37,979 nucleotides of DNA from a virus, in the IMG/VR virus record IMGVR_UViG_3300042923_000187, positions 1 to 37,979 of that record, one strand, 5' to 3'. This document shows, piece by piece, positions 1 through 37,979 of this stretch; the first letter of the stretch is position 1; every line of letters begins with the position of its first letter. Made by a program: the position numbers and the translations under genes. The notes under the pieces were generated by a model that was given only the letters and a program-made list of their open reading frames with translations, had not been told where the DNA came from and did not search any database.

Positions 1-11
1 TGCACATTTCG

Positions 12-43
12 GTCTGTACGGGTTTGAGCGTCAAACCTATCAG
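12..43. repeat. Inverted operator-like motif upstream of TerS
   Basis: GGTTTGA (21-27) and TCAAACC (31-37) form a perfect 7-base inverted repeat with a 3-base spacer. The left arm extends into GTCTGTACGG and the right arm into CTATCAG, both parts of the 18-base repeat found at 792-827, 1012-1047 and 1300-1340. The copy here is imperfect, with one extra G. It lies just upstream of the terminase small subunit gene and could be an operator; that role is inference. Confidence 0.55.
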
Positions 44-63
44 TTAGGGTGGGGGTATCGGTT

Positions 64-82
64 AGAGCCGGTTTTCGGCTCT
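64..82 (+). promoter_or_regulatory. 5' leader hairpin before TerS
   Basis: AGAGCCG (64-70) and CGGCTCT (76-82) form a perfect 7-bp stem around a GTTTT loop. The AGGAGG ribosome-binding site (103-108) follows 20 nt later, with the start codon at 115. There is no strong T-run after the stem. It may stabilise the leader or be a weak terminator of genes to the left of the window. Confidence 0.4.
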
Positions 83-114
83 CAGATCGTTTCTAAGCCC
101 TTAGGAGGCTCCAG

Positions 115-687
115 ATGCCCGGTCCTGCTCCGAAGAACCCCGCAACCCGTCAGCGGCGAAATAAGAGCTCCACAAACGCCAAGCTGTCTCTGGTGGTGGA
201 TCACGAGGTCCCACCGATGCCCGACGCGGACGATTGGATCGGCCAGATCACGTCCAGCGACGGCAACGAGATCCCCGACGCGCCGGTGGAGTGGTCCTCC
301 GCCGTCGTCACCTGGTGGGAGTCGATCTGGTCGTCCCCGATGTCGAACGAGTACCACGACGCGGACATCCACCAGCTCTACCTGGCCTGCTTTTACCTCC
401 AGCAGACCCTCAACCCCTACCTCAAGATGTCCGACCGGCTGAACTCCTCGAAGTCCTACGAGGCCACGATCAAGAACTTCGGCCTGACCCCGATGTCCCG
501 CCGGTCTCTCCAGTGGGAGATCGAGCGGTCCGAGGAAGCTCTCGCCAAGGGTGCCAAGCGCCGCAACCGCACTCCCGAGGCCGACCCCGCTCCAGTCCCC
601 GCTGGCGGGGTCGACGACCCTCGCCTGGCCGAGGACGAGGACGACCAGAATCCGTTCGACGTCTCGCCGGAGTACGACGCGGGATGA
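115..687 (+). CDS. Terminase small subunit (P27-like)
   Basis: A 190-residue protein, probably the DNA-recognition subunit of the packaging terminase, which would hand genome ends to the large subunit at 14639. The start MPGPAPKNPATRQRRNK is typical of actinophage small terminases. The motif GLTPMSRRSLQW (about residues 124-135) matches the conserved LTPxxRRxLxW block of the P27 family, and the tail is acidic and Pro-rich. The ATG is 6 nt after a perfect AGGAGG. The gene stands alone between a leader hairpin and a strong terminator, 14 kb from the large subunit gene, whereas the two are usually adjacent. The assignment rests on motif recognition without a search. Confidence 0.8.
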   Translation: MPGPAPKNPATRQRRNKSSTNAKLSLVVDHEVPPMPDADDWIGQITSSDGNEIPDAPVEWSSAVVTWWESIWSSPMSNEYHDADIHQLYLACFYLQQTLNPYLKMSDRLNSSKSYEATIKNFGLTPMSRRSLQWEIERSEEALAKGAKRRNRTPEADPAPVPAGGVDDPRLAEDEDDQNPFDVSPEYDAG

Positions 688-692
688 CCCGC

Positions 693-704
693 TAAGCTCC
701 ACGA
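693..704 (+). repeat. Boundary motif TAAGCTCCACGA, copy 1
   Basis: This 12-mer recurs exactly at 26307-26318. Both copies lie just after a gene end and just before a long perfect hairpin. TAAGCT also resembles an actinobacterial TANNNT -10 box, but no convincing -35 box is visible. Confidence 0.45.
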
Positions 705-716
705 CGTGTGTTCGGC

Positions 717-753
717 GTGAACCCCGGTCAGTCGGTGGCCGGGGTTCACTTTT
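717..753 (+). terminator. Rho-independent terminator after TerS
   Basis: GTGAACCCCGG (717-727) pairs perfectly with CCGGGGTTCAC (739-749), an 11-bp GC-rich stem with an 11-nt loop, followed directly by TTTT. It begins 30 nt after the terminase small subunit stop codon and should isolate that gene from everything downstream. Confidence 0.85.
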
Positions 754-791
754 GCCCTCATCCGACTGTGACCGAGATCACAGCTCAGACC

Positions 792-827
792 GACCTATCA
801 AACCGTGCAAACCTATCGATTTTCTGT
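792..827 (+). repeat. 18-base repeat cluster A
   Basis: Unit 1 is GACCTATCAAACCGTGCA (792-809), followed head-to-tail by the degenerate unit AACCTATCGATTTTCTGT (810-827). Unit 1 contains the exact core ATCAAACCGT at 797-806. Confidence 0.7.
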
Positions 828-846
828 AGTACCCATCCCGAAAACG

Positions 847-921
847 CTCTGACCTGCGCTTTCTCCCCAGAAAACGATACGTTTCTCCGGTAGGGCTACA
901 CGAAAACACCCTCTGACCTGC
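847..921. repeat. CTGACCTGC repeats, direct pair
   Basis: CTCTGACCTGC occurs at 847-857 and again at 911-921, each preceded by a CGAAAAC-like stretch. Two inverted copies of the nine-base core follow at 1114-1179, so the four copies are arranged two and two around the 18-base repeats at 1012-1047. Confidence 0.6.
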
Positions 922-948
922 TGTATTTCATTGTGCGAGGAAAAAGCT

Positions 949-976
949 GGGACCCCCCTATAAGAGGGGGTGTCCC
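949..976. terminator. GC-rich hairpin, possibly a terminator
   Basis: GGGACCCCCCT (949-959) pairs with AGGGGG-T-GTCCC (965-976), giving 11 bp with one bulged T and a 5-nt ATAAG loop. On the minus strand the stem is followed within a few bases by TTTTT; on the plus strand a TTTT lies 10 nt away. It could stop transcription entering the repeat region from the right. Confidence 0.45.
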
Positions 977-1011
977 TCCGGCCCCCTTTTGCAGAAATCT
1001 TTAGTGACGCC

Positions 1012-1047
1012 GACCTATCAAGCCATACAGATCTATCAAACCGTACA
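1012..1047 (+). repeat. 18-base repeat cluster B (perfect tandem spacing)
   Basis: GACCTATCAAGCCATACA (1012-1029) is followed without a gap by GATCTATCAAACCGTACA (1030-1047), and the next bases are GAC again. This shows the 18-base period most clearly. The second unit holds the exact core ATCAAACCGT at 1035-1044. Confidence 0.75.
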
Positions 1048-1113
1048 GACTAAGTTCTTTTAAGGGTGTCCCAAAGATTATAGAATTACTTAGTACTACA
1101 ATCTCTTGTCTTT

Positions 1114-1179
1114 GCAGGTCAGGGTATGAAAAACCGTAGGAGAAAGTGTATGTGATAGCTTCGCCTTTTCGCAGGTCAG
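1114..1179. repeat. CTGACCTGC repeats, inverted pair
   Basis: GCAGGTCAG occurs at 1114-1122 and 1171-1179, the reverse complement of the core at 849-857 and 913-921. Each copy is followed by a TATG within a few bases. Confidence 0.6.
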
Positions 1180-1299
1180 TATGTAGCGAGGTTTTGAAAT
1201 GTATCCCGGAAAACACAATCATTGCCCGACTATAGGCGCGTGCGCCCGCGCGTGATACACCATCGGCTCCCCGAGCGCAACCGCCAGAGCAACCCGCCA

Positions 1300-1340
1300 T
1301 ATCTATCAAACCGTGCGCCCCGAACCTGACAAACCGCACG
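1300..1340 (+). repeat. 18-base repeat cluster C
   Basis: TATCTATCAAACCGTGCG (1300-1317) holds the exact core ATCAAACCGT at 1305-1314. A weaker unit, AACCTGACAAACCGCACG, follows at 1323-1340. The spacing is 23 bases here instead of 18. Confidence 0.65.
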
Positions 1341-1406
1341 CCCGGTTCGACAGCGCCGCTCTGACCAGCAACAACGAGTTATCTTCGGGAGATATAGCGG
1401 TTAAAC

Positions 1407-1435
1407 TTGACACATACCGACCAGTTCCGTAGTGT
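1407..1435 (+). promoter_or_regulatory. Sigma70-like promoter for the tRNA/accessory block
   Basis: A perfect -35 box TTGACA (1407-1412), a 17-base spacer, and TAGTGT (1430-1435) as the -10 box. It points rightward into the tRNA region and the accessory genes. The 18-base repeats end 66 bp upstream, so a repeat-binding protein could act on it. Confidence 0.7.
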
Positions 1436-1550
1436 TCCTCTCGTCGCCAAGGACATCGGGGTTTATCCCGAGGGACTTCTTCCGAGGCGGCGCAGTTCGA
1501 TCTCCTCCGCAGGACCGTCCACGCTATGGACCTGTGCAGGGGATCGGCAT

Positions 1551-1653
1551 AGGGGAGATGCGTCGCAGATGGCAGCGCGGACTCACCTGGTGGACTTGTG
1601 AGAGAGTTCCTCACCAGGGGGCCGGATCGGGTGTTCGAGTCACCCCTCCCCTA
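1551..1653 (+). tRNA. Unusual tRNA-like cloverleaf, possibly degenerate
   Basis: Three arms fit a tRNA. The acceptor AGGGGAG (1551-1557) pairs with CTCCCCT (1646-1652). A D-arm GCGT/GCGC (1560-1563, 1575-1578) has GG in its loop. The T-arm GGGTG-TTCGAGT-CACCC (1629-1645) is perfect. The centre does not fit: one fold gives CTCAC/GTGAG around an 11-nt loop plus a 26-nt variable region, another gives CCTGGTG/CACCAGG (1586-1592, 1612-1618). Total length is 103 nt against 73-90 for normal tRNAs, and position 8 is A instead of T. No anticodon can be assigned. Confidence 0.35.
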
Positions 1654-1677
1654 CGAAGCGGAATCGGGACTGGTTGT

Positions 1678-1726
1678 CCGGCAGGGCCAGCCAGGAAGCG
1701 ACCGCGAGTCGGACTCTCTCTGCCGG
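1678..1726. other. Inverted repeat between the two tRNA elements
   Basis: CCGGCAG (1678-1684) pairs perfectly with CTGCCGG (1720-1726) around a 35-nt interior. It lies between the tRNA-like element and tRNA-Ile. It may be a processing or spacing structure, and no function can be read from sequence. Confidence 0.25.
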
Positions 1727-1741
1727 GAGGGTTCGGCGCTC

Positions 1742-1814
1742 GCAGGGGTAGCTCAGTGGTGAGAGCGCGGCTCTGATAAAGCCGAGGTCGGTGGTTCAAT
1801 CCCATCTCCCTGCA
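1742..1814 (+). tRNA. tRNA-Ile (GAT anticodon)
   Basis: A complete 73-nt cloverleaf. The acceptor GCAGGGG/TCCCTGC has one G-T pair at its base. T8 and A9 are present, and the D-stem is GCTC/GAGC. The anticodon stem CGGCT/AGCCG encloses loop CTGATAA, with anticodon GAT at 1775-1777. A five-base variable loop is followed by T-stem GGTGG/CCATC with loop TTCAATC. The discriminator is A and CCA is not encoded. It reads AUC, a frequent codon in this GC-rich phage, and is probably co-transcribed from the promoter at 1407. Confidence 0.9.
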
Positions 1815-1921
1815 CGATGGTCACGACGGACAGGCCGGGTTTCCCCCGGCAGTACCTACCGGGGTGCTTCGTGACTGGCCCGGCCCTACTTCAATTTGGC
1901 TGCCAACCAAGGAGATTCACA

Positions 1922-2212
1922 GTGCCACGCAAACAGATCCACGACATCATCGACGAGTGCTACATGGTTCACTCGTACGAGATGGCCGCGAAAGGCAAGA
2001 GCCTCGCGCTGTCCGTCGCGATTCCAAAGGCCCTGGTCGAGAACGACTACGACATCACCCTGCTCGATGACACGGTGTGGACAGAGTTCGCCGACCTGCT
2101 TCATGCTCGGCTGTCGCACTGGGCCACGAAGGGGTCCGACCCGAGGACGCAGGTCGCCGAGATCATCATCGACTTCCAGAACGCCGGTCTGCTCGTCCGG
2201 AAGAGGGCCTGA
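1922..2212 (+). CDS. Hypothetical protein, first gene of the accessory block
   Basis: A 96-residue soluble protein without a family I recognise. GTG at 1922 is chosen because AAGGAG (1909-1914) lies 7 nt upstream; the longer in-frame reading from 1817 starts next to the tRNA end and has no ribosome-binding site. The N-terminus is VPRKQIHDIIDECYMVHSYE and an acidic stretch, ITLLDDTVWTEFADLL, follows. It is the first gene after tRNA-Ile, and its stop overlaps the next start (TGATG), so the two are probably translationally coupled. Confidence 0.75.
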   Translation: MPRKQIHDIIDECYMVHSYEMAAKGKSLALSVAIPKALVENDYDITLLDDTVWTEFADLLHARLSHWATKGSDPRTQVAEIIIDFQNAGLLVRKRA

Positions 2213-2472
2213 TGAGGAAGACAATCGTCGCCGTCGCGGCCAGCGCCGCGCTCCTGGCGGGGTGCGGGTGGGGACCGTCGAACACCGAGGGAACCGTCGT
2301 GGACAAGTCCATCGACAAGGGGTCCTGCAAGCGCAAGGACGGGAAGACCAAGTGCAGCTCGGACGAGTACGAACTCAGCGTCCGGCGCAGCGACGGCGTC
2401 ACCGTCGAGATCGACGTGAGCCGCCGCACCTTCGACCGGGCCAACATCGGCCAGTACGGGAGCTGGAAGTGA
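2212..2472 (+). CDS. Small lipoprotein
   Basis: An 86-residue predicted lipoprotein. The start MRKTIVAVAASAALLAGC has a basic n-region, a hydrophobic core and a lipobox LLAGC with Cys18 as the probable lipidation site. The mature part of about 68 residues is charged and has two further Cys, in KGSC and KCSS. ATG overlaps the previous stop by one base. Phage-encoded lipoproteins of infected actinobacteria and enterobacteria often alter the envelope or block superinfection; that role here is inference. The next gene encodes a membrane protein, so the pair may act together. Confidence 0.75.
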   Translation: MRKTIVAVAASAALLAGCGWGPSNTEGTVVDKSIDKGSCKRKDGKTKCSSDEYELSVRRSDGVTVEIDVSRRTFDRANIGQYGSWK

Positions 2473-2696
2473 AACACCGCATCAAGCTGCGCCGCCCGAA
2501 CCGGACCTACGGGGTCCCCGACAACTACCTGGTCGGCCTGATGGTCTTCCAGTACGTGCTCTGGCTGGTCGTCACACTGCCCTTCATGCCGTTCACCTAC
2601 GAGGGGTTCTGGTGGCAGCTCGTCGTCGTACTGCTCTCCGGCCTCGCGGGGCCGCTGCTGACGTACGCGCTGTTCGGCCACAAGTACCGCCGATGA
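2469..2696 (+). CDS. Small two-segment membrane protein
   Basis: A 75-residue protein with a basic N-terminus (VKHRIKLRRPNR) and two predicted transmembrane segments, about residues 22-40 and 49-68, ending in a basic GHKYRR. GTG at 2469 overlaps the lipoprotein stop codon (GTGA), and a GGGAG lies 6 nt upstream. The topology suggests both ends in the cytoplasm. No family is recognised. Its tight coupling to the lipoprotein gene suggests a shared envelope function. Confidence 0.75.
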   Translation: MKHRIKLRRPNRTYGVPDNYLVGLMVFQYVLWLVVTLPFMPFTYEGFWWQLVVVLLSGLAGPLLTYALFGHKYRR

Positions 2697-2902
2697 CCAA
2701 GGAGAACGAGTGCTCGACGCCATCATCGAGGGAATCGCCGACGCCCTCGGACACGGAGTCCCCGACACCGTCGCCCAGCGCACCGCCGACCGAGCCAGCC
2801 GATCCCGGTGGAGTCGACTACGTCTCCCGTGGCGTCGCGACCAAGGCCCAGCGGGACGCGTTCTACTTGCGGCTGAACGAGATCCAGACACCATCAACGT
2901 GA
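2693..2902 (+). CDS. Hypothetical Ser/Thr/Pro-rich small protein
   Basis: A 69-residue protein starting with ATG overlapped by the previous stop (ATGA). Residues 8-38 are Ser, Thr and Pro rich; the second half (GVDYVSRGVATKAQRDAFYL) looks like a normal folded segment with GC-ending codons. In the same DNA, GTG at 2710 is preceded by a well-spaced AAGGAG and opens another frame whose first 32 codons also look coding. This locus may therefore contain a frameshift or two overlapping genes; see the findings. Function unknown. Confidence 0.5.
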   Translation: MTKENECSTPSSRESPTPSDTESPTPSPSAPPTEPADPGGVDYVSRGVATKAQRDAFYLRLNEIQTPST

Positions 2903-2931
2903 TCTACCCGAACCCATCGGAGGAACGCCAG

Positions 2932-3273
2932 ATGTGGCGCGCACAGATTGTCCGAACCGTCCGCAAGGGTGTGACCCAGTGGGACATGTCCTTCCCGCAG
3001 CCCCACCGCGAGGATGACCTCATCCCCGTGCCGAACTCGGACCAAGAGATCACGCTCGACCACCCCGGCGTCTTCCAGTTCCGGGTCGACCAGCACAACT
3101 CCGTCGACGGCTCTTACCAGTCCACAACATGGGTGGTCGCCAACGACGAGAACACCGTGCTGCTGACCGTCTCCAACATCCTGGAGACCGAGAAGCGCAC
3201 CATTGAGTCGGCCAGGGAGCAGCTCCGAGGCATGGTCTGGGAGTCCCTCCGGCGGGGAGGTCAGTTCCAGTGA
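2932..3273 (+). CDS. Hypothetical protein
   Basis: A 113-residue soluble protein. ATG at 2932 follows GGAGG (2920-2924) by 7 nt, which argues against the longer in-frame reading from 2710. Visible features are MWRAQIVRTVRKGVTQWDMSF at the start and alternating hydrophobic residues consistent with a beta-rich core (VFQFRVDQ, STTWVVAND, VLLTVSNI). A basic helix closes the protein. It is unknown, and its stop overlaps the next GTG start. Confidence 0.7.
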   Translation: MWRAQIVRTVRKGVTQWDMSFPQPHREDDLIPVPNSDQEITLDHPGVFQFRVDQHNSVDGSYQSTTWVVANDENTVLLTVSNILETEKRTIESAREQLRGMVWESLRRGGQFQ

Positions 3274-3620
3274 AGTACCTGTTCATCGGAAACCGTCTCG
3301 TCGACCGGCCGGACACCTGGATGGAGATCACCCACACCGGCCCCCGGCCGCCGGAGACGATGACCATCGTCGTCGAGCTGTACGCCGAGGCCGCCAACCC
3401 CCGCCAGCGGGGTCAGATCGGACGGGCCAGCCAGGTCCGGCACCGCTACTACCGGCACACGCTCGGCAGGTGGCTGCGCGGCGAGGAGTCCAAGGAGAAG
3501 TTCGTCTACCTGCACGAGAGCATCGGCGGCGCGGCCGACCGGAGCATCCCGCTGTCCAACGAGATGGCCGAGAGCCTGTGGGACGAGATCGAGAAGAGGG
3601 AGGCAGCCGACCGTGGCTGA
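3270..3620 (+). CDS. Hypothetical protein
   Basis: A 116-residue protein starting at GTG 3270, overlapping the previous stop (GTGA), with GGGGAGG at 3254-3260. It begins MKYLFIGNRLVDRPDTWMEI, suggesting a beta-strand-rich N-terminus, followed by a basic middle (RASQVRHRYYRHTLGRWLRG) that could contact nucleic acid. It ends in an acidic helix. No family is recognised. It overlaps the next gene by 8 nt. Confidence 0.7.
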   Translation: MKYLFIGNRLVDRPDTWMEITHTGPRPPETMTIVVELYAEAANPRQRGQIGRASQVRHRYYRHTLGRWLRGEESKEKFVYLHESIGGAADRSIPLSNEMAESLWDEIEKREAADRG

Positions 3621-4458
3621 GAAGATCGAGGTCGGCGACACCGTCAAGCCGATCCACTACTCGCAGGAGAACGCCGGAAGGCACTACAAGGTCGAGAGCG
3701 TGGCCGGGTCGTACCTCATCGGTTCTCACGGCGCCATCGGCAGCCGGTACCGCGAGGAGCGCGAGTTCCACGTGGACGACGTGAAGCTCATCCGGAAGAA
3801 CCCCCACCGGTTGAAGACCAAGCCGCTCGGCCACGCGCTCCCCGAGCTGTTTGCGAACCAGGCTCAGCGCGTCGCCATCGCGATCGACTCCGGCCACAAC
3901 GGCTACGGAATGAGCATGGCCGTCCTCGACGAGTCGTTCGGGCCGGACGGCCACCCGATCAACGTCATCACCCAGATCAAGCACCACACCAACGAAGTCC
4001 TGGAGGACCCCGCAGTGCGTCTCGAATACACCACCCCCTCGACCGAGAACTTCCAGGACAAGCTGGCGTGGTACGACCTCGCCATCGCGGAAGCGAACGA
4101 GAAGGTCAAGAAGGCCGACAACAAGTCGGCACTGCGCCGGGAGCAGGCCGCCGAGCTGCGCCGGTCCCGGTCCCGGCTCGCGGTCGATGCCGAAAAGGCC
4201 TCGCTGGGGATGCCGCTGGAACCGGTGCCGAGCCGCTACTCCGAAACGGTGATCACGTTCACCAAGAAGTTCGGCAACAGCTACGGCAAGAGCTACGTCT
4301 ACGCGGCGGTTCGCGCTCCGGGACTGAGCACCTGGTCGGTCACCGGCAAGTCGGAACTGACCTATGCGACGTGGGAGCAGGTCGTGGAGTTCATCCTCCG
4401 CGAGGAGAAGAGCTTCACCCACCGCCGCAAGGCCCTCCAGAGCATCCGGTTGCGCTGA
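3613..4458 (+). CDS. Hypothetical protein with central coiled coil
   Basis: A 281-residue protein from GTG 3613. The first 60 residues (KIEVGDTVKPIHY ... EFHVDDVKLI) resemble a small beta-barrel of the SH3/KOW kind. Residues about 150-195 are charged and helical (AIAEANEKVKKADN, ALRREQAAELRRSR), probably a coiled coil. The C-terminal third has strands and a basic end. No catalytic motif is apparent. The start lies 8 nt inside the previous gene and the stop abuts the next ATG, so it sits in one translational unit with its neighbours. Confidence 0.7.
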   Translation: MAEKIEVGDTVKPIHYSQENAGRHYKVESVAGSYLIGSHGAIGSRYREEREFHVDDVKLIRKNPHRLKTKPLGHALPELFANQAQRVAIAIDSGHNGYGMSMAVLDESFGPDGHPINVITQIKHHTNEVLEDPAVRLEYTTPSTENFQDKLAWYDLAIAEANEKVKKADNKSALRREQAAELRRSRSRLAVDAEKASLGMPLEPVPSRYSETVITFTKKFGNSYGKSYVYAAVRAPGLSTWSVTGKSELTYATWEQVVEFILREEKSFTHRRKALQSIRLR

Positions 4459-5217
4459 ATGAGCGACCTGTCGCGAATCGAGGAACGTGTCAAGGCCCTC
4501 TTCGCTCAGGCGGAGGGGGCCGGGGTCACGGAGGAGGAGTCCGAAGCCTTCCGTGACCGTGCGTACGCGCTGCTGGCGAAGTACGCGCTCGACGAGGCCA
4601 AGCTCCGCGCCGGGAAGACGGCCGAGGACGTGAAGGGTCTCTACGTCCCGATGCCGGAGAGCGTCTACCGGCGGGAGTTACAGGCCCTCCTCGGTGGTCT
4701 CGGCCGGGTGTTCGGCGTGCAGGCGCTCGACTACCTCGACAACTCGGGGTGCTGGCTGTACGGCCTGGAGGAGTCCATCGAGCAGGTGATGATGCTCTTC
4801 ACGCTGATCCACCCGCAGATGACCGGCGCCGCCGAGGAACGCGGCAAGGGCTACGAGCGGCTCACCCCGCTGTTCTTCTTCGACGAGGGCTACGGAACGT
4901 CGTACTCGGCGCCGAAGAGCGACCAGTGGAAGCGATCGTTCGCGACCGGCTACCGAGTCCGCATCCACGAGCGGGTGCAGGAACAGTTCATCGAGGCCGA
5001 GCAGGACGAGGAGGAGACCGGCGAGTCGTCCGGTGTGCTCGTGCTCAAGTCGGACCTGGACCGCGCCAACGAGAAGATCCGCGAGGAGTTCGGCGACATC
5101 ACCGGCCAGCGCGAGCAGGAGCAGTACGACCAGATGGCCGTGCTCAGCGGACACATCGAGGCCGAGAACGCGAACATCGGCGCGACCCAGCTCGACAGCC
5201 GGAAGTTCCTGGGGTGA
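4459..5217 (+). CDS. DUF2786-domain protein
   Basis: A 252-residue protein whose N-terminus (about residues 5-48: RIEERVKALFAQAEGAGVTE ... YALLAKYALDEAKL) matches the DUF2786 pattern, a short helical domain common in actinobacterial and phage proteins whose function is not known. The middle is mixed alpha/beta (LFTLIHPQMTGAAEERGKGY) and residues about 170-235 are acidic and probably coiled coil. ATG follows the previous stop without a gap. Role in the phage is unknown; the domain call is moderately firm. Confidence 0.7.
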   Translation: MSDLSRIEERVKALFAQAEGAGVTEEESEAFRDRAYALLAKYALDEAKLRAGKTAEDVKGLYVPMPESVYRRELQALLGGLGRVFGVQALDYLDNSGCWLYGLEESIEQVMMLFTLIHPQMTGAAEERGKGYERLTPLFFFDEGYGTSYSAPKSDQWKRSFATGYRVRIHERVQEQFIEAEQDEEETGESSGVLVLKSDLDRANEKIREEFGDITGQREQEQYDQMAVLSGHIEAENANIGATQLDSRKFLG

Positions 5218-5346
5218 ACACCCCGATCCACGACCAGCTCCTCAACGAGATGGTCGTCCGCGAGCTGAACTCCCGGTCACGGCATCACGTCGTGGTCGGG
5301 GGTCGGCTCCCGGAGTGGCTGGAGGACATCAGCGCTTGGAATGTGC

Positions 5347-5375
5347 TTGCATCACGGTTTGATTCGTGCGATGAT
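5347..5375 (+). promoter_or_regulatory. Internal promoter with embedded operator motif
   Basis: TTGCAT (5347-5352), a 17-base spacer and GATGAT (5370-5375) form a plausible promoter; TAGATT at 5375-5380 is an alternative -10 box. The spacer contains ACGGTTTGAT (5354-5363), the exact reverse complement of the repeat core ATCAAACCGT from 797, 1035 and 1305. The local drop in GC content agrees with a promoter. AGGAGG and a TTG start follow 29-40 bases downstream. Confidence 0.6.
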
Positions 5376-5414
5376 AGATTTGGTTCCAAACCTTACAGGG
5401 TCCAGGAGGACACT

Positions 5415-6527
5415 TTGAACGACATGCGCACCCACCTTCATCCGCACGAGATGGAGAACGCGGCGGCAGCCGCCCAGCACGAACGCGAACTGACCCGCCG
5501 AGCGCTGCGCGCCGCCACGTACGGAATCGACGGCAGCATCAAGAGCGAAGTCGAGTCGCACGCCGAGTACGTCGAGGCCGAGCGCGCCCGACGCGCCGAG
5601 ATCGCCCACGAGGAGGAGCAGGAGGCCGAGAAGCTGGCAGAGCACCAGCGCCGGACCACCCCGACGCCGTTCGACGCCTACTTCCTCCCCGAGCGCCTGG
5701 CGCACCTGGAGAACTTCCCCGGCGAGGCTACCGAGTCCGAGCAGTACCGGATCATGCGCGCCGCGCGCCGAGAAGGCGTCCTGGAAGGCGCGGACGAGGA
5801 GGCCCCTGTGGTGAACATGGAGGAGGCGCAGCGCCGCGCGGCAGCCAAGCTCGACCTGCTGAACGCCGAGCTTGACCGCGACGCCGAGGCGAAGAAGCAG
5901 TTCCAGCTCCAGACCGAGGGGCAGTTCCTGGGGAACGAGCCGATGCGCGTGGGCTTCGAGGACGGGGCTGGTCACATCATCGTCGGCGAAGCCAAGATCA
6001 CCCCGGCGCCGGACGGCGGCTTCCTGCTGACGATCGACGACGGCCAGGCGGAGACCTGCGAGGGTATCGGCTGCTGGTGCGGCAAGCCGAAGGCCGGGAC
6101 CATCGAGGACGGAGTGATCTCGGTCGAGGTCGGGGAGGTCGACGAGGTGCTCGAAGGCGAGGTCATCGACGGCTCAAAGCCGTGGGTCATCGGCGCGCCG
6201 GACTACGTCCAGGGCTACCAGGACGGGGTAACCGATACGCACGCCGACCAGATTGCGGAAGATCGCATCATCGCCGAGAAGCTCCGTCAGGATGAGGAGC
6301 GCGGCTACGCCGTCGACACCGAACCGGCGCCGGTCGACCAGGGCAACCCGTCGGCGCACGACCTCGTCGTCGAGGACATGGGACAGCGGAAGCAGCACGG
6401 ACTCGATGTGTACGGCGTCACACTCCAGGGTGGTAACGGCCGGGACCAGCTCCGCGATGCATACATGGAAGCTCTGGATCTCGTCTGCTACTTGCGCGCA
6501 GCCCTGTTCGAGAGGGATGGCCGCTGA
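5415..6527 (+). CDS. Hypothetical protein, MazG-like C-terminal motif possible
   Basis: A 370-residue protein if it starts at TTG 5415, which has AGGAGG (5404-5409) 5 nt upstream. An in-frame GTG at 5214, overlapping the previous stop, would add 67 residues across the promoter at 5347. Residues 18-80 and 135-165 are charged helices, likely coiled coil. A small Cys cluster lies at 215, 220 and 222. The C-terminal end (QRKQHGLDVYG ... GRDQLRDAYMEALDL) resembles a short helical segment widespread in actinophage proteins and loosely similar to MazG-type folds; this link is weak. Overall function unknown. Confidence 0.65.
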   Translation: MNDMRTHLHPHEMENAAAAAQHERELTRRALRAATYGIDGSIKSEVESHAEYVEAERARRAEIAHEEEQEAEKLAEHQRRTTPTPFDAYFLPERLAHLENFPGEATESEQYRIMRAARREGVLEGADEEAPVVNMEEAQRRAAAKLDLLNAELDRDAEAKKQFQLQTEGQFLGNEPMRVGFEDGAGHIIVGEAKITPAPDGGFLLTIDDGQAETCEGIGCWCGKPKAGTIEDGVISVEVGEVDEVLEGEVIDGSKPWVIGAPDYVQGYQDGVTDTHADQIAEDRIIAEKLRQDEERGYAVDTEPAPVDQGNPSAHDLVVEDMGQRKQHGLDVYGVTLQGGNGRDQLRDAYMEALDLVCYLRAALFERDGR

Positions 6528-6769
6528 TGATCCGAGTCGGCTTCCGACCTTCCCCGCTGGTCAACGTCCTCCCCAAGAGGGCCACGCTGGTGGGGTGCGA
6601 CTTCCCGCTCTGTGAGAAGGCCCTGGAGTTCCCCGTTAACCTCCAGGCCACCGACACCCAGTGCAAGAACGACACCATCCGCTACCTGCGGCGCGCGAAG
6701 CCTCACGGCTGGCACACCGACGGTCGCAAGTTCTACTGCCAGGCCCACGCCCCGAAGACCGGAGGATAG
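6527..6769 (+). CDS. Small Cys-containing hypothetical protein
   Basis: An 80-residue protein with ATG overlapping the previous stop by one base (TGATG). It has four Cys, in GCDFPLC, TQCKND and FYCQAH, and His near the last one, so a small zinc-binding fold is possible but the spacing is not a standard finger. The rest is basic (YLRRAKPHGWHTDGRKFY). Unknown function. Confidence 0.65.
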   Translation: MIRVGFRPSPLVNVLPKRATLVGCDFPLCEKALEFPVNLQATDTQCKNDTIRYLRRAKPHGWHTDGRKFYCQAHAPKTGG

Positions 6770-6773
6770 AACA

Positions 6774-7121
6774 ATGCCCGACCAGACGATGAGCGCCGAG
6801 GATCGTGTCCAGGTGGACAAGCTCGCCCTGGAGATCGCATTCAAGAGCGAGGCGGAGCCGCTGACCGAGGCGGAGTCCGCCCTGCTGGCCACGGTGCGCC
6901 ACCTGCACGTGGTGGAGAGCCGCAACCGCGCCCTCGGCGCGTCGCACGCACAGCTGGAAAAGTACGAGGACATCGTCGGCGCCCTCCAGCGCCAGCACAG
7001 CGGACTCCGCCAGGCCATCCGCGTCGCGGAGGACGGTCTGCTCGTCGGCGAGGTCACGGCGATGAAGGCCATCTATGGTGACCTGACCACCGTTCTCACC
7101 AAGCCGGAAGAGGTTCACTGA
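6774..7121 (+). CDS. Hypothetical helical protein
   Basis: A 115-residue protein from ATG 6774, 8 nt after GGAGG (6761-6765). It is almost entirely predicted helix (DRVQVDKLALEIAFKSEAEP, AHAQ-like repeats, LEKYEDIVGALQRQHSGLRQ) and has no Cys or membrane segment. It resembles many unassigned phage helical proteins and no family is recognised. One base separates it from the next gene. Confidence 0.65.
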   Translation: MPDQTMSAEDRVQVDKLALEIAFKSEAEPLTEAESALLATVRHLHVVESRNRALGASHAQLEKYEDIVGALQRQHSGLRQAIRVAEDGLLVGEVTAMKAIYGDLTTVLTKPEEVH

Positions 7122-7122
7122 C

Positions 7123-7353
7123 ATGCCCAAGATCGCAGGAGAAGATCACGATCCGGACGCAATCCTGGAGGCGACTCCGGATGAAGTCCGGACGTGGGAC
7201 GCTGAGTCATTGCAGGCGTACGTGGACCGCGCCGGACCGCTCCACTTGGAGATCATGAACCGGGCCGAGGAGCTGATGGTGCAGGCCAGGCCGCTGAACG
7301 AGGGCCTGTACGTCGCGCGCAACCGACTGATCGAACTCGGAAAGAAGGTCTGA
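7123..7353 (+). CDS. Hypothetical small helical protein
   Basis: A 76-residue, acidic, helical protein (DAILEATPDEVRTWDAESLQ, IMNRAEELMVQARPLNEGLY). ATG is 1 nt after the previous stop, so it depends on translational coupling. Unknown function. Confidence 0.6.
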   Translation: MPKIAGEDHDPDAILEATPDEVRTWDAESLQAYVDRAGPLHLEIMNRAEELMVQARPLNEGLYVARNRLIELGKKV

Positions 7354-7355
7354 TC

Positions 7356-8114
7356 ATGACCAGCGGGAGAGCTATCTGGATAAACGTCCAGGCCGTCACG
7401 ATGGTGTTCGTCTCGCTGGTCCTGTTCGCCGGGGTCGTCCATGTCACCAATGGCGACCTCGGCCAGGCGTTCGAGAACACGATCGTCGCGGCGTCGTTGG
7501 CCGGGGCAGTGCTGCTCGGCCGGTTCGTTGAAAGGCGCATCGTCGCCCTCCAGCGGGTCGAGGGTCTGCGCCGCCGGTTCGACGCCGACGTGGCCGCCGA
7601 GCTGGCCGAGGCCGAGAAGTGGCACGCCGAGAAGCTCTACGAGGAGCGACAGGCCGCCGCGCTAGCCGAGCGGGTCCGGCGCTGGGAGGCGCACCTCCCC
7701 GGTGTCGAGGAGGCCGAGGAGCTGGCGTACGCGGAGAAGGCGGAGCGATCCAATCCGCAGTTCATGGTCGACCAGATGCAGGAGCGTCGCCGACAGGCCC
7801 GGTCGCGCTCTGAGCGTGGCTTCGGCCGGTACCTCGACCCGAAGACCGCTGGCGACGTTCATCCGGAGCGCATCCGGGCCGCCGAGGCGGCCAATCAGAT
7901 GGCGATCGTCGCCGACCAGCTCGGGGGCAACTACGCGACGTTGGCGCAGCACCAGCGGGACCTGATCCTCCGGCCGCTGCCAGGCGTCGGGGTGGCGATG
8001 ACGGGCAACCCCTTCCCGTACGACGTGGTTGACACCAGCACGACGGAGTCGTGGGGAGTCCTGGAGCCGGTCCGTGTGGACCCGACAACCGGCGAGCTTG
8101 GATTCACGGGTTGA
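7356..8114 (+). CDS. Membrane-anchored protein with long cytoplasmic helix
   Basis: A 252-residue protein. Residues about 8-30 (INVQAVTMVFVSLVLFAGVV) and 42-57 (IVAASLAGAVLLGRFV) are two transmembrane segments. Residues 58-160 are a strongly charged helix (DADVAAELAEAEKWHAEKLY), likely coiled coil. The C-terminal 60 residues are more globular. It is probably anchored in the host membrane with the bulk in the cytoplasm. No family is recognised. Its start is 2 nt after the previous stop, and it is the last gene before the promoter at 8111. Confidence 0.65.
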   Translation: MTSGRAIWINVQAVTMVFVSLVLFAGVVHVTNGDLGQAFENTIVAASLAGAVLLGRFVERRIVALQRVEGLRRRFDADVAAELAEAEKWHAEKLYEERQAAALAERVRRWEAHLPGVEEAEELAYAEKAERSNPQFMVDQMQERRRQARSRSERGFGRYLDPKTAGDVHPERIRAAEAANQMAIVADQLGGNYATLAQHQRDLILRPLPGVGVAMTGNPFPYDVVDTSTTESWGVLEPVRVDPTTGELGFTG

Positions 8115-8140
8115 CAAGTTTGATCGTCAAGGCTTACAGT
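8111..8140 (+). promoter_or_regulatory. Promoter with operator-like spacer
   Basis: A perfect -35 box TTGACA (8111-8116), an 18-base spacer, and TACAGT (8135-8140). The spacer holds GTTTGAT (8118-8124), a 7-of-10 match to the repeat core read in the same orientation as the copy at 5354. TTGAC/GTCAA (8111-8115, 8126-8130) also form an inverted repeat over the -35 box. The stretch GTTTGATCGTCAA is close to GTTTGAGCGTCAA at 22-34. The next gene starts 38 nt downstream. Confidence 0.65.
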
Positions 8141-8178
8141 TAGTGCATTGCAAGAGCAGGCCAACCGTAGGAGACATC

Positions 8179-8550
8179 TTGAGCATCACAGAAGCGTTCG
8201 GGGTTGCCAGTCCGGTCGAGTCCCCCTTCGAGCGTGACACCCTGAACTACCCCGGCGAGTGCGTCGACATCATCGGCCAGGTAGTCGGACCGAACTGGCT
8301 CGGCGAGCACTTCGTCATCACCGACGTGACGTGCGTGTGCTCGGTGGAGACCGGCGCCGACACCACGATCGCGCACCTGGAGCACCTGACCGGCGAGCGC
8401 AAGGCCCTGGTCACCAGCGAAGCCAAGCGTGAGTTCGTCACCAAGACAGCAGCGATCAAGCTGGCCCGCCAGGAGATCCCGGCCCTGCCGGAGTGGCGCG
8501 AGATCCGCGAGGTCGAGGCCACCCTGCCCAAGTCACACCTGTGGATCTGA
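8179..8550 (+). CDS. Hypothetical protein, first gene after promoter
   Basis: A 123-residue protein from TTG 8179, with TAGGAG (8168-8173) 5 nt upstream. Longer in-frame readings would start inside the previous gene and cross the promoter. It has an N-terminal beta-rich half (DIIGQVVGPNWLGEHFVITD) with a CxC pair in TCVCSV, then a helical basic half (EAKREFVTKTAAIKLARQEI). The promoter-AGGAG-TTG layout copies the one at 5347-5415. Function unknown. Confidence 0.65.
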   Translation: MSITEAFGVASPVESPFERDTLNYPGECVDIIGQVVGPNWLGEHFVITDVTCVCSVETGADTTIAHLEHLTGERKALVTSEAKREFVTKTAAIKLARQEIPALPEWREIREVEATLPKSHLWI

Positions 8551-8559
8551 GAGGAACCA

Positions 8560-8823
8560 GTGAGTAGCGAAGTCGATGAGGCTCTCCTCAACGCGCTGAA
8601 CGTCGAGGTCAAGGACCGAATGGGGGAAGGGGTGTTCGTGAAGAACACGATCATCCTGACCCTCGTGGAGACGCCGCGACGGGACGGCGACAAGCCGGAC
8701 GCGCAGCGCTTCCAGATGCTCGTCAAGACGCTCCAGCCGATCCGCACCGAGACGGCCGCGCGGATGATCAACGAGGCCGCCGTGCAGTTCCAGCGGCAAC
8801 GGATGGAAGCCGAGAAGAAGTGA
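8560..8823 (+). CDS. Hypothetical protein
   Basis: An 87-residue protein from GTG 8560, preceded by GAGAGGAA. A short beta-strand pair (VFVKNTIILTLVETP) is flanked by helices, ending in a charged helix (INEAAVQFQRQRMEAEKK). No family is recognised. The stop overlaps the next GTG start. Confidence 0.6.
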   Translation: MSSEVDEALLNALNVEVKDRMGEGVFVKNTIILTLVETPRRDGDKPDAQRFQMLVKTLQPIRTETAARMINEAAVQFQRQRMEAEKK

Positions 8824-8984
8824 AGTACCAGCACTTTCTGGTCGCGAATCAGTTCGGCGGACTGGACCAGGTCGTGCATCTCCCGGTCGAGGGACCCGCC
8901 GCCGAGCGGTTCTTCGACGAGTTCTGCAACGCCTACATGGCGAACAAATACCGAGCTGCCATTACACCGGAGGAATCCAAGTGA
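8820..8984 (+). CDS. Hypothetical 54-residue protein
   Basis: A short gene between two overlapping neighbours: GTG 8820 overlaps the previous stop (GTGA) and its own stop (8982-8984) overlaps the ThyX start. The protein starts VKYQHFLVANQFGGLDQV and has an aromatic-rich middle (ERFFDEFCNAYM). Codons end mostly in G or C until the last 15, which are richer in A and T. The doubly overlapped position supports real translation. Unknown function. Confidence 0.6.
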   Translation: MKYQHFLVANQFGGLDQVVHLPVEGPAAERFFDEFCNAYMANKYRAAITPEESK

Positions 8985-9868
8985 CCGAGATGAAGACCAA
9001 GTTCCACGCGAAGCTCGACGTTCAGCTTGTTGGCTACACCGTCTACAAGCCGCCGACGGACCCAGAGACCGGCAGCCCGGTTATGCCGCATGACATCTCG
9101 GACACGTCGTTCGGCCGGAACCAGTCCCTCATGGCCCTGGCGGGGAGAGGGTGCTACGAGTCGTTCGACAACCCCAAGGGCCGGACGATCCCCGAGTACC
9201 TGTGGAACATCCTCAAGCAGAAGCACGGCTCGGTCCTGGAGCACGCCAGCGTCAGCTTCCGGCTGACCGGCATCTCCCGCGCGTGTTCCCATGAGATCGT
9301 CCGCCACCGGCACCACTCGTTCTCGCAGCTCAGCCAGCGGTACGTGGACGCGCGGCAGATGGGGATCGTCGTTCCCCCGGCCATGATCGAATTCTTCGCC
9401 GAGCTGGTCGACGGCACCGAGAAGACCGATGAGGAGATCGCAGGCTTCCTCGACGTCGAGAGCGTCAAGGGACTGACCCGCCAGGAGTTGATTGATCTCT
9501 GCGCGGAAACCTACGCGGCCGAGAACTACGGCGAGGTGAACGCGCGCTACACCGACACGATGGAAGAGCTGGCCGAGATGTTCCCGCACATGGGACGCAA
9601 GGCGCTGCGCGGCGCCGCACGGTCGGAGCTGACCGAGGCCGTCGAGACCCGGATGGTCATCACGGCCAACCTGCGAGCGTGGATGGACTTCCTCGTCCAG
9701 CGGGATGCGCCGTCCGCCGACGCGGAGATCCGGGCCGTGGCGCAGGAGATCGGCCGTCATCTGGCCGACTACGCACCGGCCATCTTTGGACCCGAGGGGA
9801 GGGCTCTGTGGGACGATGCATCTCGACATGAGGTAGATCACACTCCCGCAGCTCCCCCGGAGGTTTAA
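8981..9868 (+). CDS. thyX: Flavin-dependent thymidylate synthase ThyX
   Basis: A 295-residue enzyme that methylates dUMP to dTMP with methylenetetrahydrofolate, using FAD and NADPH. The family signature RHRx7S is complete at residues 108-118 (RHRHHSFSQLS), followed by QRY. The preceding stretch VLEHASVSFRLTGISRACSHEIV is typical of ThyX. Length is a little above the usual 220-260 because of an insertion around residues 130-165. GTG start overlaps the previous stop, with GGAGGAA upstream (8969-8975). It should raise thymidylate supply during phage replication independently of host ThyA. Confidence 0.95.
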   Translation: MTEMKTKFHAKLDVQLVGYTVYKPPTDPETGSPVMPHDISDTSFGRNQSLMALAGRGCYESFDNPKGRTIPEYLWNILKQKHGSVLEHASVSFRLTGISRACSHEIVRHRHHSFSQLSQRYVDARQMGIVVPPAMIEFFAELVDGTEKTDEEIAGFLDVESVKGLTRQELIDLCAETYAAENYGEVNARYTDTMEELAEMFPHMGRKALRGAARSELTEAVETRMVITANLRAWMDFLVQRDAPSADAEIRAVAQEIGRHLADYAPAIFGPEGRALWDDASRHEVDHTPAAPPEV

Positions 9869-10084
9869 GTGCCCATCGACATGCTGGTCAAGGTCTCCAC
9901 CAAGGTGACCGCAGGGGTTCTCCAGAACATCGTCAACGCGCTCAACGGCATGACTGGAGAACCCCCGCAGGCTGCACCGCAGCCGATTCACATCCACATC
10001 GAGCACTACCACTACTCGGTCGAGCCGGAGGCCCCGGCGACCAAGACGAACTGGCTGCCAGGCCGGAGAGCGAGCAAGCAGTGA
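9869..10084 (+). CDS. Small His-rich hypothetical protein
   Basis: A 71-residue protein beginning with GTG directly after the ThyX stop; GGAGG is at 9859-9863. An N-terminal amphipathic helix (MLVKVSTKVTAGVLQNIVNAL) leads to a Pro stretch and then PIHIHIEHYHYSV, which has five His alternating with other residues and may bind metal. The end is basic. It overlaps the LysB-like gene by 4 nt. Function unknown. Confidence 0.6.
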   Translation: MPIDMLVKVSTKVTAGVLQNIVNALNGMTGEPPQAAPQPIHIHIEHYHYSVEPEAPATKTNWLPGRRASKQ

Positions 10085-10926
10085 TCATCCCCGTCGTCGT
10101 CGGAGGGACCGCCGAGTCCTTCGTGAACGACCTCCGCACCACCGTGCCGGTAGGCACGATGTGTGAGTTCACCACCCGGCACCTGGACCCGCTGTTCTTC
10201 GGGACGCCGCGCTGGGTCGGCTACCCGGCCGCATACGGCAGCACGATGGACTACGAGGAGTCCGTGGCCATCGGCATCGCCGAGCTGTGGGAGATCGTCC
10301 AGGTTTACATCGGCGAGGGAGAGCAGGTCGTCCTGGTCGGCTACAGCCAGGGAGCGGCCATCATCCGGCGCTTCCTCGCCAAGCTGGCGGCCGGTGGCTA
10401 CGGAGACCCGAGCGTCTTCAAGGACGTGATCGTCGGCGCCGCGCTCATCGCGGACCCCTACCGACCGCCGGGTGGAACGCACCTCCTCGACACCATCCCG
10501 CCGGGGTACGGCGTGGCTGGGGCAAGGGAGATCTGGCCGGACGGCTACCTCGTCGAGGTCGCCGCTCCGCGTGATCCGATCTGCGCGTCCCCGTACAACA
10601 GCTACATCCGGACGATCGCGGACTTCTCGGGGTTCTTCTCGTTCGAGCCGCGCGACCTGATCATGTGGGCCAAGCAGACGATCATCAAAATCCAGGAGCA
10701 GGGCTGGCAGAATGCCAACCTCGACTGGACCCAGTTCTGGCAGACCGGCCAGCGGGTGAGGGAGGCCGTCGACGGGATCGGCGGCTACCTGCCCTACGAC
10801 AAGAACCTCAACCCCGGCGGAGGCAGGCACACCTGCTACGGGACCGAGAAAATGCCGATGTCGCAGTTCACCTACTGCGAGCGGCTTGCCATCGAAATGA
10901 ACACCATCGCAAGGAGAAGTGCGTGA
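10081..10926 (+). CDS. lysB: LysB-like esterase (mycolate-targeting lysin B)
   Basis: A 281-residue alpha/beta hydrolase of the cutinase/LysB type. The nucleophile elbow GYSQG puts Ser89 at the active site. PRDPIC gives Asp165 and GGRHTC gives His250, with spacing like the triad of mycobacteriophage D29 LysB. LysB cleaves the ester bond between mycolic acids and arabinogalactan, freeing the outer layer at lysis. There is no signal peptide, as expected for a holin-released enzyme. GTG start overlaps the previous stop. No lysin A or holin is adjacent, which is unusual; a tail-associated or other role is possible. This gene is the best clue to a mycolate-containing host. Confidence 0.82.
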   Translation: MIIPVVVGGTAESFVNDLRTTVPVGTMCEFTTRHLDPLFFGTPRWVGYPAAYGSTMDYEESVAIGIAELWEIVQVYIGEGEQVVLVGYSQGAAIIRRFLAKLAAGGYGDPSVFKDVIVGAALIADPYRPPGGTHLLDTIPPGYGVAGAREIWPDGYLVEVAAPRDPICASPYNSYIRTIADFSGFFSFEPRDLIMWAKQTIIKIQEQGWQNANLDWTQFWQTGQRVREAVDGIGGYLPYDKNLNPGGGRHTCYGTEKMPMSQFTYCERLAIEMNTIARRSA

Positions 10927-11447
10927 CCGACATCTACATGACCGAAGCTGGCGAGGACGAGAAGTACGGCCCCGCGTACCTCGACGAGAACGGCGCGCTG
11001 ACCGAGCGCGGCGAGTGGACCATCCAGCACGCACTGGGACTGCTCGCCGAGGCGGCGCACCGGAACGCTCGCAGCAAGGGCTGGTACGAAGCCGACCGGA
11101 AGCTCCCCGAGGAGCTGGCGCTGGTCCACAGCGAGGTCTCCGAGGTCCTGGAGGAGTACCGAGACGGCCGGGAGTCGGACGAGCACTACTACTCGTTCTC
11201 GACCAACGACAACCCCGGAATGACGGCTCCGGCCAAAGACTTCGCGGAGAACTTCTTTCCGAGGACCCTGACCGGAAAGCTCGTCGGCAAGCCGGAGGGA
11301 ATCCCCGCCGAGTCGGCGGACATCCTGATCCGCGTAGCCGACTACTGCGGGAACCCCGACCGGCCGGTGGACATCGGTCGCGCCGTCGTCGAGAAGCTGC
11401 GCTACAACCGGACGCGTCCGTTCAAGCACGGGGGCAAGAAGGCATGA
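10923..11447 (+). CDS. MazG-like nucleotide pyrophosphohydrolase
   Basis: A 174-residue protein from GTG 10923, with AAGGAGAAG just upstream. The helical core LPEELALVHSEVSEVLEEYR (residues 61-80) carries the E71xxE74 pair, and ESADILIRVADYC carries E130xxD133. These are the metal-binding halves of the MazG motif, separated here by an insertion of about 40 residues. The end KLRYNRTRPFKHGGKKA is typical of phage MazG-like proteins. The family hydrolyses nucleoside triphosphates to monophosphates and pyrophosphate; phage members may clean up nucleotide pools or lower ppGpp-type signals. Confidence 0.8.
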   Translation: MTDIYMTEAGEDEKYGPAYLDENGALTERGEWTIQHALGLLAEAAHRNARSKGWYEADRKLPEELALVHSEVSEVLEEYRDGRESDEHYYSFSTNDNPGMTAPAKDFAENFFPRTLTGKLVGKPEGIPAESADILIRVADYCGNPDRPVDIGRAVVEKLRYNRTRPFKHGGKKA

Positions 11448-11605
11448 GCGTCGAGAAGGCCACGTTCCAGTTCAAGGGTGGCTCGGTGATCGAGGTGACC
11501 AAGACCGATGTCGGCATCTTGGTGCGCGGCACCGGGGAGGCCATCGGGTGCCTCGGACTCAAGCCGAAGTCGTCCAACCAGGTCGCAATCGAGGTGGTGT
11601 CATGA
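11444..11605 (+). CDS. Hypothetical 53-residue protein
   Basis: A short beta-rich protein (SVEKATFQFKGGSVIEVTKT, VGILVRGTGEAIGCLG). ATG overlaps the previous stop (ATGA) and its own stop overlaps the next ATG (ATGA), so it is tightly coupled on both sides. No family is recognised. Confidence 0.6.
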   Translation: MSVEKATFQFKGGSVIEVTKTDVGILVRGTGEAIGCLGLKPKSSNQVAIEVVS

Positions 11606-12129
11606 CCTCGCCATCGATGTTCAACCCGCTGGAGACTCTCGTCGACTACGAGGTCGAGGCCAAGGACGGATCGCATTTCTCTGAGCTGTATGGCTGGAGG
11701 GAGCAGGACGACCTCTCGATGACCGAGCGCCAGTTCTACGTCCGGATGTGGGAGGTCGCGTTCGCGCACGGCCGAGCACAGGGCCAGGTCGACGGGGTCG
11801 CGTACAAGAGCGAGCGCATCGGCGAGCTGACCAGGGAGAACACTGATTTCAAGGATCAGATCAGTGACCTCCAGACCGAGGTGGACGCCTCTCACAAAGC
11901 CGCTGCGATGAGGCTCAGCCAGCTAGAGGAAGCCAACGCCGTCGTCGAACAGCGCGAAGGGGAGCTGCGCGACGCGGCCGTCGGCCTCCGTCGCCAGCGG
12001 GAGACGATCGGGGAGTTGGAGAAGAAGGTCATCACGCTCGTGGACCGGAACATGAAGCGGCTCAGCTACCGCGCGTGGCACAAGGTCATGACGGTCGCCG
12101 ACGAGCGGATGTCCAAAGCTCACCCGTGA
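11602..12129 (+). CDS. Coiled-coil hypothetical protein
   Basis: A 175-residue protein starting at ATG 11602, overlapped by the previous stop. Residues about 75-150 form a long heptad-rich helix (IGELTRENTDFKDQISDLQ, VVEQREGELRDAAVGLRRQR). The N-terminal 70 residues are mixed and aromatic (ERQFYVRMWEVAFAHGRAQG). It closes the accessory block; a perfect hairpin follows at 12136. Unknown function. Confidence 0.65.
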   Translation: MTSPSMFNPLETLVDYEVEAKDGSHFSELYGWREQDDLSMTERQFYVRMWEVAFAHGRAQGQVDGVAYKSERIGELTRENTDFKDQISDLQTEVDASHKAAAMRLSQLEEANAVVEQREGELRDAAVGLRRQRETIGELEKKVITLVDRNMKRLSYRAWHKVMTVADERMSKAHP

Positions 12130-12135
12130 CGGTAG

Positions 12136-12169
12136 GATGCCGGGTATCTCTTCGGAGGTACCCGGCATC
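12136..12169 (+). terminator. Hairpin ending the accessory block
   Basis: GATGCCGGGTA (12136-12146) pairs perfectly with TACCCGGCATC (12159-12169), an 11-bp stem with a 12-nt loop. No T-run follows, so it may be an actinobacterial U-less terminator or an mRNA end that protects the fibre transcript. The fibre start codon lies 20 nt downstream. Confidence 0.5.
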
Positions 12170-12188
12170 TCTATGTGGAAGGACCGAT

Positions 12189-13898
12189 GTGGCCAAGATC
12201 AGCACGCGGATCAACAGCTCGACGGCCTTCGAGGTGCGCCAGAAGAATCCGATCCTCGCGGCCGGTGAGCCGTTCTACGAGTGGGACACGGCGGCCGTCA
12301 AGATCGGCGACGGTGGCACCCCGTACAACTCGCTGCCGTACGCAGGCATCGTCAACGGCATCGGCCCCGCCGGGGAGCCAGGAGAAACCGGCCCAGCGGG
12401 ACTGAGCGCCTACCAGGTCGCGCTGAACTCTGGTTTCGTAGGCACCCAAGCTGAATGGTTGGCGTCCCTGGAGGGACCGACTGGGCCGCAGGGAGCGCCG
12501 TCCACCGTCCCCGGCCCGACCGGGCCAGCGAACACCCTGTCCGTCGGAACCGTCACCGGAGGTGCCTCGGCCGGAGCGACGATCACCGGGTCGGCCCCGA
12601 ACCAGACTCTCAACCTGACGCTCCCCAAGGGAGACAAGGGAGACCCCGGCGACGACTCGACCGTTGCTGGGCCCCAAGGAGAGCAAGGCCCACAGGGAGA
12701 GCAAGGCCCCCAGGGAGAGGTCGGGCCGCAGGGTCCGGCCGGAACGCTGACCGACGGATCGGTCACCTCGGCCAAGATCGCAGGCAACGCGGTGACGAAC
12801 ACGCACATCGCGGACGGCGCAATCGCGCAGGTCAAACTATCGGACACCGGATTCCTGACGACCGCGATCAATGCAGCAGCCGCGACCGCCAACGCCGCGC
12901 AGCCGATCGCCGCGAAGGGCCAGGCCAACGGCTACGCGCAGCTCGACGGCAGCGGCCTGCTACCGCAGGCAATCCTTCCCGCAATCGCGATGACCGAGTT
13001 CCTCGGCGCTGTCGCCAGCCAGGCCGCAATGCTCGCCCTCACCGGGCAGCGAGGTGACTGGTGTACCCGAACCGACCTCGGCACCGACTTCCAGCTCATC
13101 GCGGAGCCGTCGTCCACCCTCGCGAGCTGGCGACAGATGACCTACCCGGCCTCCCCGGTGTCCTCGGTGGCCGGTCGCACCGGTGCCGTGACCATCTCGG
13201 GAACCGACATCACCGACTTCACCACGACCGGGCGCGCGCTCGGCATGGCGACCAGCGCGGCCAACGCGCGGACGCTGATCGGCGCCGGTACGTCGTCGCT
13301 CGCCGTCGGCACCACAGCGGGAACGGCCGCCGAAGGCAACGACTCGCGGATCGTCGGCGCGGCGCCGAAGGCCAACCCGGTGTTTACCGGGACGGTCGAG
13401 ACCCCGGCCCTCAAGGTAACCGGTGGATCTCCCGGCTCCGGGAAGCTCCTGACCTCGGACGCGTCCGGCAACGCCACCTGGCAGCCGCCGGGTGGCGCGC
13501 TGCCGTACTCGGAGGCCTACGTCACCGGCAGCACGCTGCTCACGGCGTCGAACAGCGTGGCGACACAGAACATCAACGCGGTGACCACGGCTGCCGAACA
13601 CACCTTCGCCTCGGACGGAATCACGGTCCCCGCTGGGACGTATCGGGTGGTGTGCGAGGTGAACTGGAGCACGACCGCGTCCAACGATCGCAGCATGGGT
13701 TTCTACGACGGAGCCCTTTATCGGATTCGTGAAGGCGTGATCAACAACATCGCGAACTCGATTTCCCAGTTCATCTACCAGATCACGGTGACCGGATCGA
13801 CCAAGCTCACTCCGGCGTTCTTCGTCGGTACCACGGTGTCCGGCACGAGGACGCTCGCCGCCGGTAACCTCACTCGGATGATGATCCAGAAGATCTAG
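12189..13898 (+). CDS. Collagen-like tail fibre protein
   Basis: A 569-residue protein from GTG 12189, with GGAAGGA 5 nt upstream. The N-terminus (AKISTRINSSTAFEV, GEPFYEWDTAAVKIGDGGTP) matches the tail-attachment segment seen in many phage fibres. Gly-X-Y collagen-like runs follow (GPAGEPGETGPAG, GPTGPQGAP, GDKGDPGDD, GPQGEQGPQGEQGPQGEVGP). A long Ala/Thr/Ser beta-rich stalk comes next, then a C-terminal jelly-roll-like head of about 130 residues. It is probably a trimeric receptor-binding or adhesion fibre. It is encoded before the terminase and far from the tail genes, and a related protein lies at 36695. Confidence 0.75.
   Translation: MAKISTRINSSTAFEVRQKNPILAAGEPFYEWDTAAVKIGDGGTPYNSLPYAGIVNGIGPAGEPGETGPAGLSAYQVALNSGFVGTQAEWLASLEGPTGPQGAPSTVPGPTGPANTLSVGTVTGGASAGATITGSAPNQTLNLTLPKGDKGDPGDDSTVAGPQGEQGPQGEQGPQGEVGPQGPAGTLTDGSVTSAKIAGNAVTNTHIADGAIAQVKLSDTGFLTTAINAAAATANAAQPIAAKGQANGYAQLDGSGLLPQAILPAIAMTEFLGAVASQAAMLALTGQRGDWCTRTDLGTDFQLIAEPSSTLASWRQMTYPASPVSSVAGRTGAVTISGTDITDFTTTGRALGMATSAANARTLIGAGTSSLAVGTTAGTAAEGNDSRIVGAAPKANPVFTGTVETPALKVTGGSPGSGKLLTSDASGNATWQPPGGALPYSEAYVTGSTLLTASNSVATQNINAVTTAAEHTFASDGITVPAGTYRVVCEVNWSTTASNDRSMGFYDGALYRIREGVINNIANSISQFIYQITVTGSTKLTPAFFVGTTVSGTRTLAAGNLTRMMIQKI
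12676..12735 (+). repeat. Collagen-coding tandem repeat
   Basis: Near-identical 18-base units encoding GPQGEQ are repeated head-to-tail, with small differences in the last unit (GPQGEV). This pattern arises by slippage or unequal exchange and can vary the length of the fibre stalk. Confidence 0.6.
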
Positions 13899-13912
13899 GA
13901 ACCGGAGGAACG

Positions 13913-14089
13913 ATGGCAGGCAAGCGTGGACGGCTGAACACCCGGAAGAAGGGGAAGGCCAAGAACGGCGCGAAGTGGGGCCACGGCTTCGTGCCGAAGA
14001 ACGCTGCGGCGCGGCTGCTCAAGAAGAAGCTGGACCGCAACGGAAAGCGGCGCGCTCGCACGTCGCAGGGCTACAAGAAGCGGCGATGA
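13913..14089 (+). CDS. Very basic 58-residue protein
   Basis: The protein MAGKRGRLNTRKKGKAKNGA... is about 40% Lys plus Arg, has no acidic run and ends GYKKRR. ATG at 13913 is 6 nt after GGAGGA (13902-13907). It probably binds nucleic acid, for example DNA during packaging, but no family is recognised. It is just upstream of HNH and TerL and overlaps no earlier gene. Confidence 0.6.
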   Translation: MAGKRGRLNTRKKGKAKNGAKWGHGFVPKNAAARLLKKKLDRNGKRRARTSQGYKKRR

Positions 14090-14090
14090 T

Positions 14091-14198
14091 GTGCTCACCG
14101 AGTGGTTCGATCCGATGACGGTCCTGGTGATCGTCTGTATCGCGCTGCTCGGCGGGATGCTGGCGGCGTTCATCGAGGACTACCGGGAGGGCAAGTGA
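14091..14198 (+). CDS. 35-residue single-span membrane peptide
   Basis: GTG 14091 opens a 35-residue peptide with one hydrophobic segment (TVLVIVCIALLGGMLAAF, residues 10-27) and a charged tail (EDYREGK). It lies 1 nt after the basic protein's stop and overlaps the HNH start (GTGA). It has the look of a small phage membrane peptide; a holin-like or regulatory role is possible but unsupported. Confidence 0.5.
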   Translation: MLTEWFDPMTVLVIVCIALLGGMLAAFIEDYREGK

Positions 14199-14629
14199 GA
14201 GCGCCGAAGACGTGCTCCTGGCGCGACCCCGAGAACCCTCGGAAGGGTTGCGGGAAGACGGCCGTCGTCGGCAGGAGCGGTGAGGACTTCCGCTGCGAGA
14301 GCCACCAGCGGAAGGCGTGGGCCGGAGCGTCGGATCGTCGGCGCCGGGTCCCGCCGCTCACCCCCGAGGAGAAGGCCTTCATCCGCGAGCGGGATTGGCA
14401 CGCCTGCCGGACGTGCGGCGAACCGGCCAATGAGGTCGACCACATCGTGGAGGTCGCGGACGGCGGAACGAATGTCCCGTCTAACCTCCAGCTATTGTGT
14501 GCAGAACACCATGCGGAGAAAACCCGCACCAGTCAGGAAGCGTGGAAGAGTGACGACGCGCGCCGGGGCACCTCCGCGCGAGCGAAGGCAAAGCGCCGAC
14601 GACGCGCGCAAGGCTTCTACGTTCAGTAG
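14195..14629 (+). CDS. HNH endonuclease
   Basis: A 144-residue protein from GTG 14195, with GGGAGG (14184-14189) upstream. The zinc-binding pair C71xxC74 is followed by D82-H83 of the HNH strand (EVDHIVEVADGG), N97, then C102 and H105-H106 (LCAEHHAEKT), a complete HNH motif. The N-terminus has a second Cys/His set (TCSW, GCGK, RCESH) and the tail is basic. HNH genes next to the terminase large subunit are common in cos-type siphoviruses and assist end cutting and packaging; that role is inferred from position. Confidence 0.9.
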   Translation: MRAPKTCSWRDPENPRKGCGKTAVVGRSGEDFRCESHQRKAWAGASDRRRRVPPLTPEEKAFIRERDWHACRTCGEPANEVDHIVEVADGGTNVPSNLQLLCAEHHAEKTRTSQEAWKSDDARRGTSARAKAKRRRRAQGFYVQ

Positions 14630-14638
14630 GAGGCTGCC

Positions 14639-16312
14639 ATGCTGCTAGAGATCCCGAAGAAGGACCCCAACGAGGTCGCCTGGCCGACGCTCGGTCCACA
14701 GGTGTCCTCGTTCATCGAGGAGCGGTTCGGCTACGGCCCCGGCTCGATGCAGGGCCAGGACGTGAAGCTGGACGTTGACCAGCGCCGGGTGCTCTACAAC
14801 GCCTACGAGCACTACCCCAAAGACGTGACGATGCACGGCCAGGCGATGGCCGGTCTCCGCCGGTTCTCTCGCGTGGCGATGTCCGTCCGGAAGGGGTCAG
14901 CCAAGACGGAGCTGCTCGCGTGGGTGGTGGCCTGCGAGCTGCACCCCGAGGGGCCGGTCCGCTTCGCCGGGTACGACCCGACGGCCGAGGGTGGCCTCAA
15001 GACCGGCCGACCGGTCATGGACCCCTACATCCCGATGCTCGCGTACACCAAGGACCAGGTGTCCGAGCTGGGGTACGGCGCGCTCATGGCGATCCTCGAA
15101 GCGTGCGACGACGCGGACATGTTCGATATCGGCATGGGCCGGATCATCCGGCTCAACGAGTTCGGCCGACCAGCGGGCAAGTGCGTTCCACTGGCGGGGT
15201 CACCGTCGGCGCTCGACGGCGCGCGTACCACGATGCAGGCCCTCGACGAGACCCACCGTCTCTACACCGACCTGCACCGTGCGGCCATCGAGACCATGCT
15301 GAACAACCTCCCCAAGCGGCCGATGGAGGACCCGTGGCAGTTCACCACGACCACCGCCGGTGAGCCGGGGCAGAACTCCTACGCCGAGGAGGAGTACAAG
15401 GAGGCCAAGGCCAACGAGGAGGGAAAGCAGACCTCGACGGACTTCTACTTCTTCCACCGGCAGGCCCCGGACAACTCCAAGTTCGACACGATGGAACAGC
15501 GGATGAAGGCCATCTGGGAGGCCTCCGGACCCGGCGTTCGGAAGTGGACTCGGTTCGACCGCATCGCCGCGCAGTGGGACCGCAAGGGTGCCGACAAGCA
15601 GTACCTGGAGCGGGTGTGGACGAACCGCTGGACCCAGACGGCCAGCCAGGCATTCGACAAGGCGGCGTTCGAGGCGCTCGGCAGCGTCCGGCTGGACATC
15701 CCGAAGGGGTCGTTCGTCACGCTCGGCTTCGACGGCGCGCGCTTCAACGACTCCACCGCGCTGGTCATGACCGACATCCGGCGCGGCGTGCAGAAGCTCG
15801 TCGGCTTCTGGGAGAAGCCGGACGACTGGAGCAAGAAGGACGACGACGGCAAGCCGATCCGCTGGCAGGTGCCGGTCCAGGAGGTCACCGAGACCTTCGC
15901 CAAGCTGATGGAAGACTACGACGTGTGGCGCGTGCTCGCCGACCCGCCGCACTGGGTGGAGACGGTGGCCGACTGGTACGGCAAGCACCCCGACGAGGTG
16001 CGCGAGTTCTGGACCAAGGACCCCACCCGCATGTACTACGCGACGCTGGCCTACATCGAAGCGATGGAGTCCGGCACGCTGTCCCACACCGGCGACCCGG
16101 ATCTCGTCCGGCACATCGGGAACACCGGCAAGGCCCCGACCCGTGGGGTCGACGGCGACGGCAATCCGATGTACCGGCTGGCCAAGATCACCGAGGAGCG
16201 GAAGTACGACGCGGCCGTGGCAGGCATCCTGTCGTGGACCGCGCGGCTCGAAGCGATCGAGGAGAACGCGCAGCCGAAGGAAACGCTCTGGGTCCCGCGC
16301 CGAGTTCGCTGA
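14639..16312 (+). CDS. Terminase large subunit
   Basis: A 557-residue packaging motor. The ATPase has a Walker-A-like SVRKGSAKTEL (residues 82-92; Lys89, Thr90) and a Walker B MQALDETH with Asp203-Glu204. The C-terminal nuclease begins near residue 355 with GFDGARFNDSTALV (Asp365, Asp371), and ADPPHW supplies a further acidic residue. It resembles the actinophage branch of large terminases. ATG follows AGGAGG (14628-14633) by 5 nt. The gene ends at a bidirectional terminator, so it is transcriptionally separate from the portal operon. Confidence 0.92.
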   Translation: MLLEIPKKDPNEVAWPTLGPQVSSFIEERFGYGPGSMQGQDVKLDVDQRRVLYNAYEHYPKDVTMHGQAMAGLRRFSRVAMSVRKGSAKTELLAWVVACELHPEGPVRFAGYDPTAEGGLKTGRPVMDPYIPMLAYTKDQVSELGYGALMAILEACDDADMFDIGMGRIIRLNEFGRPAGKCVPLAGSPSALDGARTTMQALDETHRLYTDLHRAAIETMLNNLPKRPMEDPWQFTTTTAGEPGQNSYAEEEYKEAKANEEGKQTSTDFYFFHRQAPDNSKFDTMEQRMKAIWEASGPGVRKWTRFDRIAAQWDRKGADKQYLERVWTNRWTQTASQAFDKAAFEALGSVRLDIPKGSFVTLGFDGARFNDSTALVMTDIRRGVQKLVGFWEKPDDWSKKDDDGKPIRWQVPVQEVTETFAKLMEDYDVWRVLADPPHWVETVADWYGKHPDEVREFWTKDPTRMYYATLAYIEAMESGTLSHTGDPDLVRHIGNTGKAPTRGVDGDGNPMYRLAKITEERKYDAAVAGILSWTARLEAIEENAQPKETLWVPRRVR

Positions 16313-16317
16313 TACAG

Positions 16318-16370
16318 AAAGACCCCCGAAGCTCTGCCTGAAAACAGACGGCGTCTCGGGGGTCTTTCTT
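16318..16370. terminator. Strong terminator after TerL
   Basis: AAAGACCCCCGA (16318-16329) pairs perfectly with TCGGGGGTCTTT (16356-16367), a 12-bp stem around a 26-nt loop, followed by CTT within a TTTCTT run. The A-rich left side also gives a T-run on the minus strand, so it could act in both directions. Confidence 0.8.
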
Positions 16371-16418
16371 GGCGCTCTCGGGATTCCGGCCCCGAAGGCA
16401 ATGCGTCTTCCTGCAAGG

Positions 16419-16452
16419 TTGACTGGGAGACCATAGCACGATGGTCTAGAGT
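16419..16452 (+). promoter_or_regulatory. Probable late promoter with inverted repeat
   Basis: TTGACT (16419-16424) is a good -35 box. The inverted repeat AGACCAT/ATGGTCT (16428-16434, 16441-16447, 6-nt spacer) fills the gap to TAGAGT at 16447-16452. The spacing to TAGAGT (22) or TGGTCT (17) is not ideal, so the -10 box is uncertain. It follows a terminator and precedes the portal gene, where the head-tail operon should start; the inverted repeat could be an operator. Confidence 0.5.
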
Positions 16453-16482
16453 GGGCCAGGACTACCCAGGAGGAGACGACAC

Positions 16483-18072
16483 ATGACGGTGATGGTGCGC
16501 GAAGGTGCCAAGGTAACCAGCCGCGCGCCGAAGGGGAACGAAGACCCCACGCCGGACTGGCTGCTCATCTCGCTCCTGCGGAACATCAATGCAGGTCAGA
16601 TGGAGTTCAAGCGCCTGCGATCGTACGTCGAGGGTGACCCGCCGAAGCCGGAAGCGCCAAGCTCGGTCGACGACTCCTGGCAGGAGTTCGAGCAGTTCCG
16701 GAAGAAGTCGCGCACCAACTACGCGGAGCTGGTCGTCGGAGCTGTCCTGGACCGCACCATCATCCAGGGATTCCGGACGGCCGCCGCCGGTGACGAGGAC
16801 GGCGACAAGGAAGCCGAGAAGCTCTGGGACGAGAACGACATGGACGTGAAGTCCGACGCCGTCCACTCGAACACTTTCACGTACGGCAAGGGCTACCTCC
16901 TCGCGAACCCTTTTACGAAGCGCGCGCAGGACTTTCGGCCGTGGCAGGCGCATGTCGTCAAGGACTCCGTCGGCGACACGGTCATCGCCGTCACCATCGA
17001 GCACAACCCGATCCAGGGCCGCGACTACGCGCGCCTGTGGATGCGGGACGTGGACGAGTACGGCATCGGCACCGGGAACGTGGTGTGCCACACCGCAGTT
17101 CGCGACCGCGAGAACAAGATCTTTCGGTCCGAGCAGTTCGAGACCGAGGTCCCGCTGGGCACGTATCTGCTCCAGCGATGGATCTGGTGGAAGTCCGAAG
17201 TCACCACGCTGACCGAGGTCCCGGTGATCGACTTCCCGAACCGCGAAGAGGTCGGCGAGTTCACCCGGCACACCGACGTGCTCGACCGGATCAACCACAT
17301 GCTGCTCCAGCGGGTCGTGATCGCGACCATGCAGGCGTTCAAGCAGCGCGCACTCAAGGGTGAGTTCCCCGAGTTCGACAAGCAGGGCCAGAAGATCGAC
17401 TACGACAAGCTGTTCCCGTCGTCGCCTGGCGCCATGTGGCTCATCCCGCCGGAGTCCGAGATGTGGGAGTCCGGCCAGACCTCCATCCAGGACATCCTCG
17501 CCAGCGTCAAGGACGACGTGCGCGACCTCGCGGCCGTCACCCGGACGCCGATGACCTACTTCTCGCCGGACGCCGCCAACGGCAGCGCCGAGGGAGCCAG
17601 CCTCCAGCGGGAGGGATACACCTCCAAGGTCGACGACCGCAAGGCTCGTCTGGCCGGTCGCTGGCGCAAGTTCATGTCGCTCATGTTCCAGATCAACGGC
17701 GACACAGTGCGTTCCGACGTTTCGCAGATCGAACTCCTGTGGGTGCCGACCGAGGTCCTGTCGCTCTCTGAGCGCTACTCGGCCGCCAGCCAGGTCGCCA
17801 CGCTGCTGCCGCTCAAGACGATCATGCGCGAGGTGCTCCACTACACGCCGAAGCAGATGCGCGCCGCCGACCTGGAGCGGATCTCGCAGGCGCTCACCTC
17901 GGCCGCCGCCACCCCGACGGTCGCCGCCGGAGCGCAGCCAGCCAGCGGGGCCGGGACGCAGGCGTCGCTGACACCGCTGCAACAGTCGGCGCAGTCCAAG
18001 GCCGCGCTGTCGGCGTCCAACGGCGCCACGTCGCGCTCGACCGGCGCGAGTAGCGGACGGAGCGGCCAGTGA
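16483..18072 (+). CDS. Portal protein (SPP1 gp6-like)
   Basis: A 529-residue protein forming the dodecameric ring at one capsid vertex through which DNA passes. Typical segments of the gp6 family are SRTNYAELVVGAVLDR (about residues 76-91) and the C-terminal VTRTPMTYFSPDAANGSAEG with the following ASLQREGYTSKVDDR. The last 70 residues are low-complexity Ala/Ser/Thr. ATG at 16483 follows AGGAGGAG. It is the first gene after the probable late promoter and overlaps the MuF-like gene by 4 nt, the usual order for actinophages. Confidence 0.9.
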   Translation: MTVMVREGAKVTSRAPKGNEDPTPDWLLISLLRNINAGQMEFKRLRSYVEGDPPKPEAPSSVDDSWQEFEQFRKKSRTNYAELVVGAVLDRTIIQGFRTAAAGDEDGDKEAEKLWDENDMDVKSDAVHSNTFTYGKGYLLANPFTKRAQDFRPWQAHVVKDSVGDTVIAVTIEHNPIQGRDYARLWMRDVDEYGIGTGNVVCHTAVRDRENKIFRSEQFETEVPLGTYLLQRWIWWKSEVTTLTEVPVIDFPNREEVGEFTRHTDVLDRINHMLLQRVVIATMQAFKQRALKGEFPEFDKQGQKIDYDKLFPSSPGAMWLIPPESEMWESGQTSIQDILASVKDDVRDLAAVTRTPMTYFSPDAANGSAEGASLQREGYTSKVDDRKARLAGRWRKFMSLMFQINGDTVRSDVSQIELLWVPTEVLSLSERYSAASQVATLLPLKTIMREVLHYTPKQMRAADLERISQALTSAAATPTVAAGAQPASGAGTQASLTPLQQSAQSKAALSASNGATSRSTGASSGRSGQ

Positions 18073-19448
18073 CCACCCCCGGCGCGCTGCCGCCGCCGCG
18101 CTCGGTCTACGAGGCCCCGGCCATCGCGCCGATCGAGCAGACCCCGGCGCAGCAGGCCGCGTACCAGCTCGCCGTCGTCGCGGCCACGGTCGCGGCCGCC
18201 GGTGCGTCGAAGAAGGCCATCGCCGACCAGACCACGCTGCTGCTGATCCCGCTGCTGCGCGCGATCAACCCGTTCGACGACAACGAGGTCGCGGCGTTCG
18301 CCGCCAAGGCCGCCGAGCTGATCGAACTCGGTCGGCAGGAGACGGCCCGCGTCGCGTGGGGTGCGCTCTCGTCGCAGCTCTCCGCGTACGGAGTGAATCT
18401 CCCGGCCAACTACCTTCCGGTCGGCCAGGGCCGCCGGACGCGGCTCGACGAGGCCTACAAGCGGGTCGCGGGTGATTACCGCAAGCGCATGGCGGCAGGC
18501 ACCGATTCGATCAAGGGCCTGATCGCGCAGATGGAGGAAGAGCGTTTCCAACAGCTCGGCGGCGCCGTCGTCGCGCAGGGAAGGACTGGGGAGTCCAATG
18601 CCAAAATCGAAGGTACGAAGCGATCACCGACAGCGAGTGGAAGCTCGTCGTCGAAGGCAGCAAGCGGAAGCAGCGGCAGCAGCGGCTCGTCGTCGTCGTC
18701 GACAGGAACGGCTGGAGGGGAACGCGCCAGGCCTCTCCCCAAGGACCGTGACGTTAATCGACAAGTCGACGACTGGGACGCCGAAGACGCCGCAGCGACC
18801 GCCGCTCGTGCAGCCGAGGACGCAGCCGACGACGCCGCTTTCGAGGCCGAGCAGGAGCTTCGTCGTCAAGCAGCCCTGAACGAGTTCGAGCGCCAGCAGG
18901 TACTCGAACAGGCCGCGCAGCACGACATGGAGATGCGCACCGAGCGCATGGTCAACGACGATATGGCGATGGCCAGCCGCCAAGCCACGCTTGACGCGAT
19001 GCAGTCGGCACCTCGGGGAGTGATCACCGGCTATCGCCGTGTCCTTCATCCCGAGCTGTCGGAATCGGGAGTGTCGTGCGGACTCTGTGTGGCGGCCAGC
19101 CATCGTAAGTATTCTGTCCGAGAGCTGATGCCGATCCACAATCTGTGCAAGTGCGAGGCCGTGCCGATCATCAATGGCAAGGACCCTGGCGCGCAGATCA
19201 ATCGGGAGGACCTCGGCGCTCTGTACGACGAGGCTGGCGGGTCGACGGACCGGCAGGATCTCGCGGCCGAGAAGTACACCGTGTTCCATCACCCCGAGCT
19301 GGGTCCGGTCCTCCGGAACCAGAAGCACTCGCTGAGTCCTATAGGATTCTCACCGAGGGAAGCCTCCGATGCTCACAAGACCAAGGTCCGCGACGCTGCC
19401 AGGGCCTTCCAAGAGAAGCGCGCCGAATCCTTCGGCACGTCCAATTAA
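18069..19448 (+). CDS. MuF-like minor capsid protein
   Basis: A 459-residue protein from GTG 18069 overlapping the portal stop. The N-terminal 165 residues are helical. Residues about 178-215 are a Ser-rich linker (SGSSSSKAASGSSGSSGSS). A long charged helix follows, then a Cys-rich C-terminal core, with SGVSCGLCVAASHRKY and MPIHNLCKCEAVPI typical of actinophage MuF-like head morphogenesis proteins. It probably sits inside the head near the portal. A second frame is open across the linker (18598-18879). Confidence 0.8.
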   Translation: MTTPGALPPPRSVYEAPAIAPIEQTPAQQAAYQLAVVAATVAAAGASKKAIADQTTLLLIPLLRAINPFDDNEVAAFAAKAAELIELGRQETARVAWGALSSQLSAYGVNLPANYLPVGQGRRTRLDEAYKRVAGDYRKRMAAGTDSIKGLIAQMEEERFQQLGGAVVAQGRTGESNAKIEGTKRSPTASGSSSSKAASGSSGSSGSSSSSTGTAGGERARPLPKDRDVNRQVDDWDAEDAAATAARAAEDAADDAAFEAEQELRRQAALNEFERQQVLEQAAQHDMEMRTERMVNDDMAMASRQATLDAMQSAPRGVITGYRRVLHPELSESGVSCGLCVAASHRKYSVRELMPIHNLCKCEAVPIINGKDPGAQINREDLGALYDEAGGSTDRQDLAAEKYTVFHHPELGPVLRNQKHSLSPIGFSPREASDAHKTKVRDAARAFQEKRAESFGTSN

Positions 19449-19460
19449 CCGGGAGAGATA

Positions 19461-20135
19461 GTGCGCAACACACTCAGCACCAAGAAGACCTTCGGATTCG
19501 CCACGGCGATGGACCCTTTCGCGCGTGCGCCGCGTGGTGCCAAGATGCACCCCCGCCGCGACGAGGGTGGCCACGAGACCGGCAAGAAGACCGGCGAGCC
19601 GGACGACAAGTCCAAGGACGACGACAAGTCCAAGGAGAAGGAGGGGGACAAGACCCCTCCGGCCAAGACGGAAGCGCAGAAGGCCGCCGAGACCACGGCC
19701 AAGGCCGAGAAGAAGCGCGCCGACGATCTCCAGGCCGAACTCGACGCCGAGCGGGCCAAGCACCTCTCGGACGACGAGAAGACCCGCGCCGAAGAGGTCA
19801 AGACCAAGATCGCCAACGCGGTCACGGCCAAAGAGACTGAGCTGCACGAGCATTACGGCGCGATCATCGAGGGCTACCAGACCAAGGTGATCGACGGCCT
19901 GATCAATTCTCAGCTCCAGACGGTCGGCCGGTCGATCGACGACTTCAAGACGGTCATCAGCACATTGGACAAGCGGGCCTTCGTCGGTGAAGATGGCGCT
20001 GTGAAGGAGTCCGACGTGACCAAGTGGGCCTCCGAGCTGGCGGGGTCGTATTCCTCGAAGCCTCCGCGCAACACCAAGGGGCCTCGGTCCGGCGGCGTAC
20101 AGAACAGGGGCATGGGTCAGTATCTCGAAGACTGA
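19461..20135 (+). CDS. Scaffolding protein
   Basis: A 224-residue, highly charged protein: a Lys/Asp/Glu-rich middle (KKTGEPDDKSKDDDKSKEKE) and a long helix (KAEKKRADDLQAELDAERAK) fit a capsid scaffold that is removed after assembly. GTG at 19461 is preceded by GGGAGA. Position between MuF-like and decoration genes agrees. No protease gene is seen nearby, so scaffold removal may not need cleavage. Confidence 0.8.
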   Translation: MRNTLSTKKTFGFATAMDPFARAPRGAKMHPRRDEGGHETGKKTGEPDDKSKDDDKSKEKEGDKTPPAKTEAQKAAETTAKAEKKRADDLQAELDAERAKHLSDDEKTRAEEVKTKIANAVTAKETELHEHYGAIIEGYQTKVIDGLINSQLQTVGRSIDDFKTVISTLDKRAFVGEDGAVKESDVTKWASELAGSYSSKPPRNTKGPRSGGVQNRGMGQYLED

Positions 20136-20184
20136 GCCGTCCCCCGCCAGAAGACGATCGAGAATCGAAAGGTAGGCCCTAATC

Positions 20185-20601
20185 ATGGCCGGTCTCAACC
20201 CCACTCGGAGCAGCGACAAGAACGTTCGCGACCACACTTGGCTTGCGAACTACGACGGTCTGGACTTCACCGAGTCTGCAACGTTCACGGCGACCGCGTT
20301 CGACGCGGCCGGTGGACACCGTCTGGACAACTGGGTTCGCGGTGGTACTCCCGTCGCCAAGCTCGCAGACGGCAAGTTCACCCTCTACAACCCGGCTGGT
20401 GTCGACGGCTCGGAGATCCACTACGGCTTCCTGCTCGACGCGATCCAGCACACCGACCCCGTCTCGGGTACCAAGAACTCGCCGCTCACCGGAGCAATTC
20501 TCGTCCGTGGCGCGGTTCTGACCAACCGTCTGCCGGTCGCGTTCGACTCGACTCCGGCCGCCGGTTCGGTTTCCCCGCACTTCATCTACCGCGTCGGCTG
20601 A
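20185..20601 (+). CDS. Head decoration protein
   Basis: A 138-residue protein resembling the lambda gpD-type decoration family: the segment LADGKFTLYNPAGVDGSEIH and the following YGFLLDAI match the typical G-K-x-x-x-Y-P-A-x-x-D-G-S-E pattern. These trimers stabilise expanded capsids against internal DNA pressure. Its place between scaffold and major capsid genes is standard. Confidence 0.75.
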   Translation: MAGLNPTRSSDKNVRDHTWLANYDGLDFTESATFTATAFDAAGGHRLDNWVRGGTPVAKLADGKFTLYNPAGVDGSEIHYGFLLDAIQHTDPVSGTKNSPLTGAILVRGAVLTNRLPVAFDSTPAAGSVSPHFIYRVG

Positions 20602-20618
20602 TCCACAGCCCCGTCTAC

Positions 20619-20643
20619 TCACCAAGATAGGAGTGGGTCAATG
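20619..20643 (+). promoter_or_regulatory. Leader shared by capsid and tail genes, copy 1
   Basis: The 25 bases ending in the major capsid start codon match those ending in the major tail protein start codon (23841-23865) at 20 positions, including TCAxCAAGA and AGGAGT. These are the two most abundant virion proteins, so this may be a strong translation-initiation leader. Confidence 0.5.
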
Positions 20644-21693
20644 CCCATCAATCGCGACCACGTCGATCCCGACGAACTGACTTCGCAGGTCCGACGCGCA
20701 CTTGCCGACCAGGAGATCAACTCTCCGCAGTCGCTCGCGCCGTACCTGCCGTCGGAGACCCTCGATGACATCGAGTACGAAGCCGATGCGGGACAGGGTG
20801 GCCTGATCACGGCTGCCGACTACCGCGCATACGACGCTCCCCTGACCATCGGTCGGGACGAGGCGCTCGCTCAGATGCGCGGCCGTATCCACTCGCTCGG
20901 CCAGACCATCCCGCTGTTTGAAGAGGACCGCCTGCGGCTCCGCAACGACAGCGAGGACGCTCTGCGCCGGACCATCGACCGGATGGCCAATCGTGCGGCT
21001 CGCGCCGTCGCGATCCAGGTCAACGTCAAGCGGGGTGAGGCGCTCGCCACCGGCAAGCTCGCCTTCCGTGGCAACGGCCAGAACTTCGATGTCGACTTCG
21101 ACCGCAAGCCGGAGTTCACCACGACCCTGGCGAACCTCTTCTCCGACCCGGACACCGATCCGATCGCGGAGTACGAGGCTCTCATCGAGCTGTACGAGGA
21201 CGAGAACGAGTTCCGTCCCGAGGTCGTCCTGACCAGCTCGAAGGTCAAGCGCGCCTTCTACCGCCACCCCAAGGTCGCGGCCATCGCAATGGGACCGACC
21301 TACGTGTCCGGCTCCATCGCGACGAACGAGCAGGTCCTCGGACTGCTCAGCAAGTACGACCTGCCCGACTTCACCGTTCGCGGTGGCAAGGTCAAGCTGC
21401 GCGGCCAGGACGGCGTGGAGACGGTCAAGAACATCCTCCCGGATGACTCGCTGATCTTCCTCCCCGGCACCGGTGACGCGGCCATCGCCGAGTCGTCCAG
21501 CCTCGGCGCCACCTACTGGGGCACCACGCTCGAAGCTCAGAAGGCTTCGTGGGGCATCTCGGACCAGCCTGGCATCGTCGCGGCCGTCCACGACAACGAC
21601 GACGTTCCGGCGCGGATGAGCGTCTCGGCACTGGCTATCGCCATGCCGGTCCTCATCAACCCGAACTACTCGCTCTGCGCAAAGGTGCTGTGA
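20641..21693 (+). CDS. Major capsid protein (lambda gpE family)
   Basis: A 350-residue HK97-fold capsid subunit of the GpE type. Recognisable parts are the N-terminal arm with a Gly-containing turn (AGQGGLITAADYRAYDAPL), the helix RTIDRMANRAARAVAIQVN, and the P- and A-domain strands VVLTSSKVKRAFYRHPKV and DSLIFLPGTGDAAIAESSSL. Length matches the family. ATG follows AGGAGT. The gene lies directly after the decoration gene, as in lambda. Confidence 0.92.
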   Translation: MPINRDHVDPDELTSQVRRALADQEINSPQSLAPYLPSETLDDIEYEADAGQGGLITAADYRAYDAPLTIGRDEALAQMRGRIHSLGQTIPLFEEDRLRLRNDSEDALRRTIDRMANRAARAVAIQVNVKRGEALATGKLAFRGNGQNFDVDFDRKPEFTTTLANLFSDPDTDPIAEYEALIELYEDENEFRPEVVLTSSKVKRAFYRHPKVAAIAMGPTYVSGSIATNEQVLGLLSKYDLPDFTVRGGKVKLRGQDGVETVKNILPDDSLIFLPGTGDAAIAESSSLGATYWGTTLEAQKASWGISDQPGIVAAVHDNDDVPARMSVSALAIAMPVLINPNYSLCAKVL

Positions 21694-21696
21694 GTC

Positions 21697-22125
21697 ATGG
21701 CCAAGAAGCTCAAGGTATACACGGTGCTCCGCAAGACGGTGCATTCGTCGCCTGAGTTCTTTGGCCCTGACTCGGATCTGCCCGACTGGGCAGTCAAGGC
21801 GCTCGCGGGGAAGGACCACCTCTTCACCAAGGACGACGGGAAGTCGCAGATCATCGCGACCATCCCGAACCCCTCGGACGAGGTTCCTCCCCGCGAGGTC
21901 AAGCCGACCGGGTCGGCGCAGGTCCGTGAACCTGCGGCCACCGAACTGGGCAAGCCGGACACCGTCGATCCCAATGCGGACGAGCTGGAAGAGCCTCGGC
22001 GCAATGCGTCGGAGCTGGCCTGGCGGGAGTTCGCCGAGGACCGTGGCGTTCCGGTGACGGAGAGCATGGGCCGCGAAGCGATCATCACGGCCTGCGAAGA
22101 GGCCGAGGTCATCGAGGCCAAGTAA
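21697..22125 (+). CDS. Hypothetical head protein
   Basis: A 142-residue protein 3 nt after the capsid gene. The N-terminal 65 residues are a small mixed domain (KKLKVYTVLRKTVHSSPEFF), the middle is Pro/Glu-rich and disordered, and the C-terminal 35 residues form a short helical domain (SELAWREFAEDRGVPVTESM) that looks like a SAP or Rho-N type module. Position suggests a head-completion or capsid-associated protein; no family is secure. Confidence 0.6.
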   Translation: MAKKLKVYTVLRKTVHSSPEFFGPDSDLPDWAVKALAGKDHLFTKDDGKSQIIATIPNPSDEVPPREVKPTGSAQVREPAATELGKPDTVDPNADELEEPRRNASELAWREFAEDRGVPVTESMGREAIITACEEAEVIEAK

Positions 22126-22170
22126 GACCGATCGAGAGGCGCGGATTAGGAACTGGGAGAGGTGCTCGAA

Positions 22171-22593
22171 GTGGCTGACAACGATACTGCCTACGCAACG
22201 TGGGAAGACGTTCAGAAGGGCTTCGAGAAGCCGATCCCGGCGATCAACCAACCGGTTGTGACCGAGTTCCTGATCCGCGCCTCTCGGCGTCTGCGCATGA
22301 TGAAGGGCAAGCTGGCGGCAGCCCTGGTCACCGAGGGACCCGAGTCCGATCTGGCGGGGTTCGTCAAGGACATGGTGGTCGACGCCGCCGAGCGGAAGCT
22401 GCGCAACCCCGGCGGGTTCTCGCACGAGAACGCCGGTGTCTTCTCCGTCTCGCGATACGACGATTTCGCGAAGGGACGCATCACGTTTGACCCCACCGAC
22501 CTGGCGCTGATCGATGAGTACATCGACGAGACGCTGGATCGCGTGGTCCGTGGTCCCATCAAGATCGGCCTCCCCGCGTGGAGGATTCCATGA
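22171..22593 (+). CDS. Head-tail connector (Gp19/Gp15/Gp42-like)
   Basis: A 140-residue protein. GTG 22171 is preferred because GGGAGAGG lies about 8 nt before it; GTG 22162 in the same frame is too close to that site. The helical layout (AYATWEDVQKGFEKPIPAIN, ASRRLRMMKGKLAAALVT, VKDMVVDAAERKLRNPGGFS) matches the Gp19/Gp15/Gp42 connector family, which docks beneath the portal. It overlaps the next gene by 4 nt. Confidence 0.8.
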   Translation: MADNDTAYATWEDVQKGFEKPIPAINQPVVTEFLIRASRRLRMMKGKLAAALVTEGPESDLAGFVKDMVVDAAERKLRNPGGFSHENAGVFSVSRYDDFAKGRITFDPTDLALIDEYIDETLDRVVRGPIKIGLPAWRIP

Positions 22594-22982
22594 ACCCCTT
22601 CGGCGCCATGAACCCATTCCTTGCCGGTGGCAAGGACATCGAGGTCTGGGACAAGCCGGGGCAGGACTCGTGGGGAGAGAAGCGCGCCGCGCACCTCTTC
22701 ACGCTCCACAACGTCGCCGTCGCACCGCGCACCACGAAGACCTCCGAGGGAGAGGGCTTCCGGGGCCGGATCGCGTCCGGCTACACGCTGTACCTCGACC
22801 ACGACCAGGTCGCGCAGATCAAGCAGGACTACGAGTTCGTCATCACGATGCCGGACGGGACCCGCGCCTTCTACGACCTGGACGGCTTCGACTGGGGAGC
22901 GAACTGGGACAACCCGTTCTCGTCGTTCACCCCCGGCGTCGAGGTCAACCTCAAGTTCCTCCGAGCGCAGGAGCCGTCGTGA
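22590..22982 (+). CDS. Probable head-tail stopper
   Basis: A 130-residue beta-rich protein from ATG 22590, overlapped by the previous stop, with GGAGGA (22580-22585) upstream. Strands include AAHLFTLHNVAVAPRTTK, SGYTLYLDHDQVAQ and YEFVITMPDGTRAFYDLDG. Size, fold pattern and position between connector and tail-completion genes suggest the stopper that closes the head after packaging. The assignment is mostly positional. Confidence 0.6.
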   Translation: MNPFGAMNPFLAGGKDIEVWDKPGQDSWGEKRAAHLFTLHNVAVAPRTTKTSEGEGFRGRIASGYTLYLDHDQVAQIKQDYEFVITMPDGTRAFYDLDGFDWGANWDNPFSSFTPGVEVNLKFLRAQEPS

Positions 22983-23389
22983 GCTTCCCCGGAGAGAGCA
23001 CGCCGCATCCCAGCGATGTCTGGCGGAATGGCTACAAGCAAAAGACTTTTGCGTGGCGCGAGTACCTCATGGGGTCGAACGACCTCCGGCGGGTGATGTA
23101 CCGCTGCTCGGCGCGCTCGGCCGCGTTCTTCCGGCGCAACGCCAGCCGCTCGCCGGGGCCGGGGCCGCACACCGCCGACATGGTCCGCATCGAGTCCTTC
23201 GTGCCGGGTGGCGCCAAGTTCGACCGCATGGAGTACCGGGTGGTGGCTTATGGCCCCAACGCCGCGATGGAGGAGTTCGGCGGCAAGGCGAACCACGGGA
23301 AGCCGCGCGCCGGTAACCACACGCTGCGCAAGTCCCTCGTCTACATCAGCGGGGGAAAGAAGATCACTCGGGGAGGCAAGATCGTATGA
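22979..23389 (+). CDS. HK97 gp10-like head-tail protein
   Basis: A 136-residue basic protein from GTG 22979 overlapping the previous stop. An N-terminal helix rich in Arg (SARSAAFFRRNASRSPGPGP) is followed by strands (ADMVRIESFVPGGAKFDRME, YRVVAYG) and the motif MEEFGGKANHGKP with a final NHTLRKSL. That matches the gp10 family, where x-E-x-G is followed by a Pro-rich loop and a helix. It acts in joining head and tail. Confidence 0.7.
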   Translation: MSFPGESTPHPSDVWRNGYKQKTFAWREYLMGSNDLRRVMYRCSARSAAFFRRNASRSPGPGPHTADMVRIESFVPGGAKFDRMEYRVVAYGPNAAMEEFGGKANHGKPRAGNHTLRKSLVYISGGKKITRGGKIV

Positions 23390-23826
23390 GTGGAATGGAC
23401 GACACGGACTTCGCCGACATGGAGAAAGCTGTTGGCGCTCTGCTGCTTCCGATCGTGCAGGACCCCGACCACATCGGCAACTTCCTGGTGATCGAATACG
23501 ACCAGGTCGGCGCGCTGCTCGACGCGACGGACAAGCCGTTCATCACCATCCGCGAGCGGGGTGGAGTGCTCGACTCCGACACATTTACCTCCTACACCAA
23601 CATCGAGGTATCGTGCTGGGGAAAGTCGAGACAGGTGGCTCGCAAGGCCGCCAAGGATTCGTTTCGGCTGCTCATGCAGTGCGAGGACGGGGCCGAGGTC
23701 GATGGAGTTCTGATCGATGGGGTGGAGGACATGACGGGTGCGGAAGAGGTCTCTCTTGAGAATCCAGACGACCGCTGTGTGACCCGGATGTTCCAACTCT
23801 CCTCCCGACCGCAGTACCAGGACTAG
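23386..23826 (+). CDS. Tail terminator
   Basis: A 146-residue protein with ATG overlapped by the previous stop. The layout, an N-terminal helix (MEKAVGALLLPIVQD), strands (FLVIEYDQ, FITIRERGG), a helix in the middle (ARKAAKDSFRLLMQCE) and a C-terminal strand pair, fits the tail terminator family that stops tube growth. It is directly before the major tail protein gene, the usual place. Confidence 0.75.
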   Translation: MSGMDDTDFADMEKAVGALLLPIVQDPDHIGNFLVIEYDQVGALLDATDKPFITIRERGGVLDSDTFTSYTNIEVSCWGKSRQVARKAAKDSFRLLMQCEDGAEVDGVLIDGVEDMTGAEEVSLENPDDRCVTRMFQLSSRPQYQD

Positions 23827-23840
23827 CACCCGCTGGTTCT

Positions 23841-23865
23841 TCATCAAGACAGGAGTTAGGCAATG
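23841..23865 (+). promoter_or_regulatory. Leader shared by capsid and tail genes, copy 2
   Basis: Counterpart of 20619-20643, ending in the major tail protein start codon. AGGAGT is at the same distance from ATG in both. Confidence 0.5.
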
Positions 23866-24531
23866 CCTTCTTTCGCCGCTCTCGCGAAGCGCCAGGGTGA
23901 ACTCATCCGCAAGCCGCTCGCAGGCATCATCGCAGTCGCCGACGAGTCGTTCGCTCTCGCCGAAGATTTCGCACTCACCGAGACCGCGTCCGCGACGCTG
24001 GTCGACCTCGGCACCGACTGGGATCAGCTCGGCTGGGTCTCCAAGTCCGACGGCCTCACGTTCAGCTCGGATGTCGAGTCCAGCGACGTGGAGTCGTGGG
24101 GTGCTCTGGAACCGACCCGAAGTGACATCACCAAGGACGTTACGTCTGCGCAGTTCACCTGCCAGGAGACGAACAAGAAGGTCCTGGAGATGTACTACAA
24201 CGTGGATCTCTCTGCGGTAGAGGGAGACGCGGTTACCTCCGAGGTCGCGTTCAACTCGTCCACCGAGCCGAGCACCACGTACCGCCGGATGCTCTTCCTG
24301 TCCAAGGACGGCGCCGGTTCCAAGGAGATCTACATCGCTAAGCTGATGCCTCGCGCATCGGTCACGGCGAAGGCCGATCAGTCCTGGAACTCGGAGGACG
24401 CGCTCACCTACGGCATGACCGTGACGGCCAAGGTGGATTCGGAGCTCGGCTACGCCGTGCGCCACTACTTCGCCGGACCCGGTTGGGCTGCACAGCTCCT
24501 CAAGATGGGTTTCACAAAGGCGACAGCGTAA
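23863..24531 (+). CDS. Major tail tube protein
   Basis: A 222-residue protein forming stacked hexamers of the tail tube. The segments LGWVSKSDGLTFSSDVESSD and VESWGALEPTRSDITKDVTS, the helix ETNKKVLEMYY and the C-terminal strands LTYGMTVTAKVDSELG are typical of actinophage major tail proteins. It is followed by a shared-context gap and a hairpin. Near its 3' end a GGGTTTC heptamer (24507-24513) in correct phase could give a -1 frameshifted form of 236 residues. Confidence 0.88.
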   Translation: MPSFAALAKRQGELIRKPLAGIIAVADESFALAEDFALTETASATLVDLGTDWDQLGWVSKSDGLTFSSDVESSDVESWGALEPTRSDITKDVTSAQFTCQETNKKVLEMYYNVDLSAVEGDAVTSEVAFNSSTEPSTTYRRMLFLSKDGAGSKEIYIAKLMPRASVTAKADQSWNSEDALTYGMTVTAKVDSELGYAVRHYFAGPGWAAQLLKMGFTKATA

Positions 24532-24572
24532 TTGGCTCTAACGCCGTCGTCGGCAATGTGATCGTCGAGTAG
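24507..24572 (+). other. Possible -1 frameshift extension of major tail protein
   Basis: The heptamer G-GGT-TTC is in the X-XXY-YYZ phase at codons 216-217. A -1 slip bypasses the TAA at 24529 and adds HKGDSVIGSNAVVGNVIVE before TAG at 24570-24572. Frameshifted minor forms of tail tube proteins are known in SPP1 and Listeria phage PSA. No clear stimulatory pseudoknot is visible; the nearest hairpin is 75 nt away. Confidence 0.3.
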
Positions 24573-24588
24573 AGCCACCCAAGGGCCA

Positions 24589-24620
24589 AGGAGCCGGTAG
24601 CGTTCGCGTTACCGGCTCCT
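24589..24620 (+). terminator. Hairpin after major tail protein
   Basis: AGGAGCCGGTA (24589-24599) pairs perfectly with TACCGGCTCCT (24610-24620), an 11-bp stem with a 10-nt loop. CCTCTC follows instead of a T-run. It may limit transcription past the abundant tail tube message or protect its 3' end. Confidence 0.55.
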
Positions 24621-24638
24621 CCTCTCGATAGGAGGGTC

Positions 24639-24773
24639 ATGCGCAAGACCAAGAAGTTTCGTCGCAGAAGGTTGTTCCGTCTCCTGGTCGGCTCTGGCTC
24701 CACGCCGGTCCTGGGTCCGACGGTCTCGACAGACAACGTGATCGAGGGGCACCGGCCCCTGATCCTCGGATAA
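24639..24773 (+). CDS. Hypothetical 44-residue basic protein
   Basis: ATG 24639 has GGAGG (24631-24635) 3 nt upstream. The start MRKTKKFRRRRLFRLLVGSG is very basic; the second half is neutral (PVLGPTVSTDNVIEG). The gene lies between the tail-tube hairpin and the first SGNH gene. No family is recognised, and its size makes it uncertain, though the site and codon use are good. Confidence 0.5.
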   Translation: MRKTKKFRRRRLFRLLVGSGSTPVLGPTVSTDNVIEGHRPLILG

Positions 24774-24785
24774 CCAGGAGAAGCT

Positions 24786-26261
24786 ATGCCGTACTCACGG
24801 CCCGAAGTCACCAGCGGGGTCACCCGCATCACAAAGCCTTTTGTGGAGAACATCCTCGACGGCATCGACGAGAAGCTCGACGAGGCGACCGCTAATGCCA
24901 CTTACGCCCCGGCATGGGCCGACGAGCGCGACGGCGGACTCGCCGCAATGCAGAAGCTCCGCTTCGAGCAAGAGGCGGTCCGGTTCGGACTGGCTGGTGA
25001 CAGCACCGGCAACTTCACAAACGAGTGGTTCGACCTCGCAGCCGTGAACCTCGGTGCCGCACACCCAGCGCTACGCGTCGAGAATGCCCACTGGAACGAC
25101 ACGAGCCAGTCATGGGACGCGCCCGTCGTCGTGCAGGCCGGGACCACCGTCTCGTCCGGCGTCAAGGCGCGGGACACGTTCACCCGGACCGCCGCCGACC
25201 TGTCCGGCTCCACCCCGGACCTCGGACCGGCGTGGACCAACGACGGGTCCAACGCGGTCGGGGACTGGACCATCGACGGGTCCAAGGCGGTCGCCACGTC
25301 CGAGACGACCCGAGGGGCCGTCTTCCTGGACATGCAGGTCGACGGCGAGATGGAAACCCGGATCGACTTCAACATCAGTACCGTCATCGCAGCCGGGTCG
25401 CGAAGTGTTCGGTTCTACACGTCCTACAAGGACAATGCCAACCAGATCTTCGGCCAGGCCGTCGTCTCCCAGACCACGGGCGCGGTGACCCTGAATATCA
25501 CCAAGCGGATCGGCAACGTCGCCACCAAGATTTCGCAGACCACGGACCCCACGTCGGCGGCCATCGCGACCAATGCGGCTGACCAGAATGTGACCTCGCG
25601 AATCAAGGTCGTGGGTACCACGGTCACCTTCACGCTGACCAAGGGTGGGGTGACCGACACGGTTACTGCCACGCTGACGGAGTCTGATCTGACCGCGCTC
25701 AGCGGGGCGAAGAAGGGCGGTATTTCAGTCAACCAGTCCGTGCCACTTCCGTTCACGATGGACCTGGTCGAGGTCTCTCTCCTGACCGCCGCTCCGCTGA
25801 TCGAGGCCGAGTTCTGGAACTCGTCGGTGTCCGGCTCCACACTGGATTACCAGCAGAGCCGCATCGCCACGCTATTCCCGGAGTCGCTGGATGTGCTGTT
25901 CCTGTCGGCTGGGCACAACTACGGGGCCGACAGCCCCGAAGTTCACCAGGGGAAGATCGACGCTTTCATCGCCGCATTCCATGCGGTACAGCCGGGGGTT
26001 CCGATCATCATCACCGGACAGAATCCGCAGTTCGCACCGGCAACGCAGCGAGTGGCGCACAACAAGCGCCAGTCCATGTTGAGGTCGTACTGCCGTTCGC
26101 GAGGTTTCGGGTACATCCCGGTCACCGAGAAGTGGCTGGAGCAGACCGGAAAGGGTGCCGCGCTGGTCCAGGCTGACGGAATCCACCCGACAGTCGGCGA
26201 CACGGCCACCGGCTCGTCGTTCTGGCGGGACCGCGTTCTGGACTACCTGAACGCACTCTGA
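24786..26261 (+). CDS. SGNH-hydrolase tail protein 1
   Basis: A 491-residue protein. Residues 1-43 (MPYSRPEVTSGVTRITKPFV ... ANATYAP) are shared with the protein at 35318 and are probably the tail-attachment module. SGNH blocks are visible: GDS at 71-73 (nucleophile Ser73), GHN at 376-378 and DGIHPT with Asp464 and His467. The blocks are split by about 230 residues of beta-rich sequence (DTFTRTAADLSGS ... MDLVEVSLL) that looks like an inserted concanavalin-type jelly roll. The enzyme probably removes acyl groups from, or otherwise cleaves, surface polysaccharide during adsorption. Its location right after the major tail gene is unusual. Confidence 0.75.
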   Translation: MPYSRPEVTSGVTRITKPFVENILDGIDEKLDEATANATYAPAWADERDGGLAAMQKLRFEQEAVRFGLAGDSTGNFTNEWFDLAAVNLGAAHPALRVENAHWNDTSQSWDAPVVVQAGTTVSSGVKARDTFTRTAADLSGSTPDLGPAWTNDGSNAVGDWTIDGSKAVATSETTRGAVFLDMQVDGEMETRIDFNISTVIAAGSRSVRFYTSYKDNANQIFGQAVVSQTTGAVTLNITKRIGNVATKISQTTDPTSAAIATNAADQNVTSRIKVVGTTVTFTLTKGGVTDTVTATLTESDLTALSGAKKGGISVNQSVPLPFTMDLVEVSLLTAAPLIEAEFWNSSVSGSTLDYQQSRIATLFPESLDVLFLSAGHNYGADSPEVHQGKIDAFIAAFHAVQPGVPIIITGQNPQFAPATQRVAHNKRQSMLRSYCRSRGFGYIPVTEKWLEQTGKGAALVQADGIHPTVGDTATGSSFWRDRVLDYLNAL

Positions 26262-26270
26262 CCCGCCCAG

Positions 26271-26318
26271 AATTGCTCACATTGTGCGGGTCCCAACCCG
26301 CCAAGATAAGCTCCACGA
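26271..26318 (+). repeat. SGNH cassette 3' flank, copy 1, with boundary motif
   Basis: AATTGCTCAC begins 9 nt after the SGNH 1 stop, with TGTG, CCAACCC and CCAAGATA following in the same order as at 36629-36676 after SGNH 2. The end, TAAGCTCCACGA (26307-26318), repeats the sequence at 693-704 exactly. GCGGGT/ACCCGC forms a small hairpin inside it. Confidence 0.6.
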
Positions 26319-26320
26319 AC

Positions 26321-26362
26321 ATCCCCCGCGCCGTGCTACTCCCCGGTCGCGGCGCGGGGGAT
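26321..26362 (+). terminator. 13-bp perfect hairpin before tail chaperone block
   Basis: ATCCCCCGCGCCG (26321-26333) pairs perfectly with CGGCGCGGGGGAT (26350-26362) around a 16-nt loop. No T-run follows. It is the longest GC stem in the window and separates the SGNH gene from the tail assembly block. Confidence 0.6.
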
Positions 26363-26396
26363 CTCCAACCGGGGAGACACACAGGAGATGGTTTAA

Positions 26397-26618
26397 ATGG
26401 CTTTCAAGCCGGTTCGTCTGACTGACCCCAAGGGCAACAACCCCGACGTGATCGCGGACAACGCGATCGACCTGAACAACTTCACCTTTCGCGATGGCTA
26501 CGTGAAGGCCAAGAGCCAGGCTGGCGTCGGTAAGGTAGAGTCCGACAATGCCAAGGCCGCAGCAAACGGCGGAGGCAAAGCTACCGGCGCCGACGGCAAG
26601 ACTGTCGCGACCGCGTAG
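26397..26618 (+). CDS. Hypothetical 73-residue protein before tail chaperones
   Basis: ATG 26397 follows AGGAGA by about 7 nt. N-terminal half FKPVRLTDPKGNNPDVIADN and the following NAIDLNNFTFRDGY look folded, the C-terminal 30 residues are Gly/Ala/Lys-rich and disordered. It resembles the short tail proteins often found beside tail-tube and chaperone genes in actinophages, but no name can be given. Confidence 0.6.
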   Translation: MAFKPVRLTDPKGNNPDVIADNAIDLNNFTFRDGYVKAKSQAGVGKVESDNAKAAANGGGKATGADGKTVATA

Positions 26619-26657
26619 TCCCAGCAACACTCACTCCAATCGACCGGGGAGGTCGTC

Positions 26658-26975
26658 GTGGCAATTGATTTCGAGACACTGGCAGCGCGCGCTGAGAAGC
26701 GAGTCGCAAAGCGGGGTGGCAAGCGCGAGTTCGTCATGCGCATCAAGGATGACAAGGACATCGTCATCCCCAAGCCGGACGCAATCGTGTCGATGCAGGC
26801 CGAGTCGGCCAAGACCCTGTGGGACCAGCTCCGCGTCCTGTCCGGCAAGGACTTCGGCCGGATTCTCGAACTGGTCAAGGGCAAGGACATCCAGGTGGTC
26901 CAGGATCTCATCACTGAGATGTGGGAGGCCTGGGACGACGACTCCCATGAGGTCGACGGGGGAAAAGAGGCCTAG
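26658..26975 (+). CDS. Tail assembly chaperone, short form (gpG-like)
   Basis: A 105-residue acidic protein from GTG 26658 with GGGGAGG upstream. Helical segments (ETLAARAEKRVAKRGGKREF, FGRILELVKGKDIQVVQDLI) fit the first chaperone that coats the tape measure before tube assembly. It ends GGKEA and TAG. The slippery heptamer just before the stop lets some ribosomes continue into the longer form. Confidence 0.85.
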   Translation: MAIDFETLAARAEKRVAKRGGKREFVMRIKDDKDIVIPKPDAIVSMQAESAKTLWDQLRVLSGKDFGRILELVKGKDIQVVQDLITEMWEAWDDDSHEVDGGKEA

Positions 26976-27475
26976 TCGAGCTATTCGACAAGTTCGCGAA
27001 GGAGATCCAGTGGGATTTCCGGAACGTCCTGACGATCGATGTGCTCGACTACTTCACCGGGGACCGCTCGTGGCATGAGTTCTACGAATATCTGTCCGAG
27101 CTTCCCCGGTGGGGAAAGTTCCATTCCGCTCTTGCGATGGACCGCGATCACGCCCTATTCATCCACGAGCAGCAGCGTTTAGCTCGCGAGGCAGCGGAAG
27201 AGCGGGATGAGGACGACGAAGACGAGGATGAAGGCCACTGGAAGCCGGTGGGAAGATCACCGGAGGGCTACACCCCCGAGCTAGACGCACTGCACGTCCT
27301 CGACGAGAGAATCCAGTCTCTCGCGAGAATCCTGATCATGGTGAACTCCAAGTCCAAGCCGCCGGACGTACAGCGCCACAAGCGCCCGGTCACGGCACTT
27401 GACCTGCTCGATCTCGAAGACGAGCGGGACGAGATGTCCGACCTGGCTTCGGCGTTTGGCCTCAAGAAGTCCTGA
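26658..27475 (+). CDS. Tail assembly chaperone, frameshifted long form (gpGT-like)
   Basis: The heptamer GGGAAAA (26960-26966), in phase G-GGA-AAA, permits a -1 slip after Lys103. Reading resumes at AGA 26966 (RGLVELFDKFAKEIQWDFR) and runs to 27475, giving a fusion of about 272 residues. The second part is open from before the stop and has a typical T-domain: DVLDYFTGDRSWHEFYEYLS, an acidic loop (ERDEDDEDEDEG) and a C-terminal helix. This matches the lambda G/GT arrangement found in most siphoviruses. The 27041 ATG in this frame is internal and has no ribosome-binding site. Confidence 0.85.
26960..26966 (+). other. Programmed -1 frameshift site
   Basis: GGGAAAA in the canonical X-XXY-YYZ phase, 6 nt before the short-form stop at 26973. 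It produces the long tail assembly chaperone. Confidence 0.85.
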
Positions 27476-27496
27476 TGGACTAGGATCAGGTACGCC

Positions 27497-27530
27497 AAGG
27501 GCATCTCCGAACAGAACCGGAGGTGCCCTT
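27497..27530 (+). terminator. Hairpin between chaperone and tape measure genes
   Basis: AAGGGCATCTCCG (27497-27509) pairs with CGGAGGTGCCCTT (27518-27530), 13 bp with one G-T pair and an 8-nt loop, followed by TCG with a TTT at the stem edge. It lies 24 nt before the tape measure start. It is probably an attenuator that leaves some read-through, as the tape measure is needed in fewer copies. Confidence 0.6.
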
Positions 27531-27554
27531 TCGTATCAGAAGGGGTTGTGACCG

Positions 27555-30500
27555 ATGGCGAAGACGTTTCTCGCAGGCGAGGCCGCCGTCAAGCTCACCC
27601 CCAACTCGAAGGACTTCCACCGCAAGGCCCGGTCGCTCATCGCGCTGGAGCCGCTGCGCGCCGACGTAAACCTCGTCGCCGACATGAAGGGCTTCCGGAA
27701 GGACGCCCAGGGCAAGCTCTCGACCGCGAAGCTCAAGGTCGATGTCACGCCGCGACTGGACATTACGGGTTTCCGGCAGAAGTCGCAGGCGCAGCTCGAC
27801 GCCGGGAAGCCGCTCACCCTCAAGGTGAACGTCCGCGCCGACGCCGACAAGAACTCCGTCCGGTTGGCGCATCAGGCGATGCAGGCTCAGCTCGACGCGA
27901 TGAAGAAGCTCACCATCGGCGTCGAGGCCAACCCGACGCAGGCGTCCATCACGATGGGGCTGTGGCGTCAGGCGCAGGAGGCCCGCCAGATCACCATCAA
28001 GGTGAACGCGGACACGACCGCCGCGTCGGCGTCTCTCAAGTCGATGCGGATGCTGGGTGGACGCGGGTCCGGCCAGGGTCGCTCCGGCGCTCCGATCGGC
28101 CGCCAGGTCAAGCGGGCAGCCATCGGAACCGGCATCACATTCGCTCCCATTGCCACGCAGGCGGCCGTCGGCGGCCTATCTGCCATCACCGGCGCCGCTA
28201 GCCAGGCAGCGGGAGCGCTGGGCCTGCTTCCGGCGGCCATCACGGCGGCTGGCGCTGGCTTCGCGGCGCTCGGCGTCGGCATCTACGGTGTCGCCGGGGC
28301 GTTCCAGGCGCTCGCCAAGGAGTCCGAAGAGGCGAAGAAGGCCACCGACAACACCAAGAACCAGGCCTCCGCCGCGCGAGCGGTCGCCGGAGCCGTGCGG
28401 AACATTGCGTCCGCCGAGCGGGCTGTGGGCAAGGCGCAGGAGAACGTCCGCAAGGCGCAGGACGACCTAAACAAGGCCCGGAAGCAGGCCGTCCGCGATC
28501 TGCGCGACATGAACGATGAGCTGCGCCTCGCCCCGCTGAACGAGAAGGAAGCCGCGCTCGCGATCAAGGAAGCGCAGCAGCGACTCTCCGAGGCCATCTC
28601 CGGCGGGGACGCCCTGGAGATCGAGGGTGCCCGGATCGATGTCGAGCGCTCCAAGATCGACTACGACATCCTGACCAAGCAGAACCAGGACCTCTTCAAC
28701 GACACGATGGCGGCCAACGCCGCCGGTGTCGAAGGCGCCGAGGCCGTCGTGGCGGCGAAGGAAGGCGTGGTCGACGCCAACGACGCCGTCGTGGCCTCGC
28801 AGGAGGCCGTGCTCGACGCGCAGGACGCGCTGACGGCCGCCATCGAGGCGCAGACCGAGGCGCTCACCGAGAACAGCGCAGCGGCGGACGCGGCGGCTCT
28901 GGCGATGGCCAAGCTGTCGCCGAACGCGCGGGAGTTCGTCCTCGCCATGCGCGAGCTGGGGCCGCAGTGGACAGAACTCCGGAAGGCCGTGCAGGACAAC
29001 CTGTTCGGCAACCTCGGCGACTCCGTGTCGCACCTGGCCAACGCGCAGCTCCCCGTCCTGCGAGAGGGCCTGCGGGGTGTCGCGGAGATGCTCAACCGGG
29101 GCATCCGGGACTCGCTGATGGTGTTCTCCTCGGCCTCCGCCATCGAGGACTTCAACACCACGCTCGGCAACACGCAGCTCATGTGGGCTGGCCTCGCCGA
29201 CACGGCCGCGCCGCTGTCGCAGGCCTGGATCGACCTGTCCACGGTCGGCTCGACGTTCCTGCCGCGATTCGGGACGGCGATGGCCGATGCGTCCGCTCGG
29301 TTCTCCGAGTGGATCGCGACCATGCGCGGCACCGGCCAGATGCAGACGTTCTTCGAGAACTCCATCGAGATGGCCAAGCAGCTCGGCCGGATCATCTCCA
29401 ACGTCGGTCACATCATCGGGGACTTCTTCTCGGCCGGTGCGGCGACCGGTGGCGGCTTCCTCAACACCATCGAGACGGCGACCGCGCAGCTCCGCGCCTT
29501 CACCGAGTCGGCCGAGGGTATGCAGTCGATGCAGACCTTCTTCGCCGGGGTGGCCGAGGCCGTCCGTACGCTGGCGCCGATCCTCACCATCGTCGCGAAG
29601 ACAATCTTCGACACCCTCGGTCCGGCCCTGACCGACCTGGTCATCGGCGCCGGTCCCGGCATCGTGGCCATGTTCGAGGGTCTCCGAGCGGGCCTGCAAG
29701 CCATCGCTCCGGTGATGCCGGTACTCGGCCAGGCCCTCGGCCAGATCGCGACCGTGCTCGGCGAGGTCTTCGTCTCGCTCGGACCCGTCATCAAGGACGT
29801 GATCGCCGCTCTCGCACCGGCGCTCGGCCCGCTGGCGACGCTGCTCGGCGACATCATCAAGGCGCTGCTGCCGATCCTGCCGCCGATCGCGCAGCTCATC
29901 GGTCAGCTCGTCTCCGGCCTGGCTCCGGCGTTCTCCAAGATCGTCGATGCCCTGGCGCCGCTGATCACGCTCTTCATCGACAACCTGATGCCGGTCCTGA
30001 CCCCGCTGATCGACGTGTTCGTCCAGATCGCGGACATCGTGGGAACCGTTCTGGCAGACGTGTTTACGGCCCTGACTCCGGTCATCGAGCCGCTGATGAA
30101 CGTGCTCGGTCAGGTGGCCGGGGTCATCGGTACGCTGCTGCTGACGGCCATCCAGGCCCTTGCGCCGTTCCTGCCTCCGCTGATCGACGCCTTCGTGCGC
30201 GTCGTGCTCGCGGTGCTGCCGCTGCTGGACCCCTTCATCCAGCTCGCGATGGACATCCTGCCGTCCTTCATCCAGGTCATCACCTCGCTGATGCCGACGG
30301 TGCTGCGGCTGGTCGACATCCTCGCTGGCCTGGTCGGCTACATCGTCCCGGTCCTGATCCCGGTGCTGGAGCTGCTCGGCTGGATCGTCGCTGGCGTCTT
30401 CAACGGCATCGTCGATGTGATCACCTGGGCCTGGGACAACGTCGTCGACCCCATCATCATCGCGCTCGGATGGGCACTGTCCAAGCTCGGTGACCTCTTC

Positions 30501-32795
30501 AACTGGCTGTGGAACGAAGCCATCAAGCCTGCTTGGCAGGGCATCACCGATGCCTTCTCGTGGGCCTGGGACAACGTCATCAAGCCGGTCGTCGGATACA
30601 TCTCCGACGCGATCTCCGGCCTGGTCGGGACCTTCGAGTCCGTGGCCAGCGGGATCGGTACCGCGTGGGACAAGATCCGGGAATCCGTTGCAAAGCCGAT
30701 TGTTTGGGTGATCGACAAGGTCATCAACGGTGCTTTCAAGTCCGGGTGGAACGCAATTGCGGACATTGTTCCCGGACTGGATCACTGGAACGGCGTCGAC
30801 ATCGAGTCGATCAAGGGTCTCGTCGGCGGAGTCGGCTTCGCCACCGGTGGTTACGTCTCCGGTCCCGGCACCGGAACCTCGGACTCCATCCCGGCGCGCC
30901 TGTCGAACGGCGAGTTCGTCATGCGCAAGGAGGCCGTCGACCGACTCGGCAAGGAGAACCTGGACCGACTCAACCAGGGCACCCCGCTGCGCCAGCCGCA
31001 GGTGCAGTCGCCGGACGGCAAGCCGCACTACGCAATGGGTGGCATCGTCCAGGACGGCGCCTACCTCACCTCCGAGATCCAGCGGAGCATGTGGGACGCC
31101 GTGCGGACCGCGTTCCCGAACGCTCAACTCACCAGCGGTACCCGCACCGAGGATGTCGGCTCCGGCTTCGACAACCACATGGCGGAGCGCGCGATCGACC
31201 TCGGCGGTCCGATGCCAGAGATCGCGAACTGGATCTACGGCATGAACAAGACTCAGCCGGTGGCTGAGCTGATTCACTGGCCGCTCCAGGGCTGGGAGAA
31301 CCTCGACAACGGGGTCCCCTACGACTTCGGCGCCAGCACGAACTCCCAGCACGCAGACCATGTCCACTGGGCTATGGAACAGATGGTCTCCTCCGACGGC
31401 AAGATGATCTCGGCGGCCTTCGGCGGCGGAGCGACCGGCCAGGCCTCCAGCGGGGGAGGGGCGCGTCAGTGGCTCGCCGACAAGGTGGCGGACCTGTTCG
31501 AGAAGCCGCTGCGCGCCATCGGCGACACCATCCCGGACTTCGGGCCGTCCAAGTTCGGCCAGCTCCCGAAGACGGCCTACCAGTCGATCGTGGACGCCGG
31601 ACTCAAGTTCGTGCGCGAGAAGCTCGGCGGCAGCACCCCCGGCGGGAACAACCAGGCCGGGAACGTCCCGTGGGACATCTCCGGCGGCGCCGAGCAGTGG
31701 CGTGGCGTCGTGCTCGAAGCGCTCCGGCGTACCGGGCACCCGGAGACCGAGGCCGACCGTGTCCTCAAGCAGATCGACATCGAGTCGTCCGGCAACCCGA
31801 ACGCCATCGCGACCGACCCCAGCGACCCCAACGTCGCCGCCGGTCGGCCGTCGAAGGGTCTGATCCAGGCCATCGACACCACGTACCAGGCCCACCGCGA
31901 CCCGGCGCTGGTGGACAACATTTATGACCCCCTCTCGAATGTCGTTGCAGGCATTCGATATGCGGATGCCGAGTACGGGGACATCAGCAACATCTGGCCG
32001 AAGGTCATGGGCTACGACACCGGCGGGATCGTGCCTCCGGGCCTGACCACGGTGAACAACCAGACCGGCCAGAACGAGTACATGCTGACCCCGGACCAGA
32101 TGGGTATGGTCCAGGGCCTCATCGATGTGCTCAGGATGGTCGGCGCGACCCCGAACACCTTCGGCGGTGTCCAGCCGGTCAACGTCGAGCAGGTCAACGG
32201 CAAGGACCTGACAGGCAAGGACATGCCGGTCACGGCCGATGTCGAGGGCAAGGACGTGACGACCGGCGAGGCTTACGGCCAGCCGCTCCAGGGTGCCGCG
32301 ATCGACAACCAGACCGGCGCATACCTTCCGGGAAACAACGTCCCCGCTGGCGAGGACCAGACCAACACGGTCCCGTTCTCGTTCAAGACGGATACCCCGG
32401 AGTGGAAGACGGCGAAGTCGCTGGCCGGGATCTTCGGCTTCGACAAGCAGGCCAGCAAGATCGAGTCGAAGGCCGACCCGATCAACGGCATCATCGCTGG
32501 CGCGACGCAGGCCGCTCCGGCGTACGCCGCTGCGCTGGCGGGCAACCCGGCCGCGCTGATGGGCCAGATCGCCACCACGACCGGCCAGTGGGCCGCGAAG
32601 ACCACCACGGACTTCGCGACGTACCTGCCGGAGAACGCTGGCGGCATCCTGGAGTCGGCCCTGTCCGGCCTGGCAGGACCGCTGATCGGTACTGTGAACA
32701 CCGGCATGAGCCAGGCTCAGCTCGTGGAAACGATGGAGGATGTCGAGAACCGCAAGGCTCGACGGACCAAGACAGGACGGTCACGACGTGGCTAG
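27555..32795 (+). CDS. Tape measure protein with two wall-hydrolase domains
   Basis: A 1746-residue protein; it sets tail length and enters the host envelope. Residues about 190-255 are hydrophobic (AITAAGAGFAALGVGIYGVA). Residues 265-460 are charged coiled coil. Residues about 690-950 are a Leu/Pro/Ile repeat region with strong hydrophobic helices. Near residue 1190 an M15/extensin-like peptidase segment has SGTRTED, H1208, D1215 and HADHVHW (H1266, D1268, H1269, H1271). Near residue 1390 a lytic transglycosylase (SLT) segment follows with E1410 in IDIESSGNPNAI and GLIQAIDTTYQAH. At about 1.5 angstrom per residue the tail would be near 260 nm. Confidence 0.88.
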   Translation: MAKTFLAGEAAVKLTPNSKDFHRKARSLIALEPLRADVNLVADMKGFRKDAQGKLSTAKLKVDVTPRLDITGFRQKSQAQLDAGKPLTLKVNVRADADKNSVRLAHQAMQAQLDAMKKLTIGVEANPTQASITMGLWRQAQEARQITIKVNADTTAASASLKSMRMLGGRGSGQGRSGAPIGRQVKRAAIGTGITFAPIATQAAVGGLSAITGAASQAAGALGLLPAAITAAGAGFAALGVGIYGVAGAFQALAKESEEAKKATDNTKNQASAARAVAGAVRNIASAERAVGKAQENVRKAQDDLNKARKQAVRDLRDMNDELRLAPLNEKEAALAIKEAQQRLSEAISGGDALEIEGARIDVERSKIDYDILTKQNQDLFNDTMAANAAGVEGAEAVVAAKEGVVDANDAVVASQEAVLDAQDALTAAIEAQTEALTENSAAADAAALAMAKLSPNAREFVLAMRELGPQWTELRKAVQDNLFGNLGDSVSHLANAQLPVLREGLRGVAEMLNRGIRDSLMVFSSASAIEDFNTTLGNTQLMWAGLADTAAPLSQAWIDLSTVGSTFLPRFGTAMADASARFSEWIATMRGTGQMQTFFENSIEMAKQLGRIISNVGHIIGDFFSAGAATGGGFLNTIETATAQLRAFTESAEGMQSMQTFFAGVAEAVRTLAPILTIVAKTIFDTLGPALTDLVIGAGPGIVAMFEGLRAGLQAIAPVMPVLGQALGQIATVLGEVFVSLGPVIKDVIAALAPALGPLATLLGDIIKALLPILPPIAQLIGQLVSGLAPAFSKIVDALAPLITLFIDNLMPVLTPLIDVFVQIADIVGTVLADVFTALTPVIEPLMNVLGQVAGVIGTLLLTAIQALAPFLPPLIDAFVRVVLAVLPLLDPFIQLAMDILPSFIQVITSLMPTVLRLVDILAGLVGYIVPVLIPVLELLGWIVAGVFNGIVDVITWAWDNVVDPIIIALGWALSKLGDLFNWLWNEAIKPAWQGITDAFSWAWDNVIKPVVGYISDAISGLVGTFESVASGIGTAWDKIRESVAKPIVWVIDKVINGAFKSGWNAIADIVPGLDHWNGVDIESIKGLVGGVGFATGGYVSGPGTGTSDSIPARLSNGEFVMRKEAVDRLGKENLDRLNQGTPLRQPQVQSPDGKPHYAMGGIVQDGAYLTSEIQRSMWDAVRTAFPNAQLTSGTRTEDVGSGFDNHMAERAIDLGGPMPEIANWIYGMNKTQPVAELIHWPLQGWENLDNGVPYDFGASTNSQHADHVHWAMEQMVSSDGKMISAAFGGGATGQASSGGGARQWLADKVADLFEKPLRAIGDTIPDFGPSKFGQLPKTAYQSIVDAGLKFVREKLGGSTPGGNNQAGNVPWDISGGAEQWRGVVLEALRRTGHPETEADRVLKQIDIESSGNPNAIATDPSDPNVAAGRPSKGLIQAIDTTYQAHRDPALVDNIYDPLSNVVAGIRYADAEYGDISNIWPKVMGYDTGGIVPPGLTTVNNQTGQNEYMLTPDQMGMVQGLIDVLRMVGATPNTFGGVQPVNVEQVNGKDLTGKDMPVTADVEGKDVTTGEAYGQPLQGAAIDNQTGAYLPGNNVPAGEDQTNTVPFSFKTDTPEWKTAKSLAGIFGFDKQASKIESKADPINGIIAGATQAAPAYAAALAGNPAALMGQIATTTGQWAAKTTTDFATYLPENAGGILESALSGLAGPLIGTVNTGMSQAQLVETMEDVENRKARRTKTGRSRRG

Positions 32796-33711
32796 GGGAC
32801 TCTCGCGCGGAGACAAGACGTGGATCGTCTATCGAGGCCCTGACGGGTCCCGGTTCTATCTGGCCGGGACTCATCGCCAGGGTAAGCAGGGGGTCGAGTT
32901 CGCGCGCGGCATCGTGGGACTCGACCGGCCGCCGACGGAGCTGGTTTGGCTCCAGGAGGCGCGGCAGAACGGTGCCGACCTGGTCGGTGCGAACGTCGAT
33001 GTCCGGCAGATCAAGTTCGCCGTGAACATCCTCGGGAACACCCCGCGCGACATGCGCGCCCGGTACTCGGACTGGAACCGAGCGAACCGGACCGACCAGC
33101 TCGGTCGGCTGATGTTCCTCAACTCCTACAGCGGGGTCCGCTTCTGCGATGTCCTGCTCGGCGAGTCCCCAAGCGGGTCGATCGACCAGGACCCGGCGCT
33201 GCTCCGGCGGATGGTCGACTACCCGTTCACCTGGGTGGCGCCGAACCCCTACTTCAAGGGGTACACCGAGACCTTCGAGTGGGAGGTCGGCCACCGGGAC
33301 AGCCTCGGCATCTCGGAGGGTCCGCTGCGGGTCCGGAACCTCGGCGACAGCTACACCTACCCGAAGATCAAGCTCCCCGGTCCCGGCACCTGGTCGATCC
33401 CGCAGGGAACGCGCCTGCCGGACGCGTGGGGCCGGGAGGGTCAGGGACCCCTGGACGACACCATGATCACGCTTCCTGAGCTGAATGAGGGCGAAACAGC
33501 GTGGCTCGACACCGACCCCCGCGTCGAAACCATCACGATGGTGCGCGAGGACGGCCGGGAGACGAACCTGTGGGCCAAGATGTCCGGCCAGCGACCCCGT
33601 ATCAAGCTGCTCGGTGACCGCGCCGAGGACTGGTTCTTCTCGGTCAAGGGTGGCGAGGTCGGCGCCAAGGCCAAGATGATCGTTCAGCCGCTCTACTCGA
33701 CGTTCCAGTAA
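32788..33711 (+). CDS. Distal tail (Dit-like) minor tail protein
   Basis: A 307-residue protein from GTG 32788, 8 nt inside the tape measure end; the longer reading from 32740 lacks a ribosome-binding site. The start (RGDKTWIVYRGPDGSRFYLA), the strand IKFAVNILGNTPRDMRARYS and FEWEVGHRDSLGISEGPLRV fit siphovirus Dit-type proteins that form the ring between tube and tip. Its place directly after the tape measure is standard. Confidence 0.75.
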   Translation: MARGLSRGDKTWIVYRGPDGSRFYLAGTHRQGKQGVEFARGIVGLDRPPTELVWLQEARQNGADLVGANVDVRQIKFAVNILGNTPRDMRARYSDWNRANRTDQLGRLMFLNSYSGVRFCDVLLGESPSGSIDQDPALLRRMVDYPFTWVAPNPYFKGYTETFEWEVGHRDSLGISEGPLRVRNLGDSYTYPKIKLPGPGTWSIPQGTRLPDAWGREGQGPLDDTMITLPELNEGETAWLDTDPRVETITMVREDGRETNLWAKMSGQRPRIKLLGDRAEDWFFSVKGGEVGAKAKMIVQPLYSTFQ

Positions 33712-33721
33712 GGAGGACGAC

Positions 33722-35305
33722 ATGGTCACCATGCTCGACGCGCCTCCGCGCTCGGACAACCGCATCATCAGCTCGTGGCGCACGGACATCACCATCGAGG
33801 TCCGGCGCGGCCTGATGGAGCTCGAAGGGTACGTCAACGACCACATCGAGGCCGAGTTCGAGTTCGTCGCGAACGAGACGGCGCCAGGGCACATCGAGGT
33901 CCCGGCCAAGTCGAAGTGGGCACACTGGTTCAAGCGGTGCGACAAGGAGAACATCTTCGTCCACGCTTTCATCAACGGGAAGAAGTGGACCGGCCGGGTA
34001 GACCGGTGCATCAAGAAGAAGAAGGGCAAGGTTAAAACCGTTGTAGCCGAGCTTGTCTCGGACTACGTGTGGCTCGAAGCCATCATGGCCTGGTCCGCAC
34101 CTTTCGCGCCGCTGAGCATCCAGTATCCGAAGAAGGATGTCCAGTTCATGGCGACGGATACGTCGATCCGGACGTACATCTTCAAGAACCTCTTCCGGCT
34201 CCAGGCGAACCTCTACCGGTTCCCGGTCGGCTTCTTCAACGATCCGCTCAAGAACGGCTGGTGGAACGTCGAGAAGTGGATGCAGCCGTGTGTCGTGCTC
34301 CCGGCCAACCCGCTCTTCGACACGACCCGCTGGAACACGCTGCTGGCGCGCATGACTCCGCTCGACCAGCTCTTCAAGGACGTGCTCCGCGACGAAAACC
34401 TCGTCCTGACGGCGGAGGCCTTCGTCGTCGGCCGCGACCCGCAGCCGTCCACGATGATCACGCTCAACCACAACTGCATCGTCTTCGACATCCAGGACAA
34501 GCGGGGTGTGGTCGGCCGGACCGGCACGATCCTCGACGGCCTGTTCAACACGATCATCGACACGATCGACCCGATCATCGGTTCCGTCATCGGTGCTTTT
34601 ACGGCTGAGAGCGACAAGTACTCGCTGTCGAAGTTCTTCGGGACCGACCCGAAGGACCCGTGGGTGGTCTTCCGCGAGGACGACGACGACGACATCGAGG
34701 AATCGGAAACGATCATTAACTCCCCGCAGGCCCACACGGCCATTGTGGGAGGTCACAGCCCTGATTGGCTCAACAAGGGCATCGATATGATCGCGAACGC
34801 TGCGATCCAGGGTTTACTTGGGGCCATCGGAATCGGCTTCCTCGGCGACCTGATCTCCGGCGAGCTGAGCGACATCGTGCTCGCGTTCCAGTCGGCGACC
34901 GACGAGCGGCGCCGGGAGCAGTTCGGCATCTTCGGCCTGCCGGAGGCGTTCGAGACCAGCGGGACAACTGCTTTCACGTTCGACGCGGTCCAGGGCCTCC
35001 GCAAGCTGCTCGAAGAGACGCGTCCCTACCGGACGCACTCCGTCACGATCCGCGACGGGAAGCCGTTCGTTCCTTTTGTGCATTTCGATGTCGGGGACCC
35101 CATCGGCTGGGAAGACGAGGACGACAACGAGATTCACGTCGATTATGTGCGTCGCATCGTCGTGACGGATAATCGCAAGTCCAGGGCAAAGGTCGCGATC
35201 ACCATCGGCGACGAAGAGGCCAAGAAGGACGCGCTGACCAAGGCCCTGGAGCGGATCGGCGGGGTCAAACAGGCGTTTGACTTCTGGACCCTCTCGGATG
35301 ACTAA
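33722..35305 (+). CDS. Minor tail protein, tail-tip (Gp37/Tal-like)
   Basis: A 527-residue protein from ATG 33722 with AGGAGG (33710-33715). The N-terminal half (SDNRIISSWRTDITIEVRRG, AEFEFVANETAPGHIEVPAK) resembles the hub domains of the ReqiPepy6 gp37-like and Tal families. Residues about 275-300 and 358-385 are hydrophobic (FNTIIDTIDPIIGSVIGAF, IQGLLGAIGIGFLGDLI) and could cross membranes at infection. The C-terminal part returns to beta structure. Probable tail-tip hub protein. Confidence 0.7.
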   Translation: MVTMLDAPPRSDNRIISSWRTDITIEVRRGLMELEGYVNDHIEAEFEFVANETAPGHIEVPAKSKWAHWFKRCDKENIFVHAFINGKKWTGRVDRCIKKKKGKVKTVVAELVSDYVWLEAIMAWSAPFAPLSIQYPKKDVQFMATDTSIRTYIFKNLFRLQANLYRFPVGFFNDPLKNGWWNVEKWMQPCVVLPANPLFDTTRWNTLLARMTPLDQLFKDVLRDENLVLTAEAFVVGRDPQPSTMITLNHNCIVFDIQDKRGVVGRTGTILDGLFNTIIDTIDPIIGSVIGAFTAESDKYSLSKFFGTDPKDPWVVFREDDDDDIEESETIINSPQAHTAIVGGHSPDWLNKGIDMIANAAIQGLLGAIGIGFLGDLISGELSDIVLAFQSATDERRREQFGIFGLPEAFETSGTTAFTFDAVQGLRKLLEETRPYRTHSVTIRDGKPFVPFVHFDVGDPIGWEDEDDNEIHVDYVRRIVVTDNRKSRAKVAITIGDEEAKKDALTKALERIGGVKQAFDFWTLSDD

Positions 35306-35317
35306 CTAGGAGCCGTT

Positions 35318-36619
35318 ATGCCTTACTCCCGCCCGGACGTTGTTTCCGGGGTCACAAGGATCACAAAGCCTTTCGTGGACAACCTCCTGGATGGGCTGGA
35401 CGAGCGCGTCACCCTTGAGGACGCTAATGCCACTTATGCCCCGGTAGTCGGGGCAGCGTCATACGCTCCCCGAGATCTGGCATCGTTTGTCACTCTCGGC
35501 GATTCTCGGACCATGCTGAACGGCACCAGCATGGACGTGGCGTCCGCGTCCGGGGTGCTCGCAAAGGACAATCGGGGGTACGTCACGCAGGCGATGGTCA
35601 TCCTTCGCCAGCGGATGCGCTGGCTTCGGAATGGCGGCGTCGGCGGGGACACCACCGCCATGATGCTCGCTCGCACCGACGATCTGTTGGCGCTGAACTC
35701 CGGCTGGCTGATTGGCTTCGGCTGCATCAACTCAGTGAACGCGGGTGTCTCGTCGGCGACGATCATCGGCGAGTTGACCCAGATCTTCGACAAGTGCGCC
35801 GCGAAGGGCGTCCGTGTCGTGTGGGGTACTGACTGGATTAGTGGCGGCACGAACACCACTGCAATGAAGCTTGTGGCTGCCGAGGTGAACAACTGGCTTC
35901 GCCAGCAGGCCACGGTCCGTCCCAACTTCTACCTCGCCGAATACGCGGCTGTCATGGGTGACACCGAGACCGGAATCGTCCCCGCTGCACTCGGTCAGGA
36001 CTTGCTGCATCCCGACGCGCCTGGTGCGTACAAAATGGCCCAGGAGTTGGTGCGTATTCTCGACCCGCTGGTCCCGCGCTCGGATCGGCTTCTCACCTAC
36101 AACGCGGACCCGACGAACTACCTGCCGAACGGCATGTTTACCGGCAACACGTCGGGACTGGCAACAGGGTGGACCAAGGGTTCAGCAACCGTTCCGACTT
36201 ATACCAAGGTGGCGCGAACGGACGGACTGCCCGGCGAGTGGCAGCAGGTGTCCTGCACTTCCGAAACGGTGTCATCGTTGACCCGCCAGGTCGCGCTGAA
36301 CACGACCGACCTCACGCAAGGCGTCTTGGTTCGTGCAGAGATCGAGTTCGAGACTGATGCGGCTGGATGGAATGCGACCGAGTTCACCCTTCAGTTGCAG
36401 ACGGTCGGCGGGGATGCGGCGTCGTCCTCGAACCCGAAGGTCGTGAACGACATGGTTGTCGTCGCCACGACCCCGCTTTCACTGCCTCGCATTGCGAGCG
36501 GGATTCTCAAGACCCCCGCATTCCCGATCAGCATTGGCGCGACACACTTGCAGTTCTCGCTCCGACTCAAGGGGACGGGCGTCTATCGAGTCTGTCGCGG
36601 TCGGATCGTCCGCGTCTAA
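35318..36619 (+). CDS. SGNH-hydrolase tail protein 2
   Basis: A 433-residue paralogue of the 24786 protein: about 31 of the first 43 residues are identical (MPYSRPDVVSGVTRITKPFV ... ANATYAP). SGNH blocks are contiguous here: GDS at 61-63 (Ser63), GCIN at 135-138 and DLLHPD with Asp228 and His231. Residues about 255-433 form a separate beta-rich domain (NGMFTGNTSGLATGW ... HLQFSLRLKGTGVYRVCRG), possibly carbohydrate binding. ATG follows AGGAG. Role: probable esterase acting on host surface glycans. The two paralogues differ in how the accessory domain is attached. Confidence 0.75.
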   Translation: MPYSRPDVVSGVTRITKPFVDNLLDGLDERVTLEDANATYAPVVGAASYAPRDLASFVTLGDSRTMLNGTSMDVASASGVLAKDNRGYVTQAMVILRQRMRWLRNGGVGGDTTAMMLARTDDLLALNSGWLIGFGCINSVNAGVSSATIIGELTQIFDKCAAKGVRVVWGTDWISGGTNTTAMKLVAAEVNNWLRQQATVRPNFYLAEYAAVMGDTETGIVPAALGQDLLHPDAPGAYKMAQELVRILDPLVPRSDRLLTYNADPTNYLPNGMFTGNTSGLATGWTKGSATVPTYTKVARTDGLPGEWQQVSCTSETVSSLTRQVALNTTDLTQGVLVRAEIEFETDAAGWNATEFTLQLQTVGGDAASSSNPKVVNDMVVVATTPLSLPRIASGILKTPAFPISIGATHLQFSLRLKGTGVYRVCRGRIVRV

Positions 36620-36628
36620 CCAGCTCGT

Positions 36629-36676
36629 AATTGCTCACTATGTGGCGGCTGCCAACCCCCAAGATAGACTGCACCG
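36629..36676 (+). repeat. SGNH cassette 3' flank, copy 2
   Basis: AATTGCTCAC begins 9 nt after the SGNH 2 stop, as in copy 1 at 26271, with the same ordered blocks TGTG, CCAACCC and CCAAGATA, then TAGACTGCACCGA in the place of the boundary motif. No long hairpin follows here. Confidence 0.55.
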
Positions 36677-36694
36677 AGAGACGAGAGGCTGGAC

Positions 36695-37798
36695 ATGGCA
36701 GAGACGATCAAGGAAGCAATCGCATCGCTGATCCTGCGATGGGACGGCGACGCACTGGACTACGAGTCCGAGCGGCGCGCGATCATCGAGGTCACCAACG
36801 GAATTGGCGAGCTGGAGCTTCCCCGAGGACCGCAGGGTGAGAAGGGCCTCGACGGCGAGATGGGACCCGGCTTCTCCATCGACGCCGTCATCGACTACCC
36901 GACCGACCTGGAGGCGCAGACGCACCTCCCCACCGGCCTGGGACCGCTGGACCGGGGTTACTGGGTCCTCAACGACGCGACCAACACCGGCTTCGTCTGG
37001 TCCGGCACCGCCTGGCTGACCCTGTCCGACGTGATCGGCGCGCAAGGACCGCTCGGCCCCGCCGTCTCGGTGGCCGTCGGTAGCGTGACCACCTCCCCCA
37101 GCGGGGGTAGCGCATCGGTCACCCTGGACCCGTCGAGCACCGCGACGAACAAGGTCTTCAACTTCACCCTCCCGCGCGGCGCGCAGGGTGCCGTCGGTCT
37201 CGGCCAGAAGGGTGACGACGGCGACGCGCTGTCCAACGCTGCCGACGTGGAGTGGCCGTCCGGCGGCCCCGACGACGGCGAGACGCTGGTCTGGGACGAC
37301 ACGCTGAACAAGGCTCGCTGGGCCAAGTTCACTCCCGGCCCCGTCGGCCCGTACTCGGCAGGCCCGAACGAGTTCGCCGCGATCAACGACAACTCGTGGC
37401 CGAACGACTACAAGACCGTGCTCACGCTGAACATCCCGGCGCAGGAGTTCGCTTGGCACCCAAGGTGCCTCGGATACTGCGATGTGAAAGTCAACGGGAT
37501 CATGGCGCGCGTCGACCTGGAAGCCAGGCTCAACAGCGCCAGCGGGCCGTGCGTCGGCCGGGGTCCGGGAACGCAGATCACCGGCTTCCTGGAGAACTTC
37601 ACCACCCGCACGCTGGTCCCCACCTTCGAGGGGCCTATGACACCCACGTCCGGAGCGGCTAGTGTTGCGGCAGGGGTGGCGGCAACGATCTACCTCAACA
37701 TCCGTCGCATCGACACCCTGGCCACGTTCGGCGTCGAGACCCGCAAGGACCGCGCGTCCTTCGCCGTGTGGTGCGACCCGATTCCAGGGACGGTCTGA
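36695..37798 (+). CDS. Collagen-like minor tail protein
   Basis: A 367-residue protein from ATG 36695, after a GAGAGG leader. Collagen-like runs are GPQGEKGLDGEMGPG and GAQGAVGLGQKGDDGD. Between them is the module SVAVGSVTTSPSGGSASV ending FNFTLPRG, similar to SVGTVTGGASAGATITG ... LNLTLPKG in the fibre at 12189. The C-terminal 140 residues are beta-rich (YKTVLTLNIPAQEFAWHP, VDLEARLNSASGPCVGRGPG). Probable adsorption protein at the tail tip. Confidence 0.75.
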   Translation: MAETIKEAIASLILRWDGDALDYESERRAIIEVTNGIGELELPRGPQGEKGLDGEMGPGFSIDAVIDYPTDLEAQTHLPTGLGPLDRGYWVLNDATNTGFVWSGTAWLTLSDVIGAQGPLGPAVSVAVGSVTTSPSGGSASVTLDPSSTATNKVFNFTLPRGAQGAVGLGQKGDDGDALSNAADVEWPSGGPDDGETLVWDDTLNKARWAKFTPGPVGPYSAGPNEFAAINDNSWPNDYKTVLTLNIPAQEFAWHPRCLGYCDVKVNGIMARVDLEARLNSASGPCVGRGPGTQITGFLENFTTRTLVPTFEGPMTPTSGAASVAAGVAATIYLNIRRIDTLATFGVETRKDRASFAVWCDPIPGTV

Positions 37799-37979
37799 TG
37801 CAGAACACCCACAAGCTCTCCCAGCATCCGCTGGTCATCTGGCTTTTCTTCTTCCTGGCCGTGACCGGTATCGGCCAGACATTCTCCGATGCGAAGCCGG
37901 GAACTGTGCAGGAGTCCCTGTCGCCGACAATGCAGACCATCTGGTCCGCTATGCTTGGCTTCGGCTCGCTCCTGGCCTT
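37798..37979 (+). CDS. Membrane protein, cut by window end
   Basis: ATG 37798 overlaps the previous stop by one base (TGATG). The visible 60 residues have a first hydrophobic segment (PLVIWLFFFLAVTGIG, residues 11-26), a polar loop and the start of a second one (IWSAMLGFGSLLAL). The position after the tail genes suits a holin or another lysis-associated membrane protein, but the sequence is incomplete and no family can be confirmed. Confidence 0.6.
   Translation, partial: MQNTHKLSQHPLVIWLFFFLAVTGIGQTFSDAKPGTVQESLSPTMQTIWSAMLGFGSLLA

Follow-up and report, generated by a model that had tools for sequence, protein, structure and literature searches.

The 10-base word ATCAAACCGT, found repeatedly in the left arm of a phage genome, is not a chance pattern, and it probably constitutes the contact point of a candidate phage protein controlling several genes, since a related Rhodococcus phage has the same site and 18-base tandem layout at promoters of its own. 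The full repeat spans ~18 bp and is asymmetric (CTATCAAACCGTACAGAC). On balance, we lean towards these units being binding sites of one phage DNA-binding protein that would control promoters of non-structural genes.

The window, by which we mean the whole stretch of DNA analysed, is a virus record of 37,979 bases that matches Zierdtviridae, as judged from its nearest records and from the homology of its TerS, TerL and portal proteins. The Rhodococcus phages MacGully and Apiary are the nearest to it, while Nocardia NC1 and Gordonia cluster CR-type phages are more distant. Its left arm also has the gene order common to the family, namely terS, a gap, small genes, thyX, lysin B, HNH and terL, and homology and gene order together indicate that the phage belongs to Zierdtviridae. 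The window start matches the first bases of the linear records of the relatives, so the window is taken to cover, from the left end, ~57% of a ~67-kb genome; these left 38 kb stop before the right arm, which in the relatives carries replication, WhiB and HTH genes. Gene 1 (115-687, + strand) encodes the terminase small subunit (Pfam PF25673 Terminase_7, E=8e-19), 69% identical to Apiary gp1. When bacterial genomes were scanned with TerS, a single weak match and no prophage relative were obtained. The phage has a soil-type genome. Rfam searches on positions 1-9000 returned tRNA as the sole family, plus a sub-threshold match to the same tRNA on the opposite strand. A 26-kb contig carrying a close relative of MacGully gp64 was considered as the possible missing right half of the genome and rejected, the part of it that was covered having no 18-mer in common with the window and no enrichment in the motif.

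Exact copies of ATCAAACCGT occur at 797-806, 1035-1044 and 1305-1314 on the + strand and at 5354-5363 on the - strand, precisely where a previous sequence-only reading had placed them. Its expectation of well under one copy by chance is equally borne out, shuffled windows containing a mean of 0.037 (four found against ~0.04), and when up to one mismatch is allowed six copies are found against 1.26 expected. Shuffled versions of the gap downstream of terS contain a mean of 0.002 exact copies, and only 1 in 1000 of them shows any 10-mer three times. Alignment to the 18-bp consensus defines four units in this gap, all on the + strand: 795-812 (containing 797-806, with 2 mismatches to the consensus), 1015-1032 (diverged, with 3 mismatches), 1033-1050 (containing 1035-1044) and 1303-1320 (containing 1305-1314). 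The second and third abut each other with a start-to-start distance of 18, forming an exact tandem, and the gap array thus consists of one tandem pair and two scattered units, not located on strong promoters. Outside the gap, ~36.5 kb of the window hold one exact copy, and the orientations of the units are mixed. A search for CTATCAAACCGTNCANAC in IMG/VR retrieved seven contigs of no apparent relatedness, and one for the tandem-promoter pattern retrieved seven contigs in which the sites seem due to chance or to an unrelated tandem repeat.

The gap itself (688-1406) behaves as a noncoding control region of ~700 bp extending from terS to a rightward promoter, its GC content dropping to 0.45-0.52 relative to 0.65 window-wide. 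It opens with a probable terminator of terS on the + strand (717-749), an inverted repeat with 14-nt arms that are 93% complementary, followed by TTTT, although this hairpin is absent from the list produced by a consensus scan. It is closed by the promoter of the left-arm operon, TTGACA-N17-TAGTGT (1407-1435, + strand), detected by sequence scan and placed as the TTGACA promoters that MacGully, Apiary and GuyFagieri have at the equivalent position. A gap of ~590-1040 bp follows terS in all examined relatives of the Rhodococcus, Gordonia and Nocardia branches, Corynebacterium phage C3PO being the exception. The box CTGACCTGC is present in 14/14 compared gaps, that of the window included, while ATCAAACCGT units are not common to most of them. 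A literature search by letters for the box CTCTGACCTGCGG found no paper. The gaps of Apiary and GuyFagieri each hold one copy of CSGTTTGATAG, placed a short way ahead of the promoter of gene 2.

Independent evidence for a regulatory site comes from another genome. A 14-bp matrix was trained on the five units of the window alone and then run on other genomes with a cut-off of at least 9.9 bits, the null for the MacGully right arm (61263-66998) being provided by 1000 column-permuted matrices. This arm showed eight sites (permuted mean 0.54, maximum 4) and three pairs exactly 18 bp apart (permuted mean 0.01), with 0/1000 permuted matrices performing as well on either count, figures that are somewhat flattering because it was an initial inspection of looser matches that led to the choice of both this arm and the 18-bp distance. 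Two of the pairs, at 63113/63131 upstream of gp96 and at 65174/65192 upstream of gp100, sit on TTGACA-N16-TAGNNT promoters, and the third, at 61563/61581 on the other strand, on a leftward promoter at 61587; gp99 has a single strong site upstream. In each pair the units lie over the -35 (CGSTTTGACA; CGGGTTGACA for the pair on the other strand) and extend to the -10, as seen in TTGATAGGGT, TGTGATAGGCT and TTGATATACAGT, with the -10 taking the form CGSTTTGATAGNNT. Column permutation keeps base composition and not the order of TTGAYA, so that promoter-like sequence could account for some of the signal; what ordinary promoter sequence leaves unexplained is the unit copy at the -10. Sites of the window matrix were not enriched in Apiary or NC1. 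Over-represented sites overlapping promoters are found in more than one genome, at 5354 in the window and in the right arm of MacGully, supporting one site class common to the control region and to promoters.

Considering these observations, we infer that a phage-encoded protein binds the units and that its binding regulates transcription. One protein would recognize asymmetric 18-bp units capable of a head-to-tail arrangement; in the window it would occupy four of them between the terS terminator and the 1407 promoter, and one in the spacer of a promoter at 5347, while in MacGully, when bound to unit pairs over the -35 and the -10, it would directly affect the entry of RNA polymerase. As both promoter boxes are overlapped, repression is slightly favoured over activation. 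Against such regulation stand the presence of one exact copy only outside the gap in a 38-kb contig, the position of the gap units off strong promoters, the lack of conservation of the motif at the relatives' counterparts of the promoters at 5347 and 8111, and the absence of k-mer sharing between gap and right arm in MacGully and several Gordonia relatives.

Four other explanations were weighed: in falling order, the units would be iterons of an origin, mere promoter sequence, TerS sites or part of an L5-type immunity system. According to the first, the gap would be a replication origin and the units initiator iterons, the copy in the 5347 promoter being there by chance or being autoregulatory. 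A noncoding block that is rich in AT and in which direct and inverted repeats cluster is in line with an origin, as is the fact that this genome type encodes a primase/polymerase, a helicase and DnaE of its own. The units are, however, few and irregularly spaced save for one pair, and those of MacGully are located on promoters rather than in a repeat block, its gap showing no strong unit in the matrix scan. We regard an iteron origin as unlikely, even if it is the best placed of the alternatives.

About as unlikely is that the units are mainly promoter sequence, a TTGAYA -35-like element with a favoured flank used by the host RNA polymerase, in which case a dedicated regulator would be unneeded. 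GGTTTGAYA indeed includes a near -35 hexamer, the first unit of each MacGully pair is the -35, and the Kabluna gene-2 promoter has a GGTTTGACA-type -35 flank. On the contrary, the second unit of the pairs ends at the -10, where TTGA belongs to no known sigma-A element; inspection of the sequence reveals, for three window units, no suitably spaced -10 on either strand; and the copy at 5354 lies between the two promoter boxes instead of on one of them. Leftward promoters were also considered for the gap units, but a weak TTGATA-N16-TAGGTC at the 1015/1033 pair was the only instance, and identifying the units as promoters was dropped because the other gap units lack a workable -10.

The two internal promoters of the window must be read differently from each other. 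That at 5347-5375 (+ strand; TTGCAT at 5347-5352, a 17-base spacer and GATGAT at 5370-5375) does contain the inverted motif copy in its spacer, as the sequence-only reading had claimed, so the position holds; the promoter itself agrees with the consensus at 8/12 bases and falls under the threshold of the consensus scan, and its MacGully look-alike at the equivalent gene junction, with 20/32 bases in common, lacks the motif. Regarding the second promoter, TTGACA-N18-TACAGT at 8111-8140 (+ strand), the GTTTGAT at 8118-8124 had been taken as a partial motif match, an assignment that we abandon: it is spacer of a separate, 18-spaced promoter class of the Rhodococcus/Nocardia branch, whose counterparts at the equivalent gene junction in MacGully, Apiary and GuyFagieri have different spacers devoid of the motif. 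A better unit-like match nearby is TCACGGGTTGACAA, a weak site (9.3 bits with the matrix) over the -35 of this promoter at 8104-8117 on the + strand.

Sequence at 12-43, also formerly related to the motif, is better described as a terminus-proximal (cos-type) element, TGTACGGGTT...CAAACCTATCAG, because it is conserved at the equivalent place in relatives with no motif in their gaps; TGTACGGGTT and (c)AAACCTGACAG adjoin the genome end, and the similarity belongs to this element. This conservation bears as well on the possibility that the units are related to it and bound by TerS for packaging. Such a role would fit with CCGTACAGAC (1041-1050) being the exact reverse complement of GTCTGTACGG beside the genome end, and with the GuyFagieri terminus containing CGATCAAACCTGACAGC, close to the 18-bp unit. 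It is nevertheless improbable, the terminus element being kept in phages with unit-less gaps, and both the right-arm sites of MacGully and the copy at 5354 being far from cos.

A parallel to the proposed regulator sites appears in Marietta, Sukkupi and IDyn, where an unrelated word, TAGTTGTCACGGTT, has three copies in the gap and reappears at right-arm promoters, over their -35. In this group, gap and right arm share 64-83 12-mer matches, relative to ~20 in shuffles. Such sharing was considered as a family-wide rule and discarded, because it is absent or weak by k-mers in MacGully and several Gordonia relatives, being clearly significant in the Sukkupi group only.

Regarding the protein that might recognize the units, a domain search of 20 proteins encoded in the left part of the window found no HTH or repressor domain. 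The leading candidate comes from the relatives and is a protein with two MerR-type domains, represented by the 143-aa MacGully gp64 and with relatives across the family. The promoter of its gene belongs to the distinct class of the Rhodococcus/Nocardia branch to which the 8111 promoter of the window also belongs, TTGNNA-N18-TAC[AT]GT (TACWGT). In the sequences searched, this pattern was found 17 times at a spacer of 18 and once at 17, the remaining spacers between 12 and 24 giving no occurrence, and positions 12-13 of the 18-base spacers are CA in most cases. Speaking against a tie between this protein and the units, the own promoter of the MerR-type gene carries, in most relatives, a signature other than the ATCAAACCGT unit. 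MerR-type control is resembled in the two-MerR-domain protein itself and in its own promoter with a fixed 18-base spacer and a conserved core. Classical MerR sites differ in being palindromes within spacers of 19-20 bases. A more tentative picture, one that we put forward as a possibility, would combine two layers of promoter code. The first would be the TTGNNA-N18-TACWGT class with its CA core at 12-13, also driving the two-MerR-domain protein; the second, fast-changing and phage-specific 18-bp head-to-tail units shared by the control region between genes 1 and 2 and other promoters. One phage regulator, perhaps that same protein, would then time the non-structural genes in phages of no known lysogeny.

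Among known systems, the layout had been likened to that of L5-type stoperators, in which an immunity repressor on many asymmetric sites halts prophage transcription. The likeness holds in that asymmetric short sites are found in noncoding DNA and one of them within a promoter, and L5 and Cluster A phages similarly have one asymmetric site type at an early promoter and elsewhere, with sites diverging between related phages (PMC6550527, PMC9283540, PMC5559632). Beyond this the comparison is not supported. L5/Cluster A sites are 13 bp long with a TGTCAAG-type core in their 3' part, number 20-30 across the genome, mostly in a single orientation along transcription, and serve an immunity repressor in temperate phages, none of which is seen in these left 38 kb (PMC6550527, PMC9283540, PMC5559632); the Cluster A consensus is GGTGGTTGTCAAG or GGGGATTGTCAAG (PMC5559632), unlike the window unit in length and sequence. 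The four gap units and the one outside in 38 kb are mixed in orientation and not distributed along the operons. No lysogeny genes are annotated in MacGully or Apiary, and L5-type immunity is very unlikely because integrase, parABS and repressor genes are reportedly missing from the relatives of cluster CR (PMC5559632).

Closer in kind are the repeated intergenic motifs of function unknown described in Microbacterium clusters EC, EG and EI, which lack lysogeny genes (PMC7302621). They are short conserved words in small intergenic regions, those of EC being likewise 18 bp long and asymmetric and those of EG and EI being without an identified repressor (PMC7302621), and the window likewise presents a repeated intergenic word in a phage of no known lysogeny genes. 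EC differs in having 12 copies, in a single orientation and before genes (PMC7302621), whereas the window units cluster within a single control region, take both orientations, show 18-bp pairing and are unrelated in sequence. Cluster K SAS/ESAS are also repeated sites upstream of non-structural genes, with SAS placed at the ribosome binding site (PMC3203893), while the units here are on promoter boxes; MacGully, Apiary and GuyFagieri have in their right arms a separate start-proximal repeat, GAACGGAG, which is nearer to SAS. Thus, repeated intergenic words were already known (PMC7302621, PMC3203893), and what is new here is their unusually direct link to promoter boxes. The word can be traced between genomes, the matrix of one phage predicting site pairs at a fixed 18 bp on the -35 and -10 of another, and an unexplained repeat becomes a testable putative operator, for which a candidate protein can be named and the promoters are defined. 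Compared with the stoperator systems, this suggests that promoter control by fast-changing site specificity need not imply lysogenic immunity.

The gap box is perhaps the most interesting element of the noncoding control region (the gap, 688-1406) between the terminase small subunit gene and the rightward promoter at 1407. By sequence, it appears as CTGACCTGC on the + strand at 849-857 and 913-921 and on the - strand at 1114-1122 and 1171-1179, and as the form CTGACCAGC at 1361-1369 (+). Upon comparison of the gaps of related phages, it was found in 14 out of 14, the window's own being among them. Its longer form, GCTCTGACCTGCGNTTT, was then recorded in at least 119 IMG/VR contigs, versus 3 for the reversed pattern. 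Among the matches listed, ORFs of at least 100 aa overlie it in 40 of 121 cases, whereas such ORFs take up 71% of those contigs. The named records place GCTCTGACCTGCGNTTT mainly in actinophage DNA that lacks annotation, from phages of Mycobacterium, Gordonia, Rhodococcus, Streptomyces, and Corynebacterium, at times close to genome ends, attP or a promoter.

The gaps also hold other elements. The window's GCGCGTGCGCCCGCGCGTGATAC (1236-1258) aligns with a CGCGTGATAC element that MacGully, Apiary, and GuyFagieri carry in their own gaps, and a resembling stretch is displayed by Pleakley. The Sukkupi gap (L015) contains a long inverted repeat at 1041-1091 made up of TTAGTTGTCACGGTT and its complement, a pair also present in Marietta and IDyn.

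Regarding the flanking genes, the terminase small subunit homologue at 115-687 is Terminase_7 by Pfam, and it is labelled minor tail protein in PHROGs and some GenBank records. A tRNA-Ile (GAT) at 1742-1815 separates the control region from the first left-arm genes.

TTGNNA-N18-TAC[AT]GT defines a promoter class with its spacer fixed at 18 bases, found at 8111-8140 of the window and in MacGully (L006), Apiary (L007/L008), GuyFagieri (L028/L029), and the Nocardia phage NC1 (L009/L010). The promoter of the gene encoding two MerR domains belongs to it, as does that at 9861 of L194, a 26-kb contig with a close relative of this MacGully protein (gp64).

In the right arms of MacGully (L006, 41534-46285), Apiary (L008, 28876-36708), and GuyFagieri (L029, 22702-30361), many genes are preceded by a common leader, GAACGGAG, positioned just a few bases upstream of the start codon. 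In these three phages, the leader is similar to the start-associated sequences of Cluster K.
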